NCBI GenBank assembly: GCA_903845115.1
Contig: CAIMWE010000137.1
Coordinates: 1 to 46,430, forward strand
DNA: 46,430 nt
Reading direction: 5' to 3'
From: an uncultured Acidobacteriota bacterium
GTDB lineage: Bacteria; Acidobacteriota; Thermoanaerobaculia; UBA5066
Shown here one piece after another: positions 1 to 46,430 of the stretch (within the stretch, counting starts at the first letter, position 1; each line of letters opens with the position of its first letter). Under the pieces are notes generated by a model. It ran no database searches, was not told the origin of the DNA, and worked only from the letters and a program-made list of their open reading frames with translations. A program made the position numbers and the translations under genes.

Positions 1-2
1 GC

Positions 3-569
3 GCGGCGCTCGTCGCCGTCGCCTTCACCCTCTTCCGGGAGGACCGTGAAAGCGCCATCTTCCGGGACCTGACCCTGCTCCTCGCGAACGTCGTCCTCGG
101 CTTCCTCTCCCTGTACGTCATCTTCGAGTGGGCCGAATTCTCGATTCACCTCTACGCGGCGGTCCCCGCGGAAGCGAATGCCGTCCGCCTCGTCCTGTTC
201 GGACCCTTCTGGTGGGTCTTCTGGCTGGTCCATATCGGCCTCGGCGTCCTCGTCCCGCTAGCGATCCTGGCGCCAGTCGCGAACAGGACCGACCCCTCCA
301 AGGTCGCCCTCGCGGCCGGCCTCATCGCCTTCACGTTCCTCGCCGTCCGGGTGAACATCGTCGTCCCCGGCCTTGCCCTTGAGGAACTCCACGGCCTGAA
401 GAACGCCTACAGCGACGCCCGTCTCAACTTCAACTACTTTCCGAACCTGTGGGAGTGGGGCGTCACCGCCTTCTCGTACTCGCTGGTGGCGCTCCTCTTT
501 TACGTCGGGTGCAAGAACCTGCCGCTCCTCGGGCCCGGGGCCGGGACGCGCGAAGGAGGTGCGCGATGA
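3..569 (+). CDS. NrfD/PsrC-type membrane subunit (5'-truncated)
   Basis: Only the C-terminal 188 residues lie in the window. They form several hydrophobic helices (for example LLLANVVLGFLSLYVIF and FWWVFWLVHIGLGVLVPLAI) ending in a short polar tail, the pattern of the NrfD/PsrC/TtrC quinol-interacting integral membrane subunit. In this family the protein exchanges electrons between the quinone pool and a periplasmic Fe-S subunit. The stop codon overlaps the start of the molybdenum subunit by 4 bases (ATGA), so the two are translationally coupled. Gene order membrane subunit then catalytic subunit matches ttrBCA and srdBCA operons; the expected Fe-S subunit gene would lie just left of the window. 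The family is clear, the specific substrate is not. Confidence 0.85.
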   Translation, partial: AALVAVAFTLFREDRESAIFRDLTLLLANVVLGFLSLYVIFEWAEFSIHLYAAVPAEANAVRLVLFGPFWWVFWLVHIGLGVLVPLAILAPVANRTDPSKVALAAGLIAFTFLAVRVNIVVPGLALEELHGLKNAYSDARLNFNYFPNLWEWGVTAFSYSLVALLFYVGCKNLPLLGPGAGTREGGAR

Positions 570-3500
570 GCGCCAGTGACAACATCGGCAATCTCGAGAC
601 GCCCGACCCGGCCGGTCCGCCGGCCGACGGCTTCTCCCGGCGGGACGCGATCCGCGCGGGAACCCTCCTCGGGGGAGGCGCCCTCCTCGCCCAGGGGGTC
701 CGGAAGAACCTGCTCGTCGACCACGCGGCCGATGCCCGGTCCCTGACGCAGGCCCGGGAATACGAGCTGGCGAAGCCGGAGAACATCCTCTACACCACCT
801 GCCTCCAGTGCAACACCGGCTGCGGCGTGAAGGCGAAGATCCTGGACGGCGTCGTCGTGAAGATCGACGGGAGCCCCTATTCCCCGTGGGCCATGTATCC
901 CCACCTCCCGTACAAGACGGCCCCGGCCGACATGGCCAAGATCGACGGCCACCTCTGCCCGAAGGGTGCGGCCGGGATCCAGACGGCCTACGACCCGTAT
1001 CGGATCCGCCGTGTCCTGAAGCGGGCCGGGAAGCGGGGCGAGAAGAAGTGGGTCTCGATCCCCTTCGAGCAGGCGATCTCCGAGATCGTCGAGGGGGGCA
1101 AGCTGTTCGCCGGCGTCCCGGGCGAGGAGGGGAGGCAGGTCGACGGCCTGAAGTCGGTCTGGGCCCTCCGTGACAAGGCGGTCCTCAAGGCGCTCGGGGA
1201 AGACGTCGCGAAGATCAAGCACGGCGAGATGACGGTCGCCGAGTTCAAGACGAAGAACGCGGCCCACCTCGACAAGCTGATCGACCCGGACCACCCCGAC
1301 CTGGGACCGAAGAACAACCAGCTCACCTTCATGTTCGGGCGGCTGAAGGGAGGGCGCTCGGAGTTCATCAAGCGATTCGTCCTCGAGTCGTTTGGCTCGA
1401 CGAACCTCCACGGCCACACGACCGTTTGCCAGGGCTCTCTCTACTTCACCGGGAAGGCGATGAGCGAGCAATACGACTTCGACGAGAAGGACAAGAAGGT
1501 CAAGTGGACCGGCGGCGACAAGTTCTACTGGCAGGGGGACGTCGCGAACGCCGAGTTCGTCCTCTTCGTCGGCTCGGCCGTCTGGGAAGGGGGATACGGC
1601 CCGCCCCTTCGGTCGGCCCGGCTGACCGAAAACCTCTCGAAAGGGACCACGAAGATCGCGGTGGTCGACCCCCGCTTCTCGAAGCTCGCGAGCAAGGCGT
1701 GGCGGTGGCTGCCGGCCAAGAGCGGAAGCGAGGGGGCCCTGGCGCTCGGGATGATCCGCTGGATCCTGGAGAAGAAGCGGTACAACGAGACGTTCCTCGC
1801 GAACGCGAACAAGGCGGCCGCGTCGGCGGACAAGGAGACGGTCTGGACGAACGCCGTCTGGGCGGTCAAGTGCGACGGCAAGGCCAAGGTCGACGCGAAC
1901 GGAAAGGAGGTCCTCGGGGACGACGGCAGGCCGGCCCTGGAGCTCAAGCCCGGCGCCTTCCTCTACGGCTCCGAGATCGGGCTTCCGAAGAAGAAGAAGA
2001 CGCTGACGAAGGTGGTCGAGAAGGTCGTGATGAACCCGGACGGTTCGGCGGCCCTGGACGACCACGGCAAGCCGAAGACCGAGAAGGTGGCCGAGGAGGT
2101 GAAGGGCGAGGACGGCAAGCCGGTCGTCTACGAGATGGACCTCCCCCTCGTCTTCAAGGCGGGGAAGCTGGTCCCGTTCGACCCGAACGACGAGAAAGAG
2201 GCGGCCGAGGGCGACCTCTTCGGGAACACGAAGCTGACCGTCAAGGACAAGGAAGGGAAGCCGGTCGAGGTCGTCGTCAAGACGGCGCTCCAGCTGCTGA
2301 AGGAGTCGGCCGAGGCGAAGACGATCGAGCAGTGGGCCGAGGTTTGCGGGATCGAGCCGCAGGCGATCGTGGAGCTGGCGTACGAGATGACGAACCACGG
2401 GACGAAGGCGGTGGCCGACATCCACCGCGGCGTCTCCCAGCACACCAACGGCTACTACAACGTCCTCGCCTGGTACTCGCTCAACCTCCTGATCGGGAGC
2501 TTCGACCACAAGGGCGGGATCATGAAGGGGTCGGCCTGGGCGTTCGACGGGTCGAAGCCGGGGCAGCCCTACAACTTCGGGAAGATGAACCCGGGGAAGC
2601 TGGGCGAGTTCGGCATCTCGGTGATCCGCCACAACATCAAGTACGAGGAATCGACCCTCTTCGACAAGGAGAAGGGGAAGGCGAACTACCCGGCAAAGCG
2701 CCAGTGGTGGCCGATCTCGTCCGACGTCTACCAGGAGATCATCCCGTCGATCGGGGACAAGTATCCCTACGCGACGAAGGTCCTGATCACCTACATGTGC
2801 TCGCCGGCCTACTCGCTCGCGGGGGGGCAGACGAACGCGGCGATCCTGTCGGACGTCTCAAAGGTCCCGCTCTACATCGCCAGCGACATCATGGTCGGGG
2901 AGACCTCGATGTTCGCCGACTACATCTTCCCGGACCTGTCGTATCTCGAGCGCTGGGAGTTCCACGGGACGCATCCGACCTCGGCGCACAAGGTCCAGCC
3001 GGTCCGCCAGCCGGTGATCGCGCCGATCCCCGAGGTGGTCAAGGTGTTCGGGCAGGAGACGCCGATCGCCCTGGAGTCGCTGCTGATGGCGATGGCGGAG
3101 AAGCTCGGGATGAAGGGGTGGGGAAAGAACGGGTTCGGGGAGGGGAAGGACTTCGTGCACCCCGACGACTTCTACCTCCGCTGCGTGGCCAACATCGCTT
3201 CCGGCGAGAAGCCGGTCCTCGAGCAGGGCGAGAAGAAGACCTGGCTGGGCGCGGTCCCGGATGCCGACGACAAGGAAGTCGAGCTCTTCCTCAAGTCCAG
3301 GCGGCACCTGCCGAAGAGCGTCTTCGACGAGGCGCGCTGGAAGCGGGCGGCCGGGGAGGCCTTCTGGAAGAAGGTGATCTACGTCCTCAACCGGGGAGGG
3401 CGGATCGACGACTTCGACAAGGGGTACGAAGGGGCGATGGTCAAGAACCGGTACGCCAAGCAGGCCAACATGTACTGCGAGAAGACGGCCAAGTGCAAGA

Positions 3501-4069
3501 ACGCGATCACCGGGAAGAGCAACCACGGCATCGCGACCTACGTCCCGATCTCGGGGATCGACGGGAAGCCGATCGAGGACGAGGCGAAGGGCTTCGACCT
3601 CCACATGATCACTTACAAGGCGGTCCAGCACACGAAGTCCCGGACGATCACCAACTACTACCTCAACGCCCTCGGGCCGGAGAATGCGTTCCTGATCAAC
3701 TCGGTCGACGCGAAGGCCCGCGGGATGGAGGACGGCGCCCGCGTCCGCGTCGTGTCGGCCACGAATCCGGACGGGGTGATGGATCTGCAGGCGGGCGGCA
3801 AGAAGGACCTGATCGGGAAGATCAAGGTGATCGAGGGGATTCGCCCCGGAGTCATCGCCTTCTCGCTCGGGAACGGCCACTGGGCGAACGGTTCGACCGA
3901 CTTCGTCCTGGACGGGGCCTTGGTTCCGGGAGACCCGCGGCGAGGCGGGGGAGTTCACGCCAATGCGGCGATGAGGCTCGACGACACGCTCAAGAACACC
4001 TGTCTCCTCGACCCGGTCGGGGGGAGCGTCTCCTTCTATGACAGCAAGGTGAAGCTGATCAAGGTATGA
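566..4069 (+). CDS. Tat-exported molybdopterin oxidoreductase, TtrA/SrdA-like catalytic subunit
   Basis: Predicted product is 1167 residues. The start at 566 has a strong AGGAGGT site 5 bases upstream and overlaps the preceding stop; an in-frame extension upstream to 449 is rejected. A twin-arginine signal (SRRDAIRAG, Arg25-Arg26, then a hydrophobic stretch) implies periplasmic export. Cys79, Cys82, Cys86 and Cys131 form the N-terminal [4Fe-4S] site of the DMSO-reductase superfamily, and Cys288 (TTVCQGS) is the probable Mo ligand. A long insert at about residues 430-570, followed by DLFGNTKLTVK, is typical of the tetrathionate reductase TtrA branch, which also holds selenate, arsenate and antimonate reductases. 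At 1167 residues it is longer than ArrA or ArxA (about 830-850) and than Salmonella TtrA (about 1020). It probably works with the NrfD subunit as a quinone-linked oxyanion reductase or oxidase. The downstream sensor trio and ars genes make an arsenic or antimony substrate possible; tetrathionate or polysulfide remains possible. Confidence 0.85.
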   Translation: MSASDNIGNLETPDPAGPPADGFSRRDAIRAGTLLGGGALLAQGVRKNLLVDHAADARSLTQAREYELAKPENILYTTCLQCNTGCGVKAKILDGVVVKIDGSPYSPWAMYPHLPYKTAPADMAKIDGHLCPKGAAGIQTAYDPYRIRRVLKRAGKRGEKKWVSIPFEQAISEIVEGGKLFAGVPGEEGRQVDGLKSVWALRDKAVLKALGEDVAKIKHGEMTVAEFKTKNAAHLDKLIDPDHPDLGPKNNQLTFMFGRLKGGRSEFIKRFVLESFGSTNLHGHTTVCQGSLYFTGKAMSEQYDFDEKDKKVKWTGGDKFYWQGDVANAEFVLFVGSAVWEGGYGPPLRSARLTENLSKGTTKIAVVDPRFSKLASKAWRWLPAKSGSEGALALGMIRWILEKKRYNETFLANANKAAASADKETVWTNAVWAVKCDGKAKVDANGKEVLGDDGRPALELKPGAFLYGSEIGLPKKKKTLTKVVEKVVMNPDGSAALDDHGKPKTEKVAEEVKGEDGKPVVYEMDLPLVFKAGKLVPFDPNDEKEAAEGDLFGNTKLTVKDKEGKPVEVVVKTALQLLKESAEAKTIEQWAEVCGIEPQAIVELAYEMTNHGTKAVADIHRGVSQHTNGYYNVLAWYSLNLLIGSFDHKGGIMKGSAWAFDGSKPGQPYNFGKMNPGKLGEFGISVIRHNIKYEESTLFDKEKGKANYPAKRQWWPISSDVYQEIIPSIGDKYPYATKVLITYMCSPAYSLAGGQTNAAILSDVSKVPLYIASDIMVGETSMFADYIFPDLSYLERWEFHGTHPTSAHKVQPVRQPVIAPIPEVVKVFGQETPIALESLLMAMAEKLGMKGWGKNGFGEGKDFVHPDDFYLRCVANIASGEKPVLEQGEKKTWLGAVPDADDKEVELFLKSRRHLPKSVFDEARWKRAAGEAFWKKVIYVLNRGGRIDDFDKGYEGAMVKNRYAKQANMYCEKTAKCKNAITGKSNHGIATYVPISGIDGKPIEDEAKGFDLHMITYKAVQHTKSRTITNYYLNALGPENAFLINSVDAKARGMEDGARVRVVSATNPDGVMDLQAGGKKDLIGKIKVIEGIRPGVIAFSLGNGHWANGSTDFVLDGALVPGDPRRGGGVHANAAMRLDDTLKNTCLLDPVGGSVSFYDSKVKLIKV

Positions 4070-4072
4070 CCC

Positions 4073-4115
4073 GGTGCCGGGGAGCGGGCCATCGCCCGCT
4101 CCCCGGCACCTCTTT
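4073..4115 (+). terminator. Intrinsic terminator after the Mo oxidoreductase
   Basis: Perfect inverted repeat with arms of 17 bp at 4073-4089 and 4094-4110, a 4-base loop (CATC), and TCTTT directly after the stem. It starts 4 bases past the stop codon. It separates the oxidoreductase operon from the regulator genes. The T-run is short, so partial read-through into the regulators is possible. Confidence 0.75.
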
Positions 4116-4133
4116 GGGTTTATCGTCGTGAGG

Positions 4134-5048
4134 ATGCGCCGGCTCGCCGCCCTCGCCACGGTCCTCGTCGCCCTCCTCTTCGGCGCCCTGGTCGTACCGG
4201 GAACGGGGCTGAGGTCTGCGGTCGTATCGGCCATCAGCTCTCGGCCAGCGGCTCCGGACGTCTCCCTCCCCGCGCCCCTGAGCAAGCCCGGGGAGCCCTT
4301 TCGTGTGGCCATCGGAGCGATGATCTCGCCCGAGCAGACCTACCGTTTCTACAGCGACCTCTTCCAGGCGCTCGCGGCACGCCTTCACCGGCCCCTGGAG
4401 CTGAAGCAGCGCCGGACCTACGGTGAGGTCAACACCCTGGTGACGCGAGGCGAGGTCGACCTCGCCTGGATCTGCACCGGGGCGTGGCCGATCCTGGCTC
4501 GAGGCAACGCTGCCCGGCTGCTAGCGGTTCCCGTGGTGGCGGGGAAGAGCACGTACAACGCCCTGATCATCGTGGGACGCGTCCGTCCCCGGGCGCGAGG
4601 CCTCCAGGAACTCGGCGGATCCCGCTTCGCGTTCACCGACCCCATCTCCCTGACGGGGTGTCTCTATCCGAAGAGGCGGATCGAGGAGATCGGCGGCGAT
4701 CCCGAGAGGTTCTTCTCGTCGACGTTCTTTTCCTACGGCCACGACCGGTCGATCGAGGCGGTCCACCGGGGCCTTGCGGCCGGCGCCAGCGTCGACTCGC
4801 TCGTGTTCGATTACCTGGCGAAGCGGTTTCCGGAGGAGGTCGAGGGGATCCGGGTCGTCGAGCGGTCAGCTCCGTTCCCGATCCCGCCGCTCGTCGTCCC
4901 CAGCGGCACGCCGGAAGCTCGCCTTGCCGAGATCCGGACGACCCTCTTCGACCTGATTCGCGAGGAGGAGGGCAAGAAGCTCCTCGACGCGCTCCTGGTC
5001 GATGGCTTCGTCCTGCCCGACGAGTCTGCGTACGCGGGGCTCCGGTAG
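4134..5048 (+). CDS. PhnD-like periplasmic substrate-binding protein (X component of an XSR sensor)
   Basis: 304 residues with an N-terminal signal sequence (MRRLAALATVLVALLFGALV). The mature part has the PhnD/phosphonate-binding fold pattern: FRVAIGAMISPEQTYRFYSDL near residue 56, GEVDLAWICTG near 107, FAFTDPISLTGCLYP near 166. Such proteins normally feed ABC transporters, but no transporter is encoded here; a histidine kinase and a sigma-54 regulator follow directly, as in AioX/ArxX-type systems, where the protein binds arsenite in the periplasm. Two cysteines, C114 in the putative ligand cleft and C176, could bind a thiophilic ligand; this is inference. ATG at 4134 was chosen because it opens the signal peptide; GTG at 4128 is an alternative, and GTG at 4074 lies inside the terminator stem. 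Confidence 0.8.
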   Translation: MRRLAALATVLVALLFGALVVPGTGLRSAVVSAISSRPAAPDVSLPAPLSKPGEPFRVAIGAMISPEQTYRFYSDLFQALAARLHRPLELKQRRTYGEVNTLVTRGEVDLAWICTGAWPILARGNAARLLAVPVVAGKSTYNALIIVGRVRPRARGLQELGGSRFAFTDPISLTGCLYPKRRIEEIGGDPERFFSSTFFSYGHDRSIEAVHRGLAAGASVDSLVFDYLAKRFPEEVEGIRVVERSAPFPIPPLVVPSGTPEARLAEIRTTLFDLIREEEGKKLLDALLVDGFVLPDESAYAGLR

Positions 5049-6470
5049 GTGGCAGCCGTCGAGCGGCCGCTCCGGGCCCGGCTCCAGATCGGGATCACGG
5101 CCGCCGTCCTCGTGTTCGGGGCGCTGAACGTCGCGCTCGTCGGCCGCATCGCCTACACCGCCCTCCGCAGCGAGCAGGACCGGCGGCTGACCTTCGTGGC
5201 CCGTCTCCTGGCGCAGCGCGCGGCGCGGCCTCTTCTCGTGGAGGACCACCTCGACCTCCAGAAGCTCCTGGACGAGACCCGGACGCTCGACCGGGAGCTG
5301 GCCTACGTCGTCGTCCTCGACAGGCGCGGCTCGCGGGTCGCCCAGAGCGCGGAGAAAGAGGCCCTCCAGGAACTGTCGTCCCCGCTGAGCGGATCGGGAC
5401 CGGACCCGGCGAGGTTCCGGGAGGCGGTGGAGCCGATCATGGAGGGACGCCTTGGCCAGATCCACGTCGGAGTGGACGAGACGGGGCTCCGCCAGACGCT
5501 TTTCCGGATCGTCGGGGTGATCGCGGCGATGGTCCTTGGGTTCCTCCTGGTCGGGGTCACCGCGGCCGTCCTGGTCGCCCGGACAGTCACCCGGCCTCTC
5601 GAACGGCTGATCGCGTTCGCCTCCGGCGTTCGGCTGGAGGGCCCGCTCCCGTCCCTGACGCTCGGAGGGCGCGACGAGATCGCGGAACTGGGCCGCCACT
5701 TCCAGGAATCGGCGGGACAGCTCCAGCGGCTCCACGGCGAATCCCGGCGCCGCGACCGCGAGCTGTCCCGGGTGGAGCACCTGGCGGTCGTGGGGACGCT
5801 GGCCGCCGGCGTCGCTCACGAGATCAACAACCCGCTGGCCGGCCTCCGGACGGCCCTCGAGCGGCTGCTGAAGCTGGTGAAGGACCCTGCGGCCGCGGAG
5901 CGCTACGGGACCGTCCTCCGGGACGCCATCGCCAGGATCGAACGGACGGTCCAGGGAGTCCTGCGGTTCGCCCGCGCCACGGAGGTCCACGTCGGCCCGG
6001 TGAGCCTCGAGGAGGCGGTGCAGCGGGCCCTCGAGCTGGCGGGGCCCCGGCTGGAAGAGGGGCGAATCGGCCTGGTGCGCGACATTCCCTCGGACCTGCC
6101 GCCGGTCTCGGCCGACGGTTCGATCCTGACCCAGGTGGTACTGAACGTCGTCCTGAATGCGTGCGACGCGATGCCGGGCGGGGGCGAGGTCTGGCTCCGG
6201 GCCGGGCTCGAGGGGAACGAGGCGGTCCTGGTGGTCTCGGACGCGGGAACCGGCATCCCGCCGGAGATCGCGGCCAAGATCTTCGACCCGTTCTTCACGA
6301 CGAAGGCGCCGGGGAAGGGGACGGGCCTCGGCCTGGCCGTATCGCGGGCGGGAATCCGCGAGTCCGGCGGCGACCTGGAGCTGCTCCCGGGCGGCGGTCG
6401 GGGGGCGTCGTTCCGGATCCGGCTTCCGCTCGTGAAAGGGGAATCACATGGCGCTGCTCCTGCTGGTTGA
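5049..6470 (+). CDS. Membrane sensor histidine kinase (S component)
   Basis: 473 residues. The GTG start follows the preceding TAG with no spacing. Two membrane helices (about 12-33 and 153-177) enclose a periplasmic loop of about 120 residues; a HAMP segment follows (178-235), then the HisKA domain with H-box HEINNPLAG (phospho-acceptor His257) and a HATPase domain with NVVLNACDAMPGGG, DAGTGIPPEIAAKIFDPFFTTK and GTGLGLAVS boxes. It would read the state of the upstream periplasmic binding protein and phosphorylate the response regulator it overlaps. Kinases with this NtrB-like core typically pair with sigma-54 activators, which is what is found here. Confidence 0.92.
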   Translation: MAAVERPLRARLQIGITAAVLVFGALNVALVGRIAYTALRSEQDRRLTFVARLLAQRAARPLLVEDHLDLQKLLDETRTLDRELAYVVVLDRRGSRVAQSAEKEALQELSSPLSGSGPDPARFREAVEPIMEGRLGQIHVGVDETGLRQTLFRIVGVIAAMVLGFLLVGVTAAVLVARTVTRPLERLIAFASGVRLEGPLPSLTLGGRDEIAELGRHFQESAGQLQRLHGESRRRDRELSRVEHLAVVGTLAAGVAHEINNPLAGLRTALERLLKLVKDPAAAERYGTVLRDAIARIERTVQGVLRFARATEVHVGPVSLEEAVQRALELAGPRLEEGRIGLVRDIPSDLPPVSADGSILTQVVLNVVLNACDAMPGGGEVWLRAGLEGNEAVLVVSDAGTGIPPEIAAKIFDPFFTTKAPGKGTGLGLAVSRAGIRESGGDLELLPGGGRGASFRIRLPLVKGESHGAAPAG

Positions 6471-7791
6471 GGACGAGCCCTCCCTTCAGCTCGCCCTGGC
6501 CGACACCCTGGAAGACGTCGGCCATTCCGTGACGGTGGCCGGGACGGTGGCCGACGCCCTCGCGGCCCTCCGGCGCGAGACGCCGGACCTGGTGCTGTCG
6601 GACCTGCGTCTCCCCGACGGGAGCGGCCTCTCGGTCCTGAACGCCGTGATCTCGGACACGCCGGACGTCCCGGTCATCGTCCTGACCGCTTACGGCACGG
6701 TCGCTGGAGCGGTGGAGGCCCTGCACGCCGGGGCGGCCGAGTACCTGACCAAGCCGTTCGACGAGACGCAGCTCCTGGCGATGATCGCCCGCCACATCGA
6801 GCTCAGGCGGCTCCGGCGTCGGGTTGCGGACCTGGAGGGAACCGTGCGCGAGCCCGTCGGCGGCTCGCCGGTGTTCCGGAAGGCTCTCGACCTGGCCCGG
6901 ACCGTGGCGGCGAGCGACTCGACGGTCCTCCTCTCCGGCGAGACCGGAACCGGCAAGGAGGTGCTGGCGCGCTTCCTCCACGAGTCGTCGCACCGCAGGC
7001 AGAAGCCGTTCGTGGCGGTCAACTGCGCGGCCCTTCCGGAGTCCCTCCTCGAGTCCGAGCTGTTCGGTCACGAGAGGGGCGCCTTCACCGGAGCGGTCCG
7101 GCAGCGGCTGGGACGGTTCGAGGACGCCGACGGGGGCACCCTGTTCCTCGACGAGATCGCCGAGACGTCGCAGGGAGTCCAGGCCAAGCTCCTCCGCGCC
7201 CTGGAGGAGCGGCGGGTCGAGCGGCTCGGGTCGAGCCGGTCGATCGCCGTCGACGTCCGCGTCATCGCGGCCACGAAACGGGATCTCGAAGTGGAGGTCG
7301 AAGAGGGCCGCTTCCGCGACGACCTGTACTACCGGTTGAAGGTAGTGCCGATCCAGCTCCCACCGCTCCGGGACCGGGAAGGGGACGTCGCCCTCCTGGC
7401 CCAGGCGTTCGCCCTTCGGTTCGGGACGGAACGGGGCCGGCCGCTGACCTTCTCCTCCGAGGCGCTCGAAGCCCTTGCGCACCACCCGTTCCCCGGCAAC
7501 GTGCGGGAGTTGCACCACCTGGTCCAGCGGCTCGCCGTCGTCTGCCCGGCCGAGACGGTCCTCGTAGGGCACCTTCCGGAGGAATACGCCCTCGGGGGGC
7601 GCCTCAGGGTAACGGCCGACCTCACGAGTTTCCAGGGGACGCTGGCAGAGATGTCGGACCAGTTCGAGAAACTCGTCCTGGCCCGAACCCTGACCCGCGT
7701 CGACGGGCACCGGGGGCACGCCGCCGAGGCCCTCGGCATCTCGCGGAAGAACCTCTGGGAGAAGCTGAAGGCGCTCGGACTCGAGGATTGA
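6448..7791 (+). CDS. NtrC-family sigma-54-dependent response regulator (R component)
   Basis: 447 residues, overlapping the kinase by 23 bases, with AAAGGGGAA as ribosome-binding site. Domains: receiver (1-120, phospho-acceptor Asp52, Lys102), AAA+ domain (about 138-370) with Walker A GETGTGKE (164-171), the sigma-54 contact loop GAFTGA (211-216) and Walker B TLFLDEI (231-237), and a Fis-type helix-turn-helix at the C-terminus ([19 protein letters not shown]). It should activate a -24/-12 promoter, most likely that of the upstream Mo-oxidoreductase operon, whose promoter lies outside the window. TtrR, the regulator of classical tetrathionate reductase, is a LuxR-type protein instead, so the module is closer to AioR/ArxR in design. 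Confidence 0.95.
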
Positions 7792-7801
7792 GGCGCGGCG
7801 C

Positions 7802-8212
7802 CTACTCCGCCTTCTTCTTCAGCTTGAGCGGGCCGGAGGCCATGGGGGAGGTCCACTTCCCCTCCATGGAGGTCCCGTCCTCGGAGACCGTGGCCACGAA
7901 ATCCATGGTCGACTCGCCGACCTTCAGCTTCCGGTCCTTCACCGAGGCGCTCGTGAAGGTGTCGGCGAAGTCGCCCGCCACCGTCTCGAACCAGGTCGAC
8001 TTTCCCTCGAGGGCGTTGCCCTTGGCGGAGGTGATCGTGACCGTCAGCTTGCCTCCGGCCTCGGCGAAGGTCCATCGCCCCTCCCAGCTCCCGACCAGCT
8101 TCGCCGCGAAGGCGGCGTCCTCGTCAGCCGGGGCAGGGGCCTCCGCGAGGGCGGCCAAGGGAAGCGCCAGGATGCAGATGGCCAGGAAGGTGAGCCAGGG
8201 GGACTTTGTCAT
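7802..8212 (-). CDS. Small secreted protein, unknown function
   Basis: 136 residues with a clear signal peptide (MTKSPWLTFLAICILALPLAALA). The mature part is short, polar and rich in alternating hydrophobic residues (GSWEGRWTF, KLTVTITSAKG, STMDFVATVSEDG), suggesting a small all-beta, lipocalin- or TTHA-like fold; no family was recognised with confidence. A GGAGGAG site precedes the ATG. It ends 10 bases from the convergent response regulator and lies 103 bp downstream of arsC in the same direction, separated by a hairpin, so it may be transcribed from its own promoter or by read-through from the ars operon. Confidence 0.75.
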   Translation of the reverse strand: MTKSPWLTFLAICILALPLAALAEAPAPADEDAAFAAKLVGSWEGRWTFAEAGGKLTVTITSAKGNALEGKSTWFETVAGDFADTFTSASVKDRKLKVGESTMDFVATVSEDGTSMEGKWTSPMASGPLKLKKKAE

Positions 8213-8278
8213 GCGTGCTCCTCCGCGTTGGTTTGGGGGTGGATCCGCCCCGGGGTGCGCCCGCGATTGTACCGGCCG

Positions 8279-8309
8279 GGGCCGGCGCCCGGAGCGGGAG
8301 CGCCGGCCC
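8279..8309 (-). terminator. GC-rich hairpin after arsC
   Basis: Inverted repeat with 10-bp arms (8279-8288 and 8300-8309, GGGCCGGCGC/GCGCCGGCCC) and an 11-base loop, starting 6 bases past the arsC stop. No T-run follows on the minus strand, so this may be a pause or processing hairpin, or a terminator that relies on other factors. Confidence 0.4.
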
Positions 8310-8315
8310 TTCCCG

Positions 8316-8750
8316 TCAACCGGGAGAGTCGAACCCGAGCTCGGCGGCGACGAGCGGAACGAGGACGGAACGGATCTCGTCCCGGACCCGGCGGAAAGCG
8401 GGAAGGGCGTCGGGGCCGATCCCCGCGTGCACGGGATCCTCGAAGGCGTGGTGGACCGTCTTCCGGGCTCCGGGAAGGACCGGGCACGCCTCGCGGGCCG
8501 AGTCGCAGACGGTGACGACGAGGTCGAACGGGAGCGCCTTCAGGGTCTCCACGGACTTGCTGGAGTGGGAGGTGACGTCGACGCCGGCCTCGGCCATCAC
8601 CTCGATCGCCCTCGGGTGGACGAAGGAGGGCCGGGTCCCGGCGGAGTGGACCTCGACCCGGTCGCCGAGGTCGTGGCGGAGCCACCCTTCCGCCATCTGC
8701 GACCGGCAGGAGTTCCCGGTGCAGAGGACGAGGACGCGGGGCTTGTTCAT
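8316..8750 (-). CDS. arsC: Arsenate reductase, low-molecular-weight phosphatase type
   Basis: 144 residues with the phosphatase P-loop C10-TGNSC-R16 near the N-terminus, the redox pair C82/C89 in [11 protein letters not shown], and the general-acid Asp in HHAFEDP (D105). These are the residues of the thioredoxin-coupled ArsC family (pI258 type), which reduces arsenate to arsenite in the cytoplasm. The start overlaps the acr3 stop by 4 bases, so translation is coupled to the efflux pump that removes its product. It is the last gene of arsR-arsM-acr3-arsC. Confidence 0.95.
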
Positions 8751-9829
8751 ACGGTGGCGCCTCCTTCCCCGGCCGCGGGCGAGAAATACCGCCGCTGAAA
8801 CCAGAGCGCCACGTTGACGAGGCCGATCATCACCGGCACCTCGACGAGCGGCCCGATGACCGCCGCGAAGGCGGCCCCGGAGTCGATCCCGAAGACGGCG
8901 ACCGCGACGGCGATCGCCAGCTCGAAGTTGTTGCTGGCCGCGGTGAAGGCCAGGGTCGTCGTCTTGCCGTAGCCGGCCCCGGCCCTCCTCCCCATGAAGA
9001 AGGAGACCAGGAACATGACGACGAAGTAGACCAGCAGCGGGATGGCGATCCGGACGACGTCCATCGGGATCGAGACGATGAGCTTCCCTTTCAGGCTGAA
9101 CATCACCACGATCGTGAAGAGGAGGGCGACCAGGGTGATGGGGCTGATCCGGGGGACGACCTCCCGGTGGTACCACTCCCGGCCCTTCCACTTCACGAAG
9201 GCGAACCGGGTGAGGGCGCCCGCCAGGAAGGGAATGCCCAGGTAGATGAAGACGCTCTTCGCGATCTCCCCCATGCTGACCTTCACGACGCTTCCCTCGA
9301 GGCCGAACAGGGGAGGGAGGACCGTGATGAAGAACCAAGCGTAGACACTGTAGAAGAGCACCTGGAAGACGCTGTTGAAGGCCACGAGCCCGGCGGCGTA
9401 CTCGGTGTCCCCCTTCGCCAGCTCGTTCCAGACGATGACCATGGCGATGCAGCGGGCCAGGCCGATCATGATGAGACCGACCATGTAGTCGGGGTGGTCG
9501 CGGAGGAACACGATGGCGAGGAGGAACATCAGGATCGGTCCGATCACCCAGTTCTGGAGAAGGGAGATCCCGACGACCTTCCGGTCCCGGAAAACGTCCC
9601 CCATCTCCTCGTACCTCACCTTGGCGAAGGGGGGGTACATCATCAGGATCAACCCCGCGGCGATCGGGATGTTGGTCGTGCCGGCCTGGAACGAGTTGAT
9701 GAACCCCTCGATCCCCGGGACGAACGTGCCGATGGCCACCCCGGCCGCCATGGCGGCGAAGATCCAGAACGTGAGCCAGCGGTCGAGAAAGGAGAGTTTC
9801 CTGGAGATGCCGTCGGGCTTTGGAGCCAT
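8747..9829 (-). CDS. acr3: Arsenite efflux permease Acr3
   Basis: 360 residues, ten or so hydrophobic helices, the normal length of Acr3. The conserved transport cysteine is C127 ([18 protein letters not shown]) and the conserved glutamate E303 lies in [12 protein letters not shown]. It is an inner-membrane As(III) exporter of the BART superfamily. A GAGGAGG site lies 9 bases before the chosen ATG. The gene follows arsM by 56 bp and overlaps arsC by 4 bases. Confidence 0.95.
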
Positions 9830-9885
9830 TGGGCCGTGCCTCCTCGCGTGGAATGCGGTGATGAAAGGACGGAGGGCGCCGGCCG

Positions 9886-10731
9886 TCAGACCGTCGCGGG
9901 CTTCGTCGCCCGGACGAACGCGCTCCGGAACTTCCCGTCGACCTCCGGGGCGATGGTCTCGACGTCGATTCCGGCCGAGGTGAGGAAGTCCTTCGCGTCG
10001 GCGACGGAGTAGACGCGGGTCGCCTCGACGGTGACGCCGACGAAGCCGGCCGCCGAGAGCTTCGAGAGGTACTCGTCCTCCGAGAGGGCCCCGGCGATGC
10101 AGCCGATCCAGAGCTCGACGCTCTTCTTCACGGCGGCCGGGATCTCTCCCTTCGTCACGACGTCCGAGACGGCCAGCTGCCCGCCCGGCTTCAGGACCCG
10201 GAACGCCTCGCGGAGGACGCGGTCCTTGTCGGCCGAGAGGTTGATGACGCAGTTGGAGATGACGACGTCGACCGTGGCGTCCGGCAGGGGGATCTCCTCG
10301 ATCGTCCCCTTCAGGAACTCGACGTTGGAAAGGCCCGACTTCCGCTGGTTCTCCCGGGCGAGGGCGAGCATCTCGTCGGTCATGTCGAGGCCGTACGCCT
10401 TCCCGGTCGGACCGACCCTCCTGGCCGAGAGGAGGACGTCGATGCCGCCACCCGACCCGAGGTCGAGGACGACCTGCCCCGGCTCCAGCTTCGCCAGCGC
10501 GGTCGGGTTGCCGCACCCGAGCGAGGCCAGGACCGCCTCCTCGGGAATCGAGGCTTTCTCCGAGAGGCCGTAGAGGTTCGAGGTGATCGGGTCGCAGCTC
10601 AGCCCGGACGCGGACGGGGCGGTCCCGCAGCAGGAGGTGGCCTTCCCCGAGAGGACGTGCCTGGCCGCCTCCCCGTACTTCTCGCGGACGGCTTCGGTGA
10701 CGGTCCTGTCAGGGGCGGTCTTTTCGGTCAT
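9886..10731 (-). CDS. arsM: Arsenite S-adenosylmethionine methyltransferase
   Basis: 281 residues. SAM-binding motif [16 protein letters not shown] near residue 88, and the three cysteines that bind As(III) in ArsM enzymes are visible: C73 (LGCGNP), C161 (SNCVINL) and C211 (WIGCIAGAL); an extra C34-C35 pair is present, as in many bacterial ArsM. It converts arsenite to methylated, partly volatile arsenicals in the cytoplasm. AGAGGAG precedes the ATG; arsR ends 47 bp upstream and acr3 follows, so it belongs to the ars operon. Confidence 0.95.
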
Positions 10732-10778
10732 GGTCGGCTCCTCTGATCAAGAGAAATTGATGTGTCGTTCACGCGGGA

Positions 10779-11132
10779 TCACTTCCGGCAGCAGCCGGCC
10801 TCCCCCTTGCCGGCCGGACCCGGAGCGGAGGGGAGGGACTCGAGATAGTCGCGAAGAAGGGAGAGGGCGGCGGGGTTGATCGAGTAGTGGACCCACCGTC
10901 CGTCCCGGCGGTCGACGACGAGGCCGGCGTCCCGCAAGGTCTTCAGGTGGAACGAGAGCCGGGACTGGCCGGCCGAGAGGAGGTCGGCGAGGTTGCAGAC
11001 GCACTGCTCGCCGCCGCGGAGCCTCTCCAGGATCGCCAGCCGGGTCTCGTCGGAAAGGGCGTGGCAAAGTCGCGCGACGGCGGCCGTGTTGGCGCCGGGT
11101 CTCGCCCTCTTGCCCGGGTGAACGGCGATCAC
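10779..11132 (-). CDS. arsR: ArsR-family arsenite-responsive repressor
   Basis: 117 residues with the winged-helix fold of ArsR/SmtB proteins (ALSDETRLAILERL, then SRLSFHLKTLRDAGLV, then wing RRDGRWVHYSI). The metalloid site C44-V-C46 sits in the usual alpha-3 motif CVCNLADLL, with further cysteines C114-C115 at the C-terminus. Arsenite binding would release it from the operator overlapping its promoter. The only plausible start is GTG at 11132, which lies at the predicted transcription start, so the messenger may be leaderless. Confidence 0.93.
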   Translation of the reverse strand: MIAVHPGKRARPGANTAAVARLCHALSDETRLAILERLRGGEQCVCNLADLLSAGQSRLSFHLKTLRDAGLVVDRRDGRWVHYSINPAALSLLRDYLESLPSAPGPAGKGEAGCCRK

Positions 11133-11136
11133 CCTC

Positions 11137-11166
11137 TCAATATATAAACGAATTTTGATATGTCAA
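11137..11166 (-). promoter_or_regulatory. arsRp: ars operon promoter with ArsR operator
   Basis: On the minus strand: -35 TTGACA (11161-11166, exact consensus), 16-base spacer, -10 TATATT (11139-11144). An imperfect palindrome, TCAA...TTGA at 11137-11158 with inner matching AT pairs, covers the spacer and -10, the usual place for ArsR. This is the most A+T-rich spot of the surrounding 10 kb. The -35 box overlaps the last codons of the upstream hybrid kinase gene. Confidence 0.8.
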
Positions 11167-13133
11167 GAGCGCGCGGCGAACTTCCGGATCCGCGCCTCGA
11201 GGAGGTGGAGGGCCACCGGCTTGCTGAGGTAATCGTCGGCCCCGGCCGCCAGGATCCGCTCCCGGTCCCCGGTCATTGCGAGGGCCGTCAGGGCGATCAC
11301 GCGGGGCCCCGTCCCGTCGTCCTCGGCCTTGAGGCGGCGGATCACCTCGAGGCCGTCCATCCCGGGAAGCTGGATGTCCATCAGGACCACGTCCGGGCGA
11401 ACGGTGGCGACGAGCTCGAGCCCCTCCGGGCCGGTCTTCGCGACCTCCAGCCTGATCCCGCACGCTCCGAAGTAGCTCGCGAGGACCTCGGCCGCCGCGG
11501 GGTCGTCGTCCACGAGGAGCACGACGATGGCCCGGCCGGACGGTCCCGGCAATGGGCGCGGAGGGGGTGTGCCGACGGAGCGGAACGAGGTTCCGGACGG
11601 GGGGCTGTCGGGCCTGGGAACCCAGGGGAGAACGACGGTGAACCGGCTTCCCTTGCCCTGCTCGCTGACCACCTCGACCCGTCCGCCGTGGAGCTCGGTC
11701 ATGTGCCGGACAAGAGCGAGGCCGAGGCCGGTGCCTGTGTGCTCGCGCGCCAGCCGGGTGTCGAGCTGGGTGAACGGCTGGAAGAGCTTGTGGAGATCGT
11801 TCGGGGCGATGCCGGCGCCCGTGTCGGAGACGACGAGATGGAGTTCGTTGACGGTGGGGTCGGCTCGGGCCTCCAGCAGGACCCGGCCGCCGGCCGGGGT
11901 GAATTTCACGGCGTTGGAGAGGAGGTTGAAGAGGACCTGCTGCAGCCGCCGGGGGTCGGCGGTGACCGGAGTGGCGTTCCGGTCCACCTCGAAGCTCAGG
12001 ACGATCCCCTTCCGGTCGGCCGCAGCCTGGACCATGGCGAGGCTGGCCCGGCACATGCCGACGACGGAGCACGGCTCGGGCTGGAGGACGAGGCGCCCGG
12101 CCTCGATCTTCGCCACGTCGAGGATGTCGTTGATCAGGGAGAGGAGGTGCCGGCCGCCCTCGTCGATCACCTGCAGGCAGCGCTGCTGACGCTCGGTGAG
12201 AGGGCCGTGGATGGCGTTCCTCAGGATCTCCGCCATCCCGAGGATGCCGTTCAGCGGCGTCCTCAGCTCGTGGCTCATGCTCGCGAGGAAATCGTCCTTG
12301 GCGCGGCTGGCCCGTTCGAGGCTCTGGACGGCGGAGGAAAGCTCCTTCGACCGCAGGTGGAGCTGGCCCGACCGGCGCTGGAGCTCCTCCGTCGCCCGCG
12401 CCTGTTCCGTCACGTCCCGGCTCCCCATCACCGAGCCGACCACCCGTCCCCCGGCGTCGAGGAAGGCCCTCCCGTTCGCCTCGATCCAGCGGTAGCTCCC
12501 GTCCTTGTGGCGGTAGCGGAAGCGGGTGGAGCCCTCTCCTGCCGTCAGCATCGCGCGGACCGCGGAGATCACCTTCTCCCGTTCTTCGGGGTGGAGCTTC
12601 TCGGGCGCCCAGGTGCCGATCAGCTCCCCGGGGCCATAGCCGAGCACCCGCTCGAACGAGGGCGTGGCGAACACGAACCGGGCCCGGTGGTCGAACTCCG
12701 CGACCAGGTCGACCATGTGATCGGTGATCCGCCGCAGGGTGGCCTCGCTCGCCCGCAGGGCCTCCGCCGCTCTCTTCCGCTCGGTGATGTCCCTCGAGAA
12801 GAAGGCGTAGCGCCCGCCCGAGGCGTCCGACCAGCTGAGCGAGACCTCGACGTCGATGACCTCCCCGTCCTTTCGGCGGTGGCGCGTCTCGAGCAGGGCC
12901 GCTCCCGCCTCGCGGATGGAAGCGCCCGCCTTCTGGAGGTGGGTCTCCTGCATCACCACGTCGACGTCCCGGATGTTCATCTCGAGGATCTCGGCCCGCG
13001 AGTAGCCGAGCATCCTGCAGAAGGCCTCGTTCACGTAGGAGAACCGGCCGCCCAGCCGGCAGATCGCGAATCCGTCCCGCGCGGTCTCGAGGATGGAAGC
13101 CTGCTCCCGGGTCCAGTCGTCAGCGTGTTCCAT
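11163..13133 (-). CDS. Soluble hybrid histidine kinase, PAS-PAS-HisKA-HATPase-REC
   Basis: 656 residues without membrane segments. Two PAS domains (about 10-118 and 130-245, each followed by a PAC motif such as RDITERK and SRDVTEQ), HisKA with SMSHELRTPLNG (His288), HATPase with NLLSNAVKFTPAGG, SDTGAGI and GTGLGLAL boxes, and a C-terminal receiver with Asp586 (VVLMDIQLPGMDG). It starts 6 bases after the FAD/Fe-S dehydrogenase gene and so is probably co-transcribed with it. No output partner is adjacent; the attached receiver suggests a phosphorelay. Its 3' end carries the -35 of arsR, but whether it has any role in arsenic response is unknown. Confidence 0.92.
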   Translation of the reverse strand: MEHADDWTREQASILETARDGFAICRLGGRFSYVNEAFCRMLGYSRAEILEMNIRDVDVVMQETHLQKAGASIREAGAALLETRHRRKDGEVIDVEVSLSWSDASGGRYAFFSRDITERKRAAEALRASEATLRRITDHMVDLVAEFDHRARFVFATPSFERVLGYGPGELIGTWAPEKLHPEEREKVISAVRAMLTAGEGSTRFRYRHKDGSYRWIEANGRAFLDAGGRVVGSVMGSRDVTEQARATEELQRRSGQLHLRSKELSSAVQSLERASRAKDDFLASMSHELRTPLNGILGMAEILRNAIHGPLTERQQRCLQVIDEGGRHLLSLINDILDVAKIEAGRLVLQPEPCSVVGMCRASLAMVQAAADRKGIVLSFEVDRNATPVTADPRRLQQVLFNLLSNAVKFTPAGGRVLLEARADPTVNELHLVVSDTGAGIAPNDLHKLFQPFTQLDTRLAREHTGTGLGLALVRHMTELHGGRVEVVSEQGKGSRFTVVLPWVPRPDSPPSGTSFRSVGTPPPRPLPGPSGRAIVVLLVDDDPAAAEVLASYFGACGIRLEVAKTGPEGLELVATVRPDVVLMDIQLPGMDGLEVIRRLKAEDDGTGPRVIALTALAMTGDRERILAAGADDYLSKPVALHLLEARIRKFAARS

Positions 13134-13139
13134 GGCGGC

Positions 13140-16100
13140 TCAGAACCTGACCCGCGTCGCGCTCTCGGCGGCCGCCGCGAAGGAGTGCGGCCACCGCTCT
13201 CCCGAGAGCCTTCGCGCCGCCTCGACCGCGACGTGGCGGGCGTCGGTCCCGAGATCGGCGTTCCGCCTCAGGCCGGTCAGGCAGGAGGGACAGTTCGTGA
13301 GGAGGACCGTGCGCGTCTCCCGCTCCCGGCGCGCCTCCGAGAGGGCCTCCCGCTTCCGGTGCCGCATCGCCTCGGCGATGTCGGGCCGGGAGAGCGCGAG
13401 GGTCCCGGCCTCGGAGCAGCAGTGGGGGACCTCTCCGGCGGCGATCCCGAGGGTCCTCGCGATCACCTCGGGGCCCTTCCCGTCGAACGAGTCGTGGCAC
13501 GGCGTGTGGTACAGGGCCTCTCCTTCCGCCGGCAGAGAGAGACCCCGGCCGCCGACGAAGGCGACGGCGTCGGCCACGTCGCAGCCAAAGACCTTCTCGA
13601 CCTCCATCTTCTCGAGCGCCTCCCGGCAGGTGCCGCACGTTACCACCACGGCGTCGAACGTGAGGTGGCGGAGCATCCCGCGGATCTGGGAGAAGACGAT
13701 CACGTCCTGGAGGACGATCTTGCCGTGGGCCTCGTCCTTCGCGTTGGCCCGGTGGGGGAAGCCGCAGCAGAGAAACGGGGGCGGGAGGACGACCCGGACG
13801 CCGCTCTCCAGGAGGAGGTGGACGGCGGCCATCGAGACGGTCCTGTAGAGGCGCTCGCTGCCGCAGCCCGGGAAGTAGAAGACGGTTGCCGACGCTTCCC
13901 CCGAGGGCTCGAAGACGAGGGCCTCGTCCGGCCTGCTCTCCGGGAGGAGGTCGCGAAGGGTGCCGGGATCCCCCTTCGGCACGGCCGACCGGAGGACGGC
14001 CAGGGGGCCCTTCCCGGGCGGGAACGCGGGGAGGAGGGGCGTGACGGCCGCGTGGAGGAGGCGTTGCGCCATCCCGCCGACCGTCACGATCGCCCCCCGT
14101 AGCAGGCGGTTCGCGATCGGGGAGGAGGTCGAGAGGTAGGCGAGGGCGGCGGCGGTCGGGGGCGGGGTCGCCCTGGCCCCTCGGGACGCCAGGATCTGCC
14201 TCTCCAGGATCGACACGTCGGCCGTGTCGATGTCCACCGGGCAGGGTTTCGCGCACTTGTGGCAGAGCGTGCAGTGGTCGGCCACCTCGGTCAGCCAGGG
14301 GAGGAGGGCGAACCTCGCCGAGCGGTCCCTCTGGGCGTCGTACAGGAGCGCCTCGACGAGGGCGCCGACGGCCAGGTTCTTGTTCCGCGGGTGGAAGTGG
14401 AGCCCGTTCTGGGGGTAGAAGACGCAGCAGTCGGGCTTGCACTTTCCGCACCGGACGCAGGTCGCGATCTTCTCGGCGAGCGCACCGAGCTGCGCGTGGC
14501 GGAGGATGTGAGCCTCCAGCTCGAGGAGGTTGAACGAGGGGGTGAAGACGGAGAGGGTCGCTCCGAGATCGGAGAGCTTCCCGGGGTTCATCGTCCCGGC
14601 CGGGTCGACCTCGGCCCGGTGGGCGTCGAGGGCGGCGATCCGCTCGGGCTCCAGGTACTTCAGCTTCGTCACGCCGATCCCGTGCTCGCCCGAGCAGACC
14701 CCGCCGAGGCGGGCGACTTCCGCCATCACGTCGTCCACGGCCTTCTCGGCCCGGTGCATCATCCCGAGGTCGTTCGAGAAGACGGGGATGTTGACGTGGA
14801 CGTTCCCGTCCCCGGCGTGCATGTGGGTCGCCAGGACGATCCGGCGCTCGCGCGAGAGCCGGAAGGCCTCCTCGACCCCGGCCTGGAGGGCGGCCGAGCC
14901 GCGGACGAGGGCGAAGAGGTCCGCCCGGAGCTTCTCGGCGATCCCCACGGACCTGAGGAGGGACTTCGAGGCCGTCTCGAGGGCCGAGAGCGCCTCGTCG
15001 CGGAGGGCGCGGGAGCGGGCGAGCTTCTCCTCCCGGCGATCGGGGAGGCTCCTGGCCGGGGCTCCCTCGAGGCCGGCGATCGCCGCCTCGGCGAAGCCGC
15101 GCTGGGACGCCCGCTCCTCCTCGGCGTTGCGCGCGTCGCAGAAGCGGGCGAACTCCGCGAGGGCCGTGAGGGGGAGGACGACGTCCTCGTTCAGCTTGAA
15201 CGCGTTCGTCCGGCGCGCGATGGCCCCCAGCTTCTTCCGGTCGGCCCAGAAGAGCTTCGCCTCGGAGGGGTCCTTCGCCGCGAAGACCTCCGTCCCCGGG
15301 TACCTCGTGGAGATCGCCCGGACGGACTCGACGCCGCGCGCGACCTGCTCCGGCCCGTGCCCCACGACGTCGATGAGGATGACGGCCTTCGGCGTCTCGG
15401 ACCGGGCCGCCTTCGTCCGGTAGCCGATCGCCCGGACGTACTCGTCGTCGAAGTGCTCCAGCGCCTGGAGGACCTCCTCGCCCCTGTTGGGGAAGGCGCC
15501 GTCGAGCTCGAGGATGACCCGGCTCGCCTCGTCGAAGTCGGGGCCGAAGAACTCCACGCAGAGAGTCGTCGAGGCCGCATAGCGCGGGTGGAGGACGAAC
15601 TCGGCGGAGGTGACGATCCCGTCGGTCCCTTCCTTCTGGAGACCGGGGAGGCCGCCCAGGACCTTGTTGGTGATGTCCTTCCAGAGGCCGGGCTTGCGGA
15701 TTTCCTCCCCCGAGAGGGAGACGGTCCTGACGGCGCGCCCTCTCTCGTCGGCGACGACGAACCGGAGCTGGTCTCCCGGGAGGATCTTCCGGAACGGGTG
15801 TCCCTCCCGGCGCGTGGTCCAGGTGGACCCTCCCGGCATGGCGGTGGTCCAGGCGAGGAGGTTGTCGATGCAGGTCCCCCAGAGGACGGCCGTCTTGCCG
15901 CCGGCGTTCTCGGCGATGTTCCCGCCGATCGTGCAGGCCCAGGCGCTCGTCGGGTCGGTCGCGAAGACGAGGCGGTGCTCGTCCGCGACCTCCATCGCCC
16001 GCTCGGTGACGACCCCCGCCTCGAGAGTCATCACGGCGCCCTGGAAGGGGCTGCCGTCGCCGGCCCGGAATTCGCGCCGGTCGATCCCGCGGATCCTGTT

Positions 16101-16763
16101 CAACGCCTCGCAGTTGACGACGACGCACTTCGGCCGGAGGGGGACGGCGCCGCCGGTCAGGCCGGTCCCGGCGCCGCGCGGGATCGCCGCGAGGCCGAGC
16201 CGCTGGATCGCGGCGAGAAGAGGGGCGACGGACCGTTCCTCGGTGGGGCGGACGACCGCGAAGGGGAGGTGGAGGCGCCAGTCGGTGGCGTCGGTGGCGT
16301 GCGCGACGCGGGTGAACGGGTCGAAGAGGACGTTCGCCTCGCCGATGAGCGGCCCCAGCTCCCGCCTGGTCCGGTCGCGGAGGGACTTGGTCTCGTCCAC
16401 CTCCCTCGCGAGGCGGTCGAGGAGGGCGCGGACTCCGGCCAGGGTCTCGTGGACCAGCGGCTCCCCCTGCGACTTCTCCTCGACCCCGGCGAGATCGGCG
16501 GCGAAGCTCGCGAAGAGGCGCTTCCTCCTCCGGGCCGAGAGGACGAGCTCCTCGAAGAGGTAGGCGTTCCGCTGGTGGACGAAGACCTCTCCCAGGACGC
16601 GCATGAGGAGGCGGGCCGACTTTCCGGTGACCCGCCGGGACCGGAGCTCCTGGAGCCTTTCCCACGCGGCGGCGCCGAGCAGCAGCGAGACGACCCGGGC
16701 GTCGTCGGCCGACGTATAGTTGAACGGAATCTCCCGGAAGCCGGAAGCGGCGGGGACCGTCAC
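13140..16763 (-). CDS. FAD/Fe-S D-2-hydroxyacid (D-lactate-type) dehydrogenase fusion
   Basis: 1207 residues. In order: a roughly 130-residue N-terminal helical region, an FAD_binding_4 domain (PRGAGTGLTGGAVPL, then SAWACTIGGNIAENAGG), the FAD-oxidase C-terminal domain (THMHAGDGNVHVNIPV, GEHGIGVTKLKYL), two [4Fe-4S] motifs (CVRCGKCKPDC and CTLCHKCAKPCPVD), and a GlpC-like C-terminal half with cysteine-rich CCG motifs (LCCGFPHR, HCCSEAGT, CPSCLTG). The fusion unites GlcD/Dld-like and GlpC-like functions, as in large membrane-associated D-lactate or D-2-hydroxyglutarate dehydrogenases that pass electrons to quinone. The GTG start at 16763 has no good ribosome-binding site. Substrate is not visible from sequence. 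Confidence 0.88.
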   Translation of the reverse strand: MTVPAASGFREIPFNYTSADDARVVSLLLGAAAWERLQELRSRRVTGKSARLLMRVLGEVFVHQRNAYLFEELVLSARRRKRLFASFAADLAGVEEKSQGEPLVHETLAGVRALLDRLAREVDETKSLRDRTRRELGPLIGEANVLFDPFTRVAHATDATDWRLHLPFAVVRPTEERSVAPLLAAIQRLGLAAIPRGAGTGLTGGAVPLRPKCVVVNCEALNRIRGIDRREFRAGDGSPFQGAVMTLEAGVVTERAMEVADEHRLVFATDPTSAWACTIGGNIAENAGGKTAVLWGTCIDNLLAWTTAMPGGSTWTTRREGHPFRKILPGDQLRFVVADERGRAVRTVSLSGEEIRKPGLWKDITNKVLGGLPGLQKEGTDGIVTSAEFVLHPRYAASTTLCVEFFGPDFDEASRVILELDGAFPNRGEEVLQALEHFDDEYVRAIGYRTKAARSETPKAVILIDVVGHGPEQVARGVESVRAISTRYPGTEVFAAKDPSEAKLFWADRKKLGAIARRTNAFKLNEDVVLPLTALAEFARFCDARNAEEERASQRGFAEAAIAGLEGAPARSLPDRREEKLARSRALRDEALSALETASKSLLRSVGIAEKLRADLFALVRGSAALQAGVEEAFRLSRERRIVLATHMHAGDGNVHVNIPVFSNDLGMMHRAEKAVDDVMAEVARLGGVCSGEHGIGVTKLKYLEPERIAALDAHRAEVDPAGTMNPGKLSDLGATLSVFTPSFNLLELEAHILRHAQLGALAEKIATCVRCGKCKPDCCVFYPQNGLHFHPRNKNLAVGALVEALLYDAQRDRSARFALLPWLTEVADHCTLCHKCAKPCPVDIDTADVSILERQILASRGARATPPPTAAALAYLSTSSPIANRLLRGAIVTVGGMAQRLLHAAVTPLLPAFPPGKGPLAVLRSAVPKGDPGTLRDLLPESRPDEALVFEPSGEASATVFYFPGCGSERLYRTVSMAAVHLLLESGVRVVLPPPFLCCGFPHRANAKDEAHGKIVLQDVIVFSQIRGMLRHLTFDAVVVTCGTCREALEKMEVEKVFGCDVADAVAFVGGRGLSLPAEGEALYHTPCHDSFDGKGPEVIARTLGIAAGEVPHCCSEAGTLALSRPDIAEAMRHRKREALSEARRERETRTVLLTNCPSCLTGLRRNADLGTDARHVAVEAARRLSGERWPHSFAAAAESATRVRF

Positions 16764-16820
16764 GAGAGCCGGATTCTACGGGCTTCCTTCCCGGGCTCCT
16801 CTGGACGAGAATCGAGGGCC
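16764..16820. promoter_or_regulatory. Compact divergent promoter region
   Basis: Only 57 bp separate two divergent starts. A TAGAAT-like -10 for the minus-strand gene (16773-16778) and GAGAAT for the plus-strand gene (16807-16812) form a mirror pair GATTCT/AGAATC. Each would put the transcript start at or within a few bases of its start codon. No convincing -35 is seen for either. Confidence 0.3.
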
Positions 16821-17573
16821 ATGGACCCAGAGCAGCTCTCGCTTTCCCCGATCGTCATCGTCGGCGCCGCCGTGGCGCTGGGGGCCGTGGCCTTACTCGT
16901 CGTGGCGGCGGCGTCGGCCGGCCGCGCGCGGCGCGAGCACGAGAAGGTGCGGGCCCGCGAGGAGGAGCTGGAGCGGCTCCTCCTGGAGCGGTCGGCCAGC
17001 CTCCACGACGCCGTCGAACGGGCCGAGGAGGCCAACCGGCGGCTGCAGGGGGTCGAGCGACACGATCGCCTGACCGGACTGGCGAGCCGGGACGCCTTCC
17101 TCGAGGCGGTCGAGATGGAGTGGAAGCGGGGCCGCCGGGAGAAGACACCGCTGGCCGTCCTCTTCCTCGGCATCGACGGTTTCTCGGACATCGACCGGAG
17201 GCTTGGCTCGGGGGCCGGCGACGACTGCCTCCGGCACGTGGCGGCGGTCCTGGGAACCGGCCTCCGCCGCGCCGGCGACCTGGTGGGGCGGTGGGGCGAG
17301 GAGCGGTTCGCGGTGGTCCTGCCCGCGACGGGGATGGAAGGGGCCGGCGCGGTGGCGAAACGGCTCCTGGCCGACCTGGATGCCCTGGCGGCTCCCGGCG
17401 CCGTCGCCGGCGCCACGGTGAGCATGAGCGCCGGGATCGCCGCGGTCGTCCCCGGGCGGGGCCACAGCGGGGAACTGGTCGCGGCCGCCGAGGCCGCGCT
17501 CGGGGAGGCGCGGAGGCGCGGGCCCAGGCAGGTGGCCGCGGCGGCCGGCCAGGCCGCGTCCGTCCTGGCCTGA
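16821..17573 (+). CDS. Membrane-anchored GGDEF-domain protein with degenerate active site
   Basis: 250 residues: one N-terminal membrane helix (about 10-31), a coiled-coil (36-80), then a GGDEF domain starting with LTGLASRDAF. The signature that should read GG(D/E)EF is GEERF (159-163), and the metal/GTP-binding segment is GIDGFSDIDRRLGSGAGDD rather than the usual DIDHFKxIND, so cyclase activity is doubtful. The inhibitory-site motif RxxD is intact (R150-A-G-D153, five residues upstream of the signature). It could therefore be a c-di-GMP receptor. It is convergent with the MFS gene and divergent from the dehydrogenase. Confidence 0.85.
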   Translation: MDPEQLSLSPIVIVGAAVALGAVALLVVAAASAGRARREHEKVRAREEELERLLLERSASLHDAVERAEEANRRLQGVERHDRLTGLASRDAFLEAVEMEWKRGRREKTPLAVLFLGIDGFSDIDRRLGSGAGDDCLRHVAAVLGTGLRRAGDLVGRWGEERFAVVLPATGMEGAGAVAKRLLADLDALAAPGAVAGATVSMSAGIAAVVPGRGHSGELVAAAEAALGEARRRGPRQVAAAAGQAASVLA

Positions 17574-17585
17574 CCCCGGTGCTAC

Positions 17586-18773
17586 TCAGGCCGGGGCGTC
17601 CCGGGAGTCCGGTCCGATCCGGAGAGAGATGACGAGGGCTGCCGACAGGAAGATCGCGACCATCAGGATCACCCCGTTCCACCCGAGGTGGATCCAGAAG
17701 TAGCCGCCGATCCAGCCGCCGACCGTCACGCCGGCGTAATACGCGAGCAGATAGAGCGTGGCGGCGGTCGCCTTCAGCTTCCCCGAGCGCGCCCCGACCC
17801 AGCCCGACGCGGTGGCGTGAGCCCCGAAGAAGCCGAAGGTGAAGAGTCCGACCCCCGCGATCTTGAGCCAGAGCGGCGGTGCCAGGGTGACCAACGCCCC
17901 GCAGGCCTGGAGGACGATCCCGATCGGCAGGACCCTGGCCCGTCCGATCGAGTCCGCCATCCGGCCGAACGAGGTCGATCCCACGGTCCCGACGAGGTAG
18001 AGCAGAAAGATGTAGCCGACCTGCGCGTGGTCGAGGTTGTACGGAGGTCTCATCAGGAGGAACGCGATGTAGTTGTAGACCGCGCTGAAGTTCCCCATGA
18101 CGAGGAACGGGATCGCGTAGAGCGGCCGGAGGGCGGGGCTGGCCACGGCCGCCCGGAGGTTCGCGACGACGGTTCCGAGGTCCACCTTCACCGGACGGAA
18201 ATGCTGCGAGTCGGGGAGATTCCGGGCGAACCAGACGCTCGCGGCCAGGCAGACCGCCCCCTGGATGAGGAGCGCCGTCCGCCAGGTGAAGGCGTCGGTC
18301 AGGAGGCCGATCGTCAGCCGGCCGCTCATTCCCCCGACGGCGTTCCCGGCGATGTAGATCCCCATCGCCGCCCCCAGACGGGCGGCCGGGACCTCCTCGG
18401 CCAGGTAGGCCATCGCCACGGCGGGGAGGCCGGCGAGGGCGATCCCGAGGACGAAGCGGACCCCGAGCAGGAGCCGGAAGTCGTGACAGAGCGGGACGAG
18501 GAGACTCAGGAGCGACGAGACGATGACCGAGAGAGCCATCGGCCGCTTCCGTCCGGACCGGTCGGCGAGCGCGGCGGCGGCGAGCATGGAGACGGCGAGC
18601 GCGCCGCTCGTGGCGGAGAGGGCGAGGCTGGAGGTGGCGGCGTTGACCCCGAACTCGTCGGCGATGGTCGGCAGCAGCGGCTGGACCGAGTAGAGGAGGG
18701 AGAACGTGACGAACCCGCCGACGAAGAGCGCGAAGGAGATCCTCGCGTAGGAGGCGGGCGGGGGGGCCGTCAT
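17586..18773 (-). CDS. MFS transporter, YnfM/AraJ-like exporter type
   Basis: 395 residues with about 12 hydrophobic helices. MFS motif A is seen as LADRSGRKRPMAL after helix 2 and FGRMADSIGRARVL in the second half, indicating two six-helix bundles. The N-terminal segment FSLLYSVQPLLPTIADEFGV resembles the YnfM/CynX-like inner-membrane efflux subfamily. Substrate unknown. The stop codon lies inside a short inverted repeat (17574-17596) shared with the convergent GGDEF gene. Confidence 0.88.
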   Translation of the reverse strand: MTAPPPASYARISFALFVGGFVTFSLLYSVQPLLPTIADEFGVNAATSSLALSATSGALAVSMLAAAALADRSGRKRPMALSVIVSSLLSLLVPLCHDFRLLLGVRFVLGIALAGLPAVAMAYLAEEVPAARLGAAMGIYIAGNAVGGMSGRLTIGLLTDAFTWRTALLIQGAVCLAASVWFARNLPDSQHFRPVKVDLGTVVANLRAAVASPALRPLYAIPFLVMGNFSAVYNYIAFLLMRPPYNLDHAQVGYIFLLYLVGTVGSTSFGRMADSIGRARVLPIGIVLQACGALVTLAPPLWLKIAGVGLFTFGFFGAHATASGWVGARSGKLKATAATLYLLAYYAGVTVGGWIGGYFWIHLGWNGVILMVAIFLSAALVISLRIGPDSRDAPA

Positions 18774-19067
18774 CGAGCCGATTCTCTCGCGGGCGCCCCT
18801 CTAGAGACGGAAGGGGGTCCTTCTTTGGCCCTTGCAGGGCCGGATGCCGCCACGGGTGCCAGGGCGTAGACTCTTCTCGTGAGAGGGTCCCTCCTCTCCC
18901 TCGCGGTGTTGGCCCGCGACGCTCTGACGGCGCCCAGTCCAGCGCGTGTCGAATCCGGAAGGACCACTGCCGCCCGGGATCCACCTGAAGGTCCCCGAGC
19001 CGTGCTGGTCGTCTGTCCGAACTATTAGAGGTTCCGCGATCGCGCACCGCCGGAGAAGGAGGGCCGC
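18774..19067. other. Intergenic region before the secreted repeat protein
   Basis: About 290 bp with no supported gene. It holds a small hairpin (GGCCCT/AGGGCC, 18827-18841) and the AAGGAGGG ribosome-binding site of the downstream gene. It must contain the promoters of both divergent neighbours, but no strong -35/-10 pair could be picked out. Confidence 0.5.
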
Positions 19068-22000
19068 ATGACCTCGAACCATTCTCTCTCGTCGTCCCGC
19101 GGACGGGCCGTCCCGCTCGTCCTCGCCGCCCTTTCCTCGGCCCTCGGCCTCCTCCCCGCACTCGCTCCAGGGACGAATCCCGCGAGGTCGAGCCTCGCAG
19201 CTTCCGTGGTCTGGGTCGTGCCGGCGAGCGCCCACGCGCCGGGGGCCAACGGAGCGAACTGGCGGACCGACCTCGAGGTGCACAACGCGGGAACGACGGC
19301 CGCGACGTACACGGTGGAGCTGCTCGTGCGGGACGCCGAGAACCTCGTGCCGCAGAGCCGGAGCTTCTCGCTCTCGCCGCAGCGCTCGGTCCGGTACGTG
19401 GACGCGCTCATGGGGATCTTCTCCTTCTCGGGCGCGGCGGCGCTTCGGATCACGGCGTCGTCGGACCTCGTGATGGTGACCAGCCGGACGTACAACCAGA
19501 TCGGCGAGAACCCGTGGAGCTTGCCGGAGGGGTCGTCGTTCGGGCAGTTCGTGCCAGCGCTGACGGAAGCGCAGGCGATCGCCTACGGGGAGGAGGGACG
19601 CCTGATCCAGCTGTCGCAGCAACTGGCGGCGACCCTGGCGGAGTTCCGGACGAACGTCGGGCTCGTGAACGCGACGGGCGCCGCGCTGGACGTGGCGGTG
19701 GACTTCTACCGGGCGGACGGCACCTACCTCGGGACGAAATCGGGGAGCGAGACCCGGCTCCGGGGATACGAGTTCCGGCAGCTGAACGAGGCGATGGGCG
19801 GGTGGGGCACGGTCGCCGACGGGTACGCGGTGATCAAGACCTCGACGGGTGGCGGGAAGGTCTACGCGTTCGCCACGGTGATCGACAACCACAACTCGGG
19901 CGACGCGTTCTTCATCCCCGCCGCCAAGAAGGCCTCCGGTTCGTCGCCGTCGCCGTCACCGACCGTCCAGGTCCCGACGGCGACGCCCACGAGAACACCG
20001 ACGGCGACGCCGACCGGTCCGGTCCCGACGGCAACCCCGACGAGAACGCCGACGCCGTCGGCGCTCGGGAACCTCTTCCCCTACCGCCCGTCGGGCTGGC
20101 AAAGCGCCATCGTCGCGGACGCGCAGGCAGGGAGGCGGACGACGACGCAGCTCTCCTCGCTCCTCACGACCTACGTGAGCTGGGCCGTGGCGAACGGGGG
20201 GCCGGCCGACATCCTCGGCAGGATGGAATTCGAGCTGCGGCTCGACGGCGCGCGCTACACGGGCTGGTACGTGGACGGCGGGCTCCCCGCTGGCTACTAC
20301 TTCACCCTCGAGGACTACGCCATTCCGGCCGGCCGGATCTCGCCGGGAACCCACACGCTCTCGATCATCGCGGACTACGCGGGCAGAATCTCCGAGACCA
20401 ACGAATCCGACAACACGGCGAGCGGAACGTGGGCGTGGTCGGCGTCCTTCATGGTCGCGGACGGCGAGGACGGGCCCGCGCCGACGGAAGCGCTGGGCGC
20501 CGCGGCAGTCCCGGCCCGCATCGTCCGCCGGCCGCTGGAGGGCTGCCCTCCTTCCCTCGCGGGATCCGTGACGTGGCTCCTGCCGGCGAGCGCGCACGCG
20601 CCGGGGGCAAACGGGGCGAACTGGAGGACGGACCTGGAGGTGCACAACGCCGGGACGTCCGCGGCCTCGTACACGGTGGAGCTGCTCGAACGGGACGCCG
20701 AGAACCTCGCGCCCCGGAGCCGGACGTACTCGTTGCCGCCGCAGCAGTCGGTGCGGCACGTGGACGCCCTCGTGGGGATCTTCTCCTTCTCGGGGGCCGC
20801 GGCGCTCCGGATCACGGCGTCGTCGGACCTCGTGATGCTGACGAGCCGCACGTACAACCAGATCGGCGCGAACCCGTGGAACCTCCCGGAGGGGTCGTCG
20901 TTCGGGCAGTTCGTGCCGGCGATGGCGGAGACGCAGGCGATCGCCTACGGGGAGGAGGGGCGGCTGATCCAGCTGACGCAGCAGCCGGCGGAGACGCTGG
21001 CGGGCTTCCGGACGAACGTCGGGCTCGTGAACGCGACGGGTGCGGCGCTGGACGTGACAGTGGACTTCTACCGGGCGGACGGGACCTACCTGGGGACCAA
21101 GTCGGGGAGCGAGACGCGGCTGAGGGGATACGAGTTCCGGCAGCTGAACGAGGCGATGGCGGAGTGGGGGACCGTCGACGACGGGTTCGCGGTCGTCAAG
21201 CCCGTTACGAGCGGCGGAAAGCTGTACGCGTTTGCGACGGTGATCGACAACCACAGCTCGGGCGACGCGTTCTTCATGCCGGCCATGAAAAAGGCCGCCG
21301 GCGCCCCTGCGCCGACGCCGACCGTGCCGGTCCCGACGGCCACGCCGACCCCCGGCCCGACGGCGACGCCGACGCCTGGAGCGACTCCAGCTCCCACGCC
21401 CACTCCCGCCCCGGAGAGCACCATCAACGGGCCCGGCGGATCGACCCTGTCGCTTCCGCGCGGCTCGGGCGCGACCGGGATGACGGTCTCGCTCTCGGCA
21501 GCGGACATCGCGCCGCTCCTCAGGGGAAGCGAGACGGCGGTCTCGTCCGCGGTGAAGGTCTCCCTCACCGGCCACGAGCCGCTCCTCGCGGACGGATATT
21601 TCCGGGTCACGCTGCCGGTCACGGGCACGGTCTCAGACCCGTCGCGTCTCATGGCGAAGGCCCTCCTGACCACCGGGGTCTCCTACCCGGTCCTCGGCAC
21701 GTACGATGGGGCCGCGAAGAAGTACTCCGTGGAGGTCCCTGCGCTCTGGAACGGCTGGGTCTTCGGGGTCGTCCTGGAGCCTGGCGTCAAGTACGTGTCC
21801 GCCGCGACGAAGCCCGAACGCGAGACGTCCGGGTGGCGGACGCCGGTGGACTGGGTGACCTGCGGATTCCGGGTCGTCACGCACACGGACGTATGGTCCG
21901 AAGCCAGGGTCACCTCCGACATCGTCCAGCCGGCGCAGTACGCGTGTCGCGCGCTCTGGGACGAGGGGTTCCGCTCTCCGCGCATGTGGATCGATCCGAG

Positions 22001-23612
22001 CACGCACCGGCGGGTGATCCACCTCGTCTCCGGAAGGGACCCGAACGGGCCCTTCACCTGGTTCTCTGCCTGCTACGACACCACCGGAACGTGGTGCAAT
22101 CCGGATTCGCCGAACTTCTCTGCCGTGGAGCTCACCGACGCGCAGTGCCTGTCACTGGGCCAGATCTACTACAACGTCGACGAGGCCGACGACTACGCGA
22201 AGGGACCGGCCCACATGTCTCCGGCGTCGCTCCTGATCCACGAGATGACCCACGCTTCGATGTTCGGGAACGACATCCGCCAGTTCTTCTACGCGCAGCC
22301 TCCTCCCAGCAGGACGACGTACACGCTCGCCGCCTGGTCCGAGGGCGGGGCGACCTTGCTCGGGAACACCTACCAGTACCGCGGGAATCGGCTCGGCAGC
22401 GGGATCGTCTACGTTCGCCTCAGCGAGCCCGAGCAGGAGCTCGACTCGCCGGCGGACTCGCCGGAGCCGCTCTGGGGGGCCTATACCAAGCAGGACTTGC
22501 TGGCATGGGTCGCGATGAAGTACGCGAACGGGAGCCTGACCTTCCTCCGCTCGATGTACGAGGCGATGGGCGACGCCACCGAGGGGCTCTACGTCATGAC
22601 CGGCAACGACTATCTGAAGCTCTATCGCGAGGCGGTGGACCACACCTTCGTCCAGAGGTTCGGAAAGGGTCTCTCGGACGTCTACCACGAGTTCGCTCTC
22701 GACCGTGGCTACCGCAGGTCCCCCGCCCTCGCGCTTCGCAGCGCCGACTCGGCGGCGATCGCCAACAAGTCCAACATGGGTCTCTTCCGCGATATCCAGG
22801 TCTGGCATCTGGAGACGGAGCCCTCGATCGAGGTGAACAACCTTCCCCCGCTCACGACCCGGCTGATCGTCGTCATCCTGCCCCAGGCTGTCCTCGCGAG
22901 GCCGACCTTCGACTTCAACGTCGTGTCGTCCGGCGCGGACCTCTCCTCGTCCGGCGTGCGCGTCACCGTCTTCCGGGAGGACGTCCACGGGGTCATGCTT
23001 CCCGGCGGGGAGATCCCGGTCACGAATGCGGCGCAGACCGTGAAGGTTCCGATGACGGCGCCCGTCGCGAGTCTCTCGATCTTCGTCTCGAACACGTCGG
23101 TCAGGGACCAGATGGCCACCGTGAAGCTGGGGTCGTTCGGGTACACGGTCTTCGTCGGCACCTGGGCGCCCGAGCACCAGCAGGGGAACGACTGCTACAC
23201 CCCGGCGAAGCTGCTCGCCCCGCCGGCTTTCATGTCCGTCTTCTCCCTTGACAAGGGGGCGCTCGCGGCCGATCCGGGCTACCTGGCGCTCCTCGACCCG
23301 AAATACGGATGGACGCTGAGCGGAAATGGCTCCATCAGCGGCGACACGGCGACGCTCCTGTACAAGACGGGCTGGATCGACTTCGACGACAAGGGCGTCG
23401 CGACGGCTCGGCTCGACCTCGACGTCTCGTGGTACGGCACCCGCAAGCCTGTGCCGCCGGCCTCGGCCGCACAGGGGGTGACCGAGTACTTCGAAGGCCC
23501 GTCGAACATCGTCTTCAAGACATCGGCGCCCCACGCTCCCTGCACGACGACGTTCACGTCACCTTCGGGCATGCTCGTGGGGCCTTGCCCGAAACCGCAC
23601 TGCGCTCCTTGA
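19068..23612 (+). CDS. Large secreted protein with duplicated domain and putative zinc metalloprotease domain
   Basis: 1514 residues. A signal peptide (about 1-45) is followed by module A1 (about 46-290), a Pro/Thr-rich linker (about 300-328), a CARDB-like beta domain (about 329-465, with YAGRISETNESDN), module A2 (about 500-744, closely similar to A1), a second Pro/Thr linker, a beta domain (about 785-910), and a C-terminal half with HEMTH (H1058, E1059, H1062) and a possible third zinc ligand E1092 in AWSEGGATLLGN, a gluzincin-like spacing. The A modules share blocks such as RTDLEVHNAG, FRTNVGLVNATG and YAFATVIDNH. Architecture suggests a secreted or surface hydrolase with adhesion-type modules. 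The protease family could not be named. AAGGAGGG precedes the ATG. Confidence 0.85.
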   Translation: MTSNHSLSSSRGRAVPLVLAALSSALGLLPALAPGTNPARSSLAASVVWVVPASAHAPGANGANWRTDLEVHNAGTTAATYTVELLVRDAENLVPQSRSFSLSPQRSVRYVDALMGIFSFSGAAALRITASSDLVMVTSRTYNQIGENPWSLPEGSSFGQFVPALTEAQAIAYGEEGRLIQLSQQLAATLAEFRTNVGLVNATGAALDVAVDFYRADGTYLGTKSGSETRLRGYEFRQLNEAMGGWGTVADGYAVIKTSTGGGKVYAFATVIDNHNSGDAFFIPAAKKASGSSPSPSPTVQVPTATPTRTPTATPTGPVPTATPTRTPTPSALGNLFPYRPSGWQSAIVADAQAGRRTTTQLSSLLTTYVSWAVANGGPADILGRMEFELRLDGARYTGWYVDGGLPAGYYFTLEDYAIPAGRISPGTHTLSIIADYAGRISETNESDNTASGTWAWSASFMVADGEDGPAPTEALGAAAVPARIVRRPLEGCPPSLAGSVTWLLPASAHAPGANGANWRTDLEVHNAGTSAASYTVELLERDAENLAPRSRTYSLPPQQSVRHVDALVGIFSFSGAAALRITASSDLVMLTSRTYNQIGANPWNLPEGSSFGQFVPAMAETQAIAYGEEGRLIQLTQQPAETLAGFRTNVGLVNATGAALDVTVDFYRADGTYLGTKSGSETRLRGYEFRQLNEAMAEWGTVDDGFAVVKPVTSGGKLYAFATVIDNHSSGDAFFMPAMKKAAGAPAPTPTVPVPTATPTPGPTATPTPGATPAPTPTPAPESTINGPGGSTLSLPRGSGATGMTVSLSAADIAPLLRGSETAVSSAVKVSLTGHEPLLADGYFRVTLPVTGTVSDPSRLMAKALLTTGVSYPVLGTYDGAAKKYSVEVPALWNGWVFGVVLEPGVKYVSAATKPERETSGWRTPVDWVTCGFRVVTHTDVWSEARVTSDIVQPAQYACRALWDEGFRSPRMWIDPSTHRRVIHLVSGRDPNGPFTWFSACYDTTGTWCNPDSPNFSAVELTDAQCLSLGQIYYNVDEADDYAKGPAHMSPASLLIHEMTHASMFGNDIRQFFYAQPPPSRTTYTLAAWSEGGATLLGNTYQYRGNRLGSGIVYVRLSEPEQELDSPADSPEPLWGAYTKQDLLAWVAMKYANGSLTFLRSMYEAMGDATEGLYVMTGNDYLKLYREAVDHTFVQRFGKGLSDVYHEFALDRGYRRSPALALRSADSAAIANKSNMGLFRDIQVWHLETEPSIEVNNLPPLTTRLIVVILPQAVLARPTFDFNVVSSGADLSSSGVRVTVFREDVHGVMLPGGEIPVTNAAQTVKVPMTAPVASLSIFVSNTSVRDQMATVKLGSFGYTVFVGTWAPEHQQGNDCYTPAKLLAPPAFMSVFSLDKGALAADPGYLALLDPKYGWTLSGNGSISGDTATLLYKTGWIDFDDKGVATARLDLDVSWYGTRKPVPPASAAQGVTEYFEGPSNIVFKTSAPHAPCTTTFTSPSGMLVGPCPKPHCAP
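19205..19936 (+). repeat. Internal repeat copy 1 (module A1)
   Basis: First copy of a roughly 730-bp direct repeat within the secreted protein gene. It is recognisable at nucleotide level over long stretches, for example around TTCGGGCAGTTCGTGCC and CGGACGAACGTCGGGCTCG, and keeps the reading frame. Confidence 0.85.
20567..21298 (+). repeat. Internal repeat copy 2 (module A2)
   Basis: Second copy, offset 1362 bp (454 codons) from the first, colinear and without frame disruption. Differences are scattered, many at third codon positions, which points to an intragenic duplication kept similar by selection or gene conversion. Confidence 0.85.
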
Positions 23613-23669
23613 CGGAAACGACCTGCGGCCCCTCTGCGTCCCCTCGTTCGCGGGCGCCACCCGGAGTCC

Positions 23670-24647
23670 TCACCCGCAGACCGGGCAGCCGACCCGCCGG
23701 GCGACGGACTGGAGTTCGTTCTGCCGTTCGAGGCGTTCCCTCCGCCCGTCGAAGCAGAGGCGGCACGCCGCGAAGCGGGCGAGGTCCCAGGTGTCGACGA
23801 AGACGCGCCCCCGTCCGAGGGCGCGGCTGAACGCCAGGCCGGACGCCGAGACCTCCTCCAGCATCCCGAGGTCCGGCGGGCGGAAGAGGCCTTCCCTCTC
23901 CAGGCGGTCGAGGGCGCCGTTCCCGGGGCGCGTCGGGATCAGGGTGACGACCGAGGCGCCCGCTGCGAAGGCGAACTCCACCGAACGTTCGGCCCAGAGG
24001 CTCGACTCGTCCCGCGAGGCGAAGGGAATGGCCGCCAGTACGAACGCCCGGAGGTCGATTCCGGATCCCGCGAGGAGGGCCGCGGCACGACGGAAGTCGG
24101 CCGGGGTCATCCGCTTGTTGAGCTTCGGCAGGACGTCCGGGTGGATCGTCTCCAGCCCCATCGCGACCTCCAGGGCGGTGGCCCCGAGGAGGTCCCGGAA
24201 CCGGAAGACGTCCTCGCCGACCAGCGAGGGATGGCACTCCACGATCAGTCTCTCGAATCGGCGGGCCCGCTCGGCGATGGCGGGGAGGTCGTGGGGCGGG
24301 ACCGCGGCCCGGTCGAAGAAGCTCCCCGCGTTGTAGAGCTTCAGCCACTGGGCGGGAGGGAGGGTGGCGAGGCCGGCGTCGACCTGCGAGACGAGGGCGC
24401 CCGGCGGCGTCGGCCCCGCCACGGTCTGCTTCCAGAGGTCGCACATCAGGCAGCGCCAGGGACACTCGGCTCCCGCGAGGAGCAGCGTCGCGACAGGGAC
24501 CATCTCGCCGGAGGCGGAACGTTCCTCCTCGACGAAGGCCCCGGCTGGGCGCGACGGGTCGACGACGCCGCGCGGGGGGCGCGACTCCTGGATCCAGCGG
24601 GTCCGGTCGGCTCCACGCTCGGGATAGGGATCTCGAGGGGCGGTCAC
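23670..24647 (-). CDS. Radical SAM protein of unknown reaction
   Basis: About 325 residues from a GTG start at 24647. The radical-SAM cluster motif CPWRCLMC (C62, C66, C69; CxxxCxxC) follows the strand PVATLLLAG; PRDPYPERGADRTRWIQ at the N-terminus looks conserved enough to justify this start over the internal ATG. C-terminal pairs CRLC and CPVC could bind zinc or an extra cluster. It lies 35 bp downstream of an asparagine-synthetase-like gene in the same direction, so the two are likely an operon. No substrate or precursor peptide was recognised. The motif region is unlike MiaB, Elp3 or QueE. Confidence 0.8.
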   Translation of the reverse strand: MTAPRDPYPERGADRTRWIQESRPPRGVVDPSRPAGAFVEEERSASGEMVPVATLLLAGAECPWRCLMCDLWKQTVAGPTPPGALVSQVDAGLATLPPAQWLKLYNAGSFFDRAAVPPHDLPAIAERARRFERLIVECHPSLVGEDVFRFRDLLGATALEVAMGLETIHPDVLPKLNKRMTPADFRRAAALLAGSGIDLRAFVLAAIPFASRDESSLWAERSVEFAFAAGASVVTLIPTRPGNGALDRLEREGLFRPPDLGMLEEVSASGLAFSRALGRGRVFVDTWDLARFAACRLCFDGRRERLERQNELQSVARRVGCPVCG

Positions 24648-24682
24648 GCCGTCCGGGCGTGGCGCTTCCCCGCCCGGGAAGC

Positions 24683-26002
24683 TCACTGGTACAGGGCCAG
24701 GAAGCGCTTCCGGTACTCGATTTCCCTCTCCGGGAGGCGCGAGCGCAGGGTCTCGAGCGTCGTGGCCCCGTGCTGGAAGCGCCTCTTGGGGAAGACCGGC
24801 AGGTCGAAGCCCGTCACCGCCTTCACGCCGGCAGCGACGATCTCCCCCTTGAGCGCGTAGAGGCGCTCGAGAGACCCCTTCGTCAGGAGGTCGAACGGGA
24901 TCGCCTCGGCGACGGCGATGACCTCCGGCCTCGAGAAGGGGCTGAACCCGAGGAACCCGAAGTGCCGGGCGGGCGCGAACGAGCGAGCCGCCGCGCGGCT
25001 CAGGCCGCCCGAATAGGTGAGCGAGTGCTTGATCTTGCCGACCCCCCAGCCTTCCTGGTAGAGCATCGGGTTGTTGACGACGCTCCGGATCGTCAGCTCC
25101 GGGTTCTCCTCGACCGGGTAGTCCTTCAGGTTCTCGTCTCCGCCGTCGCCGTCGGCGACGTGCATCCATTTCGGGTAGCGCTCCCGGATGCCGCGAAAGA
25201 GAGCGAGGGCCATCGCGGCCGACTCGACGTCGAGCGGCTTGTAGTCCTCGACGACGCGGATCGTCTCGTCCAGGTCGATCTTCGCGGGATCCGACTCCAC
25301 CGCCTCCAGGAAGAAGCCGAGACCGAGGCGGTCCAGGAACTCCCGGGCCTGGCCGAGGTCGGCGCCGTCCCCCAACGTCAGGGTGAATGCCTTGAGCCGC
25401 GACAGGTTCATCCCGAGGCTCTTCATCACGTGGTAGGTGCTGAGGAAGACCGCGCCACTGTCGACCCCGCCGGAGAACGACACGCCGACCGGCTCCCGTT
25501 CGGGCAGCCCTTTCACCCAGGCGGCGACCTCGTCCGCGAGCGCGCCGACGTACCGGCGCCCGATCCCGGCGGTGTCGGTCAGCGGCCCGTTCCGCTCCGG
25601 GTCGAAGAAGCGGACGTGGACCGGCGACGGGTCGGGGCAGCCGATCAGCTGCAGCTCAGTGACGTGGTGGGCGGGGACCATCCGGGTGTAGCTGGGGTGG
25701 AACTGCTCCTCGAGCCCCTCCTTCTGGAGGGCGTGGTAGAGGACGTCGATCCGGCTCGCGACGAAGAGCGCCGGCCCCTCCGCGCGCTTCGCCAGGAAGT
25801 ACCGGAGGGGGCGGTCGAGCGACCGGGCCATCCGGACGGTCTTGCCGTCTCGGGCGGCGAGCGCGAACGACCCGCGGAGCGCCCGGACCCGGGCCGGGTC
25901 TCCCGACAGGACCGCTTCGCGGGCGCTCTCGACGGAGGCACCGTGAAGGGCGTTGGCTTCGGGGTCGATCAGGTCGACGACTCGTTCGATGGTCTGGTCC
26001 AT
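24683..26002 (-). CDS. Asparagine-synthetase-like ATP-pyrophosphatase amide ligase lacking the catalytic glutaminase cysteine
   Basis: 439 residues. The C-terminal domain has the PP-loop SGGVDSGA (177-184) and the DGDGGDE motif of class B asparagine synthetases. The N-terminal part keeps only the second half of a class II glutaminase fold (GSFALAARDG, then FVASRIDVL); the leading CGI segment with the nucleophile is absent, and the ATG at 26002 has a perfect GGAGGAG site, so this is not a wrong start. It may use ammonia, or form an amide or lactam like beta-lactam synthetase and related enzymes. Likely co-transcribed with the radical SAM gene. Asparagine synthesis itself is a less likely role. 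Confidence 0.8.
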   Translation of the reverse strand: MDQTIERVVDLIDPEANALHGASVESAREAVLSGDPARVRALRGSFALAARDGKTVRMARSLDRPLRYFLAKRAEGPALFVASRIDVLYHALQKEGLEEQFHPSYTRMVPAHHVTELQLIGCPDPSPVHVRFFDPERNGPLTDTAGIGRRYVGALADEVAAWVKGLPEREPVGVSFSGGVDSGAVFLSTYHVMKSLGMNLSRLKAFTLTLGDGADLGQAREFLDRLGLGFFLEAVESDPAKIDLDETIRVVEDYKPLDVESAAMALALFRGIRERYPKWMHVADGDGGDENLKDYPVEENPELTIRSVVNNPMLYQEGWGVGKIKHSLTYSGGLSRAAARSFAPARHFGFLGFSPFSRPEVIAVAEAIPFDLLTKGSLERLYALKGEIVAAGVKAVTGFDLPVFPKRRFQHGATTLETLRSRLPEREIEYRKRFLALYQ

Positions 26003-26059
26003 GGCAGCTCCTCCGAAACGGTGGAATCTTACGGCGGAGAGGCACACAATCCCCGCCCT

Positions 26060-26878
26060 ATGTGGAAGAAGTGGGGTCCCTGGCTCGGTGCCGTCGTCAT
26101 CACCCTGGCCTCCGTCGTCTGGCAGCGCCGGACCGGGCCGACCTATCCCGCCCGCGGGACCGTCCGCGTCGGCGGCTCGGAGATCCGCCTCGCCCTGACG
26201 AGGAGCCACGGCGGCGAGGGAGACCAGCCGGTCCGGATCGAGACGAAGGACGTTGCCGTCGGCGGCATGGTCGTCTGGCGCCGGTTCCCGACGGACGAGC
26301 CGTGGAAGACGCTGGCGATGGCCCGCAACGGAGACCGGCTCGAGGCGGTCCTGCCGCACCAGCCTCCCGCGGGGAAGCTGGAGTACCAGGTGAAGCTGAT
26401 GAAGGGCTCGGAGTCGGCGACGTTCCCTCCGCGCCCCGCCGTCACGCGCTTCAAGGGGGACGTGAACCCGTTCGTCCTCGTGCCGCACGTCCTGTGCATG
26501 TTCGTCGGGATGTTCCTCTCGTCGGTCACCGGCCTGAAGGCGTTGATCCCCGGCGAGAAGCTGAACCGCCTCGCCGGCCACACGCTCCTCCTCCTCTGCG
26601 TGGGCGGCGGCATCCTCGGCCCGCGGGTCCAGAAGGAGGCCTTTGGCGCCTACTGGACCGGCATCCCGTTCGGCTGGGACCTGACCGACAACAAGACCCT
26701 GATCGCGATCGCCGCATGGGTGGTCGCGGCGTGGATGATCCGGGGAGGCCGGAACCTCCGCCTCCCCGTGATCCTGGCGGCCCTGGTCACCCTGGCCGTC
26801 TACTGCATCCCCCACAGCGTGTGGGGGTCCCAGATCGACTGGAAGAAGGTGCCGGCGGCTACCTCTTCCACTTCCTGA
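26060..26878 (+). CDS. Polytopic membrane protein, unknown function
   Basis: 272 residues: an N-terminal membrane anchor (WLGAVVITLASVVW), a roughly 100-residue soluble beta-rich domain (VRVGGSEIRLALTRSHGGEG to PAVTRFKGDVNPF), then about four helices (for example FVLVPHVLCMFVGMFLSSVTG). No family recognised. It diverges from the asparagine-synthetase-like gene by 57 bp. The last codons (VPAATSSTS and stop) lie within the antisense of a duplicated dehydrogenase gene 3' end, so the natural C-terminus may have been replaced. Confidence 0.75.
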   Translation: MWKKWGPWLGAVVITLASVVWQRRTGPTYPARGTVRVGGSEIRLALTRSHGGEGDQPVRIETKDVAVGGMVVWRRFPTDEPWKTLAMARNGDRLEAVLPHQPPAGKLEYQVKLMKGSESATFPPRPAVTRFKGDVNPFVLVPHVLCMFVGMFLSSVTGLKALIPGEKLNRLAGHTLLLLCVGGGILGPRVQKEAFGAYWTGIPFGWDLTDNKTLIAIAAWVVAAWMIRGGRNLRLPVILAALVTLAVYCIPHSVWGSQIDWKKVPAATSSTS

Positions 26879-26983
26879 GGATCTCCACCACGAGATCGCC
26901 GATCCGGAGGAGGTTCTCCTTGCTGGAGACTCCGAGGTGGGGCGTCATGACGACGCTGGGAGCCGAGAGGGAGGGGCTCTTCG
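26847..26983 (-). repeat. Left copy of 137-bp island-flanking direct repeat (dehydrogenase 3' end)
   Basis: Matches 34876-35012 with no gaps and 12 differences by direct alignment (about 91% identical), the first 47 bases being exact. It encodes, on the minus strand, about the last 41 residues of the dehydrogenase plus 12 bases past its stop. The two copies bracket the accessory genes between 27 and 34.9 kb. Confidence 0.9.
26859..26983 (-). pseudogene. 3' fragment of a 2-hydroxyacid (PGDH-like) dehydrogenase gene
   Basis: Reads ...KSPSLSAPSVVMTPHLG...SSKENLLRIGD...EILRKWKR, against KSPLLSAPNVVMTPHIG in the intact gene at 34888-35763. Upstream of this the similarity stops and the reading frame runs into unrelated sequence. 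Several differences change amino acids, as expected for a decaying fragment. It is a non-functional remnant left by insertion or duplication. Confidence 0.85.
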
Positions 26984-27100
26984 CCTGGAACGCTGCCCCG
27001 ATGAAGTGAACGGGCAGAGGCGGGGAGAGCAGGCTGCGCGGGGCCGCCTCCCTGAAATGCAGGGGTCCTTTCGGTCCATGCGATTCGATCGAGGCCCCTT

Positions 27101-27250
27101 CCGTCGCCCCGCGACTTCGTCCCAGGCGAACGTCGCGAGCGCCGGGTCTCCGGACCTCAGGTCCTCGCGGAGCTTCACGACCTCGTGCCAGGGCTTCCAG
27201 GCCAGAGCTGCCCATCTACGTCGCCTCCGATGAAGGGACTTGCGATCCAC
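27101..27250 (-). pseudogene. 5' fragment resembling a DUF499-type ATPase
   Basis: The translation from an ATG at 27250 includes WKPWHEVVKLREDLRSGD and ALATFAWDEVA, which closely resembles the N-terminus of DUF499 AAA proteins found with phage-defence methyltransferases and helicases (pattern KPWxEVVxLRDDLRSGExxxxxFAADL). After about 50 residues similarity is lost and the sequence runs into the dehydrogenase remnant. If correct, this is the start of a gene whose rest was deleted. The assignment rests on memory of the family pattern only. Confidence 0.4.
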
Positions 27251-27863
27251 CCCAGGGCGCCTCTGCGTCGCGGATCAGCCCGGGAGGTACAAGGAGCTTC
27301 GCGAGCCGGTCTTCGAGTGACGCGACATCTTCGGGGCAAAGCCTCCGAATCCGATCGTATCGGGCGGCAGCTTCCAGAGTCAGCCGCTTTCGCCCCTCAC
27401 CAGGCTCCTCCACGACCCCGCGCTTCCTCGCGAAGGGCATGAAGTAGGTCTCTTTGGCGTGGGGCTCGGTCCGAACATCCTGCCAGCTCCAGCCGGCCGG
27501 CAAGTCGAGTCCCGCGAGCACCCAGACCTCGATCTCTTGCCAGGCGTTCTCAGCGAGAAAGTGCCGTCCAGGAGGAAGAGCTTCCCGAGCCTTCTCCTCG
27601 ATGGAATCCAGCGCCGAACGCCGGCCGTCCTGACCGTCTCGGTCCACGATCAAGAGGAAGATATCGACCATTCCCCGATAGAGGTCGAGGATCTCTTCGA
27701 TCCGGTTCCAGTTCGTCGCCTGGTCGACGCCTCCCAGGACCGGGTCCTGGCAGACCCGGACAATCGCGCGGGGCCTGCCCAGCCTCTTGAACATGGCCTC
27801 GAGGATTGGTTTGAGGACGTACTGGTCGAGCCGCGGATCCTCCGGGATCACCAGCACTCTCAA
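27216..27863 (-). CDS. Toprim-like (DUF4276/RloB-type) partner of the AAA ATPase
   Basis: About 215 residues. Acidic motifs fit a minimal Toprim-like nuclease fold: VIPEDPRLDQYVLKP near the N-terminus, LLIVDRDGQDGR (DxD) and AWQEIEVWVLAG. The start is uncertain: TTG at 27863 overlaps the ATPase stop by TTGA, and GTG at 27857 is the alternative; an ATG at 27911 would overlap by 52 bases. Pairs of an OLD/AAA ATPase with a Toprim or Toprim-like protein include PARIS and AbiL-type abortive-infection modules, so a phage-defence effector is the most likely role. Which named system, if any, it matches is unknown. Confidence 0.7.
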   Translation of the reverse strand: MRVLVIPEDPRLDQYVLKPILEAMFKRLGRPRAIVRVCQDPVLGGVDQATNWNRIEEILDLYRGMVDIFLLIVDRDGQDGRRSALDSIEEKAREALPPGRHFLAENAWQEIEVWVLAGLDLPAGWSWQDVRTEPHAKETYFMPFARKRGVVEEPGEGRKRLTLEAAARYDRIRRLCPEDVASLEDRLAKLLVPPGLIRDAEAPWGGSQVPSSEAT

Positions 27864-29134
27864 GGAGTCGTCTTTCGGTCCTCCGCGAAGGCGACGGCAT
27901 CTTCGAGCCACCCGGAGGCGTGTAGCCGGGCGAGGTCATGCCCAGTCAGCACGCGGGCAGCTTCCGGGATGTCCATGATCCGTCGAATTCGCGCCTCCGG
28001 CTGGTTGGCCAGGCGGTAGCACAGCGACGCGCTCTCCCTGGCCTTGGCCCCGAGGAACCCTAGCAGCTGGGGCGAGTGCGACGTCGCCACCATCTGGATG
28101 TTCCCCTGGGCGACCTTCTGCTCGATCAGGGCGAGGAGCAGGTTCAATCGGGTCGGGTGGATTCCGTTCTCCAGCTCTTCGAAGAAATAGAAGCGGGCTG
28201 GCTGCGTCCCCAGGAGGGCGGCGATCATGGCCAGAAACCGCAGGGTGCCATCCGAAGCGCTGTAGGCCGAGGTCCGTTGCCCGTTCCCTTCCACCAGGGT
28301 CAGCAAGATCCGTCCCGTCTGATCCGGAGGAAAGTCGAATTCCGACGCATCCAGGGGCGTCAGCTCGCGGACCCAGTCGACGAGTGCTTGTTTCAGCTCG
28401 GGCTTCTCGCAAATCGCCTGGAGGACCGAAGAGAGGTTCTCCCCCCGGTCCCCGAGAACGGTCTGGCCCGGCAGCGAGGGGAGGCGCATGGCCTCTGGCG
28501 AGAGGTCCAGGAAGCGCATCGAGGCAAGGGCCGACATCGCCTGCCGAACCAGTTCCTTCACTTTGGGCAGCTTCACGTCCGGGTGCTCGCCGATCTGCGA
28601 AAGGACCGGCCTCTCGTTGATGAAGTTCACTGTTGGACCGACCCAGCCCTTCTGCGCCTCCTTGCGAAGCCGGACGCCGAGGTGCAACGGATCGGTCTGA
28701 GGCGGGGCGTTCGAGTCGGGATGGGAGTCGAAAACCGGGCCTTTCCCTTCGATCAGAAGGCGTTCCGCTTTGACGCGAGGCGGGCTCCCATTTGGCCCGA
28801 CCGCCACCTCGATTCGATAGCTGAGCGTGCGCGGCTGCCCGTTCTCGGCGCCGTCGAACGCCATCTCCAGGGCAAACGTCGGGGCCTGCATGAAAGCCGC
28901 TTCTCTCGTGCCGCCGCGGATTCCCTTCCACTGGAGGACGCCGCCCTCGGCCCATTTCTCTCCGATGATCTCCGCCAGGGTGTAGCCGCGAGAGACCCCG
29001 TGCAGAAAGCGGAAGGCGTCCCTGAGATTGCTCTTGCCGGAAGCGTTCGTCCCGACCAGCAGCGTCAGAGGACCCAGGGCCAGCTCAGCCTCCCGGAAGT
29101 TCTTGAATCGCTCCAGCTTCAGCTGTTTCAGCAC
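27860..29134 (-). CDS. AAA/OLD-family ATPase (defence-like)
   Basis: 424 residues from a GTG start. Typical SMC/ABC-like ATPase of the AAA_21/AAA_15 group: LKLERFKNFREAEL at the N-terminus, Walker A GTNASGKSN (28-36), a coiled or variable middle, and a C-terminal Walker B ARFYFFEELENGIHP followed by ATSHSPQLLGFL (His switch). These proteins act as sensors or motors with small nuclease partners in anti-phage systems. It overlaps the Toprim-like gene by 4 bases, so the two are one unit. Base composition is visibly less G+C-biased than in neighbouring core genes, consistent with horizontal transfer. Confidence 0.88.
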   Translation of the reverse strand: MLKQLKLERFKNFREAELALGPLTLLVGTNASGKSNLRDAFRFLHGVSRGYTLAEIIGEKWAEGGVLQWKGIRGGTREAAFMQAPTFALEMAFDGAENGQPRTLSYRIEVAVGPNGSPPRVKAERLLIEGKGPVFDSHPDSNAPPQTDPLHLGVRLRKEAQKGWVGPTVNFINERPVLSQIGEHPDVKLPKVKELVRQAMSALASMRFLDLSPEAMRLPSLPGQTVLGDRGENLSSVLQAICEKPELKQALVDWVRELTPLDASEFDFPPDQTGRILLTLVEGNGQRTSAYSASDGTLRFLAMIAALLGTQPARFYFFEELENGIHPTRLNLLLALIEQKVAQGNIQMVATSHSPQLLGFLGAKARESASLCYRLANQPEARIRRIMDIPEAARVLTGHDLARLHASGWLEDAVAFAEDRKTTP

Positions 29135-29368
29135 GGCGAGGGCTCCCTATTCGCCCTTCGAGTATGGCTCAACCAGCCCGGAGAGGTCTCCCGGCCGTTC
29201 GCCCAGGAAACCTCTCTTCCCCACGTGGCGGCTCAGGCTCTCCAGAAGCCTCCGGGCGCGTCGTCCAGGCCGAAGTCGTTCCGGGGAAGCAGCCGAACGG
29301 TAACTGGCTCGGGGGCCTCGGTTTTGGATTGGGCCGCTAGGGTAATCTGCCCTTTCGGAGGAAGCACT
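29135..29368. other. Divergent intergenic region between ATPase and helicase genes
   Basis: About 234 bp with no supported gene. It must hold the promoters of the minus-strand ATPase operon and the plus-strand helicase. GGAGGA at 29357-29362 is the helicase ribosome-binding site. No clear -35/-10 pair. Confidence 0.5.
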
Positions 29369-31906
29369 GTGAGCAAGGAAGCGGGCCCGGGGACGTCCGG
29401 CGGTGCAAGGAAGAGACGGAAGGGGACGGGGCGGGCGGCCCCGAGGGTCTCGCGGCACAGCAGGCCCGAGCATCTCTCGCCGGAAGAGTGGCAGCGGGCG
29501 CTTCGGAGGCAGGCGGGAGAGGAGGCCCCCTTCGCGGTAGAGAAGACCGGCGGCGAGCGGGTCTTCTCGGAGTATCTCGTCGCGAATCCTGCCAGCCGCA
29601 GGACCTACCGGGTGGCGATCCGCGGCTCCGAGCCCGGAGTGAACTTCTGCTCGTGTCCCGATTTCGCGACGAACCTCCTCGGGACCTGCAAGCACGTGGA
29701 GTCGGTCCTGGCGGGGATCCGGAAGAAGCGGGGAGGCACCCGGGCGCTCGAAGGCGGATTCCATCCTGCCCACAGCAGCGTGACCGTCGTCTATGGAGAG
29801 CGGAGGCGCGTCCGGCTCCGCCTCGCGGCTGCGGCGCCGGCAGCGCTGAGCCGGCGCGCCGCCCGCCTCTTCGACCGGGAGGGCTGGCTGGCCGAGGAGG
29901 CCTTCCCGGGATTGCGGCCGTTCGTGGCCGAAGCCGCGGCCGTGTCACACGACGTCCGCGTTTACGAGGACGTGTGGCGCCTCGTCGAGGAGCGGGCTGC
30001 CGCTGAAGCTCGCCGGCTGGCCCTCGATCGGGCCTTTCCGGAGGGAACCGCGAGCCCGGTCTTCGAGACGCTGCTGAAGACCTCTCTGCCGCCGTATCAG
30101 CGAGAGGGCGCCCTCTTCGCCTGCCGGGCCGGGCGCTCGATCCTCGCGGACGAGATGGGGCTGGGGAAGACGATCCAGGCGATCGCCGCCGCCGAGATCG
30201 GGAGCCGGTTCCTCGGCGTGGAGAAGGTCCTGGTGGTCTGCCCCGCCTCCCTCAAGCACCAGTGGCAGGACGAGATCGGGCGGTTCTGCGGCCGGACCGT
30301 CGAGGTCGTCGGCGGGGCGCGCCGGACGCGCCGGGAGATCTACTCGGCGCCGTCGTTCTTCAAGGTGACGGCCTACGACACCGTCCACTTCGACCTTCCC
30401 CTGATCGAGGCCTGGGCCCCGCAGCTCGTCATCCTCGACGAAGCGCAGCGGATCAAGAACTGGAGCACCCGGGTGGCCCGGAGCGTCAAGCGGATCGAGT
30501 CGCCGATGGCGCTCGTCCTGACGGGGACCCCGCTCGAGAACCGCCTGGAGGAGCTGGCGTCGATCGTCCAGTTCGTCGACCGGCATCGGCTGGGGCCGGC
30601 CTGGCGCCTGAGACAGGAGCACCAGCTGGTGGAGGAGGGGACGACGCGCGTCGTCGGGTATCAGAATCTCGACAGGCTCGGTGAGACGCTGGCCCCGGTC
30701 CTCCTTCGCCGGCGCAAGCGGGAGGTCCTGCCGGAGCTTCCCGAGCGGACGACGAAACGGCTCTTCGTCACGCTGACGCCGGAGCAGCGCGACCTCCACG
30801 AGGAGAACGCGATGAACGCCGCCCGGATCGTGGCCAAGTGGAGGCGGACCAAGTTCCTCTCGGACGCCGATCAGAAGCGCCTGACGATTGCCCTCCAGAA
30901 CATGAGGATGGTCTGCGACGACGTTCATCTCGTCGAGCCGAAGAGGCGGAGCGGACGCAAGGTGGACGAGGTCCTGACTCTTCTTTCCGACCTGCTGGAG
31001 TCCGAGGGGACGAAGGCCGTGGTCTTCAGCCAGTGGGTTCGGATGCACGACCTCCTCGGGGAGCGGCTCGAGGCCGAGGGATGGGGGCACGTCTTCCTGC
31101 ACGGGGGCGTCCCGTCCTCGAACCGGGGCGCGCTGGTCCGCCAGTTCCGGGACGACCCGCAATGCCGGGTCTTCCTCTCCACCGACGCCGGCGGGACGGG
31201 GCTGAACTTGCAAGCGGCGTCGGTCGTGGTCAACGTCGACCTTCCGTGGAACCCCGCGGTCCTCGAGCAGAGGATCGGCCGCGTCCACCGGATGGGGCAG
31301 CGGCGGAGCGTCCAGGTCTTCGACTTTGTCGCCGAGCGGTCGATCGAGGAGGGGATGCTCTCGCTCCTCGGCTTCAAGACGTCGCTCTTCGCGGGGGTGC
31401 TCGACGGCGGGGATCCGAAGGTCCTCCTCGGAGGAAGCCGGCTGGATCGCTTCATGAAGGGGGTCGAGTCGCTCACCGCCCCGCTGGCGGCGGGAGAGGC
31501 TCCGACGGGGCCCGGGGCTCCGTCCGAGCCGCTTCCGGTCCCGAAGGCGCCGGGCGGGGCCGGCGAGGCGATCGGGAATGCTCCCTTGCCCGAGAAGGTC
31601 GAGACGGTCGCGACGGCCGGGCCGCCTGGCGACCGAAGTCCGACCGTGTCAAGCCCGACCGTGTCGGGCCCTGCGGGCCTTCCGCAGGAAGCGCTGGCCG
31701 GACTTTTCCGCGCCGGAGCGAGCTTCCTGACCCAGCTGGCCGAGGCGGCGGACGCGCTCGCCCGGGGCGAGAAGGCGCGGTCGGGGAACGTGTCGCTGGA
31801 CCGGGACGCCACGGACGGTCAGGCCGTTCTCACCGTCCGGCTGGGGGAATCGGACGTATTCCTCGCGGCGCTGCGGGCGCTCACGGGCGGTGCGGGGACT
31901 TCATAG
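29369..31906 (+). CDS. SWIM-domain SNF2/DEAD-like helicase
   Basis: 845 residues from a GTG with GGAGGA 6 bases upstream; the open frame extends far upstream but that part is antisense to the ATPase gene. A SWIM zinc finger, C94-x-C96-x10-C107-x-H109, is followed by the two RecA-like lobes: DEMGLGKT (261-268), DEAQ box (LVILDEAQRIKNW, about 357), TGTPLEN, and the C-terminal lobe with VVFSQWVRMHDLL, STDAGGTGLNLQAA and the QRIGRVHRMGQ motif VI. A low-complexity Pro/Ala-rich tail ends the protein. Bacterial SWIM-SNF2 proteins are DNA translocases, often in accessory or defence regions; a specific system is not evident here. Confidence 0.92.
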   Translation: MSKEAGPGTSGGARKRRKGTGRAAPRVSRHSRPEHLSPEEWQRALRRQAGEEAPFAVEKTGGERVFSEYLVANPASRRTYRVAIRGSEPGVNFCSCPDFATNLLGTCKHVESVLAGIRKKRGGTRALEGGFHPAHSSVTVVYGERRRVRLRLAAAAPAALSRRAARLFDREGWLAEEAFPGLRPFVAEAAAVSHDVRVYEDVWRLVEERAAAEARRLALDRAFPEGTASPVFETLLKTSLPPYQREGALFACRAGRSILADEMGLGKTIQAIAAAEIGSRFLGVEKVLVVCPASLKHQWQDEIGRFCGRTVEVVGGARRTRREIYSAPSFFKVTAYDTVHFDLPLIEAWAPQLVILDEAQRIKNWSTRVARSVKRIESPMALVLTGTPLENRLEELASIVQFVDRHRLGPAWRLRQEHQLVEEGTTRVVGYQNLDRLGETLAPVLLRRRKREVLPELPERTTKRLFVTLTPEQRDLHEENAMNAARIVAKWRRTKFLSDADQKRLTIALQNMRMVCDDVHLVEPKRRSGRKVDEVLTLLSDLLESEGTKAVVFSQWVRMHDLLGERLEAEGWGHVFLHGGVPSSNRGALVRQFRDDPQCRVFLSTDAGGTGLNLQAASVVVNVDLPWNPAVLEQRIGRVHRMGQRRSVQVFDFVAERSIEEGMLSLLGFKTSLFAGVLDGGDPKVLLGGSRLDRFMKGVESLTAPLAAGEAPTGPGAPSEPLPVPKAPGGAGEAIGNAPLPEKVETVATAGPPGDRSPTVSSPTVSGPAGLPQEALAGLFRAGASFLTQLAEAADALARGEKARSGNVSLDRDATDGQAVLTVRLGESDVFLAALRALTGGAGTS

Positions 31907-31951
31907 GCGAGGATCGCCACCGGAGTGAAGGATGGCCCAGTCCCGGACTCC

Positions 31952-32013
31952 TCAGCCGACCCAGAGGTCCGCGAGGACGATCTCGATCTCGCCGAACGGG
32001 GCGGCCCGGACCA
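31952..32013 (-). repeat. Left copy of 62-bp direct repeat (Uma2 gene 3' end)
   Basis: Identical over 62 bases to 34659-34720. Encodes the last 19 residues (VRAAPFGEIEIVLADLWVG region) and stop of a Uma2-family protein on the minus strand. It lies 45 bp after the helicase gene and 20 bp before the left end of the IS element. Confidence 0.9.
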
Positions 32014-32033
32014 GCCTGTGCGGGATATACTTT
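31952..32033 (-). pseudogene. Uma2-family endonuclease C-terminal remnant, cut by IS left end
   Basis: About 26 codons remain, reading into the IS inverted repeat at 32034. The final APFGEIEIVLADLWVG matches the longer remnant at 34659-34820. It is too short to be functional. Confidence 0.6.
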
Positions 32034-32051
32034 GGGAGCGGCTCTTTTGGA
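32034..32051 (+). repeat. IS left terminal inverted repeat
   Basis: GGGAGCGGCTCTTTTGGA. Pairs with the right end 34256-34273 with one mismatch at the fourth base. Confidence 0.8.
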
Positions 32052-32224
32052 ATGCCCGTCAAGCGACTGATTCCGCATGAGATAACGATTGTGATCTGAA
32101 GGAGAAATCGGTCTGTTTCACGGGATATCGAGGAAGCCGATCGATAACTTTCTTATCTTGCGACTGTGTCGCGACTGGACATTTCGTCGTTGGTTGAGTA
32201 CCTTGTCGTGGGAGGGACGGCGCG

Positions 32225-33121
32225 ATGGGAGCGACGAACGCGGCGAAGGTCTTCCTCGGGAAGGCGGTCAGCGCACGGGAACTGGCCACGACCCGGGAGG
32301 TGGTTGCGACGTATCGGGGGCTGAGCCGGATGGAGCTGGCGGCAACGGTCTGTGAGCTGCTTGGCTGGATGCGGGGAAGTGGTCGGCCGAAGGCTCGCGA
32401 GTGTCGAGAGTGGCTCGAGAATCTGGAAGCCGCCGGCGAGCTGACCCTTCCGCAGAAGCGGACGGGACGCCCGGTCGGCTCGAAGACGTCGATCCCGGCG
32501 GAAAGCCAGCCGGGAGGAGCACAGGAGGTCACTGGAAGCGCGGGCGACCTGGGACCGATCCGGGTCGAGCGGATCACGGATGGAGCAGGCCGGCTGCGAT
32601 TTAGGGAGCTGATCGGGCACCACCACTACCTTGGCTATCGGGTGCCGTACGGCGCCCAGCTGCGGTACCTGGTCCTGAGCTCACGGCGGGTGAGGGAAGA
32701 GCTGGGCTGCCTGCTGTTCTCGAGTGCCGCGTGGCGCCTGGCGCCTCGGGACCAGTGGATCGGGTGGGATGATTCGACGCGGAGCCGGAATCTGGCGCAG
32801 GTGGTGTGCAACAGCCGGTTCCTGATCCTGCCATGGGTGCGGGTGAAGAACCTGGCGAGCACGATCCTGTCGCGGGCGATGGGGGTGCTGGCAGCGGACT
32901 GGCGGGAGGTTTACGGTGTGGAGCCGTTGCTGGTGGAGACGTTCGTGGACGAGAGCCGGTTCACGGGGACGTGCTACCGGGCAGCGAACTGGATCGAGCT
33001 GGGGAGCACGACAGGTCGCGGCCGGATGGATCGAAGGACCGAGCGCAAGGGGATGGCCCCCAAGCGAATCTTCGTCTACCCGCTGCGTCGTGATAGCCGA
33101 CGACGCTTGGTGGAGGGCTGA
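32225..33121 (+). CDS. DUF4338 (DruA-like) protein carried by the IS
   Basis: 298 residues; GGGAGGGA precedes the ATG. The N-terminal 110 residues are charged and helical; the C-terminal two thirds match DUF4338: FRELIGHHHYLGYRVPYGAQ, CLLFSSAAWRLAPRDQWIGW, then NSRFLILPWVRVKNLAS, ETFVDESRFTGTCYRAANW and GSTTGRGRMDR. DUF4338 defines DruA of the Druantia defence system, but here none of the other Druantia genes is present and the gene lies inside the IS ends, directly before the transposase. It is more likely an IS-encoded accessory or passenger protein. The reading frame appears full length. Confidence 0.85.
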   Translation: MGATNAAKVFLGKAVSARELATTREVVATYRGLSRMELAATVCELLGWMRGSGRPKARECREWLENLEAAGELTLPQKRTGRPVGSKTSIPAESQPGGAQEVTGSAGDLGPIRVERITDGAGRLRFRELIGHHHYLGYRVPYGAQLRYLVLSSRRVREELGCLLFSSAAWRLAPRDQWIGWDDSTRSRNLAQVVCNSRFLILPWVRVKNLASTILSRAMGVLAADWREVYGVEPLLVETFVDESRFTGTCYRAANWIELGSTTGRGRMDRRTERKGMAPKRIFVYPLRRDSRRRLVEG

Positions 33122-33124
33122 GCG

Positions 33125-34203
33125 ATGGGCGCCGAGGCCCGGCCGGCCGAAGTTGAGCCCTTCGAGCGATCGGGGGAGGCGTTCGGGGATATCGTCGGGT
33201 TTGCGGGATCGCGAGAGGCCGACGAGATGACGGAGAGCGAGCTGGAACGAGAGCTGGAGGAGCGAGTCCGGGAGCTGAAACGTCAGCTCTTGCAGGACCA
33301 TCTGGACAGGCGCGGCGGCGGAGCAGCGATCGGGCCGGTACGGGATCGTGCCGGGCACGAGCGAAGCGAGGCGAGGGAGCACACGCGCAAGCTGAGGACG
33401 ACGTTTGGAGACGTGGAGGTCCGGCGCTGGGGGTACGGCGGAGAAGAGCTGGACAGTCTTCATCCTCTCGACGGAGAGCTGAATCTGCCGCCGGAGCTGT
33501 ATTCGCTCGAGCTGCGGCGGCGGGTGGCGCGCGAGGTAGCGCGGGGCTCGTTCGAGGAGGCCATCGAGGCGGTGGGAGAGACGACGGGGGTCCACGTGCC
33601 GAAACGCCAAGCCGAAGAGCTTGCGGCGCGGGCGGCGGTGGACTTCGAGGAGTTCTATACCGAAAAGCAGGCGCGCTCAACGCTCGAGACGACGCAGGAG
33701 CCGATCCTGGTGCTGAGCGTGAACGGCAAAGGGATCGCATGCGCCGGAAGGATCTGCGCAACGGATGCACCTGCTCCTCTCGGGGCCGCGCGCCCTACGT
33801 CGCGGCGGGAATGCGGCGCAGCGCTACCCTTCGCAACCTCGCGCCGGACCAGCGCAAGGCCGTCGACAAGGCGGCAAACTACCTGCTGAAGTACAAAACG
33901 CACCTGCGCTACGACAGCTATCTCGCCCGCGGCTATCCGATCGCAAGCGGCGTGATCGAAGGTGCCTGTCGCCATCTGGTCAACATCCGGATGAACCGAA
34001 CCGGCGCCCGCTGGAGCCTCCAAGGAGCCGAGGCCGTCCTACAGCTTCGCGCCCTCGTCAAGTCCGGCGACTTCGACGACTACTGGAAGTTCCACGAAGC
34101 CCGCGAGCTCGAGCGCAACCACCTCAACGCATACGCGGAGCAGCGGCTCCCCCGCATTCAAGCGCCCGCCAGCCGCCGCCAGACTCTCCGCCTGGTCAAG
34201 TAG
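33125..34203 (+). pseudogene. ISKra4-family transposase, frameshifted and internally deleted
   Basis: The first part (33125 to about 33738) reads as a normal ISKra4 N-terminus: LKRQLLQDHLDRRGG, TTFGDVEVRRWGYGG, SLHPLDGELNLPPELYSLELR and VARGSFEEAIEAVGETTG. At LVLSVNGKGI (about 33735) one base is missing and the frame moves to that of 33739-34203, which continues MRRKDLRNG and then jumps to the family C-terminus, RSATLRNLAPDQRKAVDKAA, PIASGVIEGACRHLV and RMNRTGARWSLQGAEAVL. The roughly 150 central residues expected between, holding most of the catalytic core, are absent. The element cannot move by itself. Confidence 0.85.
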
Positions 34204-34255
34204 TCGGCCTTGACTCACCCGTCATGTCATTCTCTGCAAGCTTCCGCTCCGCCGC

Positions 34256-34273
34256 TCCAAAAGAGCCGCACCC
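34256..34273 (-). repeat. IS right terminal inverted repeat
   Basis: TCCAAAAGAGCCGCACCC, reverse complement of the left end with one mismatch. It ends exactly where the PIN-domain reading frame begins. Confidence 0.8.
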
Positions 34274-34645
34274 GATCGATACCACGACATCGCCCGGAAT
34301 TTCGCTCGCGAGCTGCGAGCCTCCGGGAGGGTCCTCGTGACGACGCAGGCTGTTCTGGCGGAGGTCGGGGACTCTTTTTTCCGGCCTCCCTACCGCGCTG
34401 CGGCGACCCGTCTTCTGAGTGCGCTGCAACGAGATCCCAGCGTCCTCGTCTTGCCCGTCGACACCGGACTGTTCGACCGGGGCTGTCGCCTCTTCTTCGA
34501 TCGGCCTGAAAAGAGCTGGGGACTGACCGACTGCATCTCGTTCGTGGTGATGCAGGAACGGGGCATTCAGGATGCGCTCACGGCCGACCAGCATTTCGAG
34601 CAGGCCGGATTTCGGGCCCTCCTGCGGGGAAGCCTCGGAGCCTGA
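34274..34645 (+). pseudogene. PIN-domain (VapC-like) toxin, 5' end removed by the IS
   Basis: The frame runs from the first base after the IS end: DRYHDIARNFARELRASGRV, then TTQAVLAEVGDSFF and WGLTDCISFVVMQERGIQ with the conserved Asp of the PIN active site, then ALTADQHFEQAGFRALL. About 123 residues remain; the N-terminal strand with the first catalytic Asp (usual LDTS/LDTA motif), roughly 20 residues, is missing. A GTG at 34337 could start a shorter product. No cognate antitoxin gene is visible. Confidence 0.75.
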
Positions 34646-34658
34646 ACGGTGGCCTGAG

Positions 34659-34720
34659 TCAGCCGACCCAGAGGTCCGCGAGGACGATCTCGATCTCGCC
34701 GAACGGGGCGGCCCGGACCA
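34659..34720 (-). repeat. Right copy of 62-bp direct repeat (Uma2 gene 3' end)
   Basis: Identical to 31952-32013. Beyond it, to the right, the Uma2 reading frame continues, so this copy is nearer the original gene. Confidence 0.9.
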
Positions 34721-34820
34721 CCTCGTCTGCCTCGTGAGCGGCCAAGAGCGTCCAGAGGCCCGCTGAAAGCTCGTAGACCTCGAGCGTCCTCGCGGCCGGA
34801 TCGACGAGCCAGAGATGCCC
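34659..34820 (-). pseudogene. Uma2-family (DUF820) restriction-endonuclease-like remnant
   Basis: 53 codons and stop: GHLWLVDPAARTLEVYELS, then LWTLLAAHEADEVV and APFGEIEIVLADLWVG. The GHLWLVDPxxRTLEVY block is typical of the PD-(D/E)XK-like Uma2 family. An in-frame TAG at 34821-34823 precedes it and the upstream two thirds of the gene are missing. Confidence 0.75.
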
Positions 34821-34848
34821 CTATTCGAGGCAACGCCTCCCGATCGAA

Positions 34849-34872
34849 ATCGATCCGGCCCCTCGGATCGAT
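34849..34872 (-). terminator. Hairpin downstream of the dehydrogenase gene
   Basis: Perfect 9-bp arms (ATCGATCCG at 34849-34857, CGGATCGAT at 34864-34872) with a 6-base loop; on the minus strand TTTCG follows the stem. It lies 15 bases past the dehydrogenase stop and 4 bases outside the right 137-bp repeat. It is a plausible weak intrinsic terminator, or a boundary structure of the island. Confidence 0.45.
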
Positions 34873-34875
34873 GTC

Positions 34876-35012
34876 AGGTGCCGGCGGCTACCTCTTCCAC
34901 TTCCTGAGGATCTCCACCACGATGTCGCCGATCCGGAGGAGGTTCTCCTTGCTGGAGCCCCCGATGTGGGGCGTCATCACGACGTTCGGGGCCGAGAGGA
35001 GCGGGCTCTTCG
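34876..35012 (-). repeat. Right copy of 137-bp island-flanking direct repeat
   Basis: 3' end of the intact dehydrogenase gene plus 12 bases of its 3' flank; ungapped match to 26847-26983 with 12 differences. Confidence 0.9.
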
Positions 35013-35763
35013 GGTCGGGCGGGTCCGAGAAGAAGACGTCGGTCCCGTAGGCCCGGACTTTCCCTGACTTCAGCGCCTCCGCGAGGTCCTCCTCGACGAT
35101 CACCTTGCCGCGGGCGGTGTTGATCAGGATCACTCCGTCCTTCATCTTCTCGATGGCGTGCTTGTTGATCATCCCCTTCGTCTCGGGGGTGATCGGCAGG
35201 TGGATCGAGATGTAGTCGGAGCGGGCGAAGAGCTCGTCGTCCTCGTCGACCATCTCGGCCAGGGCGTGGTTCGCCAGGTAGTGGTCGTGGGCGATCACCG
35301 TCATCCCGAAGGCCTGGGCCCGCCGCGCCACCTCGGTCCCGATCAGGCCGGCGCCCAGGAGGCCGAGCGTCTTCCCGTAGAGCTCGGTCCGCTTCAGCTC
35401 CTTCTTCAGCCACTTCCCTTCCTTCATGCCGACGTGGCCTTCCACGAGCCGGTTGGGGATGGCCAGCATCAGGGCCATCGCCAGCTCCGCCACCGCCACC
35501 GACGAGGCGCGGGGGGTGTTCTTGACGTCGATCCCCTTCTCGCGGCACGCCTCGATATCGACGTTGTCGAGCCCGACGCCTCCCCGGATGACGAGCTTGA
35601 GGTTGGGGGCGCCGGCGAGGTATTCGCGGGTGACCTTGGACTTCGACCGGATCAGCAGGACGTCGGCCTCGGCCAGGCGGGCCGGGTCGGAGAACGTCTC
35701 TCCGAGCGTGGCCAGACGGCCGGGCAACGAGTCGTCGAAAGCATCGGCGATCATGATTTTCAT
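34888..35763 (-). CDS. D-isomer-specific 2-hydroxyacid dehydrogenase, short PGDH type
   Basis: 291 residues. NAD-binding motif GLLGAGLIGTEVARRA (GxGxxG at 137-142), substrate residues in VIRGGVGLDNVDI, the ARG loop NTARGKVIVEEDL and the catalytic histidine in VVMTPHIGGSS. The length fits the short 3-phosphoglycerate dehydrogenases without an ACT domain; other 2-hydroxyacid substrates are possible. AAAGGAG precedes the ATG; a TAAAAT box at 35795-35800 may be the -10. It is divergent from proBA. Its 3' end is duplicated 8 kb away at 26.9 kb. Confidence 0.9.
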   Translation of the reverse strand: MKIMIADAFDDSLPGRLATLGETFSDPARLAEADVLLIRSKSKVTREYLAGAPNLKLVIRGGVGLDNVDIEACREKGIDVKNTPRASSVAVAELAMALMLAIPNRLVEGHVGMKEGKWLKKELKRTELYGKTLGLLGAGLIGTEVARRAQAFGMTVIAHDHYLANHALAEMVDEDDELFARSDYISIHLPITPETKGMINKHAIEKMKDGVILINTARGKVIVEEDLAEALKSGKVRAYGTDVFFSDPPDPKSPLLSAPNVVMTPHIGGSSKENLLRIGDIVVEILRKWKR

Positions 35764-35902
35764 CTGTCTCACTCCTTTGGGAACCCTCGGCCCGATTTTA
35801 CGTCCGACGGGCGAGTGGGGGCGGATCCATCGGGCCTCCCGCGCCACGGACGCTAAGATCTCCCCCGGGTCGAAGCCTCGTGCCCGGCCCCGGGGGAGAT
35901 CG

Positions 35903-36736
35903 ATGCCGACAGACAAGCGAATCCAGGCGGCCCGGAGGGTCGTCGTCAAGGTGGGGACGAACGTGATCATGCGCGACGACGGGGCGCTCGCGCTGGGGCG
36001 GCTCTACGGGCTGATCGAGTCGGTCGCGAGCGCGTGCCGGCAGGGGCGGGAGGTCCTCCTCGTCTCGTCGGGCGCGGTGGGGCTGGGCGTCCAGCGGCTC
36101 GGCCTGACCGAGCGGCCGAAGCTCCTCTCGTCCAAGCAGGCGTGCGCGGCCATCGGGCAGGGGCGGCTCATGTCCGTCTACGAGCAGGGCTTCGAGAAGC
36201 TGGGCCTCCTGACCGCGCAGGTCCTCCTGACCGGCGACGACTTCCGGAGCGCCGAGAGATATCGGAACCTCCGGGCCACTCTCGACCGGCTCCTGGAACT
36301 CGGGACGGTGCCGATCCTGAACGAGAACGACGCCGTTTCGACCCGGGAGCTCGAGACGAGGGACCACGGGAAGGCCGTCTTCGGCGACAACGACGAGCTG
36401 TCGGCGCTGGTCGCCACGAAGCTGGCGGCGGACCTCCTGGTGATCCTCTCCGACGTAGACGGCCTCTTCACGGCGAACCCGGCGCGGTCCAGCCACGCCA
36501 GGAGGATCCCGAAGGTCACCGAGGTGACGCCGGAGGTGGAGGCTCTCGCCGACGGCGGCGGGGCGCGGGGCCGGGGGGGGATGGCGACGAAGCTCCGGGC
36601 GGCCCGGATGGCGGCCAGGGGGGGCGTCGCGACCGTCATCGCGAACGGCCGGACCCCGGGGATCCTGGACGCGGTCCTCGAGGGGGCGGATGTCGGGACG
36701 GTCTTCCTCCCGGCGCGCCGTGGGGCGGGGCAGTGA
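35903..36736 (+). CDS. proB: Glutamate 5-kinase
   Basis: 277 residues, amino-acid kinase fold: VVVKVGTNVI, VSSGAVGLGVQRLG, PILNENDAVST, DNDELSALVATKLAADLL, SDVDGLFTANP and GMATKLRAARMA. The PUA domain found in E. coli ProB is absent, as in many bacteria. First enzyme of proline synthesis from glutamate. GGGGGAGA precedes the ATG. The stop overlaps the proA start by 4 bases (GTGA). Confidence 0.95.
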   Translation: MPTDKRIQAARRVVVKVGTNVIMRDDGALALGRLYGLIESVASACRQGREVLLVSSGAVGLGVQRLGLTERPKLLSSKQACAAIGQGRLMSVYEQGFEKLGLLTAQVLLTGDDFRSAERYRNLRATLDRLLELGTVPILNENDAVSTRELETRDHGKAVFGDNDELSALVATKLAADLLVILSDVDGLFTANPARSSHARRIPKVTEVTPEVEALADGGGARGRGGMATKLRAARMAARGGVATVIANGRTPGILDAVLEGADVGTVFLPARRGAGQ

Positions 36737-38070
36737 CCGAGCCGGCGGGTGCGCCGCAGACGGAGGTCGCGCGTCTCGCCGCCGGCGCGAAGGCGGCGGC
36801 CCGGGAGCTGGCGTCGGCGCCGACCCCGCTGAAGGACAGGGCGCTCGAACGGATCTCCTGCCGGCTGGCGGCGAGGGAACGGGAGATCCTCGAAGCAAAT
36901 GCGCTCGACGTCGCTGACGCCGTCCGGGCGGTCGCGAGCGGGACACTCGCGAGGCCGCTCCTGGACCGGCTGAGGCTGGACGCGGCAAAGCTCGCGGGGA
37001 TGATCGCGGGCGTCCGGGCCGTGAAGGCGCTCGACGACCCGTCGGGCAAGACCGTCGCGCGGACGCTGCTCGACGACGGACTGGAGCTTCGAAAGGTGAC
37101 GTGCCCGCTGGGCCTCCTGGCGGTCATCTTCGAGTCCCGTCCCGACGCGGTCACCCAGATCAGCGCCCTGGCGATCAAGTCGGGGAACGCGGTGATCCTG
37201 AAAGGGGGGCGCGAGGCGGTCCGGACCACGGCGGCCCTCGTCGCGGCGATCCGGGAGGGGCTCCGCGACGTGCCGGAGGTCCCGGAGGGGGTCGTCGAGT
37301 CGGTGGCGGGCCGGGCCGAGGTCGACGCGCTCCTCGTGCTCGAGGGGGTCGTCGATCTCGTCATCCCCCGCGGCTCGAACGAGCTGGTCCGGTCCGTCCA
37401 GGCGCGGACCCGGATTCCGGTCCTCGGGCACGCGGAAGGGGTCTGTCACGTCTACGTCGACGCCTCGGCCGACCCCGGCATGGCCACGCGAATCGCCCTC
37501 GACTCGAAGCTCCAGTACGTCGCCGCCTGCAACGCCGCGGAGACTCTCCTGGTCCACCGGGAGGCGGCCGTCCGCTTCCTGGCTCCGCTCCTCGGGACGC
37601 TCCAGGAGGCGGGCATCGAGCTGCGCGGCTGCCCGGAGACCCGGCGCCTCGCGCCGCGGGTGACGGCCGAGGCGACGGAGGCCGACTGGCGGACCGAGTA
37701 CTCGGCTCCGGTCCTGGCCGTCCGGGTCGTCGGCAGCCTGGACGAGGCGATCGCCCACGTGAACCGGTTCGGCTCGGGGCACACCGACACGATCGTGACC
37801 GAGGACGCGGCCGCGGCCGAGCGCTTCCTAGAGAAGGTGGACGCCGCAGGCGTCTACCACAACGCCTCCACCCGCTTCGCCGACGGCTATCGGTACGGTT
37901 TCGGGGCGGAGGTGGGGATCTCCACGTCGAAGATCCACGCCCGGGGCCCGGTCGGCCTCGAGGGGCTCGTCACGGCGAAGTACAAGCTGTACGGGTCTGG
38001 ACAGGTCGTGGCCGACTATTCCGGACCGGGCGCTCGGCCGTTTCTCCACCGGAAGCTCGAAACGGGCTGA
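36733..38070 (+). CDS. proA: Glutamate-5-semialdehyde dehydrogenase (gamma-glutamyl phosphate reductase)
   Basis: 445 residues from a GTG overlapping the proB stop. Aldehyde-dehydrogenase-like fold with the catalytic C266 in YVAACNAAETLLVH; other ProA blocks are KVTCPLGLLAVIFESRPDAV, IKSGNAVILKGG, VDLVIPRGSNELV and GAEVGISTSKIHARGPVGL. Second step of proline synthesis; coupling with proB fits channelling of the unstable acyl phosphate. Confidence 0.96.
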   Translation: MTEPAGAPQTEVARLAAGAKAAARELASAPTPLKDRALERISCRLAAREREILEANALDVADAVRAVASGTLARPLLDRLRLDAAKLAGMIAGVRAVKALDDPSGKTVARTLLDDGLELRKVTCPLGLLAVIFESRPDAVTQISALAIKSGNAVILKGGREAVRTTAALVAAIREGLRDVPEVPEGVVESVAGRAEVDALLVLEGVVDLVIPRGSNELVRSVQARTRIPVLGHAEGVCHVYVDASADPGMATRIALDSKLQYVAACNAAETLLVHREAAVRFLAPLLGTLQEAGIELRGCPETRRLAPRVTAEATEADWRTEYSAPVLAVRVVGSLDEAIAHVNRFGSGHTDTIVTEDAAAAERFLEKVDAAGVYHNASTRFADGYRYGFGAEVGISTSKIHARGPVGLEGLVTAKYKLYGSGQVVADYSGPGARPFLHRKLETG

Positions 38071-38181
38071 TTCGTCTAGAATCCCGGTCAACCCAGGAAT
38101 TGGAATCATCTAGGGTCCGATCGTCCTGCCGGCTGTCGCGCAGGCGGTCGCGCTCGACGAGCACTTGAAGGAGTGAGAACC

Positions 38182-38643
38182 ATGAAGAAAAGCAAGGGAA
38201 CCATTCTGGCGGCGGCGATCTCCGCGATCGCGCTCGGAGTAGCGGGCGCCGTTTCGGCCGCCGCCGGTCCGGACCCGGTCAAGGCCCGCAACGACGCGAT
38301 GGAGGACGTCGGCCGCGCGTTCAAGAAGATCGCGGCCATCGCGAAGAAGCAGGCCAAGTTCGACGCGGCAGTCGTGAAGACGAACTCCGAGATCGTGGCG
38401 GCGAAGCTGACCGCCTGCTTGACCCTCTTCCCCCCCGGCAGCGAGACGGGGTCCGTCAAGTCGCTCGCCAAGCCCGAGTGCTTCAGCGACGCCGCCGGTC
38501 TCGCCGCCGGCTTGAAGGCTTCGGCCGCCGCGGCGGAAGGCCTTTCGAAAGTGACCGACGAGGCGGCTTTCCTCCCGGCGTTCAAGGCGGCGGGCGACTC
38601 CTGCAAGGGCTGCCACGACAAGTACCGGGTGCCGAAGAAATAG
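38182..38643 (+). CDS. Secreted cytochrome c'-like (class II) monoheme protein
   Basis: 153 residues. Signal peptide (MKKSKGTILAAAISAIALG... to VSAAAG), four-helix-type sequence, and a single heme-attachment site near the C-terminus, CKGCH (C141, C144, H145), the class II cytochrome c arrangement. Two further cysteines (TACLTLF, PECFSD) could form a disulfide. ATG at 38182 was preferred over GTG at 38173 because AAGGAG lies 8 bases upstream and the signal peptide begins there. It is followed after 5 bases by a diheme cytochrome, so the pair probably forms a periplasmic electron-transfer unit. Confidence 0.88.
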   Translation: MKKSKGTILAAAISAIALGVAGAVSAAAGPDPVKARNDAMEDVGRAFKKIAAIAKKQAKFDAAVVKTNSEIVAAKLTACLTLFPPGSETGSVKSLAKPECFSDAAGLAAGLKASAAAAEGLSKVTDEAAFLPAFKAAGDSCKGCHDKYRVPKK

Positions 38644-38648
38644 GACCG

Positions 38649-39554
38649 ATGTCGATCGGGAAGGCGGCCGCGGCGACCGGGGGGCTTCTGCTGGCCGCCG
38701 GCGTCGTGGCCGCCTGGATCCTCTCGGCGCCTTCGCCCGGCGTGACGGCGGTGCCGGAGGGGAAAGCCGATCTCGCGAACGGCGAGACGCTCTACCACGC
38801 CGGGAGCTGCCTCGCCTGCCACCGGCCCGCGGACGGGGCGGCGATGACCGAACCGGCGCTCCCGTCGGGAGGAGCGCCGTTCAAGACCCCGGTCGGCACC
38901 TTCTTCCCGCAGAACCTGACCCCGGACCCGGAGACGGGGATCGGCCGCTGGAGCGCGGCCGACTTCGTCAACGCGATGACGAGAGGGCTCTCCCCGGCGG
39001 GAACGCATTACTTCCCGGCCTTTCCGTACACCTCCTACCGTTTCGTCAGGACCGAGGACCTTCTCGACCTGCGGGGCTACCTGAGGAGCCTCCCGCCGGT
39101 CCGGTCCGCGGCCCGGAAGGCAGACGTTCCGCTCCTCGGGATCGCGAGGCGGGGCGTCGGGCTCTGGAAGAGGTTGGCCCTCAGGGAGGGCGGCTTCCGG
39201 CCCGACCCGGCCCGCGGGCCGGCCTGGAACCGGGGGGCCTATCTCGTGAACGGTCCCGGCCACTGCGCGGAGTGCCACACGCCGCGGAATCTCCTGATGG
39301 TGATGCAACCGGCCCGCGGGTTCGCGGGAGCGAAGCACCCGGCGGGCGAGGGGCAGGTCCCGAGCCTGAGGGGCCTCGTCGCCCGCGGAAAGTACAAGGA
39401 CGTGGCGGACCTGGCGCTGGCCCTCCAGAACGGCGAGACGTTCGGGTACGAGCACCTCTCCAGCGGCGGGATGGCGGCGATCCAGACGAACCTGGGCCTC
39501 CTCCCCGAGAGCGACGCCGGGGCGATCGCCGAATACCTGGCGAGCCTGCAATAG
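38649..39554 (+). CDS. Periplasmic diheme cytochrome c
   Basis: 301 residues with an N-terminal membrane anchor or signal (GGLLLAAGVVAAWILSA). Two CxxCH sites, CLACH (54-58) and CAECH (206-210), each opening a class I-like domain; NLTPDPETGIGRWSAADFV and HYFPAFPYTSYRFV are blocks seen in the diheme or triheme cytochrome subunits of periplasmic dehydrogenases (alcohol, gluconate, nicotinate types). No dehydrogenase gene is next to it. Likely accepts electrons from a periplasmic partner and passes them toward an oxidase. Confidence 0.9.
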   Translation: MSIGKAAAATGGLLLAAGVVAAWILSAPSPGVTAVPEGKADLANGETLYHAGSCLACHRPADGAAMTEPALPSGGAPFKTPVGTFFPQNLTPDPETGIGRWSAADFVNAMTRGLSPAGTHYFPAFPYTSYRFVRTEDLLDLRGYLRSLPPVRSAARKADVPLLGIARRGVGLWKRLALREGGFRPDPARGPAWNRGAYLVNGPGHCAECHTPRNLLMVMQPARGFAGAKHPAGEGQVPSLRGLVARGKYKDVADLALALQNGETFGYEHLSSGGMAAIQTNLGLLPESDAGAIAEYLASLQ

Positions 39555-39605
39555 TCCCGGGCGGCCGGCGGGGGCCGGAAGCTCTCGTCGCGACGGGGCC
39601 GAGGG

Positions 39606-41045
39606 TCAGCTCGGGGTCACTCCCAGCCGGATCAGCTCCGCCGCCGCTGTCTGGGCCGCGTGGCGGTAGAGGTCGGAGAGGGTCGGGTAGTTGTAGAGCG
39701 AGTCGGCGATCTCGAAGGCGTTCGCCTCCATCTTGAGGTAGGCCTGCCCGATGTGGACCAGCTCGCTGGCGCCGTCGCCGACGATGTGGACGCCCAGGAG
39801 GCGCCCGGTCTTCGCGTCGAAGAGGAGCTTCAGGAGGCCGTCGGTGTCCCCGATGATCTGACCCCGTGGGTTCATCCCGTAGTGGCCGCGCCCGGCGACG
39901 AACTCGATTCCCTTCTCCTGGAGCTTCTCCTCCGTCTCGCCCACGTAGCTGACCTCGGGGATCGCGTAGATGGCGATGGGGAGGACGTCGGGGCGGAAGT
40001 GGCCGACCGGCAGGCCGAAGGCGTGCCGCATGGCCCGGCGGCCCTGCTCCATGGCGCTCGACGCGAGCGCCGGGTAGCCGACGACGTCGCCGATCGCGTA
40101 GATGTGCGGGTGGCTCGTCTGGAGGTTCTCGTTCACCGACAGGAGGCCGTACTTGTCCGGCACGAGGCCGATGGCGTCCAGGTTCAGCGCCTTCGTGTTG
40201 CCGTCGCGTCCGACGCTGTAGAGGAGGACGTCGGCCTGGAGGTCCTGCCCCTTCCTCGTCAGGCACCGGATGCGGGGAGGGGTGGCGGGGATCCGCTCGA
40301 TCCTCTCGTAGCGGTCATCGTGCGAGATGGCGACGTGGAGGCCCGACAGCTCGCGCTCCAGGATCGAGACGATCTCCCGGTCGATGTAGGGGAGGAGGCG
40401 ATCTCGTGTGTCGACGAGGGTGACGTAGACGCCCAGGGCCGCGAAGATCGACGCGTACTCGATCCCGATGACCCCGGCGCCCAGGACGATCATGGTCTTC
40501 GGCATCCGGGGCAGCTTCAGGATCGTGTCGCTGTCGAAGACCGTGTCGCCGTCGAACTCGACGTCGGGAGGGTGGTTCGGCGTGGAGCCGGTGGCGATGA
40601 CGATGACGCCGGCCCGGAGGTTCCCCTTGCGCCGGCCGTCCTTTCCCTCGAACGCCACGGTGTGGTCGTCCACGAACTTGGCGGTGCCGCGGTAGACCTC
40701 GACCCGGTACCGGCCGAGCGACGCGTTGATCAGCTCCAGCTCGCGCTGGACGACGAGCCGCTCCCGATACATGAAGTCCGAGACCGTCACCTCCTCGGTC
40801 AGCTCGGCCTGGAACCCGTGGAGGCGGTGTCGCATCAGCCCGTGGACGAAGAGGGCGCTCTCCCGCAGCGTCTTCGACGGGATCGTCCCCCAGTTCACGC
40901 TGGTGCCGCCGACGACGTGGGCCTTCTCGATCAGGGCCACGCGCTTGCCCGACTTGGCAGCCTGGATCGCGGCCCGCTCGCCGCCCGGGCCGCCGCCGAT
41001 CACGATGACGTCGAAGGAGGTGGGGGTCGGGCCGAGTTCGCTCAT
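39606..41045 (-). CDS. sthA: Soluble Si-specific pyridine nucleotide transhydrogenase
   Basis: 479 residues of the flavoprotein disulfide-reductase family: FAD motif VIVIGGGPGGERAAIQA, NAD motif VLGAGVIGIEYASIF, and IYAIGDVVG. The usual redox disulfide CxxxxC is replaced by GGTSVNWGTIPSK, as in SthA-type transhydrogenases, which move hydride between NADPH and NAD+ in the cytoplasm. Convergent with the diheme cytochrome gene. Confidence 0.9.
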   Translation of the reverse strand: MSELGPTPTSFDVIVIGGGPGGERAAIQAAKSGKRVALIEKAHVVGGTSVNWGTIPSKTLRESALFVHGLMRHRLHGFQAELTEEVTVSDFMYRERLVVQRELELINASLGRYRVEVYRGTAKFVDDHTVAFEGKDGRRKGNLRAGVIVIATGSTPNHPPDVEFDGDTVFDSDTILKLPRMPKTMIVLGAGVIGIEYASIFAALGVYVTLVDTRDRLLPYIDREIVSILERELSGLHVAISHDDRYERIERIPATPPRIRCLTRKGQDLQADVLLYSVGRDGNTKALNLDAIGLVPDKYGLLSVNENLQTSHPHIYAIGDVVGYPALASSAMEQGRRAMRHAFGLPVGHFRPDVLPIAIYAIPEVSYVGETEEKLQEKGIEFVAGRGHYGMNPRGQIIGDTDGLLKLLFDAKTGRLLGVHIVGDGASELVHIGQAYLKMEANAFEIADSLYNYPTLSDLYRHAAQTAAAELIRLGVTPS

Positions 41046-41091
41046 CGGCCGAATCGTAGCAGCCGCCGGGGGAACGGCCGGAGGAGGGCCC

Positions 41092-42396
41092 TCAGGCCTT
41101 CGACGTCTCCAGCCCCCGCGCCTTCGGGCCGTGCTCGCTCTTCCAGAGGAGGAACGAGAAGACGAAGCCGACCGCCGCGAGCCCCGCCAGCATCAGCATC
41201 ACCGGGGTCCAGCCGCCCGGGTTCTGCGCGCTCGCGTGCGAGGCGTCCTTCACCAGGCCCATCCCCCAGCTCATCCCGGCCCATCCCACCTGCTGGCAGA
41301 ACGTCATCAGGGCGTAGGCGGAGCCGAGCCGCGCGTCGGGGACGAGGTAGGTCACCGCCGGCCAGAGGACGGCCGGCACGAGGGCGAAGGCGAGGCCGAG
41401 CATCGCCATCGAGAGCGTCAGGGGGAGCTGCGTGTAGACCATCATCAGGAACGGCGGCACCAGGAGCGCCGAGCCGGCGGCCATCAGGAGCGCCCGCTTG
41501 CCGATCCTGTCCACGAGGAGGCCGAAGAGGGGCATGCCGATCATCGACAGGAGGGGGAGGACCGACTTCAGGTTGCCGGCCGCCTCGGGGGTGATCCCCT
41601 TGGCCTCGATGAAGTAGAGGTTCGCGAAGGTCCGGAAGGGGAAGATCGTCGCGTAGAAGGCGACACAGAGCCCGACGACCCACCAGTAGCCGAGGTCGAA
41701 CCGGACCAGGTCCGACCAGACGAGCTTGTCGGTCGCCCCGGCCCGGGCCACGTTCCAGCGGCGGGAAGCGGTCCGTTCCAGGAACGCGTAGACGCAGGCG
41801 AACCCGAACCAGGTGACGCCGAGGGCGGCGGCCACGAGGAGGGGCGGCTGCCAGCTCCCGAAGAGCTCCTTGGCGAAGTCGGGCGACTTGTCGGCGGCCC
41901 AGGAGCCGAGCCGGGCGATGAGGAGCTGGAGAGCCAGGGCGAAGGAGATCTCCTTCCCCTTGAACCACCGCCCGACGACGGTCGTCACGGCGACGATGAA
42001 GAGCTCCGAGCCGATCCCGAGGAGGAAGCGCCCCACCATCATCCCGGCCCAGGGAGCGCCGGGGAAGACCGCCGGCAGGACGGCGATCAGGATCGTCCCG
42101 GCCGCGCCGATCGACCCGAACAGGACCGCCGACGCCGCCATCCCGATCCGGTCGATGAGGACTCCCCCCGCGATCAGCGTGAGCAGGGCGGCGATGTTGT
42201 AGGACGTGTCGAGGAGGCCCACCTGCTCCCCGGTGAAGCCGAACGCCTTCTCGAGGAGCGGCGTGACCGGGTAGAGCGCGTCGAAAGCGTAGTAGCACCC
42301 GAACATCGCCAGGCTGCACGAGAGGAGGACGACCCACCGGTAGGCCGGCGGAGGCGCGGGACGGGCGTCGGCGGTCGCGACGGCGGCTTCGGACAT
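41092..42396 (-). CDS. MFS transporter, unknown substrate
   Basis: 434 residues from ATG at 42396 (longer in-frame starts add an unlikely charged N-terminus). About 12 hydrophobic helices; motif A-like segments GGVLIDRIG and FGLLVDRIGKRALLMA; a large central loop with RRWNVARAG. The opening RWVVLLSCSLAMFGCYYAFDAL resembles oxalate/formate- or nitrate-like MFS proteins but no substrate motif is clear. It ends 46 bases upstream of sthA in the same direction. Confidence 0.87.
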   Translation of the reverse strand: MSEAAVATADARPAPPPAYRWVVLLSCSLAMFGCYYAFDALYPVTPLLEKAFGFTGEQVGLLDTSYNIAALLTLIAGGVLIDRIGMAASAVLFGSIGAAGTILIAVLPAVFPGAPWAGMMVGRFLLGIGSELFIVAVTTVVGRWFKGKEISFALALQLLIARLGSWAADKSPDFAKELFGSWQPPLLVAAALGVTWFGFACVYAFLERTASRRWNVARAGATDKLVWSDLVRFDLGYWWVVGLCVAFYATIFPFRTFANLYFIEAKGITPEAAGNLKSVLPLLSMIGMPLFGLLVDRIGKRALLMAAGSALLVPPFLMMVYTQLPLTLSMAMLGLAFALVPAVLWPAVTYLVPDARLGSAYALMTFCQQVGWAGMSWGMGLVKDASHASAQNPGGWTPVMLMLAGLAAVGFVFSFLLWKSEHGPKARGLETSKA

Positions 42397-42437
42397 GAGC
42401 GGCGACGATACACCAGCCCCGCGGGCGGGCCCGGAGG

Positions 42438-43097
42438 TCAGATCGTGCCGAACGGAGCCGGGAGGCAGGCCTTGCTCTCCCAGGTCCACACGCCCTTGCG
42501 GCACCCGAGCGGCTTTCGCCACGTCAGGCGGAGGGCGTGGAGGAACGGCGGGGCGCTCTCGGCCTGCTCGTCGTACAGCGGGTCGTTCGCGATCGGCGTG
42601 CCGAGCGCCAGCAGGTGGACCCGGAGCTGGTGCATCCGTCCCCCGCTCGGCCGCATTTCCACGAGCGCGAAGCCCTTCCTCGCGTCCAGGACGCGGTAGG
42701 CGGTCGAGGCCGGCCGGCCGGCCGGGTGGACGGAGGTCCGGCCCGGCTGCGGGACGGGGGGGATGGCGCGGACCTTCTTGCCGGCGATCAGGTTGCCGGC
42801 GCGCGCCGGCCCGTACGCGGTCTTCAGCGCCCTCGCCATCAGCTCGGGCTTCGAGGACCGGTGCTCGAGGAGGGGAAAGGCGACGACCCCCTCCGCCGCC
42901 TCCGGGACCCCGCGCGTCACCGCCAGGTAGACCTTCTCGACATCGCGCGCCCAGACGGCGTGGGCAGCGACGAGCGCCTCGCGCCCGCGGGCGAGGAGGA
43001 GGACGCCGGAGGTGGACCGGTCGAGCCGGTGAACCAGGTGGAGGTCGGGACCGAGGGCGGCGCGGATCTCCCCGAGCAACCCGCCGACCCCGTGCAC
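42438..43097 (-). CDS. RluA-family 23S rRNA/tRNA pseudouridine synthase
   Basis: 219 residues from GTG at 43097. Catalytic motif HLVHRLDRSTSGVLLLA with the nucleophilic Asp, then EKVYLAVTRG and GRMHQLRVHLLALGTPIANDPLY, all typical of RluA. The frame stays open upstream to about 43200 and encodes LDKPAGQPVHG, a conserved RluA block (KPAGxxVH), so the real protein probably starts upstream, overlapping the 3' end of the aminotransferase gene, with a start codon not obvious here. It modifies uridine in structured RNA; the target is not deducible. Confidence 0.85.
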   Translation of the reverse strand: MHGVGGLLGEIRAALGPDLHLVHRLDRSTSGVLLLARGREALVAAHAVWARDVEKVYLAVTRGVPEAAEGVVAFPLLEHRSSKPELMARALKTAYGPARAGNLIAGKKVRAIPPVPQPGRTSVHPAGRPASTAYRVLDARKGFALVEMRPSGGRMHQLRVHLLALGTPIANDPLYDEQAESAPPFLHALRLTWRKPLGCRKGVWTWESKACLPAPFGTI

Positions 43098-43185
43098 CGG
43101 TTGCCCGGCCGGCTTGTCGAGCGCGGCATAGTCACCGGAGCCCTCCGGCGACGCGAGGAAACGGAAGGAAGGCGCGGCCGGCCCT

Positions 43186-44421
43186 TCAGATGCCTCGCGC
43201 CTTCCGGTAGACCGGGAGGGCGGCGGCGAGGATCTTGACGGCCTGGCGGAGGTCGTCCCCCTTCAGGACGTAGGCGATCCGGACCTCGTTCAGCCCACGC
43301 CCCTGGGTGGCGTAGAAGCCCGCGGCCGGCGCGACCATCACGGTTCCCTTGTCGAGCGAGAAGTCTGTCAGGAGCCAGCGGGCGAAGTCCTCGGCGTCCT
43401 CCACGGGGAGGCGCGCGATGAAGTAGAAGGCCCCCTCCGGCTTCCGGAGGAAGACGCCCGGGATCTTCGTGAGCCCCTCGAAGAGGATGTCCCTCCGCTT
43501 CTGGTACTCGCTGACCACCCCATCGTAGAACTCGGCCCCGAGCGTCGCGGCGGCCGGGGCGATCGCCTGGGCCAGCCCCGGCGGCGACAGGCGTCCCTGG
43601 GCCATGTGGAGGACCGCCTCGAAGATCCCCTGGTTCCGGGTGCAGAGGGCGCCGAGGCGGATCCCGCAGGCGCTGAACCGCTTGGAGAGGGAGTCGACGA
43701 CGATGACCAGCTCGGACATTCCCTCGAGGGTCAGGGCAGAGACGGCCTTGGCGCCGTCGTAGACGAACTCCCGGTAGACCTCGTCCGAGATCAGGAAGAG
43801 GCCGTGGTCGCGGCAGAAGCCGGCGATCATCTCCAGCTCGTCGCGGCTGTAGATGGTGCCGGTCGGGTTGTTCGGGTTCGTGATGACGACGGCCTTCGTC
43901 CGGGAGGTGACCGCCTTCTCCCACTCCTCCCTTGCCGGTAGGTGGAAGCCGTCCTCGCCGCGGGACAGGAGCGGGACCATCTCCACTCCCGCGATCGCCG
44001 CGAAGGCCCGGTAATTCGTGTAGAAGGGCTCGGTGATCAGGATCTCGTCCCCCGGGTCGGTGCAGGCGATGAAGGCGAACTGGAGCGCCTCGCTTCCGCC
44101 CGTCGTCCCGAGGACCTCGCCGGCGCCGAGCGGGATGCCGAGGCCTTCGTAGTACTTGCGGATCGAGTCGACGTAGGCCTTCGTCCCGCCGGAGGGGGTG
44201 TACTCGTAGGTCTTCTCGCCGATCAGCTTCAGCTGCTCCCGCATGACGGCGGGGGTCTCGATGTCGGGCTGGCCTATGTTCAGGTGGTACACGTGGAGGC
44301 CCCGCTGCTTCGCCTCCTCGGCGAACGGAGCGAGCTTCCGGATCGGGGAAGCAGGGACCAGCCGGCCCCGGGCAGAGACGGACGCGGGCTTCGCGGACGT
44401 GGCGGTTTTCGGCTCACTCAT
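43186..44421 (-). CDS. Class I PLP aminotransferase (aspartate-aminotransferase-like)
   Basis: 411 residues. PLP lysine K247 in DSLSKRFSACGIRLG, with NIGQPDIETP, YTPSGGTKAY, GGSEALQFAF, NPNNPTGTIYS and ISDEVYREFVYDG marking the fold-type I family that includes aspartate and branched-chain/aromatic aminotransferases. ATG at 44421 was taken over the preceding GTG. Substrate is best called unknown among the AspC/AlaA-type enzymes. Confidence 0.92.
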   Translation of the reverse strand: MSEPKTATSAKPASVSARGRLVPASPIRKLAPFAEEAKQRGLHVYHLNIGQPDIETPAVMREQLKLIGEKTYEYTPSGGTKAYVDSIRKYYEGLGIPLGAGEVLGTTGGSEALQFAFIACTDPGDEILITEPFYTNYRAFAAIAGVEMVPLLSRGEDGFHLPAREEWEKAVTSRTKAVVITNPNNPTGTIYSRDELEMIAGFCRDHGLFLISDEVYREFVYDGAKAVSALTLEGMSELVIVVDSLSKRFSACGIRLGALCTRNQGIFEAVLHMAQGRLSPPGLAQAIAPAAATLGAEFYDGVVSEYQKRRDILFEGLTKIPGVFLRKPEGAFYFIARLPVEDAEDFARWLLTDFSLDKGTVMVAPAAGFYATQGRGLNEVRIAYVLKGDDLRQAVKILAAALPVYRKARGI

Positions 44422-44471
44422 CACGGCAGCAGTTTACGCTCCGGATGCCGTTCGCCCCGGATCTCCCCAAA

Positions 44472-44490
44472 TTTTCGAAACTGCCGAAAA
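44472..44490. promoter_or_regulatory. AT-rich inverted repeat upstream of the aminotransferase
   Basis: TTTTCG (44472-44477) and CGAAAA (44485-44490) separated by 7 bases, 51 bp upstream of the aminotransferase start, in an otherwise GC-rich gap. It could be an operator or part of a promoter; no regulator is known. Confidence 0.3.
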
Positions 44491-44561
44491 CTGTGTCCGG
44501 GTCTCGATCGGCGCCGGTCCGGCGTCGCCGGCGGGGACGGGGACGGCCGGCGATTCGTCGA

Positions 44562-46430
44562 TCAGCTCGAGGCGAGCCGGACGGTCCGGAGGGCCTGCTC
44601 CCAGTGGAAATTTCCCATCCGTCCCAGGGCCTCCAGGCCTGCGAGCACGTCGGCCCGCCAGCGAGGGTCGGTCCCGAAAAGACCCAGCAGCCGGACCATT
44701 CCCTCTCCGGGGAGCGGCCAGACGTCTCCCCGGACGGCTTCCAGGAGCGCCCGGACCAGGTCGTCCGCCCCTTCGGCCGCGGCCAGGACCGCGGCGTCCT
44801 CCGCCGTGACGGGCCGGAAGAGGTTCGCGAGGAGGTCGCAGAGGCCCCCGATCGCCAGTGTCGCCGGGTCGCGGAGGAGGCTCGCGAGCCGCGGGACGAA
44901 CGCGTCGACCGAGCCGAAGAACCGGTCGAGCGAGTCCCGGGTGAGACGCAAGGGCCCTTCGCCGCGCGGGTCGTCGCGCAGGTAGCAGCGGTGGAGGACC
45001 CACCAGGCCGCTTCTCGGGTGCTCGCGGAGCGGGCGCCGAAGACGACGTTCATCACGAACCGGTGGAGGCCCTGGTCGTTCCGCGCCCGGAGCTGCACCT
45101 CGGCGAGGCCGAGAAGCTCGCGCCGCGTCTCGTCGCCGGAGCCTGCGAAGAGCCTCGGGACGAGGTCGTCCGGAATCGCCCCGCGCTGCGCCGCGCCCTC
45201 GAGCCCGAACTGGCTCGCGCGAAAGCGGCCGTTCCCGGCCATCCACGTGACGAGGTCGGCCATCGACTCCGGGGGGAGCTCGGCGGCCGGGAGGAGGAGG
45301 AGCTGGAAAACCGTCTGGTCCGTGCCGGCGGCGCGGGCGAGGCGAAGCACGAGGTCTCCCCGGAGCTTCCGGCAGAGGGCGCGGGCAGCCCGTTCGCGGA
45401 GGTCTGGGTCGGAGGTCGTCTCGGCCACCTCGATCAGCGCGTCCGCCAGGGACGGGGCCGGCGCCCTCCGGGAGACGAGGGCGCCCACGAGCCGCCGCTG
45501 CAGCTCCGGCGGGCCGCTCCGGAGCGGATCGCCGAGGGGCGCGAGGACCCCCAGCTCGACCAGGCGGCAGCCGGCCGCTACCCGTTCGAGGAGGTCGCCC
45601 GAGAGCGCGCTCCGCAGGCGGTCGACGTCGCCCCGGACCAGGGCGGCGGTGAAGGCCACCTCGGCGTCGGCGTGGCCGACAGCGTCGGGAGGGACGGCCT
45701 CGGGGTCGGCCGTGAGGAGCGCGATTCGTACGGCCGCGACTGCGGCCAGGAGGGGCGTTCCCGCCGCCGCCTGGAGCGAGCGGAGCGCCTCGATCAGCTC
45801 CCGCGTGTCGTCCGGGAGCCCGCGGCCGAACCTCACCCGCCAGCCCGAGAGGGCGAGCGCCGCCTCCGCTCTCAGCGCCGGGTCGCCCGAGCGGAGGAGG
45901 CTCTCCGCGTCGCCGCCGGCGGACCAGTCGTCCAGCCGGAGGCGGGCGAGCGCCGCGAGCGAGCGGGTCCGGGGCAGGGGCGACGACCTCCCGATGGCGA
46001 CGGCGGTCCCGAGGTCGTCGGTGGCGGGAAGCGGCGGGCCGGACATCGCCGCGAGGGTCCGGTCGTCCCAGGGGAGCTGCCCCGCCAGCTCGTCGTCCAG
46101 TGCCGAGCTCCAGGCCTTCTGCACGAGGAACCGCTCCAGGAAGCCGGCCTCGTCCACGTGGCGCGCGACGGCGACGGCATGCCGCTGGTAGATCCGGGTG
46201 AAGTCCTCGACCTGCTCCGGGTCGAGCTCCCGGAGGAGCCTGGGGACCGTGAACCGGTCGGTCCCCGCTTCCTTGAGCATTCGCGCGGCGCCGAAGAGCT
46301 TCTCCTCGACGAGCTCGGCTGCGCAGGAGCGGCAGAACTTTGCGAACGGCGACCACCTCGCGCACCAGAAGCAGCGGACCTCCCTCCGGACGGCCGAACC
46401 GCACGCGGAGCAGAGGTCGCCCGCCTTCCA
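44562..46430 (-). CDS. Zinc-ribbon plus helical-repeat protein (5'-truncated)
   Basis: The frame is open through the right window edge; 622 residues are visible. The first 45 hold cysteine pairs spaced like a zinc ribbon or double zinc ribbon (CSACG, CFWC, FCRSC). The rest is Leu/Ala-rich with regular helical segments (ALRAEAALALSGWRV, AVAAVRIALLTADPEAV, LRERAARALCRKLRGDLVL), suggesting HEAT-like repeats. An internal ATG at 46280 is a possible but less likely start because the cysteine motifs precede it. No family recognised; a scaffold or protein-interaction role is inference. Confidence 0.75.
   Translation of the reverse strand, partial: WKAGDLCSACGSAVRREVRCFWCARWSPFAKFCRSCAAELVEEKLFGAARMLKEAGTDRFTVPRLLRELDPEQVEDFTRIYQRHAVAVARHVDEAGFLERFLVQKAWSSALDDELAGQLPWDDRTLAAMSGPPLPATDDLGTAVAIGRSSPLPRTRSLAALARLRLDDWSAGGDAESLLRSGDPALRAEAALALSGWRVRFGRGLPDDTRELIEALRSLQAAAGTPLLAAVAAVRIALLTADPEAVPPDAVGHADAEVAFTAALVRGDVDRLRSALSGDLLERVAAGCRLVELGVLAPLGDPLRSGPPELQRRLVGALVSRRAPAPSLADALIEVAETTSDPDLRERAARALCRKLRGDLVLRLARAAGTDQTVFQLLLLPAAELPPESMADLVTWMAGNGRFRASQFGLEGAAQRGAIPDDLVPRLFAGSGDETRRELLGLAEVQLRARNDQGLHRFVMNVVFGARSASTREAAWWVLHRCYLRDDPRGEGPLRLTRDSLDRFFGSVDAFVPRLASLLRDPATLAIGGLCDLLANLFRPVTAEDAAVLAAAEGADDLVRALLEAVRGDVWPLPGEGMVRLLGLFGTDPRWRADVLAGLEALGRMGNFHWEQALRTVRLASS

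What the first reader, a model, noticed from the sequence alone, without database searches (positions are those of the whole stretch)
31952..34720. Nested second direct repeat, also a minus-strand gene 3' end
62 identical bases from the 3' end of a Uma2 gene lie on both sides of the IS and PIN remnant (31952-32013, 34659-34720), nested inside the 137-bp repeats. Both nested pairs copy the 3' end of a minus-strand gene to the left side. A shared mechanism that duplicates gene ends during insertion is an interesting possibility.
Basis: partly seen in the sequence, partly recalled or inferred. Interest (0 to 1): 0.55.

Follow-up and report, generated by a model that had tools for sequence, protein, structure and literature searches.

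The report
Gene ends duplicated around toxin genes
A toxin-gene remnant sits between two identical copies of a neighbouring gene's last 62 bases, and other toxin-antitoxin genes in this bacterial family carry similar duplicated gene ends, which suggests that such genes can enter a chromosome without a transposase while leaving the neighbouring gene intact.

Summary
62/62 identical bases (31952-32013, 34659-34720) hold the stop codon and last codons of a Uma2 gene remnant. They flank a DruA-type insertion sequence and a PIN-toxin remnant. The genome has no third copy, and its other Uma2 genes are only about 70% alike, so this is not a conserved paralogue tail.

The pattern recurs. In this genome, direct repeats flank 5 of 49 scorable PIN/ParE toxin loci against 11 of 1200 random windows. 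In several cases the repeat is a host gene's 3' end: mutL (98 bp), livF, fdhD-like, a kinase. A same-family genome (G009) has a PIN module behind a permease gene whose end (80 bp) is repeated on the far side. Its congener G005 has one copy and no module: a filled/empty pair.

Best reading: a PIN toxin-antitoxin module inserted beside Uma2 with a target duplication of at least 62 bp; an IS later wrecked it. This resembles 'insertion with long target duplication', known for restriction-modification genes. The bias to gene 3' ends may be selection rather than targeting. No empty site was found for the window itself, and the enzymology is unknown.

The parts
31952..32013 (-). displaced 62-bp copy of the Uma2 3' end (stop codon plus last codons), between the SNF2 gene and the IS
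   Evidence: 62/62 identical to 34659-34720
34659..34720 (-). gene-side 62-bp copy, the end of the Uma2 remnant
34659..34820 (-). 3' remnant of a Uma2 gene, truncated on its 5' side
   Evidence: 53 aa, 73% identical to residues 135-186 of a PF05685 protein; homology stops at 34820; PF05685 itself only at E 1.3e-4, below cut-off
34274..34645 (+). PIN (VapC-type) toxin remnant without its N-terminus; no antitoxin seen
   Evidence: PF01850 32.6 bits, profile positions 18-119; also found by the whole-genome PIN scan
32014..32033 (.). 20 bp between the displaced Uma2 end and the IS; possibly what is left of the far end of the PIN module (inference)
32034..34273 (+). insertion sequence with GGGTGCGGCTCTTTT-type ends; no target-site duplication here
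   Evidence: ends shared with database relatives; 9-bp duplications in 2 of 6 relatives with both ends
32225..33121 (+). DruA-domain ORF of the IS
   Evidence: PF14236 E 8e-49
33125..34203 (+). second IS gene, split into two overlapping frames (33125-33889, 33739-34203); transposase by recall, no Pfam match
26847..26983 (-). displaced copy of the serA-like gene's 3' end (outer pair, left), decaying
   Evidence: 91% over 137 bp; 9 of 12 differences derived in this copy
34876..35012 (-). gene-side serA 3' end (outer pair, right)
34888..35775 (-). serA-like hydroxyacid dehydrogenase gene (start codon not settled; name from sequence, no Pfam call), divergent from proB as in relatives
   Evidence: orthologues at 76-83% in 11 same-family genomes; proB-like match next to it in L052 and L054
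26060..26875 (+). gene X; its last codons and stop are read out of the serA fragment
   Evidence: homologues align up to residue 260-271 of 272
27860..29134 (-). AAA_21 ATPase, defence-like, inside the outer pair
   Evidence: PF13304; PADLOC PDC-M07A E 1e-65
29369..31906 (+). SNF2-type helicase gene (start not settled) inside the outer pair
   Evidence: PF00176, PF00271

Best explanation
The 62-bp pair is what remains of a long target duplication made when a small PIN-type toxin-antitoxin module entered the chromosome just downstream of a Uma2 gene. The gene side kept one copy of its 3' end; the second copy stayed with the old downstream flank, beyond the module. Later an insertion sequence landed in the PIN gene and DNA on its left side was lost (antitoxin, PIN N-terminus), leaving 20 bp next to the displaced copy. 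Shown: the repeat, the truncated PIN, the IS, the recurrence around toxin-antitoxin loci, and one filled/empty pair in the family. Inferred: that the window pair arose this way, the order of events, and the way of entry. The likeliest ways of entry are capture of module DNA at a break whose long staggered ends were filled in, or single crossover with a circle carrying the module and a gene end. Such insertions would be kept because a duplication reaching past the stop codon leaves the gene intact, and because losing the module by recombination between the repeats would be punished by the toxin.
For: Exact repeat with abrupt ends. PIN remnant between the copies. Recurrence in the same genome: mutL 3' end, 98 bp at 98%, on both sides of an antitoxin/PIN pair; livF (83+33 bp), fdhD-like (235 bp plus collinear pieces) and a kinase-like gene (783 bp) around PIN modules. 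Flanking direct repeats in 5 of 49 scorable toxin windows against 11 of 1200 control windows, Fisher p 2e-4; counting only repeats of 45 bp or more, 5 of 49 against 1 of 1200, p 4e-7. Direct orientation only: 0 inverted among the 48 pairs found in 1.43 Mb (the detector was tested), 0 in 40 own loci, 0 in 30 loci of relatives. Filled/empty pair: G009 permease end duplicated around an antitoxin/PIN pair, G005 single copy running straight into G009's right flank. Outer fragment decays while the gene does not: 9 of 12 differences derived in the fragment, 1 in the gene, 2 undecided.
Against: No empty site for the window itself: SNF2 lies in other contexts in relatives and the only held same-genus genome ends inside gene X. 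Most toxin loci (44 of 49) show no such repeat. One of the five own-genome hits (C132) is a REP-like element and one (C5) copies a stretch 93 bp before the gene's end, so not all are gene 3' ends. The G005 empty site could also be a collapse back to one copy. Assembly error cannot be excluded for a 100% identical 62-bp repeat in a 305-contig draft. The PIN module here is broken, so its original extent is guessed.
Confidence: 0.62

Rival explanations
1. Plain tandem duplication followed by decay: a stretch from inside Uma2 to some point beyond its 3' end was duplicated, and one copy was then whittled down by deletions and the IS; the toxin gene came in by chance or was already there.
For: All pairs found are in direct orientation. 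At C247 and C130 the duplication includes downstream DNA, at C247 in collinear pieces, as a tandem duplication would.
Against: In the clean cases (mutL, the G009 permease, the window) the repeat covers little more than the gene end, and in the first two the intervening DNA is a whole toxin-antitoxin module; G005 against G009 shows module and second copy absent together.
Confidence: 0.2
2. Site-specific integration at gene 3' ends by a lost or in-trans integrase, the repeats being att sites.
For: Gene 3' ends are classical att sites (recalled) and the displaced copy lies on the expected side; a 50-bp repeat that looks like a tRNA 3' end on C198 may be such a case in this genome.
Against: No integrase among the proteins scanned between the inner copies; a different gene each time, repeat lengths from 62 to 783 bp.
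Confidence: 0.06
3. IS-driven rearrangement: the DruA-type IS made the duplication by one-ended transposition or by recombination with another copy.
For: The IS lies between the copies and has no 9-bp target duplication here.
Against: I saw no IS between the repeats in the gene maps of the other cases (C105, C196, C247 and the G009 locus); the IS is single-copy in this genome; 4 of 6 IS relatives also lack the 9-bp duplication.
Confidence: 0.06
4. Assembly artefact of a draft metagenomic genome.
For: 100% identity over 62 bp; 305 contigs.
Against: Most sister cases differ by 2-9% between the copies and so are not graph artefacts.
Confidence: 0.05

Closest known systems
Insertion with long target duplication of restriction-modification genes (Nobusato et al. 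2000; Furuta et al. 2010; both seen only as cited in PMC3874152, PMC3031569 and PMC1643837)
   Same: Direct repeats 'in the order of 100 bp', variable in length, around an addiction module that moves unlinked to any known mobile element (PMC3874152, passages read)
   Different: Here the modules are PIN/ParE toxin-antitoxin pairs, several of the repeats are gene 3' ends, and the host is an uncultured lineage rather than Helicobacter
ParE/ParD-like module behind the MaOC1 gene of Microcystis (PMC7935541, passages read)
   Same: A toxin-antitoxin pair downstream of a gene, fenced by two identical 152-bp direct repeats
   Different: There the first repeat begins 14 bp after the stop codon and holds an inverted repeat; it is not the gene's coding end
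Integrative elements at tRNA or protein-gene 3' ends (recalled)
   Same: Displaced gene 3' end on the far side of the insert
   Different: No integrase seen; a different gene each time, lengths 62-783 bp
DruA-domain insertion sequences (ISKra4/ISAzba1-like by recall)
   Same: Ends GGGTGCGGCTCTTTT and DruA ORF as in database relatives
   Different: Second ORF split; no target duplication; the family name comes from no call

Membership tests
Insertion with long target duplication (addiction modules) | direct repeat of tens to hundreds of bp on both sides of the insert | tested here: met
   62/62 bp; no third copy in the genome
Insertion with long target duplication (addiction modules) | empty site with one repeat copy in a close relative | tested here: inconclusive
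   not found for the window; found for the same pattern in the family, G009 against G005
Insertion with long target duplication (addiction modules) | insert is an addiction module without its own transposase or integrase | tested here: inconclusive
   PIN remnant without antitoxin; the IS inside is read as secondary
Insertion with long target duplication (addiction modules) | module is a restriction-modification system, as in the original reports | tested here: not met
   PIN toxin remnant, no methyltransferase among the proteins scanned between the copies
Integrase-driven element at a gene 3' end | tyrosine or serine integrase in the insert | tested here: not met
   the ORFs read as genes between the inner copies are the IS genes and the PIN remnant
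Integrase-driven element at a gene 3' end | common core sequence at the junctions | tested here: inconclusive
   repeats come from different genes, 62-783 bp; no formal motif search was run across them
DruA-domain insertion sequence | shared terminal inverted repeats | tested here: met
   GGGTGCGGCTCTTTT-type ends in the window and in the 6 database relatives with both ends found
DruA-domain insertion sequence | 9-bp target-site duplication | tested here: not met
   window none; 2 of 6 relatives have it
VapC/PIN toxin | PIN domain over the family cut-off | tested here: met
   PF01850 32.6 bits, cut-off 23.6, profile 18-119
   other own-genome Uma2 matches 69-71%

The most novel reading that the evidence does not exclude
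Toxin-antitoxin modules in this family spread as transposase-free mobile units: they enter next to genes with a duplication of tens to hundreds of bp that often spans the host gene's stop codon, and the toxin then protects the unstable duplication from collapse. This would extend to toxin-antitoxin genes what has been described for restriction-modification genes and give them a common way of moving.
Probability: 0.35. Interest if true: 0.72.

Novelty: new variant of a known kind. Interest (0 to 1): 0.52.

Why it matters
How chromosomal toxin-antitoxin modules move when they carry no transposase is an old open question. A countable signature (gene 3' end, module, second copy of the gene end), with an empty site in a congener, makes it testable in any clade with several sequenced strains, and would tell whether toxin-antitoxin and restriction-modification genes use the same route.

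Tried and rejected
Paralogue-tail explanation: rejected. Empty site at the window: not obtainable; SNF2 lies in other contexts in relatives, the same-genus genome G001 ends inside gene X, and no serA match was found in it. Empty site at mutL: relatives have other DNA behind mutL. serA terminator hairpin next to the right-hand copy: not more stable than shuffles (z -0.89), so not used as evidence for which copy is native. The absence of a target duplication at the IS was at first taken as proof of an adjacent deletion; dropped as proof, because 4 of 6 IS relatives lack the 9-bp duplication too. D1 (19193/20555) is an internal repeat of one gene, irrelevant. REP-like repeats on C132, C20 and C253 flank toxin loci but are another kind of sequence; C132 is nevertheless counted among the 5 of 49. 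C25 and C5 copies (51 and 54 bp) come from 107 and 93 bp before the gene end and do not include the stop codon. (protein 2) and one search used a wrong reading frame for the Uma2 remnant and are superseded. In one search gene X was first translated in a wrong frame; redone.

Dropped before counting: 57 toxin loci were examined (47 PIN, 10 ParE; the window's own PIN left out) and 8 of them, cut by contig ends, were not scored, leaving 49. The wider windows (C130, C243, C198) were looked at after the fact and are in no statistic. In relatives, 30 of 51 PIN matches had loci; direct repeats of 26 bp or more were found in 6 of the 30, two of these being one pair seen twice, and 2 of the 5 distinct pairs are gene 3' ends. 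Of 48 repeat pairs in 1.43 Mb, the contig-start, tandem, array and same-gene or paralogue pairs were set aside by eye.

Full report
What is there. Window 31952-32013 and 34659-34720 are identical over 62 bases and unlike each other on both sides. Read on the minus strand they are the stop codon and the last codons of a Uma2 gene. The right-hand copy continues into a Uma2 remnant (53 aa, 73% identical to the C-terminal part of a full-length Uma2 of genome G009; PF05685 for the full-length protein) that itself breaks off at 34820. Between the copies lie 20 bp, an insertion sequence (32034-34273) with a DruA-domain ORF, and a PIN-domain remnant that lacks its N-terminus and has no antitoxin that I could see. 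The outer pair is a serA-like 3' end, 137 aligned bases at 91%. The Uma2 remnant lies about 55 bp from the gene-side serA end.

Not a conserved tail, not chance. The genome's other Uma2 matches are 69-71% identical and extend through the region, whereas this pair is 100% identical and stops dead. A third copy was not found in the 5.85 Mb held. In the outer pair, 9 of 12 differing bases in the aligned coding part are derived in the left copy when judged against 11 relatives, 1 is derived in the gene and 2 are undecided, and several change conserved residues. The left copy is thus a decaying duplicate of a working gene.

The pattern occurs elsewhere. I scanned 1.43 Mb of the genome (52 contig pieces including the window) for repeats within 25 kb: 48 pairs, all direct, none inverted (detector checked). 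Setting aside tandem, contig-start, array, same-gene and paralogue pairs by eye, several of the rest enclose or touch toxin-antitoxin-type genes: ParE (C5), AbiEii (C14, C35), a GNAT gene with a weak ribbon-helix-helix match (C253); C25 has a DUF2442 ORF. I then took the PIN and ParE loci of the whole genome (48 and 10). Leaving out the window's PIN, 57 were examined and 49 had full flanks: 5 of 49 had a direct repeat of at least 26 bp and 88% on both sides, against 11 of 1200 random windows (Fisher p 2e-4); with repeats of 45 bp or more, 5 of 49 against 1 of 1200 (p 4e-7). Two of the control hits are the GNAT locus on C253, probably a toxin-antitoxin locus itself.

What is duplicated. On C105 the last 90 bp of mutL (stop codon included) plus 8 bp are repeated behind an antitoxin/PIN pair, 98 bp at 98%. 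On C196 it is the end of a livF-like gene, on C247 of an fdhD-like gene with further collinear pieces, on C130 (wider window, found afterwards) of a kinase-like gene with 783 bp at 94%. The names livF, fdhD, kinase and serA are mine from the sequence; only mutL, the permease, Uma2, PIN, ParE and AbiEii were checked against Pfam. The toxin may point with or against the duplicated gene. On C5 and C25 the copied stretch ends 93 and 107 bp before the gene's end, so the stop codon is not always included.

An empty site in the family. In G009, same family but another genus, an 87-aa ORF (antitoxin by its look) and a PIN gene follow a permease gene (PF00528) whose last ~70 bp plus about 9 bp are repeated on the far side (80 bp at 95%). 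In its congener G005 the permease end occurs once and runs straight into what in G009 lies beyond the second copy: G009 1-1162 matches G005 at 94.8% and G009 1941-2304 at 92.9%, overlapping by about 100 bp in G005. G011 carries the permease and the start of the module before its contig ends. Both G009 copies share a base that G005 and G011 lack, so the second copy was made from, or later converted by, the local gene. In G002 the end of one PIN gene is repeated around the next toxin-antitoxin pair (175 bp at 93%).

How it most likely works. Shown: module plus one extra copy of the neighbouring gene end is the difference between filled and empty in the G009/G005 comparison. Inferred: the window's inner pair is the same kind of scar around a PIN module that an IS later destroyed. 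The entry step is unknown. Fill-in of a widely staggered break and single crossover with a circle carrying a gene end both give this structure and cannot be told apart here. The concentration on gene 3' ends does not need aiming: an insertion with duplication leaves the gene intact only if the duplicated stretch reaches past the stop codon (or past the promoter and start, or lies outside the gene). The concentration on toxin-antitoxin genes can be survival: direct repeats collapse by recombination, and collapse that deletes an addiction module is punished.

Known or new. 'Insertion with long target duplication' was described for restriction-modification genes. [quoted passage not shown] see also PMC3031569 and PMC1643837 (passages). 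Of the original papers, one was not held and one was seen only as a citation. A toxin-antitoxin pair between 152-bp direct repeats is reported in Microcystis (PMC7935541, passages), the first repeat starting 14 bp after a stop codon. My searches (listings, open-licence library only) showed me no report of gene-3'-end duplications around toxin-antitoxin modules, but subscription journals are not covered. I file it as a new variant of a known kind.

Limits. The window itself has no empty site. The only held same-genus genome ends inside gene X and gave no serA match. Most toxin loci (44 of 49) carry no such repeat. Collapse rather than absence could explain G005. The outer pair encloses defence-like genes (AAA_21 with PADLOC PDC-M07A, SNF2) and could be the same kind of event, but is not shown to be. 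Whether the inner event came before or after the outer one is open; 0% against 9% divergence suggests that it is younger.

Noticed in passing
L377 (G000:C198) 645-694 and 4010-4059 in contig coordinates: A 50-bp direct repeat (98%) that looks like a tRNA 3' end encloses 3.3 kb with a ParE gene and a 698-aa ORF and no evident integrase; tRNA identity judged by eye.
   Followed up: no
L284 (G000:C20), 3859-bp contig: A row of small toxin-antitoxin-like genes (judged by eye) separated by about 110-bp repeats beginning GGGGTCAGGTCTTTAGGTTGTAGG; an array-like contig.
   Followed up: partly
L375 (G000:C132) 24620-26628 in contig coordinates: Three 141-144 bp repeats (95-97%) with complementary ends GGGGTCAGGGCTG..., around a PIN gene; REP/MITE-like.
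   Followed up: partly
window 19068-23612: A 1514-aa surface-type protein with an internal 300-bp repeat; absent from the corresponding place in the same-genus genome G001 (L261), where the MFS-like gene and the asparagine-synthase-like gene lie close together.
   Followed up: partly
window 32225-34203: Single-copy insertion sequence with a DruA (Druantia) domain ORF; database relatives of its DruA ORF occur in many phyla (80 loci kept of 327 confirmed).
   Followed up: partly
L363 (G000:C243) 8802-8869 and 11412-11479 in contig coordinates: A 68-bp stretch of a PIN gene is repeated with 100% identity at the 3' end of an unrelated gene 2.6 kb away; here the fragment lies on the 5' side of its source gene.
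   Followed up: no
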